Source: Cytophagaceae bacterium (GTDB taxonomy: Bacteria; Bacteroidota; Bacteroidia; Cytophagales; Flexibacteraceae). From it: a stretch of 64,000 bases of DNA. Positions 1-64,000 of the stretch are shown piece after piece. Position 1 is the stretch's first letter. Each line of letters opens with the position of its first letter. Made by a program: the position numbers and the translations under genes. The stretch spans positions 1 through 64,000 of the forward strand of contig CANGYH010000007.1 in assembly GCA_947458545.1 (NCBI GenBank). The letters run 5' to 3'. The notes under the pieces are model-generated. The model did no database searches, had not been told where the DNA came from, and worked only from the letters and a program-made list of their open reading frames with translations.

Positions 1-2
1 AC

Positions 3-140
3 CCAAGATGGATCATCGAACGCACCCTGGCCTGGCTTGGAAACTTCCGCAGACTCTCCAAAGAATACGAGAAAACAGCCTCATCATCAGCCACTTTCAT
101 AACCCTGGCAGGCATCTGCCTCTCCCTCAATAAAATCTAA
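3..140 (+). pseudogene. IS5-family transposase, C-terminal end only (cut by window edge)
   Basis: The third forward frame from the window edge reads without interruption to a TAA and gives 45 residues, beginning PRWIIERTLAWLGNFRRLSK. The WIIERTLAWL and RRLSKEYE words are typical of the C-terminus of DDE transposases of IS5-type elements, which cut and paste the element carrying them. Only the tail is present, so whether the gene is intact upstream cannot be judged. The stop codon lies in the likely right terminal sequence of the element (about 126-150), part of which recurs near 45847. Family assignment is from motif memory. Confidence 0.8.
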
Positions 141-421
141 ACAGCTTCTCCTGACCGGGACCCACCCACGCAAGACCCCCGCGGTCTCCAGTCCGCTGAA
201 ACGGATTGCATTGGGTACGGTAGATGTTACAAGGGACCACTACGCCGTTGGGGGTAAACAAGGATAAGGCGTGTTCGCCCCAGGTTAGAAACCTGCGGCT
301 ACTGCTAAAGCGATGTCAAAATCCCAATGCACGCACAGCTATTGCGCGCATCATTTGTTTAGACGTATGACGGCTTACATTCTGGCAGACAAGCCCTTAA
401 ATTGCCCGCCTAAAACCGACT
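141..421. repeat. Intergenic gap with two dispersed hairpin repeats
   Basis: No gene is seen here. Bases 150-219 are a copy, partly degraded on one arm, of the repeat whose core is GCGGTCTGGAGACCGC next to GGGTGGGTCCCGGTC; further copies lie near 1670, 23586 and 45707. Bases 271-311 match a second repeat word set (CCCCAGGTTxxAAACCTG, then CTACTGCTAAAGCGA) found again near 1419, 23515 and 28957. The final 100 bases before the DUF4236 gene are AT-richer and may hold its promoter. Confidence 0.6.
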
Positions 422-757
422 ATGGGCTTCTATTTCCGCAAACGCATACGCTTGGGCAAGGGTGTCAGCCTCAACCTGGGCTCTCGGGGTATTTCTACCA
501 GTTTTGGGTTCAAAGGCTTTAGCCTGAACCTGGGCCGCAGGGGCGTGCGCACCACCACGTATTTGCCGGGCACGGGCTTGGGCTATACCAGCTACCAACG
601 CTACGGCAGCGGCTCTGGGCGGCCCTTTAGCTTGTGGCGGTTAATTAAACGGATAGGCTTTGTGTTTGGGGTGATGGTAATCTGGGCCCTACTGCTCGCC
701 GCCTGGAAGGGCACCGAGTGGCTGTACCAAACGGTGGTCGGGTGGTTTGGGGGGTAG
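422..757 (+). CDS. DUF4236 domain protein
   Basis: A 111-residue protein whose first 60 residues match the DUF4236 pattern: an opening MGFYFRKRIRLGKGVSLNLG followed by glycine-rich short strands (SRGISTSFGFKG, RRGVRTTTYLPGTGL). The domain is common in bacteria and its function is unknown. A hydrophobic segment at about residues 77-95 suggests a C-terminal membrane anchor. The gene stands alone between an IS remnant and a repeat block, so its neighbours say nothing about its job. The ATG start fits the conserved N-terminus of the family. Confidence 0.75.
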   Translation: MGFYFRKRIRLGKGVSLNLGSRGISTSFGFKGFSLNLGRRGVRTTTYLPGTGLGYTSYQRYGSGSGRPFSLWRLIKRIGFVFGVMVIWALLLAAWKGTEWLYQTVVGWFGG

Positions 758-838
758 GGTGTGAATGGATGGCCTAGGGTGCAGACATCAGGCCTTACGC
801 TAGCCGGGCTATACCAGCTTACCCCAGGCTGAAGCCGT

Positions 839-1500
839 CCACCGTTGCTACTGTAGGACAGGGCGCCAGACCTGTCCCCAATCTACTGTGCAAGGGCTTT
901 GCCCCCCTAATACTTTGCAAGGGCTTTGCCCTTGTCACGTGCTATGGCGAGGCTGCGCCTCGCGCATAGGCCAAGGCGGTAGGGATGGCGTAGGGGGCGG
1001 ATTGTAGCGCGGGCTGTAGCCCGCGACGCCCGGGTGTTCACCCCAGGCTACAGCCGAACGCCTTTTGTAGTGCGGGCTGCCAGCCCGCCTTGCGGATGAT
1101 GCCCAACGGCGGGGTACAAGGCCTGGATGCAGATATTTTCGATTATAGCTTTTGCCTTGATTTGCAAGGGTTTATAAGCGTTTTTGTCGGGAAATGTCAT
1201 GAGGTCTGTCGTGCTGTTGCTCCAGTCTGAAGACTGTGCTGCAAAGGGCGTCACAAGTCATCGCTCCCCTAATCGGGTCGCTAAAGACTTGCGACAGGTT
1301 GCTCGCCGTTGCGCTGGGTTTGCGATAGGGGGGGGATGCAGGGCTGGAGCCCTGCCAGCGAGGGTTACGAGGGCTGGAGCCCTCGAACAGCACACTGTGG
1401 TGAAGACAGAAGCGTTCGGCTTTAGCCGTCGCCAAAAGAGCAGACACTTATCAGTAGCCCCTGGCTTTAGCCTGGGGTGAACACGGCAAACGCCGGGCCA
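839..1500 (+). repeat. Composite hairpin repeat, copy 1 (about 0.65 kb)
   Basis: This non-coding block is a string of short hairpins with different sequences: GGACAGG..CCTGTCC, CAAGGGCTTTGCCCTTG, GAGGCTGCGCCTC, GCGGGCTGTAGCCCGC, GCGGGCTGCCAGCCCGC, CAGTCTGAAGACTG, AGGGCTGGAGCCCT and GGCTTTAGCC. From about 885 to 1500 it is collinear, in reverse complement, with 28957-29614, including non-hairpin text such as TCACAAGTCATCGCTCCCCT. The pair is therefore one long dispersed repeat with scattered changes. Open frames in it are judged spurious. Confidence 0.85.
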
Positions 1501-1789
1501 GCGTAATGCCGAACATTCGACCCATAAGCCATCCGCAGGCGGGCGGACACGCGGGTCCGCCCCTACATGACGTTGGTCGTTATGGCCGGTTTCAAACCGG
1601 CAACCTTGGGTTCGTCCCGGTTGCAAACCGGGACCAGATTTGGAGCCGTGATTGTGGTTTGTGCTACCCCAGGCCTTCCGTTTCAGCGGTCTGGAGACCG
1701 CGGGGGCCTTGCGTGGGTGGGTCCCGGTCAGAGACCGGGACCAGCAACATATTGAGACCGGGACCAGCTTTCAAGGGAAGTCCGAGCTT
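1501..1789. repeat. Further hairpin repeats downstream of sufC
   Basis: Continues the repeat-rich gap after sufC, which is read on the minus strand. Bases 1540-1568 hold GGCGGAC..GTCCGCC followed by CCTACAT, repeated at 59531-59559. Near 1590-1650 are CCGGTTTCAAACCGG and CCCGGTTGCAAACCGGG. Bases 1670-1745 are a copy of the GCGGTCTGGAGACCGC / GGTCCCGGTC repeat, inverted relative to the copy at 150-219. No gene is supported here. Transcripts leaving sufC would run into these hairpins, so a termination role is possible. Confidence 0.75.
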
Positions 1790-2542
1790 CTACTCGCTCA
1801 AGAATGCGTAGCCGTTCTCTTCTAGCTCTAGGGCGAGCTCTTTGCCGCCGGAGCGGACGATGCGGCCGCCGGCCAGAACGTGCACGAAGTCGGGCACGAT
1901 ATAGTCTAGCAGCCGCTGGTAGTGCGTGATGACCAGGAAGGCGTTGTCTTGGCTGCGGAGCTTGTTTACGCCCGATGCTACGATGCGGAGGGCATCAATG
2001 TCTAGGCCAGAGTCGGTTTCGTCTAGGATGCCGAGGGTGGGCTCTAGCATGGCCATTTGGAAGACCTCGTTGCGCTTCTTCTCTCCGCCCGAGAAGCCCT
2101 CGTTGAGGGAGCGGTTGAGCAGGGCCTGGTCCATCTCTACGACGGCCATGCGCTCCTTCATAAGCTTTAGGAACGATACCGCATCGAGGGCCTCTTGGCC
2201 ACGGTGCAGACGCACCTGGTTGACGGCCGTCTTGAGGAAGTTGACCGTAGATACACCCGGGATCTCTACCGGATACTGGAAGGCCAGAAAGACACCCTCG
2301 CGGGCGCGGTCTTCGGGGGCCATCTCCAGCAGGTCTTTGCCCTGGAACTGCACGCTGCCGCCGGTTACCTCGTACTGCTCGCGGCCGCTGAGCACGGCGG
2401 CCAGGGTGCTTTTGCCCGCGCCGTTGGGCCCCATGATGGCATGCACCTCGCCGGGGCGGATGTCCAGGCTCAGGCCTTTGAGGATGTCTTTGCCCTCGAT
2501 GCGGGCGTGCAGGTCTTGGATGGAAAGCAGTGGGGTAGCCAT
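1790..2542 (-). CDS. sufC: Fe-S cluster assembly ATPase SufC
   Basis: A 250-residue ABC-type ATPase of the usual SufC length. Walker A is GPNGAGKST at residues 38-46. The signature region reads LNEGFSGGEKKRNE and is followed by the SufC-typical GILDETDSGLD Walker B. In the family SufC powers the SufBCD scaffold that builds and transfers iron-sulfur clusters in the cytoplasm. Its usual partners sufB and sufD are not beside it: downstream is a repeat block and upstream a divergent desaturase gene. A TACCTTTG -7-like element lies at 2572-2579 on the minus strand, about 30 nt before the start. Confidence 0.95.
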   Translation of the reverse strand: MATPLLSIQDLHARIEGKDILKGLSLDIRPGEVHAIMGPNGAGKSTLAAVLSGREQYEVTGGSVQFQGKDLLEMAPEDRAREGVFLAFQYPVEIPGVSTVNFLKTAVNQVRLHRGQEALDAVSFLKLMKERMAVVEMDQALLNRSLNEGFSGGEKKRNEVFQMAMLEPTLGILDETDSGLDIDALRIVASGVNKLRSQDNAFLVITHYQRLLDYIVPDFVHVLAGGRIVRSGGKELALELEENGYAFLSE

Positions 2543-2580
2543 ACGTTCTAGTTTGCCGGGGAACGGGAGTGCAAAGGTAC

Positions 2581-2616
2581 GGGGAAGTTGAAAGTTGAGA
2601 GTTGAAAGTTCAGAGA
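2581..2616. repeat. Low-complexity AGTTGAAAGTTGAG repeat
   Basis: A short string of AGTTGAAAGTTGAGAGTTGAA units just upstream of sufC. The same kind of string recurs at 40613-40653 upstream of a thioesterase gene, and AT-richer relatives occur at 11846, 20841, 20889 and 56170. It is not coding. Confidence 0.7.
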
Positions 2617-2738
2617 TGGCCCTGCGGGTTGGGCGGGCCAGCAGCTTTGCTTAGTGCCTGGGCTGACTTTCGTCATTGCAGTTTGGTGGGGGTTGGCGGC
2701 AGCTTTGCCCACCCGTCCTGCTACTCCTGGCGGGGGCA

Positions 2739-3488
2739 ATGATGCCCATCTTACTCTTTTTTGCGGCCCACTGGTACCTGTCGCTCTTTACGCAGACGTT
2801 TTTTCTGCACCGCTATGCGGCCCACCACATGTTCACCATGAGCCCCGCCTGGGAGAAATTCTTCTATGTGCTGACGTACCTCTTCCAGGGCTCCAGCTTT
2901 TTGAGCCCTAAGGCGTACGGCATCATGCACCGGCTGCACCACGCCTATGCCGACACCGAGCGGGATCCGCACTCGCCCAAGTACAGCGCCAACCTGGCCG
3001 ATATGATGTGGAAGACCAAAAACATCTACAACGACATCCTAAGCGACCGCCTGCCCCTGGAGGCCAAGTTCAAAAAGGGCGTGCCCGACTGGAAGCCCAT
3101 CGAATGGCTGGGAGACCGATGGTTGAGCCGGCTGGCCTGGGGTGTGGGCTACTCGCTGTTTTACATCTACTTTGCCACGGCCTGGTGGCAGTTTTTGCTG
3201 CTGCCCATTCACTACCTGATGGGGCCGGTGCACGGGGCCATCATCAACTGGTTTGCCCATAAGTGGGGCTACATCAACTTTAAGGTAAACGACACGGCCA
3301 AAAACCTGCTGCCGGTAGACTTTCTGATGTTTGGCGAGGCCTACCACAACAACCACCACAAGCTGGGCGGCCGGGCCAACTTCGGGGTAAAGTGGTGGGA
3401 ATTTGATCCGGCCTATCCGATTATCCTGTTGCTTAATGCGGTAGGGGTCATTAAACTGAAGCGCAACAACGACTTGAACTACATGTAG
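2739..3488 (+). CDS. Acyl-CoA / fatty acid desaturase, membrane di-iron
   Basis: Membrane fatty-acid desaturase that inserts a double bond into acyl chains using two irons and oxygen. The three histidine clusters are visible: HRYAAH, HRLHH and HNNHH. Hydrophobic stretches flank them, including the N-terminal one (LLFFAAHWYLSLFTQTFF). The open frame extends upstream to a non-ATG codon at 2676, but that extension is unlike the family. I choose the first of two adjacent ATGs at 2739, giving 249 residues, close to relatives that begin just before the HWYLSLF word. It is transcribed away from sufC. Substrate position is unknown. Confidence 0.85.
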   Translation: MMPILLFFAAHWYLSLFTQTFFLHRYAAHHMFTMSPAWEKFFYVLTYLFQGSSFLSPKAYGIMHRLHHAYADTERDPHSPKYSANLADMMWKTKNIYNDILSDRLPLEAKFKKGVPDWKPIEWLGDRWLSRLAWGVGYSLFYIYFATAWWQFLLLPIHYLMGPVHGAIINWFAHKWGYINFKVNDTAKNLLPVDFLMFGEAYHNNHHKLGGRANFGVKWWEFDPAYPIILLLNAVGVIKLKRNNDLNYM

Positions 3489-3538
3489 CGCCACGCCAGG
3501 CGTACCAATGCCGTCTCTGTGTGCGTTATTAGCGGCAG

Positions 3539-4183
3539 ATGAAAGGCATTTGGATAGCGCTGATAGGCTTGGCCTGCGCTCCTTTGGCCACGCTGGCCCA
3601 GACGGTAGGCCTGGCCAGTGGCCCAGACAGCACCTACCGCCTGCGCGTGCGCCGCGTGGCAGACACCGTGGTGGCCCATATCCGCTGGGCCCGCAACGAG
3701 CGCGACCGGGCAGACCTGGCCCTCGACGTGCTAGACATGAGCGGAGATGTGGTGCGCACCTACCGCCAGCGCCTCAAACTGGCTCCGAATACAGACGCGC
3801 AGGCCCGGTTCGTGCTCAACCCGGCGCAAGACCTCGGGCTGGATTCGGCCACGTTTTACTACGCCATCACCAGCAACCTAAGCTGCAACTGCGAAGATCA
3901 GAGCGCCATCGTGCTGCCCGCCCATCCTGACAGCTATGCCTGGCCAGAGCCCGGGCTGGAGGTCTCTATAAAGCCCTTTCGCAATAAGACTTATGTGGTG
4001 TTGCGCACGGCCAACGTAGCCACCAACGTCCGGCTGACATTACCCTCGGGCCATCCCCGTTGGCGGCTGGCCGACAACGGCCTAGACCTGCTCCCTGGCC
4101 AGGAGGCAGAGGTGGAGATTCTTGGCATGGCCCCTGGCGAGCCGCTCAAACCGGCCGACATCGGGGTGGAGTGGCGCAAATAG
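3539..4183 (+). CDS. Secreted protein of unknown function
   Basis: A 214-residue protein with a clear signal peptide (MKGIWIALIGLACAPLATLAQ). The C-terminal half (about residues 135-214) contains NKTYVVLRTANVATNVRLTL followed by DLLPGQEAEVEI. This resembles the C-terminal Ig-like beta-sandwich of glycoside hydrolase family 2 enzymes such as beta-mannosidases, but no catalytic domain is present. It follows the desaturase by 50 nt on the same strand and converges on a Uma2 gene. It could be a stand-alone binding or structural domain; I do not assign a function. Confidence 0.7.
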   Translation: MKGIWIALIGLACAPLATLAQTVGLASGPDSTYRLRVRRVADTVVAHIRWARNERDRADLALDVLDMSGDVVRTYRQRLKLAPNTDAQARFVLNPAQDLGLDSATFYYAITSNLSCNCEDQSAIVLPAHPDSYAWPEPGLEVSIKPFRNKTYVVLRTANVATNVRLTLPSGHPRWRLADNGLDLLPGQEAEVEILGMAPGEPLKPADIGVEWRK

Positions 4184-4192
4184 CGGCTAAGG

Positions 4193-4801
4193 CTATACCG
4201 TATAGTCTGGCTCGCCGAATAGCTCGTTGTAGGTAATGGAAACGCCGGGTACAGAAGAAAGCTCCCAGCTCTGGCCGTGCAGGCCCAGCACCTCGGGCTC
4301 GCCGTAGTGGCCGTCTGGGCCGAGCCGATAGACTTCTACGACTTTGTCGCCTGGATGCAGGATGGTGTACTCAGGCACGCCGGCCTCGGCGTATAGCTGC
4401 TTTTTGGTGACGGTATCGAGCTTAAAACTGCCGGGGCTGACAATCTCGCAGACCCAGTCTGGCGGGCCTTGGTAGCCGCGCTCGTCTAGCTTGGCCGCAT
4501 CGCAGACGATGAGGATATCTGGCTGTACGATGGTAGGCCGCTGGCTGTCCTTGCCCACCAGATAGACATCGAATGGCGCATCGAATACCTGGCAGGGGCT
4601 GCTGGCCGCAATGCGGGTATAGAGGGCACGCTGCAACTTAGACGATAGTTGTGCGTGAGAAGTCCGCGGTGCGGGCGACATGCGCACCACTTTGCCCCGT
4701 ATCAACTGTACCAACTCATCAAACTGCCAAGAGAGGTAGTCTGCCACGGTGTAGGTGGCGTTGAGGTCTAGCTGCGATATGTCTGTGATGGGGGTGCGCA
4801 T
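4193..4801 (-). CDS. Uma2 family endonuclease-like protein (DUF820)
   Basis: A 202-residue member of the Uma2/DUF820 group, which has a PD-(D/E)xK-type nuclease fold. The conserved track is PDILIVCD, then PDWVCEIVSPGS, then KKQLYAEAGVPEYTIL. The acidic and lysine positions expected of the fold are all there, although the usual EYW is EYT. Members are abundant in cyanobacteria and some Bacteroidota. Their role is unsettled; many accompany mobile or hypervariable regions. The gene stops 9 nt from the end of the convergent secreted-protein gene and has no obvious partner. Confidence 0.8.
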   Translation of the reverse strand: MRTPITDISQLDLNATYTVADYLSWQFDELVQLIRGKVVRMSPAPRTSHAQLSSKLQRALYTRIAASSPCQVFDAPFDVYLVGKDSQRPTIVQPDILIVCDAAKLDERGYQGPPDWVCEIVSPGSFKLDTVTKKQLYAEAGVPEYTILHPGDKVVEVYRLGPDGHYGEPEVLGLHGQSWELSSVPGVSITYNELFGEPDYTV

Positions 4802-4828
4802 GGGCCTGCGTGCAACTGAATTATTTTA

Positions 4829-6511
4829 TTACGAACGCCGCACCGGCTTGGCCGCAGGTTTGGTGCCGGGCAGGGGCTTGCGGGGGATGGGCTCGTCTCG
4901 CATGGCGGTGAGGTACACCATGGCAGCCATGATGGTGGCGGCCTGCTTCATGTCTTCCGTCGGGGCGCGGTCGTACACGTCTTGGGTGCTGTGGTGGGTG
5001 CGGGTAAAGTACTCCAGGTCGTCTTGGATGAACTGAAAGCCCGGCAGGCCCACTTCGTCGAAGCTGAGGTGGTCTGTACCGCCTGTATTGTCTGCCGTGA
5101 TGGTGCTGGCACCCAGGTCTTTAAACATGTGCAGCCAGGGGCGGAACACGGCCCGGGCGGCCTCGTTGCCCTGCAGGTAGATGCCTCGGATTTTGCCCGC
5201 GCCATTGTCCAGGTTGTAGTAGGCCGAGAGCTTGGCATGGTCAGGCTTGGTAACTACACGGCCCACCGTACCCGCTGGGGCACCGGCCGGGACGGGCAGG
5301 CGCTCGCCCAGGTGCTGCTTCACATACGCCTCTGAGCCGTAGAGGCCTTGCTCTTCGCCAGACCAAAGGGCTACGCGGATGGTGCGGCGGGGCTGCAGGC
5401 CAGCGGCTTTCAGGATGCGCATAGCCTCCATGCAGACGGCTACGCCGGCGGCGTTGTCAGTAGCGCCGGTGCCGCCGTGCCAGCTATCGAGGTGGCCGCC
5501 GAGCATCACGACTTCGTCTTTCTTGTCGGTGCCGGGCAGCTCTGCCAGGGTGTTGTAGGCGTTCAGGTCTTGGTCATGAAACTCGGCCTGCAGACGTAGG
5601 CTCACCGTCACGCGCTCGCCTTGGTCTAGCATGCGGGCCAGGCGGTTGTAGGTCTCGATGCCGACGGCGGCCTGGGGTACAATGGTGGGGGCAGACTTGT
5701 CCCAGGGCTTTACGCCCGAGCGCCACATGGCCTCCATGTTGGTGGTATCCAGCGTGGTGGCTACGGAGGCTTGCTGCACAAAGATGTTGCCGCCGTCTCC
5801 GGCCCGGCTGGGGTCTAAGATGAAAGCCACGCCCTCTTGCTGGTAGAAGGTGGCACGGGTGGCGGCCAACATCAGGCTGCGGCGGCGTTGGCGCTGGCGC
5901 TCTTGGGCCTCGGGAGTTTGGGCACCGGGCACCACGGGCTTGTCTTCAGGCCCGGGGCTATCGGCCATGCGGAGCAGGTCTTTCTCGGTCAAGCGGGTAG
6001 CCTCGGGCTCGAAGTGGGGCTTCACCTCGCGGATGGGGCCGCTGAGCACCACTTTGCCCCGCAGCTTGCCGCGGAACTTCTCTAGCTCTGCCACAGACTG
6101 GGCATTGACCCACACCACCTCGGCATCTTTTACCTCTGTATTCGGAGACCAGGCCTTGGGGAATGCCTCTAGCGGGCGCACCTGGGGCGTGGTCATGCTG
6201 GCCTCAAAGCCTCTGAGTGTCCAGCCGCGGCCGAAGGGCCCCCAGGCCTCTAGGCGGGCGTTTTGGCAGCCGATGCGGGTCAGCTCGTCGCGCGTCCACT
6301 CGTTGGCGCGGCGCAGGGCGGGTGTGCCCGTCAGGCGGGGCCCGATGACGTCGGTCAGGTAGCTCAAGGTGCGCATCACCTGGCTGCGGTTGAGGCCCTC
6401 GTCTCGGATTTTGGCCACGGCATCGGCCTGGCTGGGTGTTTGTGCCTGGGTAGAGAGTGCCGAGCCCAGCAACAGGGCAGCGGCCAAGTGTGTGTAGCGG
6501 GTGAAAGACAT
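4829..6511 (-). CDS. Secreted M28-family metallopeptidase
   Basis: A 560-residue exported aminopeptidase/carboxypeptidase-type enzyme. An N-terminal signal peptide ends near STQAQ. A protease-associated-like middle region is followed by the zinc site: GGHLDSWHGGTGATDN (first His and bridging Asp), SGEEQGLYGS (catalytic and metal Glu), then NTGGTDHLSF near the C-terminus. Such enzymes remove residues from peptides outside the inner membrane. The C-terminus is short, lysine- and proline-rich, and has no T9SS sorting domain. It is separated by only 33 nt from the AT-rich gene upstream, on the same strand. Confidence 0.88.
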   Translation of the reverse strand: MSFTRYTHLAAALLLGSALSTQAQTPSQADAVAKIRDEGLNRSQVMRTLSYLTDVIGPRLTGTPALRRANEWTRDELTRIGCQNARLEAWGPFGRGWTLRGFEASMTTPQVRPLEAFPKAWSPNTEVKDAEVVWVNAQSVAELEKFRGKLRGKVVLSGPIREVKPHFEPEATRLTEKDLLRMADSPGPEDKPVVPGAQTPEAQERQRQRRRSLMLAATRATFYQQEGVAFILDPSRAGDGGNIFVQQASVATTLDTTNMEAMWRSGVKPWDKSAPTIVPQAAVGIETYNRLARMLDQGERVTVSLRLQAEFHDQDLNAYNTLAELPGTDKKDEVVMLGGHLDSWHGGTGATDNAAGVAVCMEAMRILKAAGLQPRRTIRVALWSGEEQGLYGSEAYVKQHLGERLPVPAGAPAGTVGRVVTKPDHAKLSAYYNLDNGAGKIRGIYLQGNEAARAVFRPWLHMFKDLGASTITADNTGGTDHLSFDEVGLPGFQFIQDDLEYFTRTHHSTQDVYDRAPTEDMKQAATIMAAMVYLTAMRDEPIPRKPLPGTKPAAKPVRRS

Positions 6512-6544
6512 ACGGTGCTAAGTTAAGGCAGGCTTATGGCAGGT

Positions 6545-7360
6545 TTAATACTTCATGTAAGTAACATTAATATTGAGCACCGTGCGGTAGTCAATGATGC
6601 AGTAATAGCCCGGAATGTCGTAAAATCTACTGTCCATACTTATTTTCTGTAGCCATTTTGTAAGGAGATGGGGGTCAGCTTCAACAATGCGTCTTCTAGT
6701 ACCTACCAAAATAATTCTATCTAAAGAACCATCTCGTTTTAAGTAGAACTCTGCCAGAGAGCCCGAGTAAATGTAGCATTCATTGCCGAGTTCAACTAAT
6801 AAATCCAGCCTGATAAAGTCAAAAGCTTCAGGCGCTAAGGTGTTTCCCCGGTAGAGCTCTAGAGGCAATGCTTCCAGCCAATCGCTGTAAGGACCTAAAA
6901 ATGGATGTTCAGATAATTGAGGATGATTTGCTACGTATGATTTTGCTATGAACGCAGCTACTGTTCCAACATAGCTCAGAATCCCTAGATAGGTGGAAAA
7001 CAACAGAATTTGCCAGCCAAACCTAGGCCAAATCAACAGTGGTTCATGCACTAGGCTAAGCGAATTTTCAAGATCGGCAATAATTTCTAAATTAGGCTTA
7101 ATAGCGATTGATACTTTGGAAAAAACTGGCCAGGCAAACTCAGCTACTGATAAAACCCAGCTTAACGTATGTAACGAGCAAAAACCGAATACATGAAGTA
7201 GAAATGCAGGGATTATGGCTGAAAGGATTTCCTCCGTTAAAGGTAGAAAAACGGTTTTCCTTGCGTACCTCGTACTAAAGTAGCTTAGCTTAAATGCTAG
7301 GCCCGGTGTAATTAGCAGAAAGAGTAGAATGGTAGAAACTGCCAGGTTCATGACTGGCAA
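6545..7360 (-). CDS. Membrane protein of unknown function, AT-rich
   Basis: A 271-residue protein I do not recognise with confidence; the layout resembles DUF6338-type proteins. Three hydrophobic segments are visible (about residues 5-22, 45-68 and 110-135), followed by a soluble C-terminal half rich in Tyr and Asp with GSLAEFYLKRDGSLDRIIL. Codon usage and base composition are clearly AT-richer than the flanks, as in the next gene upstream, which ends 6 nt before this start. The pair looks co-transcribed and acquired together. Confidence 0.65.
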   Translation of the reverse strand: MPVMNLAVSTILLFLLITPGLAFKLSYFSTRYARKTVFLPLTEEILSAIIPAFLLHVFGFCSLHTLSWVLSVAEFAWPVFSKVSIAIKPNLEIIADLENSLSLVHEPLLIWPRFGWQILLFSTYLGILSYVGTVAAFIAKSYVANHPQLSEHPFLGPYSDWLEALPLELYRGNTLAPEAFDFIRLDLLVELGNECYIYSGSLAEFYLKRDGSLDRIILVGTRRRIVEADPHLLTKWLQKISMDSRFYDIPGYYCIIDYRTVLNINVTYMKY

Positions 7361-7366
7361 TTTAGG

Positions 7367-7654
7367 CTACTTCTCCTTCTTGTCCATAGTGGCCTGAGTA
7401 ACTGTAAATTGACGACCATTTACTGTAATACTCTTAGGCTCTCCTGTCTTCGAGGCTTCTATGCCTGCCGACACTAACGCGCGCGCTGTGGCGGGATCAC
7501 GCATGTCCTTGCGCGCTTTACTGCTCATATAGGCTCTCATGTTGAGGGAAAGATTGGTGAAGTGGATGTGCTTAACGAGTAAAGTTCTTTCTTCTTTAGA
7601 AAGTTTGCAAAGGTTGTACCAAACATAACATCCTGCATGTTGCTTGTACGACAA
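7367..7654 (-). CDS. Small AT-rich protein of unknown function
   Basis: The longest frame gives 95 residues, but the first 40 or so look poorly protein-like. An internal ATG (MSSKARKDMRDPATARALVS) gives a more convincing start and about 53 residues ending in TQATMDKKEK. The C-terminal part (PKSITVNGRQFTVTQ) could be one small beta unit. It lies 6 nt upstream of the membrane-protein gene and shares its AT-rich composition, so the two probably form one imported unit. The function is unknown and the start uncertain. Confidence 0.5.
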   Translation of the reverse strand: MSYKQHAGCYVWYNLCKLSKEERTLLVKHIHFTNLSLNMRAYMSSKARKDMRDPATARALVSAGIEASKTGEPKSITVNGRQFTVTQATMDKKEK

Positions 7655-7807
7655 TGTGCCAAAAAAACGTTACATCAATTGATTATCAATCTCTTAGTCG
7701 ATAAAATTGTCCCACCTATAGTACTGTATAGTAATGGTTAAAAGATGTTGGCCCCAACATGATTCCTCAAGTGAGTGTCCTCACTAAGTGAACTCTACCT
7801 TTGCCCC

Positions 7808-8221
7808 ATGGCTTGCTGGCTCATCAAATCAGAACCGGATGTGTACCCCCTGGCCCAACTGGAGGCCGAGGGCCAAACCGCCTGGACGGGCGTGCGCAAC
7901 CCAACGGCCCGCATCAACCTGCGGGCTATGCAGGTGGGCGACGACCTGCTCTACTACCACAGCAACCTGGGCAAGGCCATCGTAGGCATGGCTACGGTGG
8001 TACGCACCGCCTACCCAGACCCTACCGACGAAACGGGGCAGTGGGTCTGCGTGGATGTTGCTTACCGGGCTACCTTTCCCCAGCCGATTACCTTGACGGC
8101 AGTAAAGGCTGACCACGTCTTGCAAGGCATGGAGCTGGTGCGCCAGAGCCGCTTGTCGGTATGCCCCGTGCGCCAGCCCGAGCTAGACCGTGTGCTGGCC
8201 CTGAGTGCGTGGCAAGGCTAA
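7808..8221 (+). CDS. EVE domain-containing protein (YTH/PUA-like fold)
   Basis: A 137-residue protein starting MACWLIKSEPDVYPLAQLEA, the hallmark opening of the EVE family (thymocyte nuclear protein 1-like). Then come WTGVRNPTARINLRAM and GDDLLYYHSN, which line the aromatic pocket of this fold. EVE domains are thought to bind modified bases in DNA or RNA and are sometimes found near modification-dependent restriction genes. An upstream in-frame start at 7775 exists, but the family begins at the ATG used here. Neighbours give no functional hint. Confidence 0.88.
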   Translation: MACWLIKSEPDVYPLAQLEAEGQTAWTGVRNPTARINLRAMQVGDDLLYYHSNLGKAIVGMATVVRTAYPDPTDETGQWVCVDVAYRATFPQPITLTAVKADHVLQGMELVRQSRLSVCPVRQPELDRVLALSAWQG

Positions 8222-8230
8222 TCGTTACCC

Positions 8231-9133
8231 TTAGCGGCCAAACCGCTGATGGCGCCGCAAAGGGCCCAGCAGGATGCCCCCTTGCACCCACATGGTGCTG
8301 CGGGGCGAGTAGAAGTAAGAGTCGTCTGCGCCTCGGGTGCCTAGCTGCCAGGCCAGGCTCCCGAACACGCGCCAGAAGCTGACGCGGGCCCCTAGGCTCA
8401 GATGGTTCTGAAAGAGGTTGTCGGGCGCACGCATGGCGGGGACATCTGGCGCGATGGTGTAGCCGCCCAGGCGCTCGTCTGTACGGCCGTGCTGCACGCG
8501 CGCTAAAAGACCAAACCGCAGGCTGCCAATAAAGCTGAGGTTGAGGCCCTTGTGCGAATCCATCAGCGGTAGCACCACGCTGGCCATGGCCCAGGGCTTG
8601 GCGTAGAGGTTCTTGTGGGTGATGCGGGTTGGCGCACCTGCAAAAAAGTCGTCGGCATAGTCTTGCCGCCGACTGAGCTGATCTACGTCTATGCCCCCTT
8701 GCAGCCAGAAACGCCCGAGCTCAGAGAGGGCAAACCGGCGGCCAACGCCGACGCCAAAGCTGAGACCCTGATGCCGCACGCCTGACATCGCAACCAACTG
8801 GCCCGAGGCACCGCTGATGAGCTGCTCGCCCACGTAAGCCCAGCCATCGCGGCCGGTTTGGGTGTAGATGTTGCGCTGAAAACGGCCCGAGACTAAATAA
8901 TCAGGGTTTATCTGCACGTTGGCACTACCCCCTATGGCATCAAGCTCCCACACGGCGTTGTTGACCTGCCCCCTGTAACTACCCGGCGAGTGTATGGAGG
9001 CTTCGATCTGCCCCGTGGTATCTACAATGGGCGCGGCGGCCATGGGGGCCAGATAATTGTATTGGCAGCCACCCAAACCCAGGGCCGCCGCCAGGCCCAA
9101 CCCAAAGGCGGCCTTGCTGAAACGTTTATGCAT
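8231..9133 (-). CDS. Lipoprotein with probable outer-membrane beta-barrel
   Basis: I start this 300-residue protein at MHKRFSKAAFGLGLAA. That gives a standard lipoprotein signal with lipobox LGLGGC, whereas the longer frame (to 9217) reads into the upstream repeat-flanked gap. The mature part is rich in alternating strands with aromatic ends (for example GRFWLQGGIDVDQL, LNLSFIGSLRFGLLARV and VSFWRVFGSLAWQLG), which suggests a small barrel. No family name comes to mind. It converges with the EVE gene, leaving 9 nt between stops. Confidence 0.7.
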   Translation of the reverse strand: MHKRFSKAAFGLGLAAALGLGGCQYNYLAPMAAAPIVDTTGQIEASIHSPGSYRGQVNNAVWELDAIGGSANVQINPDYLVSGRFQRNIYTQTGRDGWAYVGEQLISGASGQLVAMSGVRHQGLSFGVGVGRRFALSELGRFWLQGGIDVDQLSRRQDYADDFFAGAPTRITHKNLYAKPWAMASVVLPLMDSHKGLNLSFIGSLRFGLLARVQHGRTDERLGGYTIAPDVPAMRAPDNLFQNHLSLGARVSFWRVFGSLAWQLGTRGADDSYFYSPRSTMWVQGGILLGPLRRHQRFGR

Positions 9134-9273
9134 ACAAAGGGAACTGAGGTGCCAAAGTAAGCCCCCATTGCCCAAATTGCCCAAATCTGGTAGCCCAGGC
9201 GTATATCCATAAAACAAGTATTAAACCGCCCCCCATGGCATCAGCAAAGGGCTGAGCGTTGGGCGCTGCTGAC

Positions 9274-9428
9274 GCTAAGCAAGGTCGCTTAGGCTGTCTA
9301 GATTCTCCCGCTGCAAGTCTCCGACTTGCCAGACGGACGCGGCTCATCGGTGGGGCGGGTTTAGATAAAAGCCGGGCTGTATCAGAGACTTGCAGCGTCG
9401 GAAAGCAAAGTCGGCGACTTTGCTTAGC
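9274..9428. repeat. Nested-palindrome repeat element, copy 1
   Basis: A 155-bp element that begins GCTAAGC and ends GCTTAGC. Internal hairpins are GCAAGTCTCCGACTTGC and AAAGCAAAGTCGGCGACTTTGCTT. The left arm is altered: after AAGCAAGGTCGCTTA comes GGCTGTCTAGATTCTCCC instead of the second half of the first hairpin. The same kind of alteration sits just left of the copy at 45865. Confidence 0.8.
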
Positions 9429-9497
9429 GGGGGTCTTGCCCTGGCGGCAGCGGATGTAGTGGCCTTGGGTGGCGTCGTAGCGCACCTGGCTCCTGTT

Positions 9498-9670
9498 GCT
9501 AAGCAAGGTCTCTGACCTTGCTTTTGGCCGCCGCAAGTCTCCGACTTGCCAGACGGACGCGGCCCATCGGTGGGGCTGGTTCAGGTAGTAGCCGCGCTGT
9601 ATTAAGCTGTAATAGAATGCAAGTCAGAGACTTGCAGCGGCGGAAAGCAAAGTCAGAGACTTTGCTTAGC
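9498..9670. repeat. Nested-palindrome repeat element, copy 2
   Basis: A 173-bp element with 52-bp imperfect inverted ends. The left end runs GCTAAGCAAGGTCTCTGACC to ACTTGC; the right end is its near reverse complement, finishing CTTTGCTTAGC. Each arm contains two smaller hairpins (AGCAAGGTCTCTGACCTTGCT and GCAAGTCTCCGACTTGC). It ends 7 nt from the Abi_C stop codon. Related elements lie at 9274-9428 and 45865-46038. Confidence 0.85.
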
Positions 9671-9677
9671 GGGGGGC

Positions 9678-10466
9678 CTACTGTACCTGGCGTTCAAGCT
9701 TTCTCTCCATTGTTTGTATTAAGTAGTGGGACAATGAAAATGATATATTAATGATAAATTCTGCATGTCTTTTATCGACAGAGTATCTTTTATTGGCGGT
9801 ACTCCTACCATGTGAGTCGGAGAATGAATTCCGAATCCCGGCAATTCCATTCATTATTGAGACAGTTCCAGTAAGTATCTCTTTGAATGGCTGTGCAAGG
9901 TCAACTCCTTCTTCTAATTGCATACCCAATATTTTGCGGCATTGCTTGAATAATTTAGGCAAGTCTCCACTATTGTCTACTGATTCGTTACCAACCTTTT
10001 CAATGATTAAGATACAAACTGTCTCTAACAAGGTACGGCAGTTGGTAACAACACCATCATAATCTTCTAACGCAAGTTTGGTTCGTGCTTTTTCAATTTG
10101 CTGATTAATGTAAACATCGTCAATAGTTAGCTTAGAATCAACTAGATTATCATCTAACAGTTCAAAATCAATTTCAAAACTTAAGTTTGTTATTTCAGGT
10201 GAACTTTCCTTTAAGGGATAAATTTTCAAAACTTGATTAAAAATAAAATCAAAGTCTTCTTTAGACAATTGGCTTGCCTTTTCATGATTGGTCTCATTCA
10301 AATAAATTACAAACTCGCTAAGCGTAGAGTAATACCTGCTGCCAAAGGTATTTGATTCATTTAAAAAGGTTCTTGAACCTTTAAAAATATTGATAAGGTC
10401 CTCCCGATTCGCAATCCTGAATAACCTAAACAGCTTTTGTAAATCATGATCTACTTGCTTTTCCAT
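9678..10466 (-). CDS. Abortive-infection protein with Abi_C domain, AT-rich
   Basis: A 262-residue protein. The C-terminal part matches the Abi_C pattern: an opening with DGVVTNCRTLLETVC, then DLPKLFKQCRKILGM, FKEILTGTVSIMNGIAGIRN, and a closing segment with DSHGR and KRHAEF. Abi_C proteins are linked to phage abortive infection, although biochemistry is thin. The N-terminal half is unrecognised. Starting at MEKQVDHDLQ puts the ATG 1 nt after the mnmE stop, so it can be read as the second gene of an mnmE unit. It is far AT-richer than mnmE and is followed by a repeat element, which suggests insertion at the mnmE 3' end. Confidence 0.82.
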   Translation of the reverse strand: MEKQVDHDLQKLFRLFRIANREDLINIFKGSRTFLNESNTFGSRYYSTLSEFVIYLNETNHEKASQLSKEDFDFIFNQVLKIYPLKESSPEITNLSFEIDFELLDDNLVDSKLTIDDVYINQQIEKARTKLALEDYDGVVTNCRTLLETVCILIIEKVGNESVDNSGDLPKLFKQCRKILGMQLEEGVDLAQPFKEILTGTVSIMNGIAGIRNSFSDSHGRSTANKRYSVDKRHAEFIINISFSLSHYLIQTMERKLERQVQ

Positions 10467-10467
10467 T

Positions 10468-11841
10468 TTACTTCCCAATACAAAACCTCCCAAATATATT
10501 CCCCAGCAGGTCGTCGCTGGTGATTTGGCCGGTGATTTCGCCCAGGTGGTAGAGGGCTTGGCGGATGTCTTGGGCCAGAAAATCGCTCGTTACCTGGGCG
10601 TGGATGCCTTGCAGCACGCCCAGCAGGGCCTCGCGGGCGGCGCGGAGGCAGTGGTAGTGCCGGGCGTTGGTCACCAGCGCGTCGGGAATGGTGCCTGCCA
10701 GGGCTTCTACCTGGCGCAGGATTTCGGCCTGCAGCTCGGCCATGCCCTGGCCCGTCTGGGCCGAGATGTGCAGGTGCGGGGCGGCAGCGTTGGGCAGGGG
10801 CGCGGGCGTGTGGGTGGGGGGCAGCGCATCGGCCTTGTTGCCCACCACGATGAGCGGCGTGCGGGCCTCTGCGTCGGGCCAGAGGGCGGCCAGCTCGGCC
10901 TGCAGGGTGGCGGCGGAGGTCTGGGCGGCGTCGTACACGTAGAGCACCAGGTCTGCCTCGGCGATGCGGGCCCGGGCGCGGGCGATGCCGATTTGCTCGA
11001 TGCGGTCGTCGCTCTCGCGCAGGCCGGCCGTGTCAATAAAGCGCAGTTGCCAGCCGCCCAGCGTCAGCGTGTCCTCGACGGTGTCTCGCGTGGTGCCGGG
11101 GATGTCTGAGACGATGGCGCGCTCCTCGCCCAGCAGGCGGTTGAGCAGGGTGCTTTTGCCTGCGTTGGGCGCGCCGGCAATGACGGTGGCGATGCCGTTT
11201 TTGACGGCGTTGCCCGTGCGGTAGCCCGCAATGAGGGTATCCAGGTGCGCCGTCAGGCGGTGGACGAGGGCCTCCAGCTCGTCGCGCCGGGCAAATTGCA
11301 CGTCTTCTTCCGAGAAGTCCAGCTCCAGCTCCACGAGGCTGGCAAAGGTGATGAGCTCCTCGCGGAAGGCGTGGATCTGCCGGCTGAAGTCGCCGCGGAG
11401 CTGGCGCAGGGCGGCCTGGTGGGCGTGGCCGCTCGGGGCCTCGATGAGGTCTGCCACGGCCTCGGCCTGGGCCAGGTCTAGCCGTCCGTTCAAAAAGGCG
11501 CGGCGGGTAAACTCGCCCGGCTGGGCATAGGCCACGCCGTGGCGGGCCAGCAGGGCCAGCACCTCGCGCAAGATGTAGGGCGAGCCGTGGCAGCTAATCT
11601 CGGCCACGTCCTCGCCGGTGTAGCTGCGCGGGGCGCGGAAGAGGGCCACCACCACCTCGTCGAGCGTCTGGGCCCCGTCTGTGATGGTGCCGTAGTGGAG
11701 CGTGTAGCCGGGTTGGTCTTGCAGGCGCTTGCCGGTAAAGATGCCGTCTAGCACGGCCAGCGTCTGGGGCCCGGATATGCGCACCACGCCGATGGAGCTT
11801 TGGCCGGGCACGGTGGCCAGGGCGCAGATGGTCTGCATCAA
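10468..11841 (-). CDS. mnmE: tRNA modification GTPase MnmE
   Basis: A 457-residue protein of normal MnmE length. The N-terminal folate-binding domain starts at TICALATVPGQSSIGVVRIS. A helical domain surrounds an inserted G domain with AGAPNAGKSTLLN (G1), DIPGTTRDT (G2), DTAGLRES (G3) and NKAD (G4). The C-terminal CIGK motif closes the protein. With MnmG it modifies the wobble uridine of certain tRNAs in the cytoplasm. A low-complexity AT repeat lies immediately upstream, and an AT-rich abi gene starts 1 nt downstream. Confidence 0.96.
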   Translation of the reverse strand: MMQTICALATVPGQSSIGVVRISGPQTLAVLDGIFTGKRLQDQPGYTLHYGTITDGAQTLDEVVVALFRAPRSYTGEDVAEISCHGSPYILREVLALLARHGVAYAQPGEFTRRAFLNGRLDLAQAEAVADLIEAPSGHAHQAALRQLRGDFSRQIHAFREELITFASLVELELDFSEEDVQFARRDELEALVHRLTAHLDTLIAGYRTGNAVKNGIATVIAGAPNAGKSTLLNRLLGEERAIVSDIPGTTRDTVEDTLTLGGWQLRFIDTAGLRESDDRIEQIGIARARARIAEADLVLYVYDAAQTSAATLQAELAALWPDAEARTPLIVVGNKADALPPTHTPAPLPNAAAPHLHISAQTGQGMAELQAEILRQVEALAGTIPDALVTNARHYHCLRAAREALLGVLQGIHAQVTSDFLAQDIRQALYHLGEITGQITSDDLLGNIFGRFCIGK

Positions 11842-11845
11842 CTAT

Positions 11846-11874
11846 TAATTAAAAATTAAGAATTAAAAATTAAG
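11846..11874. repeat. AT-rich low-complexity repeat upstream of mnmE
   Basis: AATTAAAAATTAAGAATTAA-type string starting a few bases upstream of the mnmE start codon. The same text occurs at 20841-20869 and as an inverted pair at 56170-56229. Confidence 0.75.
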
Positions 11875-11948
11875 CGTTGTGCAGCGCTGTGCCGTGCCCG
11901 CCCCCTTCTGGCACACGAAGATGGGCCTGCTCTGGCCCATATAACAAG

Positions 11949-11981
11949 CAAGCCGCCTGCCACTTGCTGGCAGACGGCTTG
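11949..11981 (-). terminator. Hairpin downstream of the coiled-coil gene
   Basis: CAAGCCGCCTGCCA and TGGCAGACGGCTTG pair over 14 positions (one G-T) around a 5-nt loop, 34 nt past the stop of the minus-strand coiled-coil gene. The following T-run is weak (CTTGTTAT), so termination is likely but not certain. Confidence 0.55.
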
Positions 11982-12014
11982 GGGGCACGGCTCCTAAAGA
12001 TGTGGCGGTAGGGC

Positions 12015-12344
12015 TTATTTGGCCTTCTTCTTGGCCTCTTGGGCGGCCTTTATATTCCGTTTCAGCCCTTCGATATCCCGCTTCAAATTGTCTATCTGGT
12101 TGGTCAGGCCTTTTACCTTGGTGGTCAGCTGCAGCCGTGCAGAGTCCATCTGCCCACGGTAGCTCTGCTTTTGGGCCGTGTTGGTGGCCCGCGCCATAGA
12201 GGCCTTTATTTGCGAGATACTACGAGCTGCCGTGGCTTTGGCATCGCGTATTTGGTCTTTATTACCTGCCAGCCGGCCCTTGGCAGACTCTATGCGCCCT
12301 TGCAAGGCAAGAATCTGGGCCGTGTAATACTGCTTAGAGCTCAT
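12015..12344 (-). CDS. Small basic coiled-coil protein of unknown function
   Basis: Taken from MSSKQYYTAQ, this is a 109-residue, lysine-rich protein that is almost entirely predicted helix with heptad spacing (LALQGRIESAKGRLAG, then LTTKVKGLTNQIDNLKRDIE). It ends in a run of Lys and Ala. The longer frame adds a Cys-rich, unconvincing N-terminus. It has no signal peptide or membrane segment. It could be a structural or nucleoid-associated factor, but nothing identifies it. A hairpin terminator candidate follows it. Confidence 0.65.
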   Translation of the reverse strand: MSSKQYYTAQILALQGRIESAKGRLAGNKDQIRDAKATAARSISQIKASMARATNTAQKQSYRGQMDSARLQLTTKVKGLTNQIDNLKRDIEGLKRNIKAAQEAKKKAK

Positions 12345-12392
12345 ACGTTGGCACTTGCGGGTAGTTGTTTTTAAGGCTTCGTACAGGCAAAA

Positions 12393-12527
12393 GTGCGCCA
12401 CAAGCAGGGGCGGCGCAAGTTCAAGTTAGGTCAACTTTGGGCAAGCTGGCATTGGGAGGTGCTGGGGCTGATGGCCGGCATCAGCCTGGGCATTTATGCG
12501 TGGATTAAGCGGGAGGGATGGTTGTAA
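12393..12527 (+). CDS. Possible 44-residue single-span membrane protein
   Basis: This small frame starts at GTG and reads MRHKQGRRKFKLGQLWASWH, then a hydrophobic stretch VLGLMAGISLGIYAWI and a charged end. The basic N-terminus followed by one membrane span is typical of small membrane proteins. It starts about 50 nt from the divergent coiled-coil gene. There is no recognised family and no strong ribosome-binding site, so it may be chance; conservation in relatives would decide. Confidence 0.4.
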   Translation: MRHKQGRRKFKLGQLWASWHWEVLGLMAGISLGIYAWIKREGWL

Positions 12528-12615
12528 CTGGGGGTGCAGGTTGTCTTCCTTGAACGGATGATGGCTGGGGTTTCATGGCCCGACAACAATCTGACACTAT
12601 GCACGTTTTGCATAG

Positions 12616-12837
12616 ATGAAGGTAACCATACTGCTTGCTACTGCCCTTTTGTTTGCGTGGTCACTCGGCGTAGATGCCGCTCCTCCTAAGGGCAAGCCGG
12701 GTAGGGCTGCCAAACAAGCCAAAGCCAAGCCCGGGCGCATGGTGAACGGGCACTATATGCTCTTCGACCAGCTGGATTCGCTGCGGGTGTGGAAGATTTT
12801 GCCTCGGGCCACGCCGCCGGCAGGTGAAGGTTGCTAG
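12616..12837 (+). CDS. Small secreted basic protein, hypothetical
   Basis: A 73-residue frame with a good signal peptide (MKVTILLATALLFAWSLGVDA) followed by a Lys/Arg/Pro-rich stretch (PPKGKPGRAAKQAKAKPG) and a short end containing GHYMLFDQLDSLRVWKIL. The signal peptide makes it more credible than the overlapping frames, but no family is recognised. It precedes sprA by about 360 nt on the same strand. Confidence 0.5.
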   Translation: MKVTILLATALLFAWSLGVDAAPPKGKPGRAAKQAKAKPGRMVNGHYMLFDQLDSLRVWKILPRATPPAGEGC

Positions 12838-13195
12838 GTTCGATGGAACCAGGGGCACGGACCCTGAAGGTAGTAGGTGGGTGCTTCTAGCCTTTCTAGA
12901 GAGCGGAGCATTCGTTGTCTTTGCCAGGCAAGGGCTGGGCGCCAAGGTATTGTGGAGACTTGGGGCAATAAGGCTTGCGCGGCAGGCGTTCCTTCCGGGC
13001 ATGGCGGTGCGGCCTTGCGGCAGGGCGTATCTTTGCCCTGGCAATCGTTTGGCCCTGTGTATGCCGGGCCTGGCTGATGCGTTTTTGCGCCCGTAGCGCC
13101 CGGCCTCTGCCCTTGTGGGCGGGGTAGGCCAGCGCTACAGGGGAGCATGCAAACTCCGTGCCGTTGCGTTATAACCGCTCTCTTTTTCGGCTGTC
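12838..13195. other. Gap before sprA, no convincing gene
   Basis: Several overlapping frames occur here, but none has a credible start, signal or composition. A TATCTTTG word at 13028-13035 looks like a Bacteroidota -7 element, though no TTTG lies at the usual distance upstream. If used, it would give sprA a leader of roughly 150 nt. An ATG at 13147 opens a short signal-peptide-like frame that is out of phase with sprA. Confidence 0.4.
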
Positions 13196-16100
13196 TTGAC
13201 CCCGCCATTTGCCAAAACCGGCCCCACACGCCTGCCTGCCAAAAGCGGGTTGTTTGGCCTTGTGGTGCTGTTTGGCAGTTGGCTCTCGCTAGCAGCAGAC
13301 CCTGCCCGCACGGGCACCTTTAGGCACTGGCCAGGGGCACCAGGCGCCGTGCAGGCCCCGGCCGATACCCCCGGCCCAGACACCGCCCGCTACCGCCCCA
13401 GCACCCGGCCCCGTCCCCGCCCGGCAGACAGGCCCGGAGACCCCTTTAGCAATCCGCCGCCCAACAGCGCCATGCTGCCAGACAACCCCGGCGCAGAAGT
13501 TAAGGTTGAGCTCGATACCCTCACAGGCAACTACACCGTGTTCGAGAAGGTGGGCGAGGTGGACTACCGCCCTGCCGGCACCATGACGTTTGCCGAGTAC
13601 GAGGCCTGGCGCCGCCGCAAAGACGAGCGAGACGCCTTCAAAGCCAAGGCAGGCGGCGGGGGCGAGGGGCCGCTGGCCTCCAAGTCTATGATCCCGCGGA
13701 TCTACATCTCGCCCCTGTTTGACCGCATCTTCGGAGGCAACTACATAGACATCCGCCCCAACGGCTCTGTACTGCTGGATTTTGGGTATCGGCACCAGCG
13801 CGTTTTCAACCCGCAGTTCCCCATCCGGCAGCAGCGCAACGGGCAGTTCTTGTTCGACCAGCAAATCAGCCTCAACGCGCAAGGCCGCATCGGAGAGAAG
13901 CTGCGCGTCAACATCAACCAGGATACCAAGGCCGCCTTTGAGTTCGACAACACCATCAAGCTAGACTACACCGGGTTTGACCACGAGATCTTGCAGAAGA
14001 TAGAGGCCGGCAACGTCTCGCTGCCCATCAGCAGCAGCCTGATACGGGGGGCGCAGAACCTCTTCGGCCTCAAGACGACGATGCAGTTTGGCAAGCTGCG
14101 CGTGGTCTCTGTCATCTCTAACCAGCGGGGCAGCCAGCAGAGCATGACGCTGCGCAACGGCGCCCAAACGCGCGAGCTCTCCATCCGCGTAAACGACTAC
14201 GACGACAACCGGCACTACTTTCTGGGGCACTTCTTCCGCAACCGGTACGACCAAGTGCTGGCCGCGCCGCCCAGCGTCACCAGTGGCACCAACGTGGCCC
14301 TGCCCCCAGGCTCTGGGCTAGACCAAACCGGCGCCGGTGGGCAGGGCCAGATGGGCGGCACAGGCGGCAACCCCAACAGCCAGACGAGCGGCACGGCAGG
14401 CGTGCCCGCCAGCACCGTAAACTCGGGCATACAGATTACCCGGGTAGAGCTGTACGTAACCAACCGCGCCAACCAGGCCACCACCCTGCGCAACTTCGTA
14501 GCCCTGCAAGACCTGGGCGAGCACAACCCCCTGCGCAACCGCTGGCTCTTTAACCCGGCAGACTCTGCCATCAAGCCGCTGAGCAACCGCGTCAACAAGC
14601 TCTTTACAGACTCGCTGCCCTTCCGCCAAGAGGGTATCCGGCAAGACACCGCCGCCCTCTACGACATCAACCAGGTGCAGCCCTACCTCATCGGCAAGGG
14701 GCTGGCCCGGGGCGAGGACTTCGAGGTGGTGCGCGGTGCCCGCCGCCTGCAAGAAGACCGCGACTTTACCGTGCAGCGGCAACTGGGCTACCTGTCGCTC
14801 AATACCCAGTTGCGAGACGACGAAGTGCTGGGCCTGGCCATGGAGTACACCTTCCAGGGCCGTGCCTACCGCGTCGGCGAGCTGACAGACGACTACGCAG
14901 GCCGCCCGCAAGACCAAGCCATCATCCTGAAGCTGCTGCGCCCCAGCCAGGTACGCCTCAACCTCCCCACCTGGGACCTGCAGATGAAAAACATCTACAG
15001 CCTCGGCGGCGGCGGCATCAGTAAAGACAACTTCCAGATGCGCGTCGTGTACCGCGACGACAGCTCTGGCGTGGATAACCCCGCCATGCCCCGGGGCAAG
15101 CGCATCAAAGACGTGCCCCTGGTGCAGGTGCTAAACCTCGACAGGCTAGACCCCACCAACGAGCTGCGGCCCGACGGCAACTTCGACTACATAGAGGGCG
15201 TGACGGTGGACAGCCGCTTTGGGCGCATCATCTTCCCCGTCAAAGAGCCGTTTGGTGCCTGGCTGCGCAGCAAGTTCGACGAAACCGACCCGGCCGACGC
15301 CGCCCTGGCCAACAAGTACGTCTTCGACGAGCTCTACCGCACCACCAAGGCCGACGCCCTGCAAGCCGCCAACAAGGCCAAGTTCTTCTTGATAGGCCGC
15401 ACCCAGAGCAGTGCCAGCAACGTCATCCAACTGCAGAGCGCCAACCTGCCGCAGGGCTCCGTAAAGGTGTTTGCAGGCTCTACCCCCCTCACAGAGGGCA
15501 CAGATTATACGGTAGATTACAGCGCCGGGCAGCTGACCATCATCAACACGGGCATCCTCAACTCGGGCCAGCAGATAGACGTGCGCTACGAGAAGCAGGA
15601 CATGTTCCAGTTCGTGCAGCGCACGTTTGCAGGCAGCCGGCTAGACTATGCCTTCGACAAAAACCTGAACCTGGGCGCCACGCTGCTCTACTTCAACGAG
15701 CGGCCCATCGTACGGCGCACGCCCGTCGGCGAGGAGCCTGCCCGCAACACGATGATCGGGCTAGACTTCAACTACAAGTCTGACTCCCGCTTCTTGACCA
15801 AGATGGTAGATGCGCTGCCGCTCATCCAGACCAAGGCCGTATCCACCATCACGGCCTCGGGCGAGTATGCGCGGCTCTTCCCCGGTGCCAACCGCTTTGT
15901 AGATGCCAGCGGGCGGGGCATCAGCTTCGTAGATGATTTTGAGACCTCGCGCATCCCCATCCAGACGTTTTTGCAGCCCCTCAAGTGGCGGTTGTCTTCC
16001 ACGCCCGTCGGCTACGACGGCCTGCCCGACGACACCAGCCGCTTTGCCCGCACCGTAGCCTTTGGCAACCGCCGCGCCGCCATCAACTGGAAGCTGATAG

Positions 16101-19100
16101 ACAACACCTTCTACAACCCCAACAGCCCCCTGCGCCCCGGCAACCTGCAACCCATAGATCTGACCAACAACTACGTGCGCGCCATTGGCCCCCAAGAGAT
16201 TGCCAAAAACCGAGACCTGCAACCGGCCAACTTCATTGAGCCCGTTTTCGACATAGCCTACTACCCCCAAGAGCGCGGCCCCTACAACTACACCACCCGC
16301 CTGCAACCGAACGGCCGCCTGCGGCCAGACAATCTGCGCAGCAACTGGGGCGGCCTCATTACAGACTTCAGCACCCAGACAGACTTTGACTACAACAACG
16401 TAGAGTACATCGAGTTCTGGATGATGGACCCCTTCTTGAACGAGACCGTCGGGGGCAATGCAGACGGCAGCCGCCGCCGAGGCCGCCTCGTGTTCGACCT
16501 GGGCCAGATCTCTGAAGACATCATCCGAGACGGCCGCCAGGGCTTTGAGGCAGGCCTGCCCGGCAACGGAGACGCCACCCTGGTAGATGAAACACCCGTG
16601 GGCAACGTGCCCCGCACGCTACCCATCAACGACAACGTGTTTGGCAACGAGCCGGCAGACCGTGCCAACCAAGACGTCGGGCTAGACGGCCTCTCTAACG
16701 CGGCCGAGGCGCAACGCTTCCGCCAGTACCTAGACCGCCTGGCCGACATGCGCACCCAGGGCCTGCTGACAGACTCGGTGTACAACGCCGCCGTGGCAGA
16801 CCCCAGCAACGACAACTGGCAGTACTTCTTAGGTGCAGAGCTGGATGCCGCCGACGCCAAAGTGCTAGACCGCTACAAGCGCTGGAACCTGCCCGACGGC
16901 AACTCGCCCATTGCAGGCGGGGCCTTTGCCCGCAGCTACACGCCCAACGCCGACAAAGAAGACCTCAACAACGACAAGACCCTCAACGAGCTGGATGCCT
17001 ACTTCAGCTACAAGATAGACTTTGAGCCCGAGCGCTTCCGCGTAGGCGACAACTACATCGTCGATAAGGTAGAAGGGGCCAACAACAGCCAGTGGTTCTT
17101 GTTCCGCATCCCCGTCAAAGAGCTGGGCCACCCTAACGCCCTGCCCCCCACGGGCGGCATTGCAGACTTTAAGACCATCAAATTCATGCGCATGTACTTC
17201 ACCGGGTTCGAGGTGCCGGTGGCCGCGCGTATGTACCAGTTTCAGTTGGTGGCCAACCAGTGGCGCAAGTACCCCAAGCGCCTCACCAACTTCGGTGCCT
17301 CCGTCGTAGACGAGGATGCCTCAGACTTTACCGTGGCCACCGTCAACGTAGAAGAGAACGGCCCCGCCGCCGCGGCCACCCCCACGGGCGGGCGCACGCG
17401 GATGCCCTACTTTGTGCCCCCCGGCGCCCAGGCCCGAGACCGAGACATCACCGCCGGCAACGCCCGCCGCCTCAACGAGCAGTCGCTCTCGCTGTGCATC
17501 TCTAACCTGCGAGACGGCGACGCCAAGGCCGTCTTCAAAAACGTTCGGTACGACTTTCTGAACTACGGCCGCGTGCAGGCCTACGTCCATGCCAATACGC
17601 TCGATGCCAGCACCAAAGACGGTGAGCTGGAGGTGTTCGTCCGCATGGGCACAGACTTTACAGACAACTTCTACGAGGTGGCCGTGCCCCTCAGGCTGAC
17701 GCCCTACCTCAGCAACCTAGACCTCTACAACCCCAACAACGTCTGGCCGCAAGACAACTTCATCAACTGCGAGCTTAAAGAACTCTGGGGCCTCAAACTG
17801 CGGCGCAACGCGGCCGGCATCAGCTTCAACATACCCTTTGCAGACACGGTGGGCAACCAGCGCGTGGCCGTCGTGGGCAACCCAGACCTGAACGCCGTGC
17901 TGACGCTCATGATTGGGATACGGAACCCCACCTCGCAAGATGGGTTTACCAAATCGGCCTGCGTCTGGATAAACGAGTTCCGCGTTACAGACTACATCCG
18001 CAACGACGGCTGGGCCGCCACCGGCACCCTCAACGCCAAGCTGGCAGACTTTGCCACCGTGCAGGCCTCGGGCCGCTACATCACGCCCGGCTTCGGCGGT
18101 ATAGAGCAGAAGATCAGCGAGCGCAGCCGAGAGACAGCCGCCACCTACACCATCAGCTCCAACATACAGCTAGACCGTTTCATCCCCAACAACCAGCGCA
18201 AGGTGGGCCTCAAGGTGCCCATGTTCGTCGCCTTCGAGCGCACCACCTCGTCGCCCCAGTTCGACCCGCTCAACCCAGACGTACCCCTGGCCTCCGTGCC
18301 CAGAGAGGGCCCCCGGGCCGACTATAGAGACCGCGTCATAGACCAGACCACGCGCCGCAGCCTCAACTTCAGCAACGTGCAAAAAACACGCGTGAAGCAA
18401 GACGCCAAGCCCAAGCCCTACGACATAGAGAACCTCTCCGTAACCTTTGCCTATACAGACGTAAAGCGCACCAACATCACCATTGCAGACTTTACGCAGC
18501 GGCAGATCAACTACGGGGCAGGCTACAACTATGCCGCCGAGCCCCGCACGCTAGAGCCCTTCAAAAAGCTGAAGGTGTTCGACAACAAGTACCTGCGCCT
18601 CATCAAAGACATCAACTTCACGCCGCTGCCTGCCAGCATCATCGTGCGGGCAGACCTGCTGCGCAACTTTACGCGGACGCAGCTGCGCTCCTCAGACATT
18701 TACGCCCCGCTGAGCCCGGCCCTGCTCACGTTCGAGAAGAGCCTGCTCTTCAACCGTCAGTATGCCGTGCGCTGGCTGCCCTTCCGCAGCCTGTCGGTAG
18801 ATTACTCGGCCAACGCCTCTGCCGTGGTAGACGAGCCCGCCGGCGACATCCGCGGCAACACCGCCAAGCAAGACACCATCTACCAGCGCATCCTGCAACT
18901 GGGCCGCCTCAAAACCTACAACCAGACGGTGCGCTTCGGCTACAAGCTGCCGCTAGACAAGCTGCCCTTTACAGACTGGATACAGGCAGACGTAAGCTAC
19001 ACCGCAGGCCTGAACTGGGCCGCCGCACCCCTGGCCCTGCAAGACACCCTCGGCAACATCCTGCAAAACAGCCGAGACCGCGCCCTCAACGCCCGGGTAG

Positions 19101-20830
19101 ATCTGCTGCGCCTCTACAACAAGAGCAAGTTTCTGCAGAAGATAAACACGCCGCCCCCTGCCAAGCCCCCCGTGCCCAAGGCCGCCCCCAAGCAACTGAC
19201 CCCAGCCCAAAAAGCAGAAGCCGCCCGCAAAGAGCGAGAAGAAAAAGCCAAGCGCGACAAAGAGCGCCGCCGACTGGAACTGGCCATTACCCAGGCCAAA
19301 AACAAGAAGGCCCCCGGCAAACAGGTAGATTCTCTGCAGACCCTGGTCAAAAACCTAGACCGCAAAGAGCGCGCCGCCAAAGCCAAAGACACCACCAAAA
19401 AAGGCGGCGGCATAGACCTGCTGCGCCCCCTGCTGCGCACGCTGATGAGCGTACGGCAGATAAACCTGCAATACCAGGTGACAGACAATACCGTGCTGCC
19501 CGGCTACCGCCCCACGCCCAGCTACGCCGGCCTCACAGACGTGGCCAACTGGGCCCCGGGCATCCCCTTCGTGCTCGGCAGCCAAGACCCTGAGATACGC
19601 GTCCGCATGGCCCAGCAAGAGCTGCTGGGCAAATCGACCTTCCAGACGGCACCCTTCCAGCAGGCGCAGACGAGCACCTTCTCTGCCAATACGACGCTGG
19701 AGCCCCTGCGAGACTTCCGCCTGCGGCTAGACGTCCGCCAGACGCAGACGGCCAACTACAGCGAGATCTTCCGCTTTGATACCACCGGGGGCCTGGGCGG
19801 CTTCCAGAGCTTCTCGCCGGTGCGGGGCGGCAGCTATACCACCAGCTTTGTGGCCCTGGGCAGTTTCCGCCTCAACCAGAGCGCCGGAGACGACGCCCTC
19901 AACCGCAGCCAGGAGTGGAGCCGCTTTCTGGGCAACCAGGTAGAGCTGCGAGACAGGCTCAATACCGACAACCCGCTCTCCCGCTTCAACCGCGGCGGAG
20001 ACTCTACCGCCCCCGTTTACACCAACACCAACCAGGATGTACTGATACCGGCCTTCCGCGCTGCCTACACCGGCCGCACCGGTGCCGAGGCAGACAAGGC
20101 CAAGTTTCCGCAAATACCCCTGCCCAACTGGCGTATAGACTACAGCGGCCTGAGCAAGATACCGGCCATCGGGGCCATCTTCCCCAGCTTTACCGTCTCG
20201 CACGCCTACACCAGCACCTATACCATAGACAGGTTTGTGAGCAGCCTGGCCTACGGGGCAGACCGCCTCAACCTGAGCAACCGGGCAGACCAGATGGCCA
20301 GCCAGGCCAACGCCCAGCGCGAGTTTGTACCCGTGGTGAACGTGACGCAAGTCGTCATCACAGAGAAGTTTGCCCCCCTCATCGGGTTCGACGTCCGCAC
20401 CCGCAGCAAGATCACCATGCGCCTGGCCTACAACCGAGACAGGGCCATGTCGCTCAACATCGCCAACGCGCAGGTTACCGAGGTCCGCTCGCAAGACGTG
20501 GTGTTTGGCGTGGGCTTTGCCCGCAGCGGCGTGCAGGTGCCCTTCATCAAAGACAAGGGCCGGCCCATCATCCTCAAAAACGAGCTGACGCTACGCTCAG
20601 ACTTCACCATCCGAGACAACCGCACCATCCAGCGCATCTACGACGCAGGCCACCTCTTCACAGCCGGCAGCCTGGACATTCAGTTTAAGCCCACGCTCAA
20701 CTACGTCGTCAGCCAGCGCCTCAACGTACAGTTCTACTTCGAGCGCACCATCAACCAGCCCCGCGTCAGCACCAGTTTCTTGCGCAAGCTCACTGCGTTT
20801 GGGTTCCAGCTGCGGTTTGCGCTACAATAA
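13196..20830 (+). CDS. sprA: SprA, giant outer-membrane channel of the type IX secretion system
   Basis: A 2544-residue protein, at the large end of the SprA family (usually about 2400). SprA forms the wide outer-membrane barrel through which T9SS cargo crosses, and is needed for gliding in species that glide. Visible hallmarks are the early NYIDIRPNGSVLLDFG region, repeated FDYNNVEYIEFWMMDPF and NDDKTLNELD-type segments, and long stretches of beta strands to the end. A hydrophobic export signal (LFGLVVLFGSWLSLAA) occurs at residues 19-34. No ATG precedes it in frame, so a TTG at 13196 is the best start. Residues 1984-2072 are a Lys/Ala/Pro-rich charged insert. Confidence 0.96.
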   Translation: MTPPFAKTGPTRLPAKSGLFGLVVLFGSWLSLAADPARTGTFRHWPGAPGAVQAPADTPGPDTARYRPSTRPRPRPADRPGDPFSNPPPNSAMLPDNPGAEVKVELDTLTGNYTVFEKVGEVDYRPAGTMTFAEYEAWRRRKDERDAFKAKAGGGGEGPLASKSMIPRIYISPLFDRIFGGNYIDIRPNGSVLLDFGYRHQRVFNPQFPIRQQRNGQFLFDQQISLNAQGRIGEKLRVNINQDTKAAFEFDNTIKLDYTGFDHEILQKIEAGNVSLPISSSLIRGAQNLFGLKTTMQFGKLRVVSVISNQRGSQQSMTLRNGAQTRELSIRVNDYDDNRHYFLGHFFRNRYDQVLAAPPSVTSGTNVALPPGSGLDQTGAGGQGQMGGTGGNPNSQTSGTAGVPASTVNSGIQITRVELYVTNRANQATTLRNFVALQDLGEHNPLRNRWLFNPADSAIKPLSNRVNKLFTDSLPFRQEGIRQDTAALYDINQVQPYLIGKGLARGEDFEVVRGARRLQEDRDFTVQRQLGYLSLNTQLRDDEVLGLAMEYTFQGRAYRVGELTDDYAGRPQDQAIILKLLRPSQVRLNLPTWDLQMKNIYSLGGGGISKDNFQMRVVYRDDSSGVDNPAMPRGKRIKDVPLVQVLNLDRLDPTNELRPDGNFDYIEGVTVDSRFGRIIFPVKEPFGAWLRSKFDETDPADAALANKYVFDELYRTTKADALQAANKAKFFLIGRTQSSASNVIQLQSANLPQGSVKVFAGSTPLTEGTDYTVDYSAGQLTIINTGILNSGQQIDVRYEKQDMFQFVQRTFAGSRLDYAFDKNLNLGATLLYFNERPIVRRTPVGEEPARNTMIGLDFNYKSDSRFLTKMVDALPLIQTKAVSTITASGEYARLFPGANRFVDASGRGISFVDDFETSRIPIQTFLQPLKWRLSSTPVGYDGLPDDTSRFARTVAFGNRRAAINWKLIDNTFYNPNSPLRPGNLQPIDLTNNYVRAIGPQEIAKNRDLQPANFIEPVFDIAYYPQERGPYNYTTRLQPNGRLRPDNLRSNWGGLITDFSTQTDFDYNNVEYIEFWMMDPFLNETVGGNADGSRRRGRLVFDLGQISEDIIRDGRQGFEAGLPGNGDATLVDETPVGNVPRTLPINDNVFGNEPADRANQDVGLDGLSNAAEAQRFRQYLDRLADMRTQGLLTDSVYNAAVADPSNDNWQYFLGAELDAADAKVLDRYKRWNLPDGNSPIAGGAFARSYTPNADKEDLNNDKTLNELDAYFSYKIDFEPERFRVGDNYIVDKVEGANNSQWFLFRIPVKELGHPNALPPTGGIADFKTIKFMRMYFTGFEVPVAARMYQFQLVANQWRKYPKRLTNFGASVVDEDASDFTVATVNVEENGPAAAATPTGGRTRMPYFVPPGAQARDRDITAGNARRLNEQSLSLCISNLRDGDAKAVFKNVRYDFLNYGRVQAYVHANTLDASTKDGELEVFVRMGTDFTDNFYEVAVPLRLTPYLSNLDLYNPNNVWPQDNFINCELKELWGLKLRRNAAGISFNIPFADTVGNQRVAVVGNPDLNAVLTLMIGIRNPTSQDGFTKSACVWINEFRVTDYIRNDGWAATGTLNAKLADFATVQASGRYITPGFGGIEQKISERSRETAATYTISSNIQLDRFIPNNQRKVGLKVPMFVAFERTTSSPQFDPLNPDVPLASVPREGPRADYRDRVIDQTTRRSLNFSNVQKTRVKQDAKPKPYDIENLSVTFAYTDVKRTNITIADFTQRQINYGAGYNYAAEPRTLEPFKKLKVFDNKYLRLIKDINFTPLPASIIVRADLLRNFTRTQLRSSDIYAPLSPALLTFEKSLLFNRQYAVRWLPFRSLSVDYSANASAVVDEPAGDIRGNTAKQDTIYQRILQLGRLKTYNQTVRFGYKLPLDKLPFTDWIQADVSYTAGLNWAAAPLALQDTLGNILQNSRDRALNARVDLLRLYNKSKFLQKINTPPPAKPPVPKAAPKQLTPAQKAEAARKEREEKAKRDKERRRLELAITQAKNKKAPGKQVDSLQTLVKNLDRKERAAKAKDTTKKGGGIDLLRPLLRTLMSVRQINLQYQVTDNTVLPGYRPTPSYAGLTDVANWAPGIPFVLGSQDPEIRVRMAQQELLGKSTFQTAPFQQAQTSTFSANTTLEPLRDFRLRLDVRQTQTANYSEIFRFDTTGGLGGFQSFSPVRGGSYTTSFVALGSFRLNQSAGDDALNRSQEWSRFLGNQVELRDRLNTDNPLSRFNRGGDSTAPVYTNTNQDVLIPAFRAAYTGRTGAEADKAKFPQIPLPNWRIDYSGLSKIPAIGAIFPSFTVSHAYTSTYTIDRFVSSLAYGADRLNLSNRADQMASQANAQREFVPVVNVTQVVITEKFAPLIGFDVRTRSKITMRLAYNRDRAMSLNIANAQVTEVRSQDVVFGVGFARSGVQVPFIKDKGRPIILKNELTLRSDFTIRDNRTIQRIYDAGHLFTAGSLDIQFKPTLNYVVSQRLNVQFYFERTINQPRVSTSFLRKLTAFGFQLRFALQ

Positions 20831-20840
20831 GGGATAGAGA

Positions 20841-20915
20841 AATTAAAAATTAAGAATTAAAAATTAACAATTGGAATTGCCAGCCCTTCATTCTTAACTC
20901 TTAACTTTTAACTCC
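20841..20915. repeat. AT-rich low-complexity repeats between sprA and rdgB
   Basis: AATTAAAAATTAAGAATTAA at 20841-20869, then ATTCTTAACTCTTAACTTTT at 20889-20915. The second string runs into the minus-strand rdgB gene and supplies its last residues (VKS) and its stop codon. Confidence 0.75.
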
Positions 20916-21488
20916 CCCCATCCACTGCACCAACGCCTCCGCCGCCTTGGCCCGGTGGCTTAGAGCGTTTTTGACCTCGGGCGGTAGTTGGCCAAAGGTC
21001 TCCTTGTAGCCGTCGGGGATGAAGGCGGGGTCGTAGCCAAAGCCGTGCGTGCCTGCCGGGGCCTCGGCCAGGTGGCCGGGGCAGTGGCCTTCAAACAGGT
21101 GCAGTTGCTCCCCGTCAAACAGCGATAGTACACAGCGGAACCGGGCCGTGCGGTCTGCATGGCCCTCCAGCTCTTGGAGGACGCGCGCCAGGTTGGCCGC
21201 ATCGTTGCGCTGCCCGCTGTAATGGGCCGAATCTACCCCCGGGGCACCGCCGAGGGCGGCTACCTCTAGCCCGCTGTCGTCGGCCAGGCAGGGGATGCGG
21301 GTGTGCTCCCAGACGAAGCGCGCCTTTTGGGCGCTGTTTTCTTGCAGGGTGCGGCCGGTTTCGGGCAGCTCGGCAGGCAGGGCCAGTCCCTCCAGCGACC
21401 GCAGTTGCACGCGGCTGCCCAGCAAGGCTTGCAGCTCTTCTACCTTGTGGGCATTGCGGGTGGCCAGTATCCAGGTGCGCGCGCTCAT
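20901..21488 (-). CDS. rdgB: Non-canonical purine NTP pyrophosphatase, RdgB/HAM1 family
   Basis: A 195-residue protein of normal family length beginning MSARTWILATRNAHKVEELQ, the conserved substrate-loop region (T/S-x-N-x-x-K). Further family words are TLQENSAQKA, LADDSGLEVAALGGAPGV and GFGYDPAFIPDG. The enzyme hydrolyses dITP, XTP and similar nucleotides to monophosphates, which keeps them out of DNA. The frame runs on to 21941, but that extension is only the antisense of tadA. The start lies 12 nt from the divergent tadA start. Confidence 0.95.
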   Translation of the reverse strand: MSARTWILATRNAHKVEELQALLGSRVQLRSLEGLALPAELPETGRTLQENSAQKARFVWEHTRIPCLADDSGLEVAALGGAPGVDSAHYSGQRNDAANLARVLQELEGHADRTARFRCVLSLFDGEQLHLFEGHCPGHLAEAPAGTHGFGYDPAFIPDGYKETFGQLPPEVKNALSHRAKAAEALVQWMGGVKS

Positions 21489-21500
21489 ATTGCGGCAAAG

Positions 21501-21968
21501 ATGCGCATGGCCCCTACCGATATGCCCTTTACAGACCAAGACCACCGCCTGATGCGCATGGCCCTGCAAGAGGCCGAGGCCGCCTTCGAGGCCGGCGAGG
21601 TGCCCGTGGGGGCCGTGGTAGCCGCCAATGGCCGTGTGCTGGCCCGCGCCCGCAACCAAACCGAACTGCTGCGCGACGTAACCGCCCACGCCGAGCTGGT
21701 GGCCGCCGCCAGCGCCGCCCAGGCCCTGGGCGGCAAGTTTCTGCCCGGCTGCACGGTGTACGTTACGCTGGAGCCCTGCCCCATGTGCGCCGGGGCCCTG
21801 TTCTGGTTTCGGCCCGAGCGCATCGTCTATGGCGCGCCAGACCCCAAGCGCGGCCAAAGCCTCTACAGCCCCAGCCTCTACCACCCCAAGACGGTGGTGC
21901 ACCAAGGCCTGATGGCCGAAGAAGCCGCCGGCCTGCTGCAAGAGTTCTTCAGGCTGCGGCGGGAGTAG
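21501..21968 (+). CDS. tadA: tRNA adenosine(34) deaminase TadA
   Basis: A 155-residue cytidine-deaminase-fold enzyme that converts A34 to inosine in tRNA-Arg. The zinc site is complete: HAEL supplies His and the catalytic Glu, PCPMCAGA the two Cys. Family words VPVGAVV and VYVTLEPCPMC are present. Start choice is loose: ATGs at 21501, 21507 and 21522 are all in frame, and the last (MPFTDQDHRLMRMAL) best matches relatives. It shares a 12-nt start-to-start gap with the divergent rdgB, so the two promoters must overlap the coding sequences. Confidence 0.94.
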   Translation: MRMAPTDMPFTDQDHRLMRMALQEAEAAFEAGEVPVGAVVAANGRVLARARNQTELLRDVTAHAELVAAASAAQALGGKFLPGCTVYVTLEPCPMCAGALFWFRPERIVYGAPDPKRGQSLYSPSLYHPKTVVHQGLMAEEAAGLLQEFFRLRRE

Positions 21969-22003
21969 GGACTACCCGGTTCAGCCCCCCCGTCGCGGCA
22001 TAT

Positions 22004-23419
22004 TCACCGCCTCACCACCCGCCCACGCCAAACCTTTCCCTGGCCCGTAAGCACATATCCATACACCCCAGGCGGTAAAGCCGATACATCAATGGCCTGG
22101 CCGGGTGCCACGGCTTGGCTCAAATGCAGCCTGCCATCGGTGCCAAACAGCTCCAGCCTGCCTGGTGAGGCAAGGCCGGTAAAGTGCAGGGTGCTGCTGC
22201 AAGGGTTGGGGTAGGGCCTGTGGGCAGGGTGGATGGCCTTTGCCTTAGCGGCAGTGGCGGGTTGCCAGGGGCGGTAGGGCTGGCCCATGTTGGTGATGCG
22301 GGCCAGGTAGAAGTCTTGGTCAGTGGAATCTCTAAACCTCTGGGAGCCAGCTACAAGTGCACTCTCATCTGCCAGAAACTGATAGGCATAGAGTATCGTG
22401 TTGATCTGATCGGGTTGGTTTACAAAGAGTCTTTGCCAAGCCCTTGTGCTGTCGGCCCGAAGTCGGTTCAAGGCAAGAACGGGTAGCCAGGCTTGGAAAT
22501 AAACCACGCCCGTGTCCGCTAGGACTTGCGTTGCTCTAAGGACGCCCGTAGTTTCCCCTCCCCAAAGGGCAGGCCCTGCCCATCCCTGATGCATGCCCAT
22601 ATATACTTGTGCCGGACTTCTCTGCGTCATACCCGAAACCAGATATCGATCTCCTGGGGCTTGCCTGACGGAGGAGTACTGGTTGAATACAAAGCGCGAT
22701 GGCGTGGTGTAGAAAGCAGCCCTGCGCACCTCCGTGCCATCTTCCAAAAACTCGATGGCGAAAATGCGCGAACCGGCCGCGCCTGAGGCTAGGATTGTGC
22801 CTTGGGCTGTCATTTCCACATGATTAAGCAGCGTGTGCTGGGGATGATCGCGCACATACGTAGCCCAAAGGGGTCTGCCCAGCGTGTCGTATCGGGCAAT
22901 GATCCCGGCGTTAGTGGAAATGCCCGTAGAATCGGTACCGCCTCCGCATATAAGCAGCGATTCATCGGGCCCTTCGATAAAGTCAAATATGCCGGGTGCC
23001 CAGTTGTAGAAGGCAGGTAAGACCATTTGCCATAACAGTGTGCCTGTCTCCACATCGACGCGGCCCAGCAAATGGTGAGGACCAAAAAAGCCCAGGGCGA
23101 TACTGACCACATAGACCTTGCCGGAGGACATTCGACAGAGCTGGGCGGTAGCGCCCTGCATCCCCGAGCTCTGGCAGTAGATCGTATCGCCCCATTCCGT
23201 AAAGCGGACCAGCGTGACAGCACTCGAATTTACAGTTCCACCGCCGAAGCTAAGTCGGGTACCTGAAGCGAGCAAGGTACCGTCGCCTAAATCAACCACA
23301 TCACTAACTGCATCAACTTGCACCCAACTTAAGCGCCGCTCCCAAAGAACGTTTTGGGCAGCGGCCGGCCCAATCGCCCCCATCGCCCAAAGCCAACAGA
23401 AAAGAACAAAGGCACGCAT
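22004..23419 (-). CDS. Secreted protein with T9SS type A sorting domain
   Basis: A 471-residue protein with a signal peptide (MRAFVLFCWLWAMGAIGPAAAQ). A long beta-propeller-like body consists of repeated units such as GDGTLLASGTR and GPDESLLICGGG. The C-terminus, about residues 395-471, has the T9SS sorting pattern: YPNPCSSTLHF, then RLELFGTDGRL, then LPPGVYGYVL and a basic end. Such domains direct export through SprA and are normally cleaved at the cell surface. The body resembles the repeated-strand adhesin or sensor type; its substrate is unknown. The gene converges with tadA. Confidence 0.88.
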   Translation of the reverse strand: MRAFVLFCWLWAMGAIGPAAAQNVLWERRLSWVQVDAVSDVVDLGDGTLLASGTRLSFGGGTVNSSAVTLVRFTEWGDTIYCQSSGMQGATAQLCRMSSGKVYVVSIALGFFGPHHLLGRVDVETGTLLWQMVLPAFYNWAPGIFDFIEGPDESLLICGGGTDSTGISTNAGIIARYDTLGRPLWATYVRDHPQHTLLNHVEMTAQGTILASGAAGSRIFAIEFLEDGTEVRRAAFYTTPSRFVFNQYSSVRQAPGDRYLVSGMTQRSPAQVYMGMHQGWAGPALWGGETTGVLRATQVLADTGVVYFQAWLPVLALNRLRADSTRAWQRLFVNQPDQINTILYAYQFLADESALVAGSQRFRDSTDQDFYLARITNMGQPYRPWQPATAAKAKAIHPAHRPYPNPCSSTLHFTGLASPGRLELFGTDGRLHLSQAVAPGQAIDVSALPPGVYGYVLTGQGKVWRGRVVRR

Positions 23420-23843
23420 CGGACAGCAGCAGCGGGTGTGGCCCCAAGGTAAGGCGCGGTGGGGGTTGGGGCAAATGGTGGGGCACGGTTCACCTGTGCC
23501 AACGGAAAAAGAGCGGGCGGCTTCAGCCGTTGCTATGCTAGTAGCCCCACGGCTTCAGCCTGGGGCAGCCCCAACCTAACGCACCCCACGCCCTCCGTTT
23601 GAGCGGTCTGGAGACCGCGGGGTACCGGCTGGGTGGGTCCCGGTCTGGAGACCGGTACCAGGAGCCAGCCAATCTCTTATCTCTTATCTCCCCCCCGCCT
23701 TGGCACGGTTTTTATGCCATCTTCGCATAAAGCCGAAACCGTATGGCCCTCTGCCGGGTTAGTACAGTCAGGCTTCTGAAACTAGGGGCCGCAAAGCTCC
23801 CTCCCCTACCTGCCCGGTCGCAACGTACGGCCGGCTTGCCTCT
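23420..23843. repeat. Gap with hairpin repeats before the pterin genes
   Basis: From 23515 to 23575 are two CGGCTTCAGCC hairpin words, matching the set near 1419 and 28957. From 23586 to 23662 is another copy of the GCGGTCTGGAGACCGC / GGTCCCGGTC repeat, here ending CTGGAGACCGGTACCAG. A CTCTTATCTC low-complexity string follows at about 23670. No gene is supported. The promoter of the pterin operon must lie in the last 150 bases, but I see no clear consensus. Confidence 0.7.
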
Positions 23844-24251
23844 ATGAAAGTTACCATTTGCCGCCGAGAGCACTTCAACGCGGCGCACCGCATCTACCGG
23901 CCCGACTGGTCTGACGAGCAGAACTACCAGGTCTTTGGCAAATGCGCGCATCCTAACTACCACGGCCACAACTACGACCTGATCGTGAAGGTGACCGGCG
24001 AGGTAGATACTGAAACCGGCTACGTGATGGACATGAAGGTGTTGGGTGAGTTGATACGCCAACACGTAACCGAAGTGTACGACCACAGCAATCTGAACCT
24101 GGACGTCGAAGACTTCCGCCAAACCATCCCCACGGCAGAGAACATCGCCGTGGCCATCTACAACCGGCTACGGCCTCATCTACCCGCGGGCCTGGAGCTG
24201 CGCATCACCCTTTATGAAACCGAACGAAACTATGTGGAGTACGCCGGCTAA
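23844..24251 (+). CDS. 6-carboxy/6-pyruvoyl-tetrahydropterin synthase family (QueD/PTPS)
   Basis: A 135-residue protein of the PTPS/QueD fold. Zinc-binding histidines are in HFNAAH and in HPNYHGHNY; a CAHPNYHGHNY context carries the catalytic Cys, and TAENIAVAIYNRL is the usual late motif. QueD makes 6-carboxytetrahydropterin for queuosine, while PTPS acts in tetrahydrobiopterin synthesis; both use 7,8-dihydroneopterin triphosphate, the product of FolE. The next gene is folE and overlaps this one by 38 nt, so enzyme and substrate supplier are translated together. Sequence alone does not settle QueD versus PTPS. Confidence 0.92.
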   Translation: MKVTICRREHFNAAHRIYRPDWSDEQNYQVFGKCAHPNYHGHNYDLIVKVTGEVDTETGYVMDMKVLGELIRQHVTEVYDHSNLNLDVEDFRQTIPTAENIAVAIYNRLRPHLPAGLELRITLYETERNYVEYAG

Positions 24252-24975
24252 CGGAAACGGCAAACCCCATACCAACGGAAACGGAACCGCAGCCGACCTG
24301 GCCGCCGTGGCCGCCGCCATTGCCCGCGCCACCCACGACGACGCCGGAGATGCCCATGTGCTGACGGGCTTTGAAACGCCCCTGCGTCCAGATGCCTTTA
24401 TGATGGACGACGAGCTCAAAATAGAGCTCATTGCAGACCATTTCAGGCAGATTATGCACATCCTCGGCCTAGACCTGACCGACGACAGCCTGGCAGGAAC
24501 GCCCAACCGCGTGGCCAAAATGTACGTGCAAGAAATCTTCAAAGGGCTCAACCCCAAAAACAAGCCGAGCGTCACCCTCTTCGAGAACCGCTACGCCTAC
24601 TCAGAGATGCTCGTCGAGCGCGACATCACCCTCTACAGCCACTGCGAGCACCACTTTGTGCCCATCATCGGCAAGGCGCACGTGGCCTACTTCAGCAGCG
24701 GCAAGGTGGTGGGCCTCAGCAAGATCAACCGCATTGTGCAGTACTACGCCAAGCGGCCCCAGGTGCAAGAGCGCCTCACCGTACAGATTGGCGAGGAGCT
24801 AAAGCGCAGCCTCGGCACAGACGACGTGGCCGTGGTGATAGACGCAGCCCACCTCTGCGTCAGCAGCCGCGGCATCAACGACACCAGCTCTAGTACCGTC
24901 ACCCACTTCTACGCTGGTAAGTTTGAGCAAGAGGCCGTACGGATGCAGTTTCTGAATGCGGTGAAGGGGCTCTAA
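24214..24975 (+). CDS. folE: GTP cyclohydrolase I
   Basis: A 253-residue enzyme that converts GTP to 7,8-dihydroneopterin triphosphate, the entry point for folate, biopterin and queuosine pathways. The family core is intact: MHILGLDLTDDSLAGTPNRV, YSHCEHHFVPIIGKAHVAY with zinc Cys/His, GLSKINRIV, and a second zinc Cys in AHLCVSSRG. The N-terminus adds about 70 residues rich in Asn, Gly and Ala. The start overlaps the preceding PTPS-like gene; an ATG 18 nt later is equally possible. A strong terminator follows. Confidence 0.95.
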   Translation: MKPNETMWSTPANGNGKPHTNGNGTAADLAAVAAAIARATHDDAGDAHVLTGFETPLRPDAFMMDDELKIELIADHFRQIMHILGLDLTDDSLAGTPNRVAKMYVQEIFKGLNPKNKPSVTLFENRYAYSEMLVERDITLYSHCEHHFVPIIGKAHVAYFSSGKVVGLSKINRIVQYYAKRPQVQERLTVQIGEELKRSLGTDDVAVVIDAAHLCVSSRGINDTSSSTVTHFYAGKFEQEAVRMQFLNAVKGL

Positions 24976-25006
24976 CCCCATCTGCCTCAACCCTTAGGCA
25001 AGCCAA

Positions 25007-25039
25007 AAGCCACCAGACTCACCACCTGGTGGCTTTTTT
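25007..25039 (+). terminator. Rho-independent terminator after folE
   Basis: AAGCCACCAG and CTGGTGGCTT form a perfect 10-bp stem around a 9-nt loop and run into a T6 tract. It ends the PTPS-folE operon, about 30 nt after the stop. Confidence 0.9.
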
Positions 25040-25072
25040 ACGTTAACGATAGAGGCCGATACCTGCCGTTCT

Positions 25073-25223
25073 CATGGTCAGTCACTAAATAAATGTAAAG
25101 ACTAGCTCCCCCTCTTCTCCCTTGGAGGGATTCTGCGCTTTGAGCAGAGTAAGAGGGGGCTGGGGGGTGATGAGGGGGCCTGCCCACGGCAAACCCCTGT
25201 CTACCAAACCGTGACTGACCATG
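25073..25223. repeat. 151-bp element with perfect 13-bp inverted ends
   Basis: CATGGTCAGTCAC at 25073-25085 is exactly mirrored by GTGACTGACCATG at 25211-25223. Between them a large hairpin can form from CCCCCTCTTCTCCC and AAGAGGGGGC, followed by a G-rich stretch (GGGGGGTGATGAGGGGG). A related word, GATGGTCGGTCAC, appears at 63121. The element covers the ATG at 25221, so that is unlikely to be the start of the next gene. Confidence 0.65.
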
Positions 25224-25253
25224 AAGGCAGAAAGGCATATATTTACTGGAAGG

Positions 25254-25466
25254 ATGAAACAGATAACGGTAGAACTGCCTGAGGGCGACGTGCCTGCATT
25301 TGTAGCCTGGCTCACGACACGGGGCTACGGGTTTTCTAAGCCCTTTGATGGTGTGCCAGAGGGCCACCAAGCCATCGTTGAGCAGCGTCTGCAACATGCC
25401 AGGCCCGAAGACTACCAACCATGGGATGCCGCTTTTGAACGGCTAAAGGCCCGCCGCGCTCGATGA
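25254..25466 (+). CDS. Small protein of unknown function, possibly antitoxin-like
   Basis: From MKQITVELPEGDVPAFVAWL the frame gives about 70 residues: a beta strand (KQITVEL), a helix (DVPAFVAWLTTRGYGF) and a charged, arginine-rich end. The pattern loosely recalls the short antitoxins that pair with ParE/RelE toxins, but no toxin gene follows, only about 260 bases of non-coding DNA. The longer start at 25221 lies inside an inverted-repeat element. The function is not assigned. Confidence 0.5.
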   Translation: MKQITVELPEGDVPAFVAWLTTRGYGFSKPFDGVPEGHQAIVEQRLQHARPEDYQPWDAAFERLKARRAR

Positions 25467-25729
25467 GCTATTTTGAGGTCATTCTTTCAGCAATTTTGGC
25501 ACTCAGGGTTTCTCGTAGAGCACTGTAGCTGCTCGGATACTGCTTAGGCATTTGGAGGTAGGCCGATCGTCTAATTAGCCCCTTTACAGATACTTTTTTG
25601 GTAGCAGGCCCGTTTCAGTCGTAAAATTGCGCCGCTTTAGGGTTCAATAGCAGGCAAATGCATGCCCCAGGCCTAAGGCGCAAAATTTCTTACAACTCCA
25701 CCCTCGCAGTCAACCCCTAACCCTTCCTC

Positions 25730-26560
25730 ATGGCCGCTTCTGCACCCGCCAAAGCACCTGCTCAGCAAGCCCAGCAATCCGGACTCAAGAACTACTTTGC
25801 CGGAGCAGCTATCATCGTGCTCTTCATCATTGCCGTGCTCATCTACATGTTTGTGCTGGGCAACCCGGCCAACTTCGAGGGCAACGACCCGGCCAACCAC
25901 CCCGTCAAAGGCAACTACCTCGGCGTGGTGTACAAAGGGGGCCCCATCGTACCCATCCTGATGACGTGCTTTTTGATGGTGATCACCTTCTCCATCGAGC
26001 GCTTCATGACGCTGGGCAAAGCCACCGGCACCGGCTCTATAGACGCCTTCGTGCGTAAAATCAAGAGCCTGCTAGACCAAAACAACGTACAAGCCGCCAT
26101 TGCCGAGTGCGACAAGCAAAAAGGCTCTGTGGGCAACGTGGTACGCTCTGTATTGGGCAAATACAAAGAGATGGAAGGCGAAGGCGCCCTGCAAAAAGAG
26201 CAGAAGCTGCTGGCCATCCAAAAAGAGCTGGAAGACTCCACCGCCCTGGAGCTGCCCATGCTAGAGAAAAACCTCACCATCGTAGCCACCCTCGCCTCGG
26301 TAGCCACGCTGATCGGTCTGCTCGGTACGGTACTGGGTATGATCCGCGCCTTCTCTGCCCTGGCAAACGCCGGTGCGCCTGATACGGCCGCCCTCTCTAC
26401 GGGTATCTCCGAGGCCCTCATCAACACGGCTCTGGGTATCGGTACGTCGGCGCTGGCCATCATCGCCTACAACTTCTTCACCAGCAAGATCGACAGCCTG
26501 ACCTACTCTATCGACGAGGTAGGCTTCTCGATCATGCAGAACTTCGGCTCTAAGAACTAA
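25730..26560 (+). CDS. exbB: ExbB/TolQ/MotA family proton channel
   Basis: A 276-residue inner-membrane protein that uses the proton motive force to power a TonB or related protein. Hydrophobic segments are at about residues 22-42, 68-88, 180-205 and 222-245. The conserved region LTIVATLASVATLIGLLGTV followed by GMIRAF and the late EALINTALGIGTSALAIIAY are family hallmarks. An Ala/Gln-rich N-terminus precedes the first span, as in many Bacteroidota homologues. It heads a four-gene unit with two exbD and a tonB gene. Confidence 0.93.
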   Translation: MAASAPAKAPAQQAQQSGLKNYFAGAAIIVLFIIAVLIYMFVLGNPANFEGNDPANHPVKGNYLGVVYKGGPIVPILMTCFLMVITFSIERFMTLGKATGTGSIDAFVRKIKSLLDQNNVQAAIAECDKQKGSVGNVVRSVLGKYKEMEGEGALQKEQKLLAIQKELEDSTALELPMLEKNLTIVATLASVATLIGLLGTVLGMIRAFSALANAGAPDTAALSTGISEALINTALGIGTSALAIIAYNFFTSKIDSLTYSIDEVGFSIMQNFGSKN

Positions 26561-26669
26561 GCCCCTCCTCTGGCACGGAGGGTGGGCACCGTAGGCAGCA
26601 TGCCGGGCCGGCCAAGGCCCGGTTTGCTGGCTGCAAACGCATTACAAAAACCCTTCTGCACCTGCGCCA

Positions 26670-27317
26670 ATGGCTAAAGTCAAAATGCCCCGCAAGAGCG
26701 TGTCGCTAGACATGACGGCCATGTGCGACATGGCTTTCCTCTTGCTCAACTTCTTCATCCTCACGGCCAAGTTCAAGCCAGAGGATCCGGTAACGGTTGA
26801 TATGCCCGGCTCTATCTCTGAGCTTAAAATGCCAGATGTGGGCGTAATGACCATCAGCGTCGATAAAGACAACAAGGTCTTCTTCGGCGTAGAGGGCCAG
26901 TTTGTGCGCCGCGAGATGCTCAAGCTCTTTGCAGGCCAGTACAAAATCGGCTACACGCCCCAAGAAGAGCAAGAGTTTATGAACCTCTCTACGTTTGGGG
27001 TGCCTGCCAACCAACTGCGCACCATCCTGAACATGAGCAACGCCGAGCGCAACAAGCCTGGCGTCCAGCCTGGCATACCCATAGACTCGGCCGACAACCA
27101 GCTTAAAGACTGGATTGCCCAGGCCCGCTATGCAGACAAAGTAGTGGCCGCCACCAACGGCACAGAGTCTAAAGGCCTGCGCATTGCCATCCGTGGAGAC
27201 AAGGCCACCAACTACCCGACGATCAAAAAGATCATCACCACGCTGCAAGACCAGAACATCAACAAATTCAACCTCATCACCAACCTGGAGGGCGCGCCCG
27301 AGCTCGCCGGCCAGTAG
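26670..27317 (+). CDS. exbD: ExbD/TolR family biopolymer transport protein, first copy
   Basis: A 215-residue protein with the ExbD layout: short cytoplasmic N-terminus, one membrane span (about residues 18-37, beginning MTAMCDMAFLLLNFFILTAK with the proton-carrying Asp), then a periplasmic domain. It is longer than a classical ExbD (about 140) owing to insertions in the periplasmic half. It sits 109 nt after exbB and 59 nt before a second, different exbD, a doubled arrangement common in Bacteroidota. Confidence 0.9.
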   Translation: MAKVKMPRKSVSLDMTAMCDMAFLLLNFFILTAKFKPEDPVTVDMPGSISELKMPDVGVMTISVDKDNKVFFGVEGQFVRREMLKLFAGQYKIGYTPQEEQEFMNLSTFGVPANQLRTILNMSNAERNKPGVQPGIPIDSADNQLKDWIAQARYADKVVAATNGTESKGLRIAIRGDKATNYPTIKKIITTLQDQNINKFNLITNLEGAPELAGQ

Positions 27318-27376
27318 GGCTACACCGGTAGCACCCCCAAGGGCCACTACCCTACACCCATAAACGGACCCAACCC

Positions 27377-27895
27377 ATGGCAGAAATAGACACCGGAGGA
27401 GGGGGAGGCAAGAAAAAAGGCCCCAAAAAACAGAGCACCAAGGTGGACATGACCCCCATGGTAGATCTGGCCTTCCTGCTCATTACCTTCTTCATGCTCA
27501 CCACCACCTTCAACAAACCGCAGGTGATGGAGGTGAACATGCCCGACAAAAACAACGAGGATAAAACCCAAAAGCTCAACGAAAAGCGGGCTATGACGGT
27601 AATCCTGGGCAAAGACAACAACGTGTACTACTACCAGGGCGTTAACAACCCCGAGGTAAAGAAAACCAACTACTCTGACGAAGGCCTGCGTAAGCTCTTG
27701 CTAGACAAAAAGAAAGAGGTGCGCCAGGTTACGGGTAAAGACATCTTCGTCGTCATCAAAGCCACAGAAGGCAGCAACTACAAAAACGTAGTTGACGTGC
27801 TGGACGAAATGTCCATCACGTCCATACCCATCTACGCGCTGGCCGACATCACCCCGGCAGACCTGGACCTGCTCAAGAAAAACAACCTGGAGTAA
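27377..27895 (+). CDS. exbD: ExbD/TolR family biopolymer transport protein, second copy
   Basis: A 172-residue ExbD paralogue. The N-terminus is unusually Gly/Lys-rich (GGGGGKKKGPKKQSTK), followed by the span VDMTPMVDLAFLLITFFMLT with the key Asp, and a periplasmic domain ending DLDLLKKNNLE. It differs enough from the upstream copy that a heteromeric stator is more likely than simple redundancy. The tonB gene begins 3 nt after its stop. Confidence 0.9.
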   Translation: MAEIDTGGGGGKKKGPKKQSTKVDMTPMVDLAFLLITFFMLTTTFNKPQVMEVNMPDKNNEDKTQKLNEKRAMTVILGKDNNVYYYQGVNNPEVKKTNYSDEGLRKLLLDKKKEVRQVTGKDIFVVIKATEGSNYKNVVDVLDEMSITSIPIYALADITPADLDLLKKNNLE

Positions 27896-27898
27896 CGT

Positions 27899-28711
27899 AT
27901 GGCACCCCTAGACCTCAACAGCAAAGCCGTTACGCTAGACGAGATCGTTTTTGAGCGGCGCAACAAGGCATACGGCGCCTACTGGCTCCGCAAGCACTAC
28001 GACGACAACGTGGTGCGCGGGCTCATCATCGCCGGTTTTGCCTTTACGCTGGCGGTGGCCGGGCCGCTCATCTACGAGCGGTTCAAACCCGAGCCCGAGC
28101 CTGTAGACGAGGCCAAAATCGTAGAGGTGGCCCTGCAGTCTCCACCCCCACCCCCGCCGAGCGATCTGCCGCCTCCGCCGCCCCTGCCGGCAGCTCCGCC
28201 TCCGCCGCTGGTAAGCACCATCAAATTCCCCCCGCCAGAGATTGTAGAGGAGGAAGTGCCCGAGGAGCCGCCCAAAGTAGAGGAGCTCAAAACGGCGGCC
28301 ATCGGCACAGAAACCGTCAAAGGTGACCCAGACGCCCCCGTCTTCGACAACGTCGAGATACAGGGCGTAGCCGGAGGCACCGGAGACGTCGTGGCCGAAG
28401 AGGCTCCCAAAGAGTTCACCATCGTAGAGCAGATGCCCGAGGCCCCGTACAACTTTAACGAGTACCTGGCCAAGAACATCAAGTATCCCAGCCAAGCCCA
28501 GCGAGACGAGGTGCAAGGCGTGGTGTACATCAACTTCCAGGTAGCGCCCGACGGCACCATCAAAGACGTCCGCGTCACCAAAGGCATCCCTGGGCTAGAG
28601 GAAGAGGCCGTGCGCGTCATCTCCCGCATGCCAGCCTGGAAGCCCGGCAAACAAGGCGGCCGCGCCGTACCCGTGCGCTGCCAGGTGCCGGTGCGCTTCC
28701 GCCTCAACTAG
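27899..28711 (+). CDS. tonB: Energy transducer TonB
   Basis: A 270-residue protein spanning the periplasm. It has a cytoplasmic N-terminus, a membrane segment at about residues 41-58 (GLIIAGFAFTLAVAGPLIY), a proline-rich rod at about 81-104, and a TonB C-terminal domain at about 170-270 with YPSQAQ, GVVYINFQVAPDGTI and VPVRFRLN. It passes energy from ExbB-ExbD to outer-membrane receptors; one candidate partner is the receptor at 42589. Its C-terminal 100 residues are very close to the small secreted protein at 63424. Confidence 0.94.
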   Translation: MAPLDLNSKAVTLDEIVFERRNKAYGAYWLRKHYDDNVVRGLIIAGFAFTLAVAGPLIYERFKPEPEPVDEAKIVEVALQSPPPPPPSDLPPPPPLPAAPPPPLVSTIKFPPPEIVEEEVPEEPPKVEELKTAAIGTETVKGDPDAPVFDNVEIQGVAGGTGDVVAEEAPKEFTIVEQMPEAPYNFNEYLAKNIKYPSQAQRDEVQGVVYINFQVAPDGTIKDVRVTKGIPGLEEEAVRVISRMPAWKPGKQGGRAVPVRCQVPVRFRLN

Positions 28712-28736
28712 CGGCTGTAAGCACCCATCTGTAATC

Positions 28737-28764
28737 AAGCCCCTGCCGATTGGTGGGGGCTTTT
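28737..28764 (+). terminator. Terminator after the exbB-exbD-exbD-tonB operon
   Basis: AAGCCCC and GGGGCTT form a 7-bp GC-rich stem followed by TTTTGCTTTT. It is about 25 nt after the tonB stop. A near copy (AGCCCCTGCCG..GGGGGCTTTTTT) follows the TonB-like gene at 63424, matching the similarity of the two genes. Confidence 0.85.
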
Positions 28765-28823
28765 GCTTTTGGGGCAGTGCACAAGACCATCTGCTGTGCA
28801 AGGGCTGTGCTCCTCCTTTCAAC

Positions 28824-28891
28824 TGTGCAATGGCTTTGCCCTTGTCACGTGCTCTGGCGAGGCTGCGCCTCGCGTGTAGGCCAGGGCGGCA
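28824..28891 (+). repeat. Left 68-bp inverted end of composite repeat
   Basis: Begins TGTGCAATGGCTTTGCCC and ends GGCCAGGGCGGCA. It contains CACGTG and the GAGGCTGCGCCTC hairpin. Its reverse complement lies at 29521-29588 with two mismatches, and close copies start near 63242 and 908. Confidence 0.88.
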
Positions 28892-29520
28892 GACCTGGCA
28901 GCCTGCGGATGGCGGAGGGGTGCGTAGGAGAGGCAATACGCTAGGCAGGTTTTGCCGTGTTCACCCCAGGTTAAAAACCTGGGGCTACTGCTAAGGCGAC
29001 GGCTAAAGCCGAACGCTTTCAAGCCATCGGCATTTGGCTTATCCTCGAGGGAGATGCTGTTCGAGGGCTCCAGCCCTCGTAACCCTCACGGGCAGGGCTC
29101 CAGCCCTGCAACCCCCCTACTGCAAACACGGCGCAACGGCACAAATGCAGCCTGGGCAAAGCCCATGGCACACCTTACCCAAAGCTGGTAACCACATCGC
29201 AACCTGTCGCAAGTCTTTAGCGACCCGATTAGGGGAGCGATGACTTGTGACGCCCATTGTAGCACAGTCTTCAGACTGGAGCAACCCACGCCAAACCCGC
29301 CGACAAGGCCCCGACAAAAACCGCTTGTAAGCCCTTGTAAATGAATGCAAGGGCAGCAAACAAAAAAATCTACTTCATAGCCTTGTGCCCCGCCGTTGGG
29401 CACCTTCTGCAAGGCGGGCTGGCAGCCCGCACTACAAAAGGCGTTCGGCTTTAGCCTGGGGTGAACACCCGGGCGTCGCGGGCTGCAGCCCGCGCTACAA
29501 TCCGCCCCCCACGCCATCCC

Positions 29521-29588
29521 TGCCGCCCTGGCCTACACGCGAGGCGCAGCCTCGCAAGAGCACGTGACAATGGCAAAGCCATTGCACA
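29521..29588 (-). repeat. Right 68-bp inverted end of composite repeat
   Basis: Reverse complement of 28824-28891 with 66 of 68 positions identical. A second GCAAAGCCATTGCACAG unit follows at 29598-29614, mirroring a repeated GTGCAAGGGCTGTGC unit outside the left end. No clear target-site duplication was seen. Confidence 0.88.
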
Positions 29589-29683
29589 GTAAAAGGGGCA
29601 AAGCCATTGCACAGTATATTGGACAAACCGTGCAGACAGCCCTCAACGCGGTACTGGCCGTTTGTAGGGCGCACCAAATCGGC

Positions 29684-31297
29684 CTACTTCGTTTTCTCAA
29701 ACATCAGCACACCAAAGGTTTGGTCTGGTGTGATGAGCTGGTGCACAAGCCGCCACGCCTGGGGTTGGTTGGCAAAGTACTCGTAGGTAACGGCCTTTGG
29801 GTTTAGTTTGGGGCGGTAGCTGTAGTGGCTGTCCCAGATGACGAGGTCTCCGGGTTGGGCTTTGAGGACATTGTCTGAGTTGAGCCAATAGGGCTTGGGG
29901 GTAAAGTCTGCCCGCGTGTTTTGCTGGAAGTAGAAAAACATCGAATTGTCAACGTAAAGCTGCTTGCCCTGGTAGGTGGCCCGGTTGGCCTGGAACCACC
30001 GCGCGGCCTCGGCCATCGTCTTCTCTTCTTCTGTACGTTTGATGGGCCGCACCGTAAAGACGGCCAGCAGGGCCATGCAGCCTGCCAGGGCCCAAGTGCG
30101 GGCCTGCGCCCCGCCGCTCCAGTAAAGCAGCAGGCCGGCCATCAATACCCCGAGGGCGGGGGTGCCGTCTTTCTCTTCGGTCAGCTTCAGCAGGTCGCTT
30201 TTATGGTTGAGGTAGGCCACCGTCAGCACCAGCAAGGGCACCAGGTAATAAAGGGCCTGCACCTTCTGCTTGCTGGCGGCAAACTGCTCTAGGCCTAAAG
30301 CACCCATCATACCCACCAAAGGCGATATCATGAGCATATACCGAAGGTTGCCTCCGGTAGAGGGGCCGATCTCCACCGTCGTCAGGTTGAAGAGCACCTG
30401 CAGGCCAAAGAAAAGCAGCGACGGCACGGCCAGGTACAAATCGAGCCGGTGGCGGCGCATGGCCCCCCACACCAGGTAGTGTACCACCAGCGTGACGGCA
30501 ATGGGCCCGAAGATGACCATAGACGTTTTGAAATAGTGCTCGCCACCCTGGCGCACCCAGACGTCGGCAATGGCCCCAGCCTGCCCGGTAATCTGCTTGT
30601 AGAGGTAGAGCGGGTCGCCGTCGGTTAAGTAGGCACCGTAGAAGTTCTGCACCAACGGAAAGACAGCACCTGCAAAGGCCGCCACCCATTGTTTGCGGTA
30701 AAGCAGCACCAGGCCATACAGCCCCAATATCGGGTAGAACTCTTGCCGGATGGTGCAGATGTAGCTGACGCACAGCATACTCAGCAGCGGCTTGTGGCGC
30801 ACGTGCAGGTAGTAAGCCAGCGCCACCAGAAAGGCGGTTGGTATCTCTGAGTAGTTGCGGAAGCTGAGGCTGATGTAGAGCGGCTGCAGGCCCACCAGCA
30901 GCAAGGCAGCCAAGCCGTAGCGGCTGCCCTGGGCTTGCAAGGCCAGCCCCGCCAGCACGGCTGCACCGGCGGCCAGCACACAGTTTTGGAGGGTGACGGC
31001 ATCGTGCCCGGCCTTGGCCGTCAGCACGTAGAGCAGCTTGTAGCCAAACTTGGCCCAGTTGCCCAGGATGGCCTTAGGGTCGCCCCAAAAGTCGAGCATA
31101 GAGAGGAAATGCCCAGCCTCGTCTTGCTGATAGAAGCCGTTGGAGCGGGTGCTCCAAAAGAAGTACACCAGCGCGAGCCCACCGCCTAGCACGGCCCACA
31201 GCCAGGCTGGCGTGGGGGCAGCAGGGTTTATTACCAGGGGCGCGGCCGGCGCTTGTGTGGGTGTCGGCGCGGGGTTTACTCGGGTTGCCTTGGCCAT
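29684..31297 (-). CDS. Polytopic membrane protein, probable lipid-linked sugar transferase (GT-C type)
   Basis: A 537-residue protein when started at MAKATRVNPAPT; the longer frame adds an implausible N-terminus. At least nine hydrophobic segments are visible. An early luminal loop after the first span reads STRSNGFYQQDEAGHFLSML; the acidic pair after the first span is the signature position of GT-C glycosyltransferases such as the dolichyl-phosphate-mannose family and ArnT. A soluble periplasmic tail with YLYKQ-type and LVIWDSHYSYRP segments follows. Donor and acceptor are unknown. A TACCTTTG -7-like element lies just upstream on the minus strand. Confidence 0.72.
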   Translation of the reverse strand: MAKATRVNPAPTPTQAPAAPLVINPAAPTPAWLWAVLGGGLALVYFFWSTRSNGFYQQDEAGHFLSMLDFWGDPKAILGNWAKFGYKLLYVLTAKAGHDAVTLQNCVLAAGAAVLAGLALQAQGSRYGLAALLLVGLQPLYISLSFRNYSEIPTAFLVALAYYLHVRHKPLLSMLCVSYICTIRQEFYPILGLYGLVLLYRKQWVAAFAGAVFPLVQNFYGAYLTDGDPLYLYKQITGQAGAIADVWVRQGGEHYFKTSMVIFGPIAVTLVVHYLVWGAMRRHRLDLYLAVPSLLFFGLQVLFNLTTVEIGPSTGGNLRYMLMISPLVGMMGALGLEQFAASKQKVQALYYLVPLLVLTVAYLNHKSDLLKLTEEKDGTPALGVLMAGLLLYWSGGAQARTWALAGCMALLAVFTVRPIKRTEEEKTMAEAARWFQANRATYQGKQLYVDNSMFFYFQQNTRADFTPKPYWLNSDNVLKAQPGDLVIWDSHYSYRPKLNPKAVTYEYFANQPQAWRLVHQLITPDQTFGVLMFEKTK

Positions 31298-31410
31298 ACT
31301 GCAAAGGTATAACGCAGTCCTTACGGGGCCAGAATTATACATCAAATGAAAGATGTAGCACAATGCCAATTTTTTACTGGTTTGGCACGAGGCTTGCTTG
31401 CAGCCTGAGC

Positions 31411-31815
31411 ATGAAAAGGCTCCGTTTGCTTGTGGGGTGTTTGGCCGGCGTTGCCTCGGTGGCGCAGGCGCAACTGCCTGACGACAGAACGGTGGCCCTC
31501 GTCCGCACCGACCTTACCGCCGGCAAGGCCCTGGCCCTCTCCGAGTTTTTTGGAGAAGACGTCAAGCTTGTTTTAGATGGAGAGGCGGCGCATTATTCTA
31601 AAGACCAGGCACAGATGGTCTTTCAAGACTATCTGCGCCATCATCCGATGGGCCCGGCGGTGGTGTATCGCCAGGCCAGCCCCAGCCCCGAGCTGCGCTA
31701 CATCCAGGCGCGGTGCGCGGCAAACCCACAGATGCCCATGCGGGTAGATGTGGTGCTGCAAGAGATCAACGGCCGCTTCGTCGTCAACACCTTTCAGTTG
31801 ACGCCCGAGCGCTAG
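31411..31815 (+). CDS. DUF4783 domain-containing secreted protein
   Basis: From MKRLRLLVGCLAGVASVAQAQ this is a 134-residue exported protein with an NTF2-like pattern: LTAGKALALSEFFGEDVKLV, then YSKDQAQMVFQDYLRHHP and a C-terminal strand region. This matches DUF4783, a small family largely confined to Bacteroidota and of unknown function. The open frame starts earlier, at 31255, but that part overlaps the divergent membrane-protein gene. A clear terminator follows. Confidence 0.85.
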   Translation: MKRLRLLVGCLAGVASVAQAQLPDDRTVALVRTDLTAGKALALSEFFGEDVKLVLDGEAAHYSKDQAQMVFQDYLRHHPMGPAVVYRQASPSPELRYIQARCAANPQMPMRVDVVLQEINGRFVVNTFQLTPER

Positions 31816-31873
31816 GCCACTGTCACGATATTAGAAGCAAAAGCAGTTTAACGCAACTTTTCTCATTTTTAAT

Positions 31874-31905
31874 AAAGCCCCCGGTCGCTTGGCCGGGGGC
31901 TTTTT
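31874..31905 (+). terminator. Terminator after DUF4783 gene
   Basis: AAAGCCCCCGG and CCGGGGGCTTT pair around a short loop and end in TTTTT. It lies between the convergent DUF4783 and purQ genes and may serve both. Confidence 0.9.
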
Positions 31906-31974
31906 GCTGCGCCGATATGCTGGCACCTGGCCCGCGTCACCTACCACAGCGGCACTTATAAAACGCTTGTGCCT

Positions 31975-32676
31975 TTACACCACCTGCCCCTCCAACGCGC
32001 CGATCCACGTAGCCAGCAGGGCGGCGCCGTCGGTGTTGCCCAGGGCGGGGTCTGCGGCGCGCTCCGGGTGGGGCATCATGCCGAAGACGTTGCCCTGCCG
32101 GTTGCAGACCCCGGCAATGCTGCGCTCGCTGCCGTTGGCGTTGTGCTCGGGCAAGATGTGGCCGTGGGCATCGGCATAGCGGAAGAGCACCTGCCCTTCG
32201 GCCTCCAGCTCGTCTAGCACGGCGGGGGCGGCAAAGTAGCGCCCATCGGCATGGGCAATGGGGATGTTGAGCGCCCGGCCGGCCTCTAGGCCTTGCAGCA
32301 TGCCCACCATACGGCCTTGCGGCACGATGTAACGGTTCTCGCACTGGAAACGGCGGCTCTCGTTGCGCAGCAACGCACCGGGCAGTAGGTGGGCCTCCGT
32401 CAGAATCTGAAAGCCGTTGCATACACCCAGCACATAACCCCCGCGCTTGGCATGGGCCGCCACCTCGTCCATAATGGGCGAGAAGCGGGCAATGGCCCCA
32501 GAGCGCAGGTAATCTCCATAGCTAAAGCCGCCCGGCAGCACCACCATATCAACCCCTTGCAGGTCATGGTCTTTGTGCCAGAGCTGCACCACGGGGTGGC
32601 CCAGGTTCTCGCGCAGGGCGTAGATCATGTCTTGATCGCAGTTAGAGCCAGGGAATACGACTACGCCGAATTTCAT
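31975..32676 (-). CDS. purQ: Phosphoribosylformylglycinamidine synthase subunit PurQ
   Basis: A 233-residue glutaminase subunit that supplies ammonia to PurL in de novo purine synthesis. The start MKFGVVVFPGSNCDQDM is diagnostic. The nucleophile lies in GVCNGFQIL, and the catalytic His-Glu pair in MMPHPERA. PurS and PurL are not adjacent, so this is a stand-alone purQ. It is divergent from the VWA-like gene at 32789, with 112 nt between starts. Confidence 0.96.
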   Translation of the reverse strand: MKFGVVVFPGSNCDQDMIYALRENLGHPVVQLWHKDHDLQGVDMVVLPGGFSYGDYLRSGAIARFSPIMDEVAAHAKRGGYVLGVCNGFQILTEAHLLPGALLRNESRRFQCENRYIVPQGRMVGMLQGLEAGRALNIPIAHADGRYFAAPAVLDELEAEGQVLFRYADAHGHILPEHNANGSERSIAGVCNRQGNVFGMMPHPERAADPALGNTDGAALLATWIGALEGQVV

Positions 32677-32788
32677 ACCCGTAAAGTTCGGGCCTGCCGG
32701 GCAGAATATCCATATTAAGGCTGCGTTTAGAAGGCTGCGCCCCTGCCAGAGCCCGCTGCGTAGGCAGGCGGGGCCGCAACTTTGGGCC

Positions 32789-34861
32789 GTGATGCAACCC
32801 TTTGCCATAGAGTGGCCCGGCCTGGGCTGGTGGGCCGCCGCGCTGGCCGCCGGCCTGCTGCTGGCCGGCCTGGCCCTGTGGGAGCGCCAACCCTGGAGCC
32901 GCCCCTTCCGCACCTACCTGGCCGCCAGCCGCTTTGCGCTTGGAGTGCTGCTGGTGCTCACGCTGGCCCGCCCCTTGCTGCACCGCTACACGCGCTACGA
33001 GCTGCGGCCGGTGGTAGGCATCGGGATAGACGACTCGCGCTCGGTGGGGCGTTTTCTGGGGCAGGGCGGAGCTGATACGCTGCGCACCCGCCTAGTCCGC
33101 CTGCGCCAGGGCCTGGAGGCCGGCGGCTATCGCGTGGCCTTCACTACGCTGGCGGGCGATACCACCGCCGACAGCCTGCGCCTGCAAGCCCCCCGCACCG
33201 ACCTGCAAACGCTCGGATACCTGGCCCGAGAGCCAAGGGGCGAGGGTACCCTGGCCGCCACCGTGCTGGTGACCGACGGCCTCTTTAACGAAGGCACCAA
33301 CCCGACCCTTACGCCCGCCCGGCTGCCCGTTTACACCCTAGGCATTGGCGACACCGTGCGCAGGCCAGATGCGCGCATCGCTGCCTTACGCGTAAACAAG
33401 CTGGTGGCTGCCGGAGCCAACTACACCGCCCGGGTAGAGGTGCAGGCCCAGGGCCTACCTACCCAGCGCCTAAGCCTGGTGATTGAGCAAGACGGCCAGG
33501 CCGTCGGCACCCGCCTGCTGACGCTGGGCGGCAGTGCCCGGCGTGCCCGCGTAGATTTTACCTTGCCCGCAGGCCTGCCGGGTACCCGCAGCCTGCGGGT
33601 GCGCCTGCAACCCGCCCGGGGCGAGCAAAATCTGGCCAACAACACCGCCACTGCCTATGTAGAAGTGGCCCGCCTGGCCAAGCGCGTGCTGCTGGCTGCC
33701 GCCGCCCCCCACCCAGACCTTAAGGCCATCCGCGCCGCCCTGGAGCCGCTGGAGCAGCTTGAGGTAGTGCTCTACATACCCGGCCAGACCCCCGAGCCCC
33801 AGGGCCGCTACGACGTGGCCGTGCTGCATGGGCTGCCCCAGCAAGGCCGCGCCCTGCCCTCCGTGCTGGCCGAGCTGACAGGCCGGCAACCCACCTGGTA
33901 CATCTTAACCGGCCAAACCGACCTGGCTGCCTTCTCTGCCCAAAACCCAGTGCTAAAAGTGCAGGGCACCGGCGGGCAAGACGAGGTGCAGGCCAGCTTC
34001 AACCCCGGCTTTGGCCGCTTCGTCACAGACGCCGTCCGGCCCGAGGTGCTGCGGCGGCTGCCGCCCCTATCTGCACCGTTTGGCAACTACAACGCGGCGC
34101 CTGGGGCCCAGGTGCTACTGGGCCAGCGCCTGGGGCAGACAGACAACGGCAAGCCGCTGTGGCTCTTTGGGGCAGGCTCGGGCAAGGCGGCCGGGGCGGT
34201 GCTGGCGGCCGAGGGCATCTGGCAATGGCGCTTGCAAGAGGCCTTTGCCGACGGCACACCCACCGTTACCGACTTTCTGATTGCCCGCACCGTGCAACTG
34301 CTGGCAGCCCAGGCCGAGCGCAAGCGTTTCCGCCTACAGCCCCTCACGCCCGTGGCTGACCTTGGCAACCCCGTCGGCTTTGAGGCTTATCTGGAAGACC
34401 GCACCGGCCAACCCGCACGCCCGGGGGCCATAACTCTTGCGGTGGCGGGGCCGGGCAACCTGCGCAAGACCTACACGCTGCAAACGTCTGACGGTACCAG
34501 CGGGCTAGAGTTGGCCGATTTGCCCGCCGGCACCTACACCTACCGCGCCACCACCCGCCTGGCCGGCGAGGCACTGCAAGACCAAGGCCGCTTTGCCATA
34601 CAAGCCACAGACCTGGAGGACATCGACGCCGGGGCAGACTTTGCCATGCTGCGCCGCCTGGCCCAGACCACCGGCGGCCAGTTTGCCACCTTAGGCCAAG
34701 AGCAAGGCCTGGTGCAGGCATTGGTGGCTAAGCGCCCGCCCGCCACGCTGCGCACCCACCAAACGTCTGAGCTGCTCATCAAGCAATGGTGGTGGCTGGC
34801 CCTCATCGTCGCCCTGTTTGTGGCAGAGGTGGCGGCCCGCAAGTTTAAGGGCGGGCAGTAG
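32789..34861 (+). CDS. Membrane protein with VWA-like domain
   Basis: A 690-residue protein with two N-terminal membrane spans (about residues 12-32 and 46-63) and one at the C-terminus (about 668-685). Between them is a von Willebrand A-like domain: VVGIGIDDSRSVG carries a DxSxS metal site and VLVTDGLFNEG the later Asp. Two Ig-like segments follow. This layout is common in Bacteroidota proteins of unknown function that resemble BatA/BatB and glutamine-amidotransferase-like membrane proteins. It overlaps no neighbour and ends 10 nt before the convergent SUI1 gene. The role is not assigned. Confidence 0.78.
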   Translation: MMQPFAIEWPGLGWWAAALAAGLLLAGLALWERQPWSRPFRTYLAASRFALGVLLVLTLARPLLHRYTRYELRPVVGIGIDDSRSVGRFLGQGGADTLRTRLVRLRQGLEAGGYRVAFTTLAGDTTADSLRLQAPRTDLQTLGYLAREPRGEGTLAATVLVTDGLFNEGTNPTLTPARLPVYTLGIGDTVRRPDARIAALRVNKLVAAGANYTARVEVQAQGLPTQRLSLVIEQDGQAVGTRLLTLGGSARRARVDFTLPAGLPGTRSLRVRLQPARGEQNLANNTATAYVEVARLAKRVLLAAAAPHPDLKAIRAALEPLEQLEVVLYIPGQTPEPQGRYDVAVLHGLPQQGRALPSVLAELTGRQPTWYILTGQTDLAAFSAQNPVLKVQGTGGQDEVQASFNPGFGRFVTDAVRPEVLRRLPPLSAPFGNYNAAPGAQVLLGQRLGQTDNGKPLWLFGAGSGKAAGAVLAAEGIWQWRLQEAFADGTPTVTDFLIARTVQLLAAQAERKRFRLQPLTPVADLGNPVGFEAYLEDRTGQPARPGAITLAVAGPGNLRKTYTLQTSDGTSGLELADLPAGTYTYRATTRLAGEALQDQGRFAIQATDLEDIDAGADFAMLRRLAQTTGGQFATLGQEQGLVQALVAKRPPATLRTHQTSELLIKQWWWLALIVALFVAEVAARKFKGGQ

Positions 34862-34871
34862 CCAGCGGTTT

Positions 34872-35201
34872 TTACTTGGCCCGGCTATAGCCCGCCTTGT
34901 GCAGGGCGGCCAGCACCTTCTCGCGCACGTCGCCTTGTATCAAGATCAGCCCGTCTTTGGCCGAGCCGCCCGTGCCCGATACCGTTTTGAGCCGCTTGCA
35001 AAGGGCCTCCAGATCATCTGCCCGGCCCACGAAGCCATCTACCACGGTGGTGGGCTTGCCGTTGCGCTTCTCTAGCCGCAGGCGCAAGGGCTGGGCCCCT
35101 GGTGACAGCGTATCGGCCTCGGCTGGCGTGTTGAAGTTGTATTGATAGCCAGGGTCTGTGCTGTACACCACACCCTCGGCCAAACGATTCTTTTTAGACA
35201 T
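34872..35201 (-). CDS. SUI1/eIF1-like translation factor (YciH family)
   Basis: A 109-residue protein starting MSKKNRLAEGVVYSTDP, the standard beginning of bacterial YciH-like proteins. The SUI1 domain covers about residues 40-109 with LRLEKRNGKPTTVVDGF, VSGTGGSAKDGLILIQGD and VLAALHKAGY. The family resembles the eukaryotic start-codon selection factor eIF1; its bacterial role is not well defined. The frame extends upstream, but the ATG used here matches relatives. Confidence 0.92.
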   Translation of the reverse strand: MSKKNRLAEGVVYSTDPGYQYNFNTPAEADTLSPGAQPLRLRLEKRNGKPTTVVDGFVGRADDLEALCKRLKTVSGTGGSAKDGLILIQGDVREKVLAALHKAGYSRAK

Positions 35202-35308
35202 AGCGGCAAGCGGCCAGGCCAGACAAAGCCCCTCTATAGAGCGTTGCCCAACCTGCATCCCAAGATACATATATGGATACATACGCAGCGTCCGCCTCTA
35301 TGGCGGCG

Positions 35309-35818
35309 CTAATCCTTAAAGCCTGCACTACCCGCCCTATGCGCCAACGGCGCCGCAAAGGCCAGGGCCAGCAGCAGCAGCAGCGCGGCCCACTCAAACG
35401 CGGCGGCGTGGTAGGCTACCAGCGTTTGCCCGGCCCCGGCCAGGGTGCCGCCGGTATAGGCCTGCAGGGGTAGGGTGCCCTCGGCAGCGGCCACGGCGGG
35501 GAGAAGGGTGCGCGCCAGCACGGCCAGCAGCACGGCGGCCAGGATACCGCCACTGAGCCACTCCGTAGGGGCAGAGAGGGGGCCACGGGCAGGGTCGGGG
35601 CGCTGGGCCGTCATCACGCCGAAGAGCAGCAGCACCAGCACGCCGCCGGCATACACCAGCAACTGGGCGGCGCCGGCGGCCTCGGCCCCGGCCAGAAAGT
35701 ACACAAAGCCCAGGCCCACCACCACGCCCAGCAGCGCCAGCACCGCCCGCACCACGCGCCGGGCCGCCAGCAGGGCCAGGCACAAGAAAACCAGCAGGGC
35801 CGCCAGGGCATAGAACAT
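35309..35818 (-). CDS. nuoJ: NADH-quinone oxidoreductase subunit J
   Basis: A 169-residue membrane subunit of complex I with five hydrophobic segments. The third carries [20 protein letters not shown], which matches the conserved NuoJ span around a Gln-Leu-Val-Tyr-x-Gly core. NuoJ sits in the membrane arm near the quinone chamber. It is alone here: a SUI1 gene lies downstream and smpB is divergent upstream, so it is cut off from the usual nuo operon. A GTG two codons upstream is an alternative start. Confidence 0.88.
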
Positions 35819-35876
35819 AGGCACAAAAGTAGGCCCTACCTTTGCCCCCCGCTTCTGCGTACCTTACACAGCTTTT

Positions 35877-36335
35877 ATGGCCAGCACCCGGTTTGAAAAG
35901 CGCCTCTCCGTTAAAAACAGCAGGGCGTATTACGACTACCACATCCTGGACACGTACCAGGCAGGCATCGTGCTGCGCGGTACGGAGATTAAGTCTGTGC
36001 GCGAAAACAAGCTGAACATGCAAGACAGCTACTGCCAGTTTCGCAACGGAGAGCTGTACGTGGTCAACCTCTACATAGCCCCCTACGAGCAGGGCACCTA
36101 CAACAACCACGAGCCCCGCCGCGATCGTAAACTGCTGCTGAAGCGCAAGGAGCTCCGCAAGCTGGAGAAGGACTTTGCCCACACCCAAGGCCAGACCATG
36201 GTACCCACCCGCCTCTACATCAACGACCGCGGCCTCTGCAAGCTGGAGGTGGGCCTGGCCCGGGGCAAAAAAGCCTTCGACAAGCGCGACACCATAAAGG
36301 AGCGCGACCTGCAGCGCGAGCTGCGCGATGCCTAA
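35877..36335 (+). CDS. smpB: SsrA-binding protein SmpB
   Basis: A 152-residue protein of normal length that escorts tmRNA to stalled ribosomes. Family words are [54 protein letters not shown] and the C-terminal [28 protein letters not shown] -7-like element lies about 35 nt upstream. Its stop overlaps the start of the glycosylase gene by 8 nt. The tmRNA gene itself is not seen in the window. Confidence 0.96.
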
Positions 36336-36984
36336 CCGCCCCGTCCCCACCCTGCTGGCCCTCCAGGTGGCGGCCCAGGGCACGCCCCTGCCGCCCGACT
36401 TCTACACCCACCCCAATGCCGAGTGGGTGGCCCGCCACCTGCTGGGCAAGGTGCTCTGCACGGCGCTGGAGGGCGGGCTGACGGCGGCCATCATCGTAGA
36501 GACAGAGGCCTATAAGGGCAGCGGAGACGCCGCCTGCCACAGCCACCTGGGCCGCCATACCGCCCGCACCGCGGTAATGTACCGCCCCGGCGGGCTGGCC
36601 TATGTGTACCTCTGCTACGGGCTGCACCACCTCTTCAACATCGTTACTGGGCCAGAGGGCCAGGCCGACGCCGTCCTCATCCGCGCGGCCGAGCCGCTGG
36701 AGGGGCTGGCCATGATGGCCCAGCGCCGCGGTTTGCGGCCAGACCATCCGGCCCTGCTGCGCGGGCCCGGCGCCCTTAGCCAGGGGCTGGGCATCAGCAA
36801 GGCCCACAACGGGCACGACCTGCACCAGGGCCAGATCTGGATAGAAGACCGGGGCCTGGCCCTGCCCGAAGAAGCCGTCCGCACCGGGCCCCGCATCGGG
36901 GTGGACTATGCCAGGGCCGACGCCCTGCTGCCCTGGCGCTTTTGGGTGGCCGGCAGCCGGTTTGTGAGTGCGAAGCGCACCTGA
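36328..36984 (+). CDS. DNA-3-methyladenine glycosylase (AAG/MPG family)
   Basis: A 218-residue base-excision repair enzyme that removes alkylated purines. The family signature is [18 protein letters not shown], followed by [20 protein letters not shown] with the catalytic Tyr region, and [11 protein letters not shown]. Length and motifs match AAG proteins. It overlaps smpB by 8 nt and is followed within 39 nt by a methyltransferase-nuclease gene on the same strand, although the three probably have unrelated jobs. Confidence 0.93.
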
Positions 36985-37022
36985 GGGTGGGCGTGGCCGG
37001 GGCTGCCGCATATTTGCAGCCT

Positions 37023-38762
37023 ATGTCCTTTATCAACAAACTGCTGCTGGGCGACAATCTGGAAATCCTGAAAGGCTTGCCCGACGAGTCCGTAGATCTC
37101 GTCTATCTGGACCCGCCGTTTTTCTCGAACCGCAACTATGAGGTGATTTGGGGAGACAGCGGGGAGGTGCGCAGCTTCCAGGACCGGTGGAGCGGCGGGG
37201 TGGATCATTACATCGCCTGGCTCAAAGAGCGCGTGGCCGAGATGCACCGCATTCTGAAGCCGACCGGCAGCATCTTTCTGCACTGCGACTGGCATGCCAA
37301 TGCCTACATCCGCGTAGAAATTCTGGATAAACTGTTTGGGTATGGGAATTTTAGAAATGAGATAATATGGAAAAGAACAAATGCACACAACGAAGAAGGG
37401 CAACTGGGTAAAATATACGATACTATTTTTTACTATTCGAAAACATCAAGACCAAATTTTAACACTATAAAGTCACCGTATGATGTTGGCTATATTGATA
37501 GTTTCTTTAAACATGAAGACAATAGAGGTCAGTATAGATTACAAGTTTTAACTGGTGCAGGAACTCGGAATGGTGATTCTGATAGCGAATGGAATGGTTA
37601 TATTCCTTCGAAGTCAGGAAGGCATTGGGCAATGCCCAAAAAACTATTTGCCAAAGTTGCGGAAGGAATTGATACTACGGGCTGGTCGATTATCCAGAAG
37701 CTTGATCTTTTATTTGAACATGGTCATATCGTTTTCACTAAGAACGGAACACCTAATTATAAGCAATACATAGATGATCACGGTGGTGTCCAAGTAAATG
37801 ATCTTTGGACTGATATCGAAAATGTTTCCCTAAAAGCTGAGCGAATCGGCTATCCCACACAAAAACCAATTGCCTTACTTGAAAGAATTATCAAAATAGC
37901 CAGCAACGAGGGCGACATCGTCCTAGACCCCTTCGTAGGGGGCGGCACAACGGTGGCCGCCGCCGACAAACTGCAACGGCGGTGGATCGGCATAGACCAG
38001 TCGGTGCAGGCCGTAAAGGTGACGGAGCTGCGCCTAAACCAGCAGCAGGCTTTGTTTTCGCAGCCGTTTACGGTGCAGCTCCACAAATACGACTACGACC
38101 GTTTGCGGAACATGGACGCCTTTGAATTCGAGCAGTTTATCGTAACGCAGTTCGGCGGGCAGGTCAACAAAAAGCAACGCGGAGACCTGGGTATGGATGG
38201 CAAGGCCGCAGACGGCCGCCCCATCCAGGTAAAGCGCAGCGACGACATAGGCCGCAACGTGGTAGATAACTTCAAAGCCGCCTGCGAGCGCTACGATAAA
38301 AAGGCTTACGAGGCCGCCAAAGCCGAGCGGCGGCCCATCGGCACCATCATCGCCTTCAGCTTCGGTAAAGGGGCCATCCAAGAGGTAGCCCGACTAAAAA
38401 ACCAGGAGGATGTCTTTATTGACCTCAAGCGGGTAGATGAGATTATCCCCATAGCTCAAAAGCCAAAACTCACCGTTAGCCTCCAGGACGCAGGCTCAGA
38501 CAAAAAGGGTCTGCGAGAAATCGCTTTCGCGGCCCTGGGCGAGAGCCCGGCCGGCATAGAGTTTTATGCCTGGGATTTTGAACATGACCCGGCCAAAGGT
38601 TTCAAACCAACGGTGTTGATAGACAAAGAAGGGATGCAGACCTTCCGCTTCAAGCCCGGTATGCACACCATCGCCGCCAAGGTGATAGACAACGATGGCA
38701 TGGAGGCCATCGAAACACTACGCCTCAAAGTGAACGGAGAGGTTACGCGGGTGGGGGGGTAA
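37023..38762 (+). CDS. DNA methyltransferase fused to an Mrr-type nuclease and an Ig/PKD-like tail
   Basis: A 579-residue protein when started at MSFINKLLLGDNLEILKG. Residues 1-335 are a beta-class amino-methyltransferase: DPPF (motif IV) at 30-33 precedes DPFVGGGT (motif I) at 302-309. Between them lies the target-recognition region, about residues 105-290, encoded by DNA strikingly AT-richer than either side. Residues about 364-500 look like an Mrr-family PD-(D/E)xK nuclease: DAFEFEQFIVTQFGG, then D392 and Q402-V-K404. The last 75 residues (FYAWDFEHDP..TIAAKVIDNDGMEAIE) recall a PKD/Ig fold. Modification and cutting may be in one chain. It follows the glycosylase gene by 38 nt. Confidence 0.85.
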   Translation: MSFINKLLLGDNLEILKGLPDESVDLVYLDPPFFSNRNYEVIWGDSGEVRSFQDRWSGGVDHYIAWLKERVAEMHRILKPTGSIFLHCDWHANAYIRVEILDKLFGYGNFRNEIIWKRTNAHNEEGQLGKIYDTIFYYSKTSRPNFNTIKSPYDVGYIDSFFKHEDNRGQYRLQVLTGAGTRNGDSDSEWNGYIPSKSGRHWAMPKKLFAKVAEGIDTTGWSIIQKLDLLFEHGHIVFTKNGTPNYKQYIDDHGGVQVNDLWTDIENVSLKAERIGYPTQKPIALLERIIKIASNEGDIVLDPFVGGGTTVAAADKLQRRWIGIDQSVQAVKVTELRLNQQQALFSQPFTVQLHKYDYDRLRNMDAFEFEQFIVTQFGGQVNKKQRGDLGMDGKAADGRPIQVKRSDDIGRNVVDNFKAACERYDKKAYEAAKAERRPIGTIIAFSFGKGAIQEVARLKNQEDVFIDLKRVDEIIPIAQKPKLTVSLQDAGSDKKGLREIAFAALGESPAGIEFYAWDFEHDPAKGFKPTVLIDKEGMQTFRFKPGMHTIAAKVIDNDGMEAIETLRLKVNGEVTRVGG

Positions 38763-38876
38763 ACGGCGTAAGGCAGGATTAGCCTACGTAATGATAGATT
38801 ATGAATGAAAAAACATAACGATTACTTGCATATTCAAATTGTGCTCATTATTTTTGATTAACTAACCTGTCTTTCT

Positions 38877-39590
38877 ATGAAAGTTACTATTAAAACCTTA
38901 CTAGCCTGCGCTGCAGTGGCGGCGCTCTCCCCCGCCTGCACCCAGCAGGATGAACCAATCCGTACCAACGTCGAGCAACAGACGGCCCATGCCCAAGCTC
39001 GGGAAGGTATCGAAGTGCTCCCCCAAACCGCAGATGAAGTCCTAAAGAGCCTTTTAGTCTACAAAGTAAGCAAAGAGGGTGAAACGGTCCAGATACGTTC
39101 TGGTCAAGTAGCGTATCCCAGCTTAGAGTATCTTGGTTCCCAAGCCACATCAGAGGGTAAAGTGCATACCTTCACCACAGGCGGCAAATGGTACCGGGTG
39201 CTACTAAACAACGATGAGTCCAAAGAGTCTTACGTACGCACAGCAGCTAACCAAGGCGGACTCGTAGAACCCGGATCGTACCAAGAGGAAACCTTCTTTG
39301 AGGGTGAGATTTCTACCTACGATATCGACGAAAAGGTGCCTACCACCGTCTTTTTCGAAGAGTTGATCTTTGGTATAGAACTGCTGAAGGGAGAGCCTTT
39401 CGAGATTCCTCAACCTATAGTTGCACCGGGTCACCGTAGGGCTGTTTGCCGTGGAACTAACCAGGGTCTTGTCTTTAATTGCTTGCATGCTACGGCAGCG
39501 GCACGTTGTGGTGGCCACAATAGCTATACACATGGCGGTATGAGCTTTAACGGAAGGCGAGGTAGCATGAACTACGAGTGCCTCCAGTAA
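38877..39590 (+). CDS. Lipoprotein of unknown function, Cys-rich C-terminus
   Basis: A 237-residue protein with a lipoprotein signal (MKVTIKTLLACAAVAALSPAC, Cys21). The mature part is mostly polar and acidic, then changes at about residue 190 to a short Cys/His/Gly-rich end (CRGTNQGLVFNC, ARCGGHNSYTHGGMSF, NYECLQ). The tail suggests metal binding or disulfides. I do not recognise a family. An AT-rich 114-nt gap separates it from the methyltransferase gene and probably holds its own promoter. A perfect terminator follows. Confidence 0.65.
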   Translation: MKVTIKTLLACAAVAALSPACTQQDEPIRTNVEQQTAHAQAREGIEVLPQTADEVLKSLLVYKVSKEGETVQIRSGQVAYPSLEYLGSQATSEGKVHTFTTGGKWYRVLLNNDESKESYVRTAANQGGLVEPGSYQEETFFEGEISTYDIDEKVPTTVFFEELIFGIELLKGEPFEIPQPIVAPGHRRAVCRGTNQGLVFNCLHATAAARCGGHNSYTHGGMSFNGRRGSMNYECLQ

Positions 39591-39620
39591 CTCACTCCTA
39601 GATACCGCTGCTTTGGCACA

Positions 39621-39649
39621 AAAAGCCCGGCCCGCAAGGCCGGGCTTTT
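39621..39649 (+). terminator. Terminator after the lipoprotein gene
   Basis: AAAAGCCCGGCC and GGCCGGGCTTTT form a perfect 12-bp stem around a 5-nt loop, with the T-run built into the stem. Confidence 0.92.
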
Positions 39650-39661
39650 ACGTTGGCGGGT

Positions 39662-40063
39662 ATGGATTTTCTGACCCTCTATGCCAACCTGGTGCGGGCC
39701 CTGCGCCTCAGCCAGGCCTTTGCCCACGTAGGAGCCATTACCCAACCGGCCGACACGCTGGCCACAGCCATATCTGGCGGGTTGCCCGCCGTGCTGGTGG
39801 CCCTGCCAGACCTTAGCTGGCTGCCGCCTACCCCCGGGGCAGGCAATTACACCGGCCTGGCCCGTGTAGAGCTTACCCTACAGGCCGACCCCGCCCGCAC
39901 CGACGCCGGCACGCTGCGGCTGCTGGTGCAGCAACTGCGCGCCATGGCCCTGGCGGCAGACCCGGCCGGCTCTGCCCTGCTGCTGCAAGACAGGCTGCTG
40001 CCGGGCCCCTTGTTCGACTACCGCATTACGGTGCGCTACAAAGTGGTAGAGCCGCTGCCCTAG
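39662..40063 (+). CDS. Protein of unknown function
   Basis: From MDFLTLYANLVRALRLSQAF this gives a 133-residue soluble protein with alternating helix and strand, little charge, many Ala and Leu, and a C-terminal strand pair (LFDYRITVRYKVVEPLP). It lacks a signal peptide. The size and final strands vaguely recall phage minor tail or terminator proteins, but no phage gene is nearby, so I leave it unnamed. It starts 12 nt after a strong terminator, so its promoter must lie within or before that hairpin. Confidence 0.55.
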   Translation: MDFLTLYANLVRALRLSQAFAHVGAITQPADTLATAISGGLPAVLVALPDLSWLPPTPGAGNYTGLARVELTLQADPARTDAGTLRLLVQQLRAMALAADPAGSALLLQDRLLPGPLFDYRITVRYKVVEPLP

Positions 40064-40074
40064 CCGGGCCGGGC

Positions 40075-40602
40075 TTAGTCTTCTTGCTCGATGTCGAAGA
40101 TGGAGCGCAGCTCGGTGGCCTCGTCGGGTTTCATGCGCCCGGCCAAAATGAGGCGTAGCTGCCGGCGGCGCAGGGCACCGTCGTAGTGGCGGCGCTCCTC
40201 TTCGGTTTCGGGCTCGACGGCGGGCACATCTATGGGCCGGCCCATCTGATCTACGGCCACGAAGGTGAAGTACGCGTCGTTGCTCTTAAAAGACTGCTGC
40301 ATAAGCAGGTCTTCGGCGCAGGCCGTCACATGCACCTCCATGCTGCTGTTGAAGGCGCGCGTAACCTTGGCCTGCAGCGTAACGGCCATCCCGAGCTTAA
40401 TCTGCTTGCGAAAGCTGATATGGTCTGCCGAGGCCGTGACGACAACGCGGCCGCAGTGCTTTTGGGCGCTCATGGCGGCCACGATGTCCATCAGGTGCAT
40501 CATGCGGCCACCCATCATGTTGCCGAGGGTGTTGGTGTCGTTGGGCAGCACCAGCTCGGTGGTCTGCACAAAGCTGTCTTGGGGGGTCTTGGCGGCAGGC
40601 AT
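40075..40602 (-). CDS. Acyl-CoA thioesterase, hotdog fold (YciA/ACOT-like)
   Basis: A 175-residue enzyme that hydrolyses acyl-CoA thioesters. The hotdog-domain helix is clear: NTLGNMMGGRMMHLMDIVAA with the conserved Gly-Gly and the catalytic Asp. Strand segments VVVTASADHISFRKQI and YFTFVAVD follow. A C-terminal extension (about residues 125-175) rich in Arg and Glu is also seen in many Bacteroidota homologues. The frame upstream of MPAAKTPQDSF runs into a low-complexity repeat and is not used. Confidence 0.9.
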   Translation of the reverse strand: MPAAKTPQDSFVQTTELVLPNDTNTLGNMMGGRMMHLMDIVAAMSAQKHCGRVVVTASADHISFRKQIKLGMAVTLQAKVTRAFNSSMEVHVTACAEDLLMQQSFKSNDAYFTFVAVDQMGRPIDVPAVEPETEEERRHYDGALRRRQLRLILAGRMKPDEATELRSIFDIEQED

Positions 40603-40612
40603 ACTGCAAAGG

Positions 40613-40723
40613 TGGCGAGAAAGTTGAGAGTTGAAAGTTGAAAGTTGAGAGTTGTAGCGCGGGCTGCAGCCCGCGACGCCCCGTCTACTGTGCCATGGCT
40701 GTGTCATGGCACAGTAGACGGGG
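40613..40723. repeat. Low-complexity string and a perfect 19-bp hairpin before rpsF
   Basis: Bases 40613-40653 are an AGTTGAGAGTTGAAAGTTGA string. GCGGGCTGCAGCCCGC follows at about 40659. Then 40679-40697 and 40705-40723 form a perfect 19-bp stem with a 7-nt loop (left arm begins CCCCGTCTACTG). The hairpin is 37 nt upstream of the rpsF -33 element, between divergent genes, so it is not an ordinary terminator. Confidence 0.8.
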
Positions 40724-40759
40724 GTAAAGTTTGACGCTCAACTTTCTTTGCACAGGCCC

Positions 40760-40790
40760 TTTGACAATCAAGGCCTTGTTCGTATCTTTG
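40760..40790 (+). promoter_or_regulatory. Bacteroidota-type promoter of the rpsF operon
   Basis: TTTG at 40760-40763 and TATCTTTG at 40783-40790 are 19 nt apart, matching the -33 TTTG / -7 TAnnTTTG consensus for the primary sigma factor of this phylum. The -7 element ends 21 nt before the rpsF ATG. Confidence 0.85.
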
Positions 40791-40811
40791 CACCCCAATT
40801 CTCAAATTCTC

Positions 40812-41183
40812 ATGAAAAAGAATTACGAGACGGTCTTCATTTTAACTCCCGTTTTGTCTGAGCCTCAGATGAAGGAGACCGTCGCCAAATTTGCCAAGTT
40901 GCTCACCGATCTGGGAGCCGAAATCGTCAACACCGAAGAGTGGGGCCTGCGCAATCTGCAGTATCCCATCGCGCACAAGTCTACCGGCTACTATGCCCTG
41001 GTAGAGTTTGCGGCCGAGCCTTCAGCCATCAAAACGCTGGAGACCGAGTACCGCCGCGACGAGCGTGTGATCCGTTTCTTGACCACCGCGCTAGACAAGC
41101 ACGCCGTGGCCTACAACGAGAAGCGCCGCACCGGAGTCTTCAACCGCAAGCCCGCCGAGGCAGAGGCCGTAGCCGCCGAGTAA
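40812..41183 (+). CDS. rpsF: 30S ribosomal protein S6
   Basis: A 123-residue S6 protein starting [20 protein letters not shown], with the family core [20 protein letters not shown] and the usual acidic, Ala-rich end. It binds S18 and the central domain of 16S rRNA. The upstream in-frame start at 40731 lies before the promoter and is rejected. It is the first gene of the S6-S18-L9 unit. Confidence 0.97.
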
Positions 41184-41244
41184 GCGCGCCGCCACGATTT
41201 CACTTTTCAACTTCCCATCACAAGCAACTCCATCCGTACGCAAC

Positions 41245-41535
41245 ATGGCAACGCCCCGTTCTAACGGCCGCAACGCTTCTGGCTCCAACGGCAACTCGGC
41301 CTTTGGTAAAAACCAAGAGCAACGCAAAAAGTACTGCCGCTTCAAGAAAAGCGGTATCAAGTACATCGACTACAAAGACCCCAACTTCTTGCTCAAGTTC
41401 GTCAACGAGCAAGGCAAACTGCTGCCCCGCCGCCTGACGGGTACCAGCGCCAAGTTTCAGCGCAAAGTAGGCCAGGCCGTAAAACGCGCCCGCCACTTGG
41501 CCCTGCTGCCTTACGTAGCCGACGCCCTGAAATAG
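41245..41535 (+). CDS. rpsR: 30S ribosomal protein S18
   Basis: A 96-residue S18 protein with the conserved [16 protein letters not shown], then [17 protein letters not shown] and [12 protein letters not shown]. The N-terminal 25 residues are a Ser/Gly/Asn-rich extension. It pairs with S6 on the small subunit platform and lies 61 nt after rpsF. Confidence 0.97.
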
Positions 41536-41599
41536 ACCTACGCCCCCTTTCAATCATCCCACATCAACGCTAAGCTGCTGACAAGCACCCTTACCGAAA

Positions 41600-42043
41600 A
41601 TGGAACTCATTCTGAAAGAGGACGTTAAAGGCCTCGGATACAAAAACGACACCGTGGTAGTAAAGCCCGGCTACGGCCGCAACTACCTCATCCCCCAGGG
41701 CATGGCCGTTGTGGCCTCTGCCTCTAACAAGAAGATCATGGCGGAGAATGCCCGCCAGGCTGCCCACAAGGCAGAGAAAATCCGCATGGATGCCGAGGCC
41801 CTGGCCAGCAGCATCGGCGAGATGACCATCACGCTGACGACCCGCGCAGGCGAGTCTGGCAAAATCTTCGGCAAAATCACGGCGCTGCAAGTGGCTGATG
41901 CCCTGCGTGCCCGTGGCTTTGAGGTAGACCGTAAGCGTGTTGACTTCGTAGAAGAGATCAAAAACCTGGGTACCTACAGCGTCAACCTCAACCTGCACCG
42001 CGAGGTGAAGCACACCATCACGGTGGCCGTGGTAGAAGAGTAG
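41600..42043 (+). CDS. rplI: 50S ribosomal protein L9
   Basis: A 147-residue L9 protein. The N-terminal domain is MELILKEDVKGLGYKNDTVV followed by VKPGYGRNYLIPQGMA; a long helix leads to a C-terminal domain with ITLTTRAGESGKIFGKIT. It is the last gene of the unit and ends 24 nt before a strong terminator. Confidence 0.97.
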   Translation: MELILKEDVKGLGYKNDTVVVKPGYGRNYLIPQGMAVVASASNKKIMAENARQAAHKAEKIRMDAEALASSIGEMTITLTTRAGESGKIFGKITALQVADALRARGFEVDRKRVDFVEEIKNLGTYSVNLNLHREVKHTITVAVVEE

Positions 42044-42066
42044 GCACTGCCTGGTTTGGCAACATA

Positions 42067-42099
42067 AAAGCCTCTGGATGCAAATCCAGAGGCTTTTTT
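42067..42099 (+). terminator. Terminator of the rpsF-rpsR-rplI operon
   Basis: AAAGCCTCTGGAT and ATCCAGAGGCTTT form a perfect 13-bp stem with a 4-nt loop, followed by TTTT. The A-run before and T-run after make it usable from both strands, which suits the convergent DUF423 gene. Confidence 0.93.
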
Positions 42100-42133
42100 A
42101 ATGGACTTAAGCCCAGAGCTGCAGGCCCGCAGC

Positions 42134-42514
42134 CTATGCCGTGGGCTGCCAGCGCGCCAGCGCAAGCAAAGCCCAGCCGGCAATCAGGCAGGTGCCCCCT
42201 AGCGGGGTGATGGCACCCATCCAGGGCAGTTGCAGCAAACAAAGCAGATAAAGCGTACCGCTAAAGATGCCCGTGCCTACCACAAAGAGCCGGCCCACCC
42301 AGGCCACCGTTTTGGCAGGCAGATGCCGCGCCGCCAACGACAGGCCCACCAGCGCCAGGGCATGGTACATCTGGTAGCGCACGGCCGTCTCAAAGGTTTC
42401 TTCTCGGCCGGTGGCAATCAGAAAATCGCGCAGGGCATGGGCCCCAAAGGCGCCAATAGCCACCGCCAGCCCAGCCAGCCAGGCCCCAACCCGAAACAGC
42501 ACTGCCGCTTGCAT
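42134..42514 (-). CDS. DUF423 family small membrane protein
   Basis: A 126-residue protein with four hydrophobic segments and the family opening LAGLAVAIGAFGAHALRDFL. It continues with AVRYQMYHALALVGL and ends with FSGTLYLLCL, GAITPLGGTCLIAGW. DUF423 (YgdD-like) proteins are widespread inner-membrane proteins of unknown function. It converges with the ribosomal operon. Confidence 0.9.
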   Translation of the reverse strand: MQAAVLFRVGAWLAGLAVAIGAFGAHALRDFLIATGREETFETAVRYQMYHALALVGLSLAARHLPAKTVAWVGRLFVVGTGIFSGTLYLLCLLQLPWMGAITPLGGTCLIAGWALLALARWQPTA

Positions 42515-42588
42515 TTGAAGAGGTAATCCTACGGAAGATTCTGCCAGCGAAGATAGGGCGTAGGGTAGGGTCGGCTATATTTGCAACA

Positions 42589-44958
42589 ATGTTGCAAAAA
42601 GGTATGCGTCTGGCGCGCTGCGGGTCTCTGGCCTTGTTGGGGCTGGCGGCCCTGGTAGGCCATGCCCGGGCGCAGCAGGCCTGCAACTGCGTGGTAGATG
42701 GCTATGTGACGGCGCAGGGCCGGGCACTGCCGGGAGCCGCCGTGCAGGTTGGCCCCGCCACCGCGGCTGCAGACGATAAAGGCTTCTACCGGATTACAGG
42801 CCTTTGCCCAGGCTCTGCATGGGTGCGGAGTGCCTACACCGGCTATCATCCTTTTGCGCGACAACTGGTGCTGGAGGCAGGCAATACCCTGCACCTGGAT
42901 TTTGCCCTGCTAGAAGAAGCCCATCAGCTAGACGAAGTAGAAGTGCAAGGCCGCCGCCGCCCCGCCCAGACGGCCGCCTCGGCCACCGACCAGATTACCC
43001 AGGCGCAGATACAGGCCGCAGCCGGAGACCCGCTCGGCGCGTTGCTGGCCCGGCAACCCGGCGTAAGTCTGCTGCGCACGGGGCCTACCGTAGTAAAGCC
43101 GGTGCTGCGCGGCCTGCACAGCAGCCGCATCCTGATCTTAAACGCCGGCGTGCGCCACGAGGGCCAGCAATGGGGCGCCGAGCACGCCCCCGAGCTAGAC
43201 CCGCTGGCCAGCGGCAAGCTGACCCTGGTGCGGGGCGCGGCCACCGTCCGCTACGGCCCAGAGGCGCTGGGCGGGGTCATCATCGCCGAGCCGCCTGCCT
43301 TGCCAGACTCGGCCGGCACCAGCGGCGGCATTACCATGGCCGGGGCCAGCAACAACGGCATGGGGCTGGCCGGAGGCTGGCTGGCCTATGCACCCAAGGC
43401 GGTGCCGGGCCTGGCCATCCGCGTGCAAGGCAGCCTGCGCCGCGCCGGAGACAGCCGCGCGCCAGATTACGTCCTCTCTAATACAGGCCTGGCCGACCAG
43501 AACGGCAGCTACCAACTGGGCTACCGCCGGGCCCACTGGGGGGCGCAAGTGAGCTATGCCCAGTTCAACACCCGGCTGGGCATCTTGCTGGCCAGCCACA
43601 CAGGCTCTGTGTCTGACATTTACCAGGCCATCCGCACGGGCAGGCCTACGGAGGTGTACCCCTTTACCTACGGCATACAGGCCCCCTACCAGCAGGTGGC
43701 CCACGAGCTGCTGACGGCCCGGGCCTGGCGGCAACTCTCTACCCGCACCCGGCTAGAGGTGCAGGTGGCGCGGCAGTTCAACGGGCGGCAAGAGTACGAC
43801 CGCGTGCGGCGCACCAGCAGCCTGGCGGGCCGCCCCGCCATGGAGCTCTACCTGACCACCTACAGCGCCGAAGCCCTGCTACGCCACCGCTTCAGCCAAC
43901 ACCTGGAGGGCCAGGCCGGAGTATCGGCCTACCTGGGCCGCAAAGGCGGCGGGTTCGATGTGGGCAGCAGCCGGTTTCTGCTCCGCTCTCTGCTGCCCGA
44001 CTATACCACCCAATTGGCCGGTGCCTTTGCCTTGGTAGAAGGCGAGGCTGGGGCCTACCGCTACGAGGCCGGGGCCCGGCTGGATGCCCGCGTGTTTGAT
44101 GTACAGCCCGGGGCCTGGCCCGGCTTTGCCACCCGGCGGCAGTTTGTGCTGCCCAGCGCCACGGCCTCCGTCTCGCGCAGGCTGGGCCAACATACCGAGC
44201 TGGATGCCACCGTCTCTACCTCGGCCCGGCCCCCCAGCGCGGCCGAGCTCTACAGCCGGGGCCTGCACCAGGGCTCGGCCACCATAGAGGTCGGCAACCC
44301 GGCCCTGGCCCCCGAGCGCATGAACGCCGCCAGCCTCGGCCTGGGCTACGACGGCCACCACCTGCGGCTTAAGGCCTCGGCCTATGTGCATGCCTTCAAC
44401 GGCTATGTAAACCTGGTGCCGGATCTGCCCCCGGCGCTCACGGTGGCAGGGGTGTTTCCCGTCTTTGCCTACCGCCAGCAAAACGCCCTCTTCCGCGGCC
44501 TGGAGGGCGAGGCCGTCTGGGAGCCCGGCCGGGGCTGGCAACTGGGGGCCGTGGCGGCCATCGTCCGCGCCCGAGACGTAAACCGAGGTACCTGGCTGCT
44601 GCAGATACCGGCCGACCGCTACCGCTTCTACTTAAACCACACCCGCACCCAGCCCCTGGGCCCGCTGCACCAGGCCTTTGCCCAGGCCGAATGCAGTTGG
44701 GTGCGCCGCCAAACCCGCCCCGGCGACTTGGCCGCAGACTCGCTCGACTATGCCGATGCACCTGCTGGCTATGCCCTGGTGTCGGCCCGGGTGGGCGGCA
44801 CGCTCCGGCTGGCAGCGCGGCTGCGCGCCCAGCTTTCGCTTGAGGCACAAAACCTGCTTAACCGTCGCTACCGCGACTATCTCGACCGCTTTCGCTACTA
44901 TGCCGATGCCCCAGGCCGCAACTTCATTCTGCGGCTAACGGTGCCCTTCGGTGTGTAG
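42589..44958 (+). CDS. TonB-dependent outer-membrane receptor
   Basis: A 789-residue receptor. After a signal peptide (ending LVGHARAQ), residues about 28-110 form a carboxypeptidase-regulatory-like domain (VDGYVTAQGRALPGAAVQVG) with a Cys pair. The plug runs from about 125 (DPLGALLARQPGVSLLRTG) through GAATVRYGPEALGGVI. A 22-strand-type barrel follows, ending in FILRLTVPFGV with aromatic or hydrophobic alternation. It imports a scarce nutrient using TonB energy. The His-rich lipoprotein 43 nt downstream suggests a metal or metal complex. A TATATTTG -7-like word lies at 42576. Confidence 0.93.
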   Translation: MLQKGMRLARCGSLALLGLAALVGHARAQQACNCVVDGYVTAQGRALPGAAVQVGPATAAADDKGFYRITGLCPGSAWVRSAYTGYHPFARQLVLEAGNTLHLDFALLEEAHQLDEVEVQGRRRPAQTAASATDQITQAQIQAAAGDPLGALLARQPGVSLLRTGPTVVKPVLRGLHSSRILILNAGVRHEGQQWGAEHAPELDPLASGKLTLVRGAATVRYGPEALGGVIIAEPPALPDSAGTSGGITMAGASNNGMGLAGGWLAYAPKAVPGLAIRVQGSLRRAGDSRAPDYVLSNTGLADQNGSYQLGYRRAHWGAQVSYAQFNTRLGILLASHTGSVSDIYQAIRTGRPTEVYPFTYGIQAPYQQVAHELLTARAWRQLSTRTRLEVQVARQFNGRQEYDRVRRTSSLAGRPAMELYLTTYSAEALLRHRFSQHLEGQAGVSAYLGRKGGGFDVGSSRFLLRSLLPDYTTQLAGAFALVEGEAGAYRYEAGARLDARVFDVQPGAWPGFATRRQFVLPSATASVSRRLGQHTELDATVSTSARPPSAAELYSRGLHQGSATIEVGNPALAPERMNAASLGLGYDGHHLRLKASAYVHAFNGYVNLVPDLPPALTVAGVFPVFAYRQQNALFRGLEGEAVWEPGRGWQLGAVAAIVRARDVNRGTWLLQIPADRYRFYLNHTRTQPLGPLHQAFAQAECSWVRRQTRPGDLAADSLDYADAPAGYALVSARVGGTLRLAARLRAQLSLEAQNLLNRRYRDYLDRFRYYADAPGRNFILRLTVPFGV

Positions 44959-45001
44959 CGGGCTTTTTGTTACTGTTTACCCTTAAACCCCCTTACCCCA
45001 C

Positions 45002-45577
45002 ATGTTCGGCAAGAACACCCTACTGTATGCCGCCTGCGCGGCCGCCCTGGCCACCACCGCCTGCAAAAAAGAAGACGACCACGGCCACGACCACAACGAG
45101 GGCGAGGTTATCACCACCATCACCGTCAGCCTTACAGACTCGGGCAGCACCACCCCCCGCACCTTCGTCTGGAGCGACCCCGACGGCCCCGGCGGCAACG
45201 CCCCCACCATCGACACCCTCCGCCTGACGGCTAACACCCGGGCCAACGCCAGCCTCAAACTGGAAGACCGCAGCGTAACCCCGGCCAAGAACATAACCGT
45301 CGAAATTGAGCGGGAGGAGAACGAGCACCAGTTCTTCTTTACGCCCACCCTGCCAGGCCTGGCCATCGCCTACGATCCTACCGATTTCGATACCAACACA
45401 CCGCCCAAGCCCCTGGGCTTGCGCAGCTTCTGGCGCACCGCCGGGCCAGGCCGGGGCACGGTTCGCATCGTGCTCAAGCACCAGCCGGGCATCAAGGCCA
45501 GCATCCCCAACACCGTCGGCGATGCCACCCGCGGCGAGACTGACATCGAGGTGGTCTTCCCAGTTATTGTGCAGTAG
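45002..45577 (+). CDS. Lipoprotein with His-rich N-terminus, partner of the TonB-dependent receptor
   Basis: A 191-residue protein with a lipoprotein signal (LATTACKKEDD, Cys20). Immediately after it comes DDHGHDHNEGE, a likely metal-binding tract. The body is a beta-sandwich-like domain with repeated Thr-rich strands (ITTITVSLTDSG, DTLRLTANTRANASLKLED). Similar lipoproteins accompany TonB-dependent receptors in Bacteroidota. I infer capture of Zn, Cu or a similar metal at the cell surface, but this rests on the His tract and the neighbour alone. Confidence 0.72.
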   Translation: MFGKNTLLYAACAAALATTACKKEDDHGHDHNEGEVITTITVSLTDSGSTTPRTFVWSDPDGPGGNAPTIDTLRLTANTRANASLKLEDRSVTPAKNITVEIEREENEHQFFFTPTLPGLAIAYDPTDFDTNTPPKPLGLRSFWRTAGPGRGTVRIVLKHQPGIKASIPNTVGDATRGETDIEVVFPVIVQ

Positions 45578-45618
45578 GGGAGCTACATCCTTACTTAAGA
45601 TCACCGTTGGTTAACCTT

Positions 45619-45667
45619 AAGGCTTGAAACTTAATTAAGAACGCCTCTTAGTTAAGTTTCGAGCCTT
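45619..45667. terminator. AT-rich hairpin after the His-rich lipoprotein
   Basis: AAGGCTTGAAACTTAA pairs with TTAAGTTTCGAGCCTT over 15 of 16 positions around a 17-nt loop, and CTTAATTAAG repeats surround it. Position (about 40 nt after the stop) suggests transcription termination; it may equally be another small repeat. Confidence 0.5.
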
Positions 45668-45864
45668 AAACTTAATTAAGGGGTTTGCTTAGTTAAGGTA
45701 GCATAAACCTGGTCCCGGTCTCCGACCGGGACCCACCCAGCCGTTACCCCGCGGTCTCCAGACCGCTCAAACGGAGGGCATCGGGTGCGATCGTCGGCTT
45801 CAGCAAACGTCTAGGCCCTGTTACCCCGTTAAGCAAAGTCTCTGAGGCTGTTTAGATTTTCCCC

Positions 45865-46038
45865 GCTAAGCAAAGTCTCTGACTTTGCTTTCCGCCGCTG
45901 CAAGTCTCTGACTTGCAATTTATTATAGCATCATAGCAAAGCAGCTTCTACCTTAATCGGCCCTTCCTAAAAGGTAGGCCTAGCTCGCAAGTCGGAGACT
46001 TGCAGCGGCCAGAAGCAAGGTCAGAGACCTTGCTTAGC
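45865..46038. repeat. Nested-palindrome repeat element, copy 3
   Basis: A 174-bp element with 52-bp inverted ends (about 46 of 52 positions matching). The left end begins GCTAAGCAAAGTCTCTGAC and the right end finishes GACCTTGCTTAGC. Its left arm is almost identical to the reverse complement of the right arm of the 9498 copy, so the two are opposite in orientation. The central 70 bases are unrelated and AT-rich. Confidence 0.85.
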
Positions 46039-46121
46039 GACAAGACCGGGACCAACCACTAAATGGGTTGCCAAGCTGAACCTCTTAAACCCCCACCCCC
46101 CTCCCGCAGTTAAACGGGGAT

Positions 46122-47468
46122 ATGTCTGCCAGCCCACGCGCCCTCTTTTGGCACCGCCGAGACCTTCGGCTCGAGGACAATACCGGCCTTTCGGCCGCGC
46201 TGATGCAGGTCGGCGATGTGCTGCCCGTCTTCATCTTCGATAGGCACATTCTTGACCCGCTGCCAGACCGCGACGACCCGCGCATCACCTTTCTGCACCA
46301 GGAGGTGTCGGCCATGCAGGCCCAGCTCCGCGCCTGGGGCAGCGACCTGCGCGTGTACTACGGCCTGCCCGAGGAGGTGTTTGCCCAGGCCAAGGCCGAG
46401 TTTCCGGCCCTGGAGTGCGTCTATACCAACCGCGACTACGAGGTCTACGCCAAGCGCCGGGATGCCGAGGTGCAGCGCCGTCTTGAAGCCCAGGGCGTAG
46501 GCTTCAAAACGTGCAAAGACCAGGTCGTCTTCGAGGAGAAGGAGGTGCTTACTCTGCAGGGCAAGCCCTTTGGGGTTTATACCCCTTACAGCCGGGCGTG
46601 GCGCAAGCAGTTCCACCCCGACATGCTCGACGAGCAGGCCGTGGAGCGCCACCGGGCCGGCTTCTGGCAGACGGAGGCCCGCTACCCCATCCGCACCATC
46701 GAGGAGATGGGCTTTGTGGCCCGGCCCGACTTCCGCTTCCCCAGCCGCGAGATCCGGCTCGAGGTGCTGCGCGCCTACGGAGACCGGCGCGACCTGCCCG
46801 CCTTAGACGGCACCTCGCGGCTAAGCCTGCACCTGCGCTTTGGCACCGTCTCCATCCGCAAGGCCTACAAATGCGCCCTCGAGCATAGCGACAAGTGGAT
46901 GGCAGAGCTGATCTGGCGTGAGTTTTACATGCAGTTGCTGGCCAACAACCCCCGCATCGAGCAGCAGGCCTTCCGCCCCGAGTACGACAACCTGCGCTGG
47001 CGCAACCCCGAGGTGGAGTTTGCCGCCTGGTGCGAGGGCCGCACTGGCTACCCCTTGGTAGATGCAGGCATGCGCCAACTGGCCCAGGAGCACTGGATGC
47101 ATAACCGCGTCCGCATGGTGGTGGCCAGCTTCCTCTGCAAGCACTTGCTCATAGACTGGCGCCTCGGAGACCAGTTCTTTGCCCGCAAACTGCTCGACTA
47201 CGACCTGGCCTCCAACAACGGGGGCTGGCAGTGGGCTGCAGGCTCCGGGGCCGATGCCGCGCCGTACTTCCGCGTGTTCAACCCCGCCCTGCAGGCCCAG
47301 AAGTTTGACCCGCAGATGGCCTACATCAAGCGGTATGTGCCCGAATACAACGACCCGCGCTACCTCCAGCACCCCATCGTAGACCACGCGTTCGCCCGCG
47401 CCCGCGCCCTGGAGGAGTACGGCCGCGCCGTCAAGCTTCCGGCTGCGGACTCGGGGTATGGGGAGTGA
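46122..47468 (+). CDS. Cryptochrome/DNA photolyase family protein
   Basis: A 448-residue FAD protein. It opens with LFWHRRDLRLEDNTGLSAAL, the standard start of the alpha/beta domain. The FAD-binding helical domain contains LSLHLRFGTVSIRKAY, ELIWREFYMQLLANNPRIEQ, then WMHNRVRMVVASFLCKHLL and DYDLASNNGGWQWAAGSGAD. Tryptophans of the electron-transfer chain are present. It most likely repairs pyrimidine dimers in light; a signalling cryptochrome cannot be excluded. It stands alone, preceded by repeats and followed by a bidirectional terminator. Confidence 0.93.
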   Translation: MSASPRALFWHRRDLRLEDNTGLSAALMQVGDVLPVFIFDRHILDPLPDRDDPRITFLHQEVSAMQAQLRAWGSDLRVYYGLPEEVFAQAKAEFPALECVYTNRDYEVYAKRRDAEVQRRLEAQGVGFKTCKDQVVFEEKEVLTLQGKPFGVYTPYSRAWRKQFHPDMLDEQAVERHRAGFWQTEARYPIRTIEEMGFVARPDFRFPSREIRLEVLRAYGDRRDLPALDGTSRLSLHLRFGTVSIRKAYKCALEHSDKWMAELIWREFYMQLLANNPRIEQQAFRPEYDNLRWRNPEVEFAAWCEGRTGYPLVDAGMRQLAQEHWMHNRVRMVVASFLCKHLLIDWRLGDQFFARKLLDYDLASNNGGWQWAAGSGADAAPYFRVFNPALQAQKFDPQMAYIKRYVPEYNDPRYLQHPIVDHAFARARALEEYGRAVKLPAADSGYGE

Positions 47469-47484
47469 CGCCCACAGGCCTAAC

Positions 47485-47520
47485 ACAACAAAGCCCAGCC
47501 GGTTGGCTGGGCTTTGTTGT
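47485..47520. terminator. Bidirectional terminator, photolyase / PD40 gene
   Basis: ACAACAAAGCCCAGCC and GGCTGGGCTTTGTTGT form a perfect 16-bp stem with a 4-nt loop between two convergent genes. A-rich and T-rich flanks allow use from both sides. Confidence 0.92.
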
Positions 47521-47539
47521 TGCCTATCCGCGCGTGGGT

Positions 47540-48862
47540 TTACTTCTCTGCCCGCACGCCGGTAAAGTCTAGCTCGTAGATGTCGGCCTCGCCCAGGCCG
47601 CGGGGGCGGCTGGTGCAGAGGTAGCCGTATTTTTTGCCGTCGGCGGCAAGCTCGGCATAGAAGATGTCGTTGCCTGGTGAGTTGTAGGGCAGGCCCAGAT
47701 TTTCGGCTTGGCCCCAGCGGGCGGCGGTATCGTCGTACCGGCAGCGGTAGAGGTCGTAGCCACCCAGGCCGTCTCGGCCCTTGCTGCCAAAGACGAGGGT
47801 GCGGCCACCATCCAGCAGCAGGGGCGACACTTCGTTCTCTAGGCTGTTGGTGGTGGCTGGCAGGCGCAGGGCCTTGGTCCAGTCGCCGTCGGCTTGGCGG
47901 CGGGTCTGGTACAGGTCCAGGTCTCCGGTGTTGCGGTTCAGCTTGCTGTATAAGGCTGTTTTCAGGTCTGGGCTAAAGGTTACGTCGTAGCCGGTGGCTT
48001 CGGCGCTGAGGCCCAGGTCTAGCGGGCTGGGCAGGTCGTAGGTGTCGCCTTGGCGGTCTGCCTCAAAAAAGCCGCCTTTGCCCGCGCCCTCTTGCAGCAG
48101 CAAGATGCGCTGGCCACCGTCCAGCATCTGTACGGGCAGATACCAGCTTTTGCGGTCGGCCGGGGCCAGCAGGGGTGCGGCTTTGCTCCAGGTGCCGTCG
48201 GGCTGGCGCTGGGCAATAAACATCTTTTCTTGAAACTCGCCGTCGGCCTGGGGCTGCTCCTCGGGGTAGAGGGGCCGGCGCGAGGCAAAGACCATCAGCT
48301 TGCCGTCGGCCGTCAGCAGGGGGTTGCGCTCGGTGTAAGGAGAGTTGATGTTTTCGCCCAGATTGCGGGGTTGCAGGGGGCTGGCATCAGGAGAGAGGAA
48401 GTAGCTTTCTGTGCGGTGTGCCTGGGCAATCAGGTTCTCGGTGCCCTTGCGGAAGGCGTCTGTCTTAGGGGCCGTATTCAGATAGCGGCGGTAGTTGATC
48501 AGCGCCGAGTCTATCCGCATGTTGAGGTGAAAGGCCTTACCGAGCCAGAAGTAGTAGTACGGATCGACCTCTAGCGGCAGTTGGCGTGCCTCGCGCAGGT
48601 AGCTCAGGCCACGGTCGGCCTGGCCGGTATAGAGGTAGCAGATGCCCGCCTTGAATTTGGCGATGCCGCTTTTGGGGTATGACCTGAGGATCTGCTCGTA
48701 CTGCGCACCGGCGGTATGGTAGTCTTCTTGGTCAAAAAAGCCGTCGGCCTTTTTGAGGGCCGCCTCCTGGGCCCACAGCGTTGCAGGAGACAGCAGGCAG
48801 AGGGCAATGGCGGCCCGCAGCGGGCGGAGCCAGGGCAGATGGGCGACGATGAAACGAAGCAT
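47540..48862 (-). CDS. Exported TPR plus PD40 (WD40-like) beta-propeller protein
   Basis: From MLRFIVAHLPWLRPLRAAIA this is a 440-residue exported protein. Residues about 35-150 are tetratricopeptide-like helices (ADGFFDQEDYHTAGAQYEQI). The rest is a PD40-type propeller with repeated blades such as NPLLTADGKLMVFASRR, SPLLLDGGRTLVFGSKG and GGYDLYRC. This matches the N-terminal part of PorE-like and OmpA-type Bacteroidota proteins, but without the OmpA peptidoglycan-binding domain. A link to T9SS accessory proteins is possible. The frame upstream to 49201 is not credible. Confidence 0.8.
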   Translation of the reverse strand: MLRFIVAHLPWLRPLRAAIALCLLSPATLWAQEAALKKADGFFDQEDYHTAGAQYEQILRSYPKSGIAKFKAGICYLYTGQADRGLSYLREARQLPLEVDPYYYFWLGKAFHLNMRIDSALINYRRYLNTAPKTDAFRKGTENLIAQAHRTESYFLSPDASPLQPRNLGENINSPYTERNPLLTADGKLMVFASRRPLYPEEQPQADGEFQEKMFIAQRQPDGTWSKAAPLLAPADRKSWYLPVQMLDGGQRILLLQEGAGKGGFFEADRQGDTYDLPSPLDLGLSAEATGYDVTFSPDLKTALYSKLNRNTGDLDLYQTRRQADGDWTKALRLPATTNSLENEVSPLLLDGGRTLVFGSKGRDGLGGYDLYRCRYDDTAARWGQAENLGLPYNSPGNDIFYAELAADGKKYGYLCTSRPRGLGEADIYELDFTGVRAEK

Positions 48863-49432
48863 GGCGCTATCAGGGAGGTTGAGAGCTGTTGCCTCGGCAG
48901 GCCAAGAGGGCTGGCAAATGCGCAACCCTCTCTTGCCGAGACGAAATTCTTGATATGTGTTGACCGTGACGCAGGGCCGCAGTGTCTGACCCAGGCCCTG
49001 CCCAAGACAAAGCCCAGAGGCGCAGCCCCACCAATCAAAAATACCGCCCCCAACCACCGGTATGGAAAGGCCGGGTAAGAAAACCGCAACATTGCTCGGC
49101 CAGGCCAACGTAAGTTTTGGAGCCAGGCCCGCAGTTTTTCTAAACAATGGATGCCGGCCTATGTTATAGACTGGTATCTTCTGCTCTTTAGTGCCTGGCA
49201 CAGGCCGACCATCGGCCCGTATCAGATTTTCGGCACAAGCATTGTGTTTAGCCTTAGGTTTTAACGGATTAACGTATGGCTGGCCGCCCCAGAGGGCCGG
49301 TAGTGTAGATAGGAACGATGTGGGAGTTGGGCCGGTCCTCTGGGAGGGTCAGCGGGGTAGCAGAGTGGCTACCTGGACTAAACAAAACGGGTATGTAGCA
49401 TACCCGTTTGCGCAGCCACTGTGGCCTACCGC
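48863..49432. other. 570-base gap with long hairpins, no gene
   Basis: The minus-strand leader of the PD40 gene contains a strong interrupted hairpin at 48893-48940 (CTCGGCA plus AGAGGG against CCCTCT plus TTGCCGAG). Bases near 49283-49350 hold CCCAGAGGGCCGG and a nearly matching mirror CCGGTCCTCTGGG about 40 nt apart. No frame here has a plausible start or composition. A small RNA or long leader is possible but unproven. Confidence 0.5.
49385..49409 (-). terminator. Terminator after the outer-membrane protein gene
   Basis: AAACGGGTATG and CATACCCGTTT form a perfect 11-bp stem around TAG. On the minus strand it is about 24 nt past the stop and is followed by a TTTGTTT tract. Confidence 0.85.
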
Positions 49433-50128
49433 CTAAAAGCGGGCCCCGACGTAGAACTTGAACGGATTGATGAACATGGCCCCGTTGCCGATGTTGACGC
49501 TGCCGTAGCCCTCTTGCACAAACTGCTGGCCAAAGAAGATGACCTCGGCCGAGGCACCTATCGTAACCGCCTCGCCGAAGGTGTGCTGCAAGCCACCGCC
49601 CAACACCAGGCCCGGCCCCGTAAACGAGTTGAATTTATAGGGACTGTTGCCCGCCAGCTTGGTGCTTGCCAGATCTACTACCTGCTGCGTGTTCATAATG
49701 GTTAGGCCAGCATGGAGGTTGGCACCCCTGAAGAGCTCTTTTTTGCGCCGGCGGAAGTACCACTTGACGTAGGGCGTAAACCGCACCACGCGCTGATCTA
49801 GCGGGACCTCTCGCGGCAGGGTCTTGCCTATGATACGTGCATCCCAACTGTTAGACTCTATCTCGCCGCCGACACCGATCTTGCCCTTGATGAGCCGCTC
49901 GTAGCGCAGGCCCAGAAAAACGGGCGTGTTGCGCTTGTCGTAGGTTTTGTTGGCAAAGCTGTAGATGTAAAACGGAGCCTCTACCCGCACCTGCAGCAGG
50001 TTGCGGGTAATGAGCAGCGTCTCGTCTGCATAAATGGGGCCTTTGAGCTTAACGCCCGTGTTCCGGACCTGTGCAAAGCTGAGCAGCGGCAGGCTCAGGA
50101 GCAGGGCCAAACCGTAGAGTTTTTTCAT
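49433..50128 (-). CDS. Outer-membrane beta-barrel protein of unknown function
   Basis: Started at MKKLYGLALLLSLPLLSFAQ, a clean signal peptide, it gives 231 residues. The mature chain has alternating strands with aromatic ends (VFLGLRYERLIKGKIGVGGE, RFTPYVKWYFRRRKKEL, GPGLVLGGGLQHTF) and ends in FKFYVGARF, the terminal-Phe signature of an outer-membrane barrel. No family is recognised. The longer frame to 50233 has no signal and is not used. Confidence 0.75.
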   Translation of the reverse strand: MKKLYGLALLLSLPLLSFAQVRNTGVKLKGPIYADETLLITRNLLQVRVEAPFYIYSFANKTYDKRNTPVFLGLRYERLIKGKIGVGGEIESNSWDARIIGKTLPREVPLDQRVVRFTPYVKWYFRRRKKELFRGANLHAGLTIMNTQQVVDLASTKLAGNSPYKFNSFTGPGLVLGGGLQHTFGEAVTIGASAEVIFFGQQFVQEGYGSVNIGNGAMFINPFKFYVGARF

Positions 50129-50239
50129 CCGGATTCGTTGCTGGGGCAAACCTAGGGTGGTGCAAAGGCTGTGGCTGGCGGCAAGGCCTGCGCACCGGTA
50201 TTGCGGCTTAAAAGTACGTAAAGTTCTGGGCATGGGGCG

Positions 50240-51463
50240 CTATCGGCCAAACGCAGGTTTTGCCTGGTATGGAGCGGCCGCCTGCTTGCCCGCCAGCCAC
50301 CAACGCCCCTGCCAGTAGGCCAGGGGGATGCCGCCCGCCACGGCCTCGTCGGGCAAAGGCAGCCGGGGTTGTTTTTTCAGGGCCAAATCGGGGCTGAGCT
50401 TGGCCAGGGGCAGGGTTACTACGCCGGTGGCTACCCATACCTCGCGCAGGCGGAACTGTTTGTTTTCGTCAGCCTGTCGCAGCACGCCTCCGGTGCGCAG
50501 GTAAAGCTGAGGAGGTGTACAACCCACCTGCCCCTCGGCCCACACTTGCGAGGGCTGTGTGCCCTTGGGCAACAGCAGTGCCTGGCAACCTTGCGGGTTG
50601 GCGCGCACCAGTGCCTGGCCGGTAGATACAATCCACCCGCCGGCTCCGTCTGGCACGGCGGGTTGGTGGGGGTGCAGGGGGTGCAGCTCCTCGGGCGGCG
50701 GCGGGGCAAAAGGATTAGCCGAAGGTGGGGCCGGGCACAGGGCTGCGGGCACAGCCTGCACAAAGGCCCCCGAGCGCAGGGGCAGGCCCAGCGCATTGGT
50801 AGGTACCGTCAGTAGCAGCCAACGGTAATCGTAGAGGCCATTGTTGGCACTGCCTGGCTTGCAGAGGGCCTCTTTGCGCTGCAACAACAGCACCAGGCGA
50901 CCTGGCTGGCTACCCGCAGCCCGCAGCCAGAAGGTTACCTTGGCATAAGCTTTGGCTTCTTCCAGGCTGATACCTAATGGGTTTTCTGGGCCCTTGGGCA
51001 GCATGTCTAGGCCTTCAATGCCTGCAAGCGGTAGCTCGGCTTGGGGCTGGGCGCTGAGGCCACCGGCGGGGGTAGGTTGGTAGCGGTGGTACACCACGCC
51101 GCCCTCCAGCAGGCCGGCGCGCAGGGCCAGCACCCCGCCCTCGGTAGGCACCCAGAGCAGCCGGGCGCTGTCGGGCCGCAGGCTTAGGGTGTCTTGCAGT
51201 TGGCCGCCGGGGCCAGCCAGGCACAGCAGGCGCTTGCCTCGGTAGGTGCCCTCGGCCCAGGCCTGGCAGGCATCGGCGGGGCGCATGGCGGCCAGGCGCA
51301 GGCTGTCTAGCGTCAGCGATAGCTGGGGGCGGTTGCGCCGGGCTTGCGTAGGCGGGCATGGCTCTGCGGCCGGTGCCTGGGCCTGTGCGGGCAAGGCCAG
51401 GCAGACGAGCAGATACAGGGCGCAGGCCCCCATGATCATCTTACTGCCGGCGATGCCACCCAT
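50240..51463 (-). CDS. Secreted proline/alanine-rich protein of unknown function
   Basis: A 407-residue protein with a signal peptide (ACALYLLVCLALPAQAQ) after a short basic lead. The body is rich in Leu, Pro and Gly with paired Cys and short strand-like stretches (RLLWVPTEGGVLALRAGLLE, GGWIVSTGQALVRANPQG); a possible Gly/Trp-rich propeller. There is no T9SS sorting end. I do not recognise a family. It lies upstream of the barrel gene on the same strand with 111 nt between, and divergent from a DinB gene. Confidence 0.65.
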   Translation of the reverse strand: MGGIAGSKMIMGACALYLLVCLALPAQAQAPAAEPCPPTQARRNRPQLSLTLDSLRLAAMRPADACQAWAEGTYRGKRLLCLAGPGGQLQDTLSLRPDSARLLWVPTEGGVLALRAGLLEGGVVYHRYQPTPAGGLSAQPQAELPLAGIEGLDMLPKGPENPLGISLEEAKAYAKVTFWLRAAGSQPGRLVLLLQRKEALCKPGSANNGLYDYRWLLLTVPTNALGLPLRSGAFVQAVPAALCPAPPSANPFAPPPPEELHPLHPHQPAVPDGAGGWIVSTGQALVRANPQGCQALLLPKGTQPSQVWAEGQVGCTPPQLYLRTGGVLRQADENKQFRLREVWVATGVVTLPLAKLSPDLALKKQPRLPLPDEAVAGGIPLAYWQGRWWLAGKQAAAPYQAKPAFGR

Positions 51464-51535
51464 GGGGCTAAGTTACGGCAAGGGCGTGGTGCCACCGGGG
51501 TACCCATCGGCCTCTGCTTAGCGTAAATTGCCTGC

Positions 51536-52075
51536 ATGGAGACCCTGACCTACGTGCAGACACAATTTGCCTACAACCGCTGGGCCAACCACCAGGCCCT
51601 GGCCGTGCTGGCCACCCTGGCAGAGGCAGACCTGGCCGCTCCTTGCAGCGGCAATGGCACCGTGCTGCAAACCATGGGCCATGCCCTGGCCGTAGAGGAG
51701 GCATATATGCAGTATCTGACCGGGCAATTACCGGCCAGCCAAGCCCTGGCCCGGGCAGGCGAGGGCCGGAGCCCTGGCTCTGTGGCCGAGCTGCAGGCCA
51801 TCTGGCAGGCCTCTGAGCGGCTGGCCAACCCCTTTATGGCCCAGCTTACCGAGGCTCAACTGGCCCAGACGGCCGAGCTATCGCTGCCAAGGGGGGCCGC
51901 TACGCTGGCCTTGTGGCAGTTGCTCTTTCAGATCATCAACCACGGCACCCATACCCGGGCCCAGCTATGCAGCGCCATCCGCGCGCTGGGCAAAAATCCG
52001 CCACGGCTAGATTTTATGTATTTTGCCTTTATCGGTATGCCGGTAGTGGGTATTGAGGGCGCTGAACCCGTGTAA
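51536..52075 (+). CDS. DinB-family four-helix protein
   Basis: A 179-residue protein with the DinB/DUF664 pattern. An N-terminal helix reads TQFAYNRWANHQAL, a second His occurs in LQTMGHALAVEEAYMQYL, and a third histidine pair lies in IINHGTHTRAQLCSAIRAL. The three His form a metal site in this fold. Members include DNA-damage-inducible proteins and bacillithiol or mycothiol transferases, but the substrate is usually unknown. It stands alone between divergent and small membrane-protein genes. Confidence 0.88.
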   Translation: METLTYVQTQFAYNRWANHQALAVLATLAEADLAAPCSGNGTVLQTMGHALAVEEAYMQYLTGQLPASQALARAGEGRSPGSVAELQAIWQASERLANPFMAQLTEAQLAQTAELSLPRGAATLALWQLLFQIINHGTHTRAQLCSAIRALGKNPPRLDFMYFAFIGMPVVGIEGAEPV

Positions 52076-52184
52076 GATATCCTTGTATTGGCGGTTTATA
52101 AGTTGTTGAGGCCATCGAGCATATTTTGGCACCAGTCTTGCCTGTGTAGGCGCTACAACCACAACCTTATTACAACGCCCTGCC

Positions 52185-52565
52185 ATGAAAGCGAAAGACT
52201 ATTATTTTTTGGCCTTGCTATTCGGCACCATCATTCCTTTGGCCGAGTTTCTGCCCTGGTACTTAGATAATGGGCTAGACCTGGCCCGCTTTAGCCAGGA
52301 GTTGGAGGCCACCGCCGTAACCCGCTTCTTTAAGTGGGACGTGATTTTGAGCTATATGGCCCTTGTGGTGTTTGTTGTGGCCGAGAGCCGCCGACACAGC
52401 CTGCGTTATGCCTGGGTGTCGCTGGTGTTTGGGGCCGTGGTGGGCGTCTCTTGCGGACTGCCGCTGTTTTTATACCTGCGCGAGCTGGCCTTAGAGCAAG
52501 GCGTTACCCGGCCTGCCAGGCGCTTTGCCTGGCCAAGAGCACGCCGGCGTTTGCGCGTCGGCTAG
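52185..52565 (+). CDS. DUF2834 family membrane protein
   Basis: A 126-residue protein with three hydrophobic segments and the DUF2834 track: LPWYLDNGLDLARFSQEL, then FKWDVILSYMALVVFVVAES and VSLVFGAVVGVSCGLPLFLYLRE. The function of the family is unknown. The final 20 residues are Arg/Pro-rich and look like extension past the normal family end. A GC-rich palindromic hairpin follows before the convergent T9SS gene. Confidence 0.85.
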   Translation: MKAKDYYFLALLFGTIIPLAEFLPWYLDNGLDLARFSQELEATAVTRFFKWDVILSYMALVVFVVAESRRHSLRYAWVSLVFGAVVGVSCGLPLFLYLRELALEQGVTRPARRFAWPRARRRLRVG

Positions 52566-52615
52566 GGGTGGAGGAGGCTGGTCTGCTGGCAGCTCTGGTC
52601 GATCCCCAACAAAGT

Positions 52616-52668
52616 CGGGCCCGGCCTTGCCCTTTGCCCAGATGGCAAAGCGGCGAGTGCCGGGCCCG
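52616..52668. terminator. Nested GC-rich hairpin between convergent genes
   Basis: CGGGCCCGGC pairs with GCCGGGCCCG, and inside the loop CTTTGCC pairs with GGCAAAG. The position between the DUF2834 stop and the minus-strand T9SS gene end suggests a bidirectional stop; it lacks a strong T-run. Confidence 0.6.
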
Positions 52669-52697
52669 CGCCATAGTATCCCTTCGGGTTGGTATGC

Positions 52698-53675
52698 TTA
52701 TTGCTTCACCACGCGGCTGCCTGCGGCAGGGCCTGCACCTGCACCCAGGCGATAAAATCCTTTAGGCAAAGCCGAAAGGTCTGCCCGTTGTGCGTCAACC
52801 AGCATGTGAAACCGCTGGCCGGCCGGGTTTATAAGCTCTAGCACAGACCCTGCGCCTGCGGGCAGGTGCAGGAGGTTATGGGCCGGATTAGGCCATGGTT
52901 TCTCGGCTGCGGCCGGGGCCTCGATTGCGGTGGGGATGGTCAGGTTGGAGGCATAGCTGGGGTCTCCGCGGAAGTTGCCCCGGACGGGGTCGTAGCGGAC
53001 GCCAATGTCCAAGATAGGGTACCCCAACCCCGCCGCATACAGCGAGAGGCTCTGCGAGAAGCTCTGCAACTGCCCACCCAGGCTGTAGCTGCCGCGTCGG
53101 ATTTGCAGCAGCACCACATCCCGGTACTGGCGGCGGTTGAGCGTCAGGGTGCCGTAGCCGACGTAGGCCAGCGTATCTATCTGGCGAATCTGGCTGCGGC
53201 TGCCGCCGTTGGCACGATCTACCACATACTGCCTGATCCGTTGCTGGCCGTAGCCAAGCCCCGTGGGCAAAGTGAGCATATAAGGTGCCTGAAACCTGTC
53301 TGTACCAAGGCTGCCAGAGACCGACCCCAGCTCGAAGACGCCGCTATCGGTCACAACGCCGTAGCCGGTCACGTCGAAGGGTCCAATTTGAGAAGTTACA
53401 GCGTAGTTGGCCAGCGGAAAGAGCGCGGCACTGTCGGTACTGGCCGGGCTGACGACTTCTATGGTAGAAGATCCAAACGGGTTGGCCAGGTTGACGACCC
53501 AGGCCTGGTTGGGCCCCGGCGCCACGCCGATAGAGTCTAGCCGGGTAGAATTGGCGTAGTTGAAGGTAAGCCGCGTACCGATGCGGGGCCCATACTGCCC
53601 CGGGGCAAGCGTGGGCTGCGCCTGGGCGGCCAAGCCGAGAAACATGGCTGCCACTGCCAATAATAAAACTTTCAT
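52698..53675 (-). CDS. Secreted protein with T9SS type A sorting domain
   Basis: From MKVLLLAVAAMFLGLAAQAQ, a signal peptide, it gives 325 residues. The body is beta-rich with no recognised catalytic domain. The C-terminal 70 residues follow the sorting pattern: WPNPAHNLLHLP, then LELINPAGQRF, then LPKGFYRLGAG and a short basic end, so the protein should be exported by the SprA channel encoded in this window. A TACCTTTG -7-like element lies about 60 nt upstream on the minus strand. Confidence 0.85.
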   Translation of the reverse strand: MKVLLLAVAAMFLGLAAQAQPTLAPGQYGPRIGTRLTFNYANSTRLDSIGVAPGPNQAWVVNLANPFGSSTIEVVSPASTDSAALFPLANYAVTSQIGPFDVTGYGVVTDSGVFELGSVSGSLGTDRFQAPYMLTLPTGLGYGQQRIRQYVVDRANGGSRSQIRQIDTLAYVGYGTLTLNRRQYRDVVLLQIRRGSYSLGGQLQSFSQSLSLYAAGLGYPILDIGVRYDPVRGNFRGDPSYASNLTIPTAIEAPAAAEKPWPNPAHNLLHLPAGAGSVLELINPAGQRFHMLVDAQRADLSALPKGFYRLGAGAGPAAGSRVVKQ

Positions 53676-53829
53676 AGTTATAAGAAGGGGTTGCACAGTG
53701 CAAGGCTTTTGTCGAGCAAAAGGCCAAGCTTAACAAAGGTAGAGCCTCTGCCCGGCAACCGCGCCCGGCTGGCCCGGCATCTTGTTGGGTAGCTTTGGCG
53801 TAATGTTTGCGTAATGCTACCAAAATCGG

Positions 53830-54621
53830 ATGCGAGCGGGCCTGCTGTTTAAGCTTTGGGGGATTTTGTACGTTTGGCTTTGCCTGGCAATAGGCCTAAG
53901 CCAGGCCCAAACCACTCCACCCGGTTTGCAAGGCACCAATTTGGTAACCTGGCTGGCCTTTACTGCCCAGCAGGCATGGAGCCCCCGCCTGACCACCCAG
54001 GCCTTTGCAGGTGCCAGCACCCAAAGCGACCCCGACAACTGGAACCCCACGCAGAAGTTCGGCGTCTTCGTCTTGAACCAGGAGACGTTTTACCAGTTGC
54101 GCCCCGGCTGGCGCGTGGCCCTGTGCAACAGCTACCGCCTCTATGGCAATTACGCCCAGGCCGAGCCCTACGACCTGCTGCCCATTGGCTACCGCCAGGA
54201 GCTGCGCGTATATGCCCGCCTCAACTACCGCCACAGCGTGCACCCCCGTTGGGAGCTTAGCTATACCCTGCGGCCCGAATACCGCATGTTCTACACCCAG
54301 CAATGGGAGGATCTGAGCCCCTCTACAAGCATTCGCACCCGGGCAGGTGTGCAGGCTACCTATACCCTAAGCCCCCGCCAGGCCCTGGTGCTGGGCGCAG
54401 AGGCCTTTGGCGACACGCGCGAGGACGGGCTGACCTGGAGCCCCTACCGCTTTACGCAGGTACGCGCAGCAGGCTTTTGGCAAACGCGCCCATCGGAGCA
54501 AACCATCCTCAACCTGGGGGTGATGCAGCAGCAGCTCTACCAGCCCGACGGCTGGGGCCGGTCTGCCACCTACCTGAGTGCAGAAGTCGTCTGGGTAAAT
54601 CCGCTGGGGCTTAAGCGGTAG
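53830..54621 (+). CDS. DUF2490 family outer-membrane protein
   Basis: A 263-residue protein with a signal peptide (ending GLSQAQ). DUF2490 features are an early TWLAFTAQQAWSPRLTTQ strand pair, FYQLRPGWRVALCNSYRLYG in the middle and a repeated-strand end (SEQTILNLGVMQQQLYQP, TYLSAEVVWVNP). The family is a Bacteroidota and proteobacterial barrel of unknown function. Its last 11 nt overlap the convergent ybeY gene. Confidence 0.85.
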   Translation: MRAGLLFKLWGILYVWLCLAIGLSQAQTTPPGLQGTNLVTWLAFTAQQAWSPRLTTQAFAGASTQSDPDNWNPTQKFGVFVLNQETFYQLRPGWRVALCNSYRLYGNYAQAEPYDLLPIGYRQELRVYARLNYRHSVHPRWELSYTLRPEYRMFYTQQWEDLSPSTSIRTRAGVQATYTLSPRQALVLGAEAFGDTREDGLTWSPYRFTQVRAAGFWQTRPSEQTILNLGVMQQQLYQPDGWGRSATYLSAEVVWVNPLGLKR

Positions 54622-55042
54622 CATCCCACAGGGCCAGGGCCTGGTCTTCGGCCTGGCGCATCTGGGCGGCCTGGGCATCGGTTTTGTCTGCCAGGCCCAG
54701 CAGGTGCAGCAGGCCGTGGGCCAGCACACGGCGCAGCTCGGCCGCGGGGGCAGTGCCGTAGGTGGCGGCGTTGTCTGCCACGCGCTCTACAGAGATGAAG
54801 ATGTCTGCCTCGATGGGCCCCTGGCCGGGCTCCTCCCGGTTGTCGAAGGTGATGATGTCTGTGTAATAGTCGTGGGCCAGGTATTGGCGGTTTACCTCCA
54901 GCAGCTCGTCATCCGACAAAAAAATGTAGGTCACTGCCCGGCAGCGATGGCCGTAGGCAGCGGCCAGGGCCTGCAGCCATCGGCGCAGGCGCAGGCGCTC
55001 GGCAGGCAGCAGGCGGGCATCTTCAGCTTCAAACCGAATCAT
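54611..55042 (-). CDS. ybeY: Endoribonuclease YbeY (rRNA maturation factor)
   Basis: A 143-residue metalloprotein. The zinc-binding track is AHGLLHLLGLADKTD. It has the two helix His, while the third metal ligand is not the textbook DH but a DKTD stretch, as in many Bacteroidota YbeY sequences. FLSDDELLEVNRQYL and YTDIITFDN are family words. It processes 16S rRNA ends and takes part in ribosome quality control. Its start ATG shares one base with the folB stop (TGATG), so the two are translated together. Confidence 0.92.
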   Translation of the reverse strand: MIRFEAEDARLLPAERLRLRRWLQALAAAYGHRCRAVTYIFLSDDELLEVNRQYLAHDYYTDIITFDNREEPGQGPIEADIFISVERVADNAATYGTAPAAELRRVLAHGLLHLLGLADKTDAQAAQMRQAEDQALALWDATA

Positions 55043-55479
55043 CAGTTGGCTGGGCTAAAATCGTCTGGCCAGCAGACGGTTACGCTGGCCGCATGGCACA
55101 CCCCGCCGAGCGGTGGGTTAAACTTGGTTACCTCTACCTGCACCCGCGCAATTTGCCCAAACCGGGCACGGATGGCCTGGCAAAGCTCGTAGCCAATGTG
55201 CTCTAGCAGGCGCGCGGGGATGGCCATGCGGTCTCGCACCAGGGCAAAAACCTGCTCGTAGTTCACCGTGCCTGCCAGCTCGTCGCGCTCGGCGGCGGGG
55301 CCAAAGTCGGTGGCAATTTCTACGTCTATGCGGTAACGGTTGCCCATGTCGCGCTCGGCGGCGTGGTAGCCGTGGTAGGCAAAAAATTCTAGGCCCGTCA
55401 GGCGAATCAGTCCCAAGGTTAATACGGGGTCAAGGCGAAGTTTATTGGAGGAAAATGCGCCGGGGCTAAAGCGCATCAA
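55042..55479 (-). CDS. folB: Dihydroneopterin aldolase
   Basis: A 145-residue frame whose family core begins GLIRLTGLEFFAYHGYHAAE. It continues with TVNYEQVFALV and LLEHIGYELCQAI (with the conserved Glu) and ends with VTKFNPPLGGVCHAASVTV. It makes 6-hydroxymethyl-dihydropterin in folate synthesis, downstream of FolE encoded elsewhere in the window. The ATG start overlaps divIVA by 14 nt and adds 21 residues; a TTG just before GLIRL (55416) fits the family better. Confidence 0.92.
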   Translation of the reverse strand: MMRFSPGAFSSNKLRLDPVLTLGLIRLTGLEFFAYHGYHAAERDMGNRYRIDVEIATDFGPAAERDELAGTVNYEQVFALVRDRMAIPARLLEHIGYELCQAIRARFGQIARVQVEVTKFNPPLGGVCHAASVTVCWPDDFSPAN

Positions 55480-56146
55480 AGAAAGAGGCCGACGCCTGCG
55501 GATCTGCCTCGGGCATGGCTTTGGCGGGGCCTTGCATCTGGGTGTCGGCCAGGGCGGCCTCCAGGGTAGGGCTTAGCACTACCTCGGGCTGGCGGATGGC
55601 CTGTGCCTCGTCGAAGTTGAGGCTACGGCTGCGGGCCTGGTGGCGCAGCACCTTGTCGGCCACTTCTGTGGCCAGGGTATGGAGTTCGGTCAGCAGGCTG
55701 TCGCGGTGGCGCTCGGCTTGCCGGGCATCGTCGTGCAGCTTGGCCACGTCGTCTTGCAGGCGCTCGTAGGTGCGGCGGGCCTCTTGGCGGGCCTCGTCTA
55801 TCACAAACTTGGCTTGCCAGCGGGCCTCTTTCAGGATGGTCTCGGCCTTTAGCTCTGCCTCTCGCACTTGCAGGGTTGCCTGCGTGCGAGCCTGCTCTAC
55901 CAGGTTAGCGCCTGTCTCCTCGGCCGTTTTCAAGGTCTTGTGGAGGGTGGCTTCAATCTCGCGCAGCTTGCCCAGCTCTCGCTCGGTGCTGTTGAGGCGC
56001 TCTTTGAGCTGGTGGTTTTCTTCCAGTTGCTTTTCGTACGCTTGCGATACGGTCAGCAAAAACGCATCCACCTGGTCTCGGTCTATGCCGCCCAGGGTGC
56101 GCTTATCAAATTGTTTTTGGCGGATTTCTATGGGAGTGAGCTTCAT
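55466..56146 (-). CDS. DivIVA domain-containing protein
   Basis: A 226-residue coiled-coil protein. The N-terminal MKLTPIEIRQKQFDKRTLGG followed by GIDRDQVDAFL is the DivIVA lipid-binding start. The remainder is a long heptad helix rich in Glu, Ala, Lys and Arg up to about residue 180. DivIVA proteins gather at curved membrane and help place division and growth machinery. It heads an operon with folB and ybeY. An inverted pair of AT-rich repeats lies just upstream. Confidence 0.92.
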   Translation of the reverse strand: MKLTPIEIRQKQFDKRTLGGIDRDQVDAFLLTVSQAYEKQLEENHQLKERLNSTERELGKLREIEATLHKTLKTAEETGANLVEQARTQATLQVREAELKAETILKEARWQAKFVIDEARQEARRTYERLQDDVAKLHDDARQAERHRDSLLTELHTLATEVADKVLRHQARSRSLNFDEAQAIRQPEVVLSPTLEAALADTQMQGPAKAMPEADPQASASFFDAL

Positions 56147-56169
56147 TTTTTTGTAAATTAAAAAATAAT

Positions 56170-56229
56170 AATTAAGAATTAAAAATTAGAGGTTCCGCTG
56201 AGGTCCATTTTAATTTTTAATTCTTAATT
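56170..56229. repeat. Inverted AT-rich repeat pair (19-bp arms)
   Basis: AATTAAGAATTAAAAATTA at 56170-56188 is exactly mirrored at 56211-56229, leaving a 22-nt loop. It separates divIVA from the WD40 gene and supplies the last codon and stop of the WD40 gene. Confidence 0.85.
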
Positions 56230-57135
56230 CGGCATGGCGAGTTGCCACAAAATGGCCGTCCTGTCGTCACTGCAAGATACAGCCTCATTGGCCGAGAGCC
56301 AGAGGCAGCGGTTTACGCTGGAGCCGTGGCCCTGGTGGCGGGCCTTGTCGTGCACGCGGAGCAGCCGCAGGGTGTCTACGTCCCAGAGCTTGAGGGTTTT
56401 GTCCATACTGGCCGAGAGGAGCAGGGTGCCGTCGGGGTTGGCGGCCACGTCGTACACAGCGTAGTGGTGGGCGGGCACCTCTTGCAGCAGGGTGGGCTCG
56501 GTGCCGGGCAGGTGCCAAAGGCGGATGCGGGCGTCGCGTCCGGCGGTGGCCAGGCGCTGGCCGGGCAGGGGGCACAGGGCCATTACGGTCGGGCTGTGGG
56601 CGGGCCAGGCTGCCAGGGGCTGTAGGGTGGGCAGGGCTAGCAGGCGCACGTGGCCGTCAGACCCGGCAGCCAGCAGGGTTTGGCTGCCCCATGCCCTGGC
56701 TGCTCGCAGCGGTTTGTCTGACACTTGCGCGGTGGCCACCACCCGCCCGGCCACGGCATCTACCAGTGTGATGTGGCCGGTGCTGTCTGCCATGGCAATC
56801 TGGCTGGGGCCGATGGGGGCCAGGGCGAAATAGTCTGCCTTGGGCAGCGCCAGCGAGCCCAGCGCTTGGCGGGTGTGCAGGTCAATAAAATGCAGCCCCT
56901 GCTGGTTGAGGGCCAGCACCAGCAGGCCGGGCTCGGGCAGGGTGGCCATGGCCCAGCAGGCCCCGGCCAGCTTGGCCAGCCCATGCGCCTGGGTGGGGTT
57001 GGCGGTGGTCCACTCGGCCACCTGCCCATCCGACCCAGAGGTGTAGAAGGTGCCCGGCACCAACCCCGGGGCCAGGGCATATACCCCCGCCCGGTGCCCC
57101 GCCAGGGTAGCTTGATGGATAAGCAACGGCCGCAT
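56224..57135 (-). CDS. WD40 repeat protein
   Basis: A 303-residue seven-bladed propeller, with blades such as HRAGVYALAPGLVPGTFYTS, ATAGRDARIRLWHLPGTEPT and LLLSASMDKTLKLWDVDTLR. There is no signal peptide, so it is probably cytoplasmic and a protein-binding scaffold. Its partner is unknown. The stop codon lies in a right-hand AT-rich repeat arm. The divIVA operon follows on the same strand. Confidence 0.85.
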   Translation of the reverse strand: MRPLLIHQATLAGHRAGVYALAPGLVPGTFYTSGSDGQVAEWTTANPTQAHGLAKLAGACWAMATLPEPGLLVLALNQQGLHFIDLHTRQALGSLALPKADYFALAPIGPSQIAMADSTGHITLVDAVAGRVVATAQVSDKPLRAARAWGSQTLLAAGSDGHVRLLALPTLQPLAAWPAHSPTVMALCPLPGQRLATAGRDARIRLWHLPGTEPTLLQEVPAHHYAVYDVAANPDGTLLLSASMDKTLKLWDVDTLRLLRVHDKARHQGHGSSVNRCLWLSANEAVSCSDDRTAILWQLAMPN

Positions 57136-57198
57136 GTCGGGTGCAAAGGTCGGGGGTGGGGGGTGGACCTAGGCCAAGGCACCTAGCTGCACAGGCTT

Positions 57199-58362
57199 TT
57201 ACTTATTACCCTTGGAACGGTTATGCGTTTTGCAGAGCATTTGGCAGTTTTTGCTATCCGTCTGGCCGCCTTTGCTCCAGGGAGTTACGTGGTCGGCATC
57301 CATCTCATCCAGCTTGTACATGCGGGCCTTGTTGGTGTTGGTGCCCAAGGCGCATAACGGGCAGTTAGACTTACTTTCAGACTTAGCCTCTTTGGTTTGT
57401 TGCTCATAGACCCGCTTTCGGGTGGCCTCGTCGAAGATTCGCACTTCCAGCAGCTTGGTATCTTCACAACCGCCAAGGATGAATTCAAAGATGCCCCGGC
57501 GGTTTTTAATGTAAGGGTCGCTATAGAGTTCGCGCTGCTTGGCCTGAACCACGGCCGGGTCGTAGGGCTTTGCGTGGTATGTCTCGTAGAGTCGGCCCCA
57601 TTCCAGTCCACTCATTTCTTTTTCAATGTCGCGGAAGACACTGCCAGCCCAGTCTAGCACGGTATTGAAATAAGTTTTGAGCTCTACGATGTCCGTATCG
57701 TGGCGATGGCGGCTCATGTAGTCGCTTACGTTTCCACGGCTCACCCATTGCAAAGCACGCTCGAGGTATTCTTGACGGTTTACTATGGCCGTGATGTAGG
57801 CAGCCCACTTCTGGATGTTGGAATTACGGCTGTTGGAGAACTCTGCCTTGGCCGCCGTAACGAAAGGGCCTGAGTAAACGGCATTGAGCAGCTCCTGATT
57901 GTTGAGCGGCACACCGGCGATGTTGATCGTCTTAAACCATTCTTTAATTTCAGACTCGGTGCCCTCGCACTCGTAGATGAGCAAGGGGGTGTCAAGGATG
58001 CGCGCCTGCTTGTCTGCTGCCAAGCCGGTGAAGTACTGCTGCATACCGCGCTCGTCCAGAATTGCGAATTTGCCCGTTACATAGCGCCCCAAGCTGGTGA
58101 TGCGCTGCTGCCCGTCCAGCACCTCCAGCGAGCCGTCCTCCAGTTTATTGAAGTATATGAGCCCCAGCGGGTAGCCCTGCAGGATGGATTCAATCACGGC
58201 TACGTCCCTTTTGCCGTCGGCATAGATGTAGTTGCGCTGGTACTCGGGCTGTATGACAAGCCGCCCGGAGAGGCCAAAGAGTCCCTTGCCCTCCAGCTCG
58301 TTGTAAACGAAGCCTTCACAAAGTTGCTTGACGGTAATGTCAGTTCTTAATGTGGTTTTCAT
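57199..58362 (-). CDS. DUF262 domain protein with C-terminal HNH nuclease
   Basis: From [18 protein letters not shown] this gives 387 residues. Residues about 30-110 are a DUF262 domain: IQPEYQRNY at 37-45 and [14 protein letters not shown], with DGQQR at 83-87, the nucleotide-binding hallmark shared with GmrS and ParB-like folds. The middle is helical. The C-terminal 55 residues are a zinc-type HNH nuclease: CPLC at 334-337, [13 protein letters not shown], then [14 protein letters not shown]. Unlike GmrSD, the tail is a classical HNH and not DUF1524. It overlaps the methyltransferase gene by 23 nt, so the pair is probably a restriction-modification or related defence unit. Confidence 0.85.
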
Positions 58363-59449
58363 TCTGCTCTGCACGTTTTTTAATAAAAATTCGCTTATAA
58401 ACACGTTCACCACCAACCAATGGCTGCATGACCCTGCTTTCATTTCGCCATAAGTCACCGGAAAATCCTCTGCCTTCGCTTTCTGTCGCTCCTAGAATCT
58501 CAAACTGTTCAGGCGAATACTTATCCAGAAAGCTGATGGGCACCCCCATTACGCCGGGGTAGTCGGCGGGGATGGCATCGGTGAAGGGGACTTCGATGGC
58601 ATCGTAGTTGTCGTAGCGCTGGTAACCCTGGCCCTTTATCTCCTTGTGCTTGCTGAAGCGGATATTCTCTTCCATCGTCATCAAGGGCAGGGGCTTGTGG
58701 CGGCGGCCGTGGTCTATGTTGGTGTACCAGCAGACGTTTCTGAACTTAACAAGCCCTGTACTCTCATCAAAAACACCATCGGCGTATTCTCTACCGTGCG
58801 GAGTAGAGAAATATGCATTCCCTGCATGAAAGCCATTTCCCAGCCATAGCTTATTCTCTTTAATCAGCGGAAATACCTCTTTATAGGTGATGGCATTCAT
58901 GTTGCCGATCAAAGAGAATTGCTTGCCGCCTTCTTGCAGCCATGCCAGAAACTCCCTGAACAGGGAGAAGGGTGGATTTGTGATTATAATATCCGCCTCA
59001 TCGCGTAATTCAATAATTTCTTTACTTCGAAAATCGCCGTCGCCCTGCAGGTATGTCCATTGCAAATCATTTACATCTATTCGGCCATCTCCAGATGTGT
59101 CGTGTGTAAGCGTAAAAATCTTACCCCGCACCTGGGTTTTGGCTGGGTCAAACTGGGGGTGTTCGGTCTCGAATAGGGTAGGCTGATACGGTGTTTTGAA
59201 TAGCTTGCTGTCAGGCGCATAGCTTGTGCTTATCAATTTCTTTAGGCCAAACCGCTCAAAATTCTGCGCAAAAAACTTGGTAAAGTTGCTCCATTCAGGA
59301 TCATCGCAGGGCAGAAGCAATGTCTTACCTTTAAACACACCATCATTATAGTCTAAATAAGCCTGTATCTCTTTTTCTATATCCGCATATTGCGTGTAAA
59401 ACTCGTCGTTTTTAGCGGCTTTCGCCTGCGCAAGGTTGCTGTTGGCCAT
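58340..59449 (-). CDS. EcoRI-family adenine-specific DNA methyltransferase
   Basis: A 369-residue methyltransferase that should transfer methyl to adenine N6. The M.EcoRI-type track is visible: [16 protein letters not shown] at 13-28, [13 protein letters not shown] (AdoMet region) at 44-56, and [15 protein letters not shown] with catalytic NPPF at 158-161. Late elements are YTNIDHGRR and a Ser/Gly-rich end. It precedes the DUF262-HNH gene and overlaps it. The pair is modestly AT-richer than its flanks. The target sequence cannot be read from the protein. Confidence 0.9.
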
Positions 59450-59530
59450 AGGTTTTCGCTTTGCAAGTTAGGTAATGCAAAATTGATATTCAATGCCGAG
59501 GATAAAACGCCGCCGGGCGCCCTCCCTTCG

Positions 59531-59559
59531 CGGGCGGACACGTGGGTCCGCCCCTACAT
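59531..59559. repeat. Short hairpin repeat GGCGGAC..GTCCGCC
   Basis: CGGGCGGACACGTGGGTCCG followed by CCCCTACAT; a near-identical copy is at 1540-1568. It lies in the promoter region of the Crp/Fnr gene. Confidence 0.75.
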
Positions 59560-59610
59560 CCCTTTAGCCCCTCATTCCTAAGTACCTTCCCCCCACAAAC
59601 CCCGCCCCGC

Positions 59611-60195
59611 ATGGACGCTGCCCCCATTCTGGCCAATGTACGCCGCCTCATAGACCTGCAACCGGATGAGGAGCAGGCTTTTTTGGCCCTGCTGCAACCG
59701 CGGCAGGCTAGGCGCAAGGCTTTGTTGCTAGAGGCCGGGGGCACCTGCACAGAGTCGCTGTTTGTGGTGGAGGGTTGCCTGCGCAGCTTTACCGTAGATG
59801 CAGACGGGGCCGAGCATGTGCTCAGCTTTGCGCCGCCTGGCTGGTGGATGGCCGATCTGTACAGCCTGGTGTCGGGCCGGGCGGCGCTGCTCAACATCCA
59901 GGCGCTGGAGGATACGCAGATGTGGGTGCTCTCTCGGCCCGACCAAGAGACGCTGTTTGCCCAGGTGCCCAAGTTTGAGCGGTTCTTCCGCATTTTGGTA
60001 GAGCGCTCGCTGGTGTCCTACCAGCAGCGCTTGCTAGACCAAACCACCCTCCCCGCCGAGGAGCGGTACCAGAAGTTCTGCAGCTACTACCCCAGCCTGG
60101 TGCACACGCTGCCGCAGAAGCAGATTGCCAGCTTCATCGGCGTTACGCCAGAGTTTTTCAGCAAGATGCGCAGTGCGCTGCTGCGGCGGGATTAA
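59611..60195 (+). CDS. Crp/Fnr family transcriptional regulator
   Basis: From MDAAPILANVRRLIDLQPDE this gives a 194-residue protein with a cyclic-nucleotide-binding-type beta-roll (LLLEAGGTCTESLFVVEGCL, ADGAEHVLSFAPPGWW) and a compact C-terminal helix-turn-helix (LPQKQIASFIGVTPEFFSKM). The ligand is unknown; no Fnr-type Cys cluster is present. It is of the short Bacteroidota Crp subtype. It converges with the ABC exporter gene, so the regulated target is not obvious. Confidence 0.9.
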   Translation: MDAAPILANVRRLIDLQPDEEQAFLALLQPRQARRKALLLEAGGTCTESLFVVEGCLRSFTVDADGAEHVLSFAPPGWWMADLYSLVSGRAALLNIQALEDTQMWVLSRPDQETLFAQVPKFERFFRILVERSLVSYQQRLLDQTTLPAEERYQKFCSYYPSLVHTLPQKQIASFIGVTPEFFSKMRSALLRRD

Positions 60196-60211
60196 GTACG
60201 ATGGCCTAGCC

Positions 60212-61975
60212 TTAGGCCGTCTTCAGCTCAAACTGCATTCGGTATAGCTCTGCGTAGCGGCCGTCGGCGGCCAGGAGCTGCTCGTGGGTGCCGTGCTCGG
60301 CTACCTGGCCTTGGTCTATCACGTAGATGCGGTTGGCCTGGCGGATGGTGCTGAGGCGGTGGGCAATCACGATGCTGGTGCGGCCCTGCATCATGCGGCC
60401 AATGGCCGACTGGATGAGCTCTTCCGTCTCGCTATCTACCGAGCTGGTGGCTTCGTCTAGCACCAGCACGTCGGGCTTATAGACCATGGCCCGGATGAAG
60501 CTCAGCAGTTGCCGCTGGCCTACCGAGAGCGAAGCTCCGCGCTCCATCACTTCAAAGTCCAGCTTACCCGGCAGGCGGTGGATGAAGGGCGCCGCCCCCA
60601 CCAACTCGGCCGCGGCCCAGATCTGCTCGTCGGTGATGGCGGGGTTGTGCAGGGTGATGTTGTCGCGCACCGTGCCCGAGAACAGAAACACGTCTTGCAG
60701 CACCACCCCGATGCGGCTGCGCAGATAGTCGAGCTGGTAGGCGCGGATGTCTTGCCCGTCGAGGCAAATCTCGCCTTGCTGGATGTCGTAAAAGCGGTTG
60801 AGCAGGTTGATGATGCTACTCTTGCCCGCGCCGGTGCTGCCCACCAGGGCTACCGTCTGGCCGGGTTGCACCTCCAGGCTGATGCCGCGCAGCACGGGCT
60901 GGGTGCCGTCGTAGCTGAAGTGTACGTCTTTGAAGAGCACCTGCCCGTGCAGGCGCTCAGGTGCCAGGGTGCCCTCGTCGGGGATGACCTGGTCGTTGTC
61001 TAGCAGTTTGAGGATACGGTCTGTGCTGACGATGCCCATCTGCAACGTGTTGAACCTATCTGCAATGGTGCGGATGGGCCTAAAGAACATGTTGATGTAG
61101 AGTATGAAGGCAATCAGCGTGCCGAGCGTGACCTCCTCAGCCAGCACCTGCCGGGCCCCGTACCACACCAGCAGGCCCGTACCAATGGCCCCGATGACCT
61201 CTGCAATGGGGAAGTAGATGCTGTAGGCCAGGATGCTGCGGATGTTGGCCTGGCGGTGCGTCTTGTTGATCTCGGCAAAGCGGGCCATCTCGCGCTGCTC
61301 GGCCCCGAAGAGCTGCACCACGGCCATGCCCGTGATGTGCTCTTGCACAAACGTGTTCAGGTTGGCCACGGCCGTGCGCACGTCGTTGAAGCTCTTCTTG
61401 ATGCTCTCTTTGAAGACGTAGGTAGAGAACAGCAGCAGCGGAATGGTGCTGAGCGAGATGAGGGCCAGCCGCCAGTCTGTCCAGAACATGAGCAGCAGGA
61501 TGAAGAGCAGCTGCAGAAAGTCGCCCGCCATGGCGGCAATGCCTTCCGAGAAGACGTCCGAGAGCGACTCTACGTCGCTGATGTTGCGCGTAACGAGGCG
61601 GCCTACCTGGCTCTGGTCAAAAAAGCGCAGGCGCAGCCCGATCACGTGCCTGTAAAGCCGGGTGCGGATGTCGCGGATGATGGACTGGCCCAGCCACTCC
61701 GACAGGTAGGTCTGGTAATACTGCGCTACGGACTGCACCAGTAGCAGGGCAATCATGCCCAGCGTCATGTAGAGCAGCCGGTCTAGGTTGCCGGCCGCGA
61801 TGTCGCGGTCAACCGTGAGCTGGATCATGTACGGCCGCAGCGGGGCCAGCACCCCACTGACGAGCGTGAGGCTGATGAGCACGTAGAACCGGGCTCGGTA
61901 AGGCTGCATAAAGCCAAACAACCGCCCCAGGATCTGGCGGTCGAAGATGCGGCCGGTTTGTTCTTCTGCTGACAC
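60212..61975 (-). CDS. ABC exporter, fused permease and ATPase (MsbA-like)
   Basis: A 587-residue half-transporter. Six membrane spans occupy about residues 25-320. The ATPase has VALVGSTGAGKSSIINLLNR (Walker A), ASLSVGQRQLLSFIRAMVYK (signature), and VLVLDEATSSVDSETE (Walker B). The family dimerises to flip lipids or export drugs across the inner membrane. Its substrate is not readable from sequence. A TACCTTTG -7-like element lies about 50 nt upstream on the minus strand. Confidence 0.93.
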   Translation of the reverse strand: MSAEEQTGRIFDRQILGRLFGFMQPYRARFYVLISLTLVSGVLAPLRPYMIQLTVDRDIAAGNLDRLLYMTLGMIALLLVQSVAQYYQTYLSEWLGQSIIRDIRTRLYRHVIGLRLRFFDQSQVGRLVTRNISDVESLSDVFSEGIAAMAGDFLQLLFILLLMFWTDWRLALISLSTIPLLLFSTYVFKESIKKSFNDVRTAVANLNTFVQEHITGMAVVQLFGAEQREMARFAEINKTHRQANIRSILAYSIYFPIAEVIGAIGTGLLVWYGARQVLAEEVTLGTLIAFILYINMFFRPIRTIADRFNTLQMGIVSTDRILKLLDNDQVIPDEGTLAPERLHGQVLFKDVHFSYDGTQPVLRGISLEVQPGQTVALVGSTGAGKSSIINLLNRFYDIQQGEICLDGQDIRAYQLDYLRSRIGVVLQDVFLFSGTVRDNITLHNPAITDEQIWAAAELVGAAPFIHRLPGKLDFEVMERGASLSVGQRQLLSFIRAMVYKPDVLVLDEATSSVDSETEELIQSAIGRMMQGRTSIVIAHRLSTIRQANRIYVIDQGQVAEHGTHEQLLAADGRYAELYRMQFELKTA

Positions 61976-62158
61976 GTGCGGGCGGGTGGGTACAAGGCCG
62001 GTGTACGGCGTTGCGCACTACAAAGGTACCGCCCCAGACGGCCAGACCTGTGTAGGTACATGGAATTAGTAAGACGACTACCAGCCAGCTACCGGCTTAA
62101 GGTAGGCAGGCTACAGGACAGACTCGCTGCCGGGGCAGGTAAGGGCCTGGCTATGCAC

Positions 62159-63055
62159 CTAGTCTGCATACACGGCCCAGGCCTCGCGTAGTTGGCGGGC
62201 TACCTCTTGGCGCACCTCGGCCGGGGCCAGCACCTCTACCTCTTTGCCTAGGCGGATGACCTCTTGGTAGAACTCTACGTTGGGGCGGATTGTCAGAAAG
62301 ACCCGGTCGCCGTCTGTGCGTTGGCTGGTATGCAGCGGTACAGATTGCAGGTATAGCATTTGGCTGGGGCTGGCGCGCAGCTCCACCTCTAGCAGGGGGG
62401 CACCGGCCTGCACGGTAACCCCCACCACGGGCTCTAGCATGCGTCGGTAATCGTCTTGATCTTGGGGGTCTTCTTTGGGGGCCTCCAGTTGCTCTAGCTG
62501 TTGGATGCGGTCTAAGGCAAAAACGCGGACTTCGGCACGCTCTTGGTAGTAGCCGCAGACGTACCAGCGGTAGCCCCACTCCGTCAGCAGGGCGGGCTCA
62601 AAGGTGTAGGTGCGGGGCTCCTGCCGCTTAAAGCTTTGGTAGGTCAGGCGCAGCACGCCGCCGCGGTCTGCCGCGTCTAGCAGGGGTTGCAGGTACTCTG
62701 TGCCGCCTTTGGGTTGGATGGGGTCTAGCCGCAGGCAGGGCTTCTGGGCAAAGCGCACCAGTTGGGTGGCCACGTCTCCGCTTTGCGACAGGCGGCTCAA
62801 AATCTGGAGCTTATCCTGGATCTCGGTCAGGTCTTCGCCGTGGGCATTGCCCAGGGTGTACTGGTTTCGCTTACGGTCGTAGCTGATGGGCAAGCCCAGG
62901 GCTTGGGTAATTTCTGCCAGATCCCGCTCTAGGGTGCGGGCCGAGGTGCGGAAGTCTTCGTCTTGCAGCCTGTCCAGCAGTTCGGCCTTGGTGCGGGGCC
63001 GGGCCTTCAGCAATTGGATGGTGCGGTGCCAGCGGTTGAGGGTAGCCAGATTCAT
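62159..63055 (-). CDS. WYL domain transcriptional regulator
   Basis: A 298-residue protein: an N-terminal winged helix (NRWHRTIQLLKARPRTKAEL, RTLERDLAEITQALGLPISY), a WYL domain (VLRLTYQSFKR, then WGYRWYVCGYYQERAEVRVF), and the usual C-terminal extension. WYL proteins bind nucleic-acid-derived ligands and often control defence genes, but its own target is unknown. It is divergent from nothing close; the 367-nt gap upstream is repeat-rich. Confidence 0.88.
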   Translation of the reverse strand: MNLATLNRWHRTIQLLKARPRTKAELLDRLQDEDFRTSARTLERDLAEITQALGLPISYDRKRNQYTLGNAHGEDLTEIQDKLQILSRLSQSGDVATQLVRFAQKPCLRLDPIQPKGGTEYLQPLLDAADRGGVLRLTYQSFKRQEPRTYTFEPALLTEWGYRWYVCGYYQERAEVRVFALDRIQQLEQLEAPKEDPQDQDDYRRMLEPVVGVTVQAGAPLLEVELRASPSQMLYLQSVPLHTSQRTDGDRVFLTIRPNVEFYQEVIRLGKEVEVLAPAEVRQEVARQLREAWAVYAD

Positions 63056-63104
63056 ACGGCTGCTAAAGTAGGCAGTTTTTCGCCAAAGTGTGGCGAGGTC
63101 GAAT

Positions 63105-63320
63105 TTTGTAGCGCGGGCTGATGGTCGGTCACAATTTGGAAGGTAGGGGATTGCCGTGGGGAGGCCCCAACTGTTGCTTCTGTAGGACAGGGCGGCAGAC
63201 CTGTCCCCAATTTGTGCAAGGGCTGTGCCCCCTAATTCTGTGCAATGGCTTTGCCATTGTCACGTGCTCTTGCGAGGCTGCGCCTCGCGGGTAGCCCAGG
63301 CCAGCATGCCTGGCGGCCCC
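63105..63320 (+). repeat. Composite hairpin repeat, partial third copy
   Basis: Contains GTAGCGCGGGCTG, a GATGGTCGGTCAC word, GGACAGGGCGGCAGACCTGTCC (also at 857), a GTGCAAGGGCTGTGCCCC unit, and TGTGCAATGGCTTTGCCATT through GAGGCTGCGCCTCGCGGG, nearly identical to the 68-bp ends at 28824 and 29521. It then stops matching. It is thus an end fragment of the composite repeat. No gene is supported in the 63056-63423 gap. Confidence 0.82.
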
Positions 63321-63423
63321 CATCGCGCAGGAATGCATAAATTAAGAATCTGCCCCTTTGCCAGGCAATAGCTTTAGGATTTCAGTCGTTTGCTCGATAG
63401 TTTTGTTGAAACATTGATATTCT

Positions 63424-63828
63424 ATGCGTAATTTCCAACAACTATCGATTGCCCTGTTTGTCGCTTTTTGCTGCTTGGCTCCAGGTTTACGGGCAGGGGC
63501 TCAAACGACAAAACAGCCGGAGGCTGCTGCCGAGTACACCATTGTAGAGCAGATGCCCGAAGCACCTTACAACTTCGGCGAGTACTTGGGCAAAAACATC
63601 AAGTACCCTGCCCAAGCCCTGAAGGATAAGGTGCAGGGTGTTGTGTATGTCAGCTTTCAGGTAGCGCCCGACGGCTCCATCAAGGACGTGCAGGTGACAA
63701 AAGGCATCCAAGGCCTGGATGAAGAGGCCGTTCGCGCCATCGCCGCCATGCCCGCCTGGCTGCCTGGCAAGCAAGGGGGCGTCGCCGTGCCCGTCCGCTG
63801 CCAGGTACCGGTGCGGTTTCGGCTGTAG
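63424..63828 (+). CDS. Secreted stand-alone TonB C-terminal domain protein
   Basis: A 134-residue protein: a signal peptide (CCLAPGLRAGAQ) and then a TonB C-terminal domain from about residue 36 (YTIVEQMPEAPYNFGEYLGK, GVVYVSFQVAPDGSIKDVQ, VPVRCQVPVRFRL). The domain is nearly the same as residues 170-270 of the full TonB at 27899. It lacks the membrane anchor and proline-rich rod, so it cannot transduce energy in the classical way. It may act as a free periplasmic domain, competing with or assisting TonB. A terminator matching that after tonB follows. Confidence 0.85.
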   Translation: MRNFQQLSIALFVAFCCLAPGLRAGAQTTKQPEAAAEYTIVEQMPEAPYNFGEYLGKNIKYPAQALKDKVQGVVYVSFQVAPDGSIKDVQVTKGIQGLDEEAVRAIAAMPAWLPGKQGGVAVPVRCQVPVRFRL

Positions 63829-63859
63829 GCTGGCAACTGGCTCGCTTTAATCTCTTGTT

Positions 63860-63888
63860 AGCCCCTGCCGTTCGTGGGGGCTTTTTTA
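63860..63888 (+). terminator. Terminator after the TonB-like gene
   Basis: AGCCCC and GGGGCT form a stem around an 11-nt loop and run into TTTTTT. The text resembles the terminator after tonB at 28737. The window then ends in about 110 AT-rich bases without a gene. Confidence 0.85.
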
Positions 63889-64000
63889 TTGGCCATGCAT
63901 AGGTTTAGAAGTTAAGCATAATATAGGGTATATGTAAACGTATAAACTATAATTTATTTTATGCGTACTTTATAATAATATAAGCCGTTTAACCAAAGAT

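Follow-up and report, generated by a model that had tools for sequence, protein, structure and literature searches.

Ordered joining of hairpin families associated with several Y1 transposases in a 0.8-kb composite repeat of a Cytophagaceae genome

BIMEs and REPINs of E. coli and Pseudomonas are inverted pairs of hairpins that carry a guide tetranucleotide on the 5' side, lie in intergenic regions and are mosaic. As far as is known, they are short, and one REP family (with subtypes) contributes to each. In the TIRtrons described by Di Nocera et al. (2013, PMC3733652), a RAYT-like gene (TIRYT) is flanked by long inverted repeats, some of which are double palindromes, and these TIR repeats are also dispersed singly, as dimers and in clusters. 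The same article describes mosaic intergenic regions of Neisseria in which different repeat families are interleaved. According to the classification of Quentin et al. (2018, PMC6006769), the repeats of known TnpA-REP proteins have GTAG or GTGG at the foot, and genes of TnpA-Y1 subclass 1.2 are generally devoid of terminal structures. Subclass 2.6, which is described there from Bacteroidetes, is flanked by atypical hairpins with copies in the genome.

The repeat studied here belongs to a kind already known from REP/RAYT repeats, BIMEs/REPINs and the TIR families of TIRtrons, as far as the latter are described in PMC3733652. It differs from these in how many families one genome contains, in the diversity of their feet and in the way they are joined, in a set order, into a 0.8-kb composite. 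Unlike in the TIRtrons of that article, the genome harbours eight Y1 genes whose repeat families are distinct, and the repeats of several families are joined in one ordered composite found at 28 places. The Neisseria repeats mentioned in PMC3733652 are CGTC-type and have no dedicated transposase, whereas each main family here has one. In contrast to BIMEs and REPINs, the composite nests at least five hairpin families within 0.8 kb. No report of an ordered multi-family composite was found in the parts of the literature that were retrieved with related terms.

The repeat was analysed in a stretch of 64,000 nucleotides, referred to as the window, which comes from contig C7 of a genome of 3.23 Mb (G000). 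It is a non-coding, intergenic block of approximately 0.8 kb. The arms at 28824-28891 and 29521-29588 were found to be inverted, with 66 of 68 positions complementary, as reported in the earlier note, and their pairing reached 85 nt at 91% identity. The recurrence of the interior in inverted orientation, previously placed at 885-1500, was confirmed: 28901-29622 aligned with the reverse complement of 878-1540 at 76% identity over 740 columns. The end fragment noticed at 63105-63320 was also real and matched at 63213-63318 with 84-87% identity. Folded as single-stranded DNA, the element had a predicted energy of -248 kcal/mol vs -151 +/- 6 kcal/mol for shuffled sequences (z = -15.9). The statement that no frame inside is credible held as well, since a Pfam search of the open reading frames gave no credible family match (best E 0.2) and a comparison with the Y1 transposases of the genome revealed no resemblance. 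A coding origin was rejected because these frames lacked a family match and the composite contained no RAYT relic. A known RNA family was rejected because the Rfam models gave zero matches to the element.

The left shell of the element is module A (28821-28875, plus strand), which consists of two tandem hairpins, CAATGGC-loop-GCC(A)TTG and GCGAGGC-TGC-GCCTCGC, and represents the terminal repeat of a RAYT on contig C6 (L065:2373-2927). It is followed on the same strand by module H (28875-28897), a GTAG-type REP hairpin (GTAGGCCAGGGCGGCAGACCTGGC) related to the hairpins of the L072 RAYT on contig C9. Module B (28963-29017, plus) is a double hairpin with a GTAG foot in reverse orientation and a relative of the terminal repeat of an IS200-like TnpA at C1:1638835 (L048). 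Module C (29054-29110, plus), a double hairpin with the foot GTTA/GTTG, matched the terminal repeat of the RAYT at C3:191694 (L077) at 98%. The central double hairpin, module J (29204-29300, plus; GTCGCAAGTC...GACTTGTGAC and CAGTCTTCAGACTG, foot GTCA), is the most uniform module and was also found solo; it has no gene of its own and shares stem letters and the GTCA foot with module D, which belongs to the RAYT at C1:1533521. The right half lies on the minus strand. It contains module I (29410-29439), a GTAG-type REP hairpin (GTAGTGCGGGCTGCCAGCCCGC) for which no owner gene was found, a remnant of the right-hand B (CGGCTTTAGCCTGGGGTGAACAC, 29437-29468) that was left by an internal deletion and is complementary to parts of 28957-29019, the second hairpin of module I (GTAGCGCGGGCTGCAGCCCGC, 29478-29501), and the right shell, an inverted copy of 28821-28875 (module A, 29537-29591). 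Beyond this shell, an additional partial A hairpin (29596-29615, minus) is a tandem duplicate of the outer hairpin.

A second composite of the window (852-1744, minus) contains A, I, I, J, C, B and F, with A and F as shells, and the end fragment mentioned above corresponds to solo H and A modules at 63181-63289 (plus). Another repeat family, 82-94% identical and present in both orientations, was seen at 147-223, 1666-1744, 23580-23662 and 45709-45789, and its copies at 147 and 1688-1744 coincide with module F. Further related inverted and direct repeats, with identities of up to 83% across 185 bp, occur at 9265-9675 and 45861-46045. J or G modules are followed by a conserved tail in which CGACA motifs are repeated (CACGACAAACCCGCCGACATTCCCCGACAAAAACCGCTTGTAA; 29303-29345 in the window). 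This tail is also found in L039, L040, L055, L065, L072 and L073, and is present even without J in L057; it resembles the short direct repeats at a transposon end.

The foot of each hairpin was read in the orientation in which the outer hairpin follows the tetranucleotide. It was GTGA in 39 of 46 A copies, GTAG in 47 of 56 B copies, GTTA or GTTG in all 22 C copies and GTCA in all 24 J copies. The foot was GTCA in both D copies and GTGG in 16 of 22 F copies, as counted, since families D, E, F and G are absent from the query, only within the stretches around copies of the element. The tetranucleotide was nearly constant within a hairpin family and differed between families (A, B, C, F and J); module G is different in having AGGC at this position. 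The account of subclass 2.6 in PMC6006769 gives no GT[AG]G consensus, whereas the families described here have the feet GTGA, GTTA/G, GTCA and GTGG, and their repeats, unlike those in that account, are nested. In the outer hairpin of module A, pairing has been kept through nine two-sided changes at one pair, where nine sequences have G-C, most have T-A and seven are unpaired.

Eight Y1_Tnp genes were found in the genome. By the NCBIfam cut-off, seven of them scored as REP-associated tyrosine transposase (NF047646) and one as IS200. An inverted double hairpin of its own flanks each of seven genes, and the eighth (L072, C9) has single GTAG hairpins. Modules A, C, D, E, F and G, together with the single hairpins of H, flank NF047646 proteins in inverted orientation. 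The main modules are the terminal inverted repeats of different HUH/Y1 transposase genes located elsewhere in the same genome. The look for a transposase with matching termini, which the earlier note had advised, led to the RAYT at C6:80274, whose terminal inverted repeat is 94% identical to the ends of the window element. A 3' piece of this A-RAYT gene joined to an A repeat was detected by tblastn at L065:2135-2230, with a DNA match to L048:5069-5230; it shows how fragments of terminal repeats originate through deletion. Distant relatives of the RAYTs were found in one Bacteroidia MAG, one Saprospiraceae MAG and one Maribacter MAG.

Proteins A, C, D, E, F and G carry the motifs NH[LIV]H, WQ and YIH.NP (with S for N in D and E and L for I in F) and, judged by these motifs, are assigned to the TnpA-Y1 subclass 2.6 type, whose motifs are the same in the description in PMC6006769. 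Protein B has the signature Y---Q--HH in the form YIKNQRAHH. Judged by this motif, it is assigned to subclass 1.2 (PMC6006769), with which it shares the IS200-like size and the Bacteroidota host. Unlike the genes of subclass 1.2 as characterized there, gene B has clear inverted double hairpins with approximately 56 copies, and inverted hairpins around genes of this type were also present in several genomes of the same family. Such genes with the subclass 1.2 signature and inverted flanking hairpins were noted at L048:1318-1749 and in L084, L087, L092, L093, L099 and L104, and their hairpins had dispersed copies where tested. The remaining Y1 gene encodes a short GTAG-type RAYT.

As the earlier note had suggested, the genome and its relatives were searched with the element. 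Its copies comprised 123 matching pieces over approximately 36 places, all in its own genome, and none was found in 38 relatives at E 1e-5. None was found in 394 other genomes of the class either, in a search that scored two candidates per genome and that weak copies could escape. The phage and plasmid collections contained no match to the element, and no viral contig had the exact A-module pattern. A phage or plasmid origin was rejected because of the lack of matches in the collections.

The modules were represented by profile HMMs, with which the sequence surrounding the copies was annotated. In the 28 core composites (clusters with B plus C or J), the modules followed the order shell> (H>) (I>) B> C> J> (I<) B< (I<) (H<) shell<. 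The arms, approximately 200 bp long, are inverted copies of each other with the non-hairpin spacers included, and these spacers are conserved both among copies and between the two arms. J and C were on the same strand in 15 clusters and on opposite strands in none. Of the 22 C modules that do not flank their own gene, 21 had a B at most 40 bp away on the same strand, mostly at a spacing of 22-25 bp. Therefore, the composite appears to have been copied as a block, and most likely C entered once and was then copied along with it. The identity among copies had a median of 79% and was at best 93% over 273 bp; being old and divergent, the copies give no sign of recent movement. Arms within a single copy resembled each other slightly more on average (81%) than arms taken from different copies (75%), with wide scatter.

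The shells were less uniform. Eight clusters had A at both ends and two had A plus an additional G; four had A on one side and G or F on the other, and several were F-based. Composites bounded by A/F, A/G and F/F have related cores, and the swap point is the junction of hairpin and spacer beside the conserved CTGCGGATGG spacer. Because the A, F and G shells are interchangeable, the composite is also a mosaic. Many copies are truncated, and in L071 two A arms remain without a core, as after an internal deletion. With shells of A, F, G or mixed type, the composites do not have the fixed shared termini of classical IS and MITEs. The two A modules in the window form an inverted pair of one hairpin, as in REPINs and BIMEs, but the composite as a whole is not a short unit of a single repeat family.

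Nearly all clusters are located in intergenic gaps. For the clusters of at least 300 bp with two called neighbours (n = 32), the flanking genes were divergent in 12 cases, tandem in 12 and convergent in 8. The gene for the T9SS protein PorV is among the neighbours of composites and, together with the relatives of the RAYTs, points to a Bacteroidota host. A comparison of orthologous loci, also proposed in the earlier note, yielded an empty site at one locus. The L051 composite lies between a gene for an M29-type peptidase and a gene for a 432-aa protein, and in G004 (contig C24), which belongs to another genus of the same family, the orthologues of these genes (69% and 48% protein identity) are adjacent in the same order and orientation. 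They are 17 bp apart in G004 vs approximately 0.75 kb at L051, part of which is made up by a separate B repeat. G004 is thus the empty counterpart for the L051 composite, at one locus and by synteny at the protein level. The region upstream of sufD was unusable as a second empty site because the upstream gene differs: in relatives, sufD lies closely 3' of another gene on the same strand, and in G000 a different gene is found there. There was little conservation beyond the outer border of module A, and a consensus of the flanks established no conserved flank, target duplication or target motif. To our knowledge, IS200/IS605-type elements make no target-site duplication.

Taken together, the repeat is considered, with a probability of roughly 0.8, to be a composite non-autonomous element in which double hairpins from the ends of several HUH (Y1) transposases of the same genome are combined. 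In effect, it is a large nested REPIN/BIME, that is, an element of the BIME/REPIN/TIRtron type that is unusually large, ordered and multi-family. Both halves of the previous description as a non-autonomous mobile element or a large REP-type cluster are retained, since this is a REP-type cluster with a block-copied core and one empty counterpart. The remark that no described family was known stands for the composite, which was unmatched in the collections searched, but not for its hairpins, which are RAYT/IS200-like HUH ends of a kind described in PMC3733652 and PMC6006769. By analogy with TnpA-REP and IS200/IS605, as presented in PMC8266576 and PMC6006769, each RAYT would act on single-stranded DNA and nick the hairpin of its own family at the foot tetranucleotide. 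The RAYTs may then move or copy hairpin pairs, and hairpins of one family would have been inserted into or beside those of another. The assembled shell-B-C-J-B-shell composite could subsequently have reached further intergenic sites by being copied as one block, and later swaps of modules and deletions between copies would have given rise to the mosaic. The A-bounded form is most likely moved by the RAYT at C6:80274, a candidate because its terminal repeats match the ends of the element.

Block copying is supported by the order and the spacers, and its agent may be either the A-type RAYT or recombination. That the whole composite moves as one transposon, with the A double hairpins as ends, the C6 RAYT acting in trans and the remainder as cargo, is a possibility that falls short of even odds. 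The outer border of A, the A-bounded or A-plus-adjacent-G composites, the fixed internal order and the empty site in G004 are all in line with it. However, composites with related cores are bounded by A/F, A/G and F/F, no near-identical pair occurs among the copies, and an interior of 0.6-0.7 kb far exceeds that of known REPINs. Shells vary from copy to copy and in some copies even from one end to the other, which does not fit the idea that a single RAYT transposed the entire block by itself, and because of the variable shells and truncations, the simple picture of one unit with fixed ends does not fully hold. Varying boundaries without any empty site had been expected to indicate local duplication of hairpins; the boundaries do vary (A, F or G shells and truncations), but an empty site exists at L051. 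A more tentative reading, again short of even odds, is that a nested multi-family REPIN, assembled from the hairpins of several diverged RAYTs with GTNN-type guides of their own, multiplies as a block, can be moved by several transposases instead of just one and has an exchangeable shell.

Pure local accretion, in which independent insertions at preferred sites repeat the same order without copying of a block, is improbable and already disfavoured. RAYT and IS200 enzymes are sequence specific, and replacements at the same position, namely, C by G (L043), J by I (L057) and A-H by an F-linked hairpin at the CTGCGGATGG scaffold, would agree with it, but it does not account for non-hairpin spacers common to copies and both arms or for the near-exclusive, evenly spaced placement of C beside B or its own gene. 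Even less probable is that a host function as bidirectional terminators, mRNA stabilisers or protein-binding sites keeps the clusters and that their spread is secondary. Intergenic placement and strong hairpins speak for such a function, and these roles have been proposed for other REPs in PMC3733652. However, 12 of the 32 larger clusters are flanked by divergent genes, a setting that requires no terminator, and convergent gaps are not preferred; the distribution of the gaps therefore does not favour a terminator function.

With eight related Y1 transposases, matched by hairpin families that differ in their feet, this one genome provides a natural series in which the guide-sequence rule of RAYTs is directly testable. 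Separate REP families have been welded into an ordered element that is spread block by block, which points to a possible path by which simple palindromes could grow into larger non-autonomous elements.

Other repeats were seen in and around the composites. An insert of approximately 130 bp with inverted ends (ATGGTCATTTC ... GAAATGACCAT) and a CCCCCTCTCCCC/GGGGGAGAGGGG core was present in the composites L052, L061 and L066. It is a separate MITE-like element whose position differs among composites, and pieces of it occur in L053 and L070. Heptanucleotide repeats were observed inside the composites L050, L060, L047 and L051 and at the cluster edges in L054, L062, L072 and L073; they had the form (TTATCTC)n in the composites and (GTTGAGA)n next to them.
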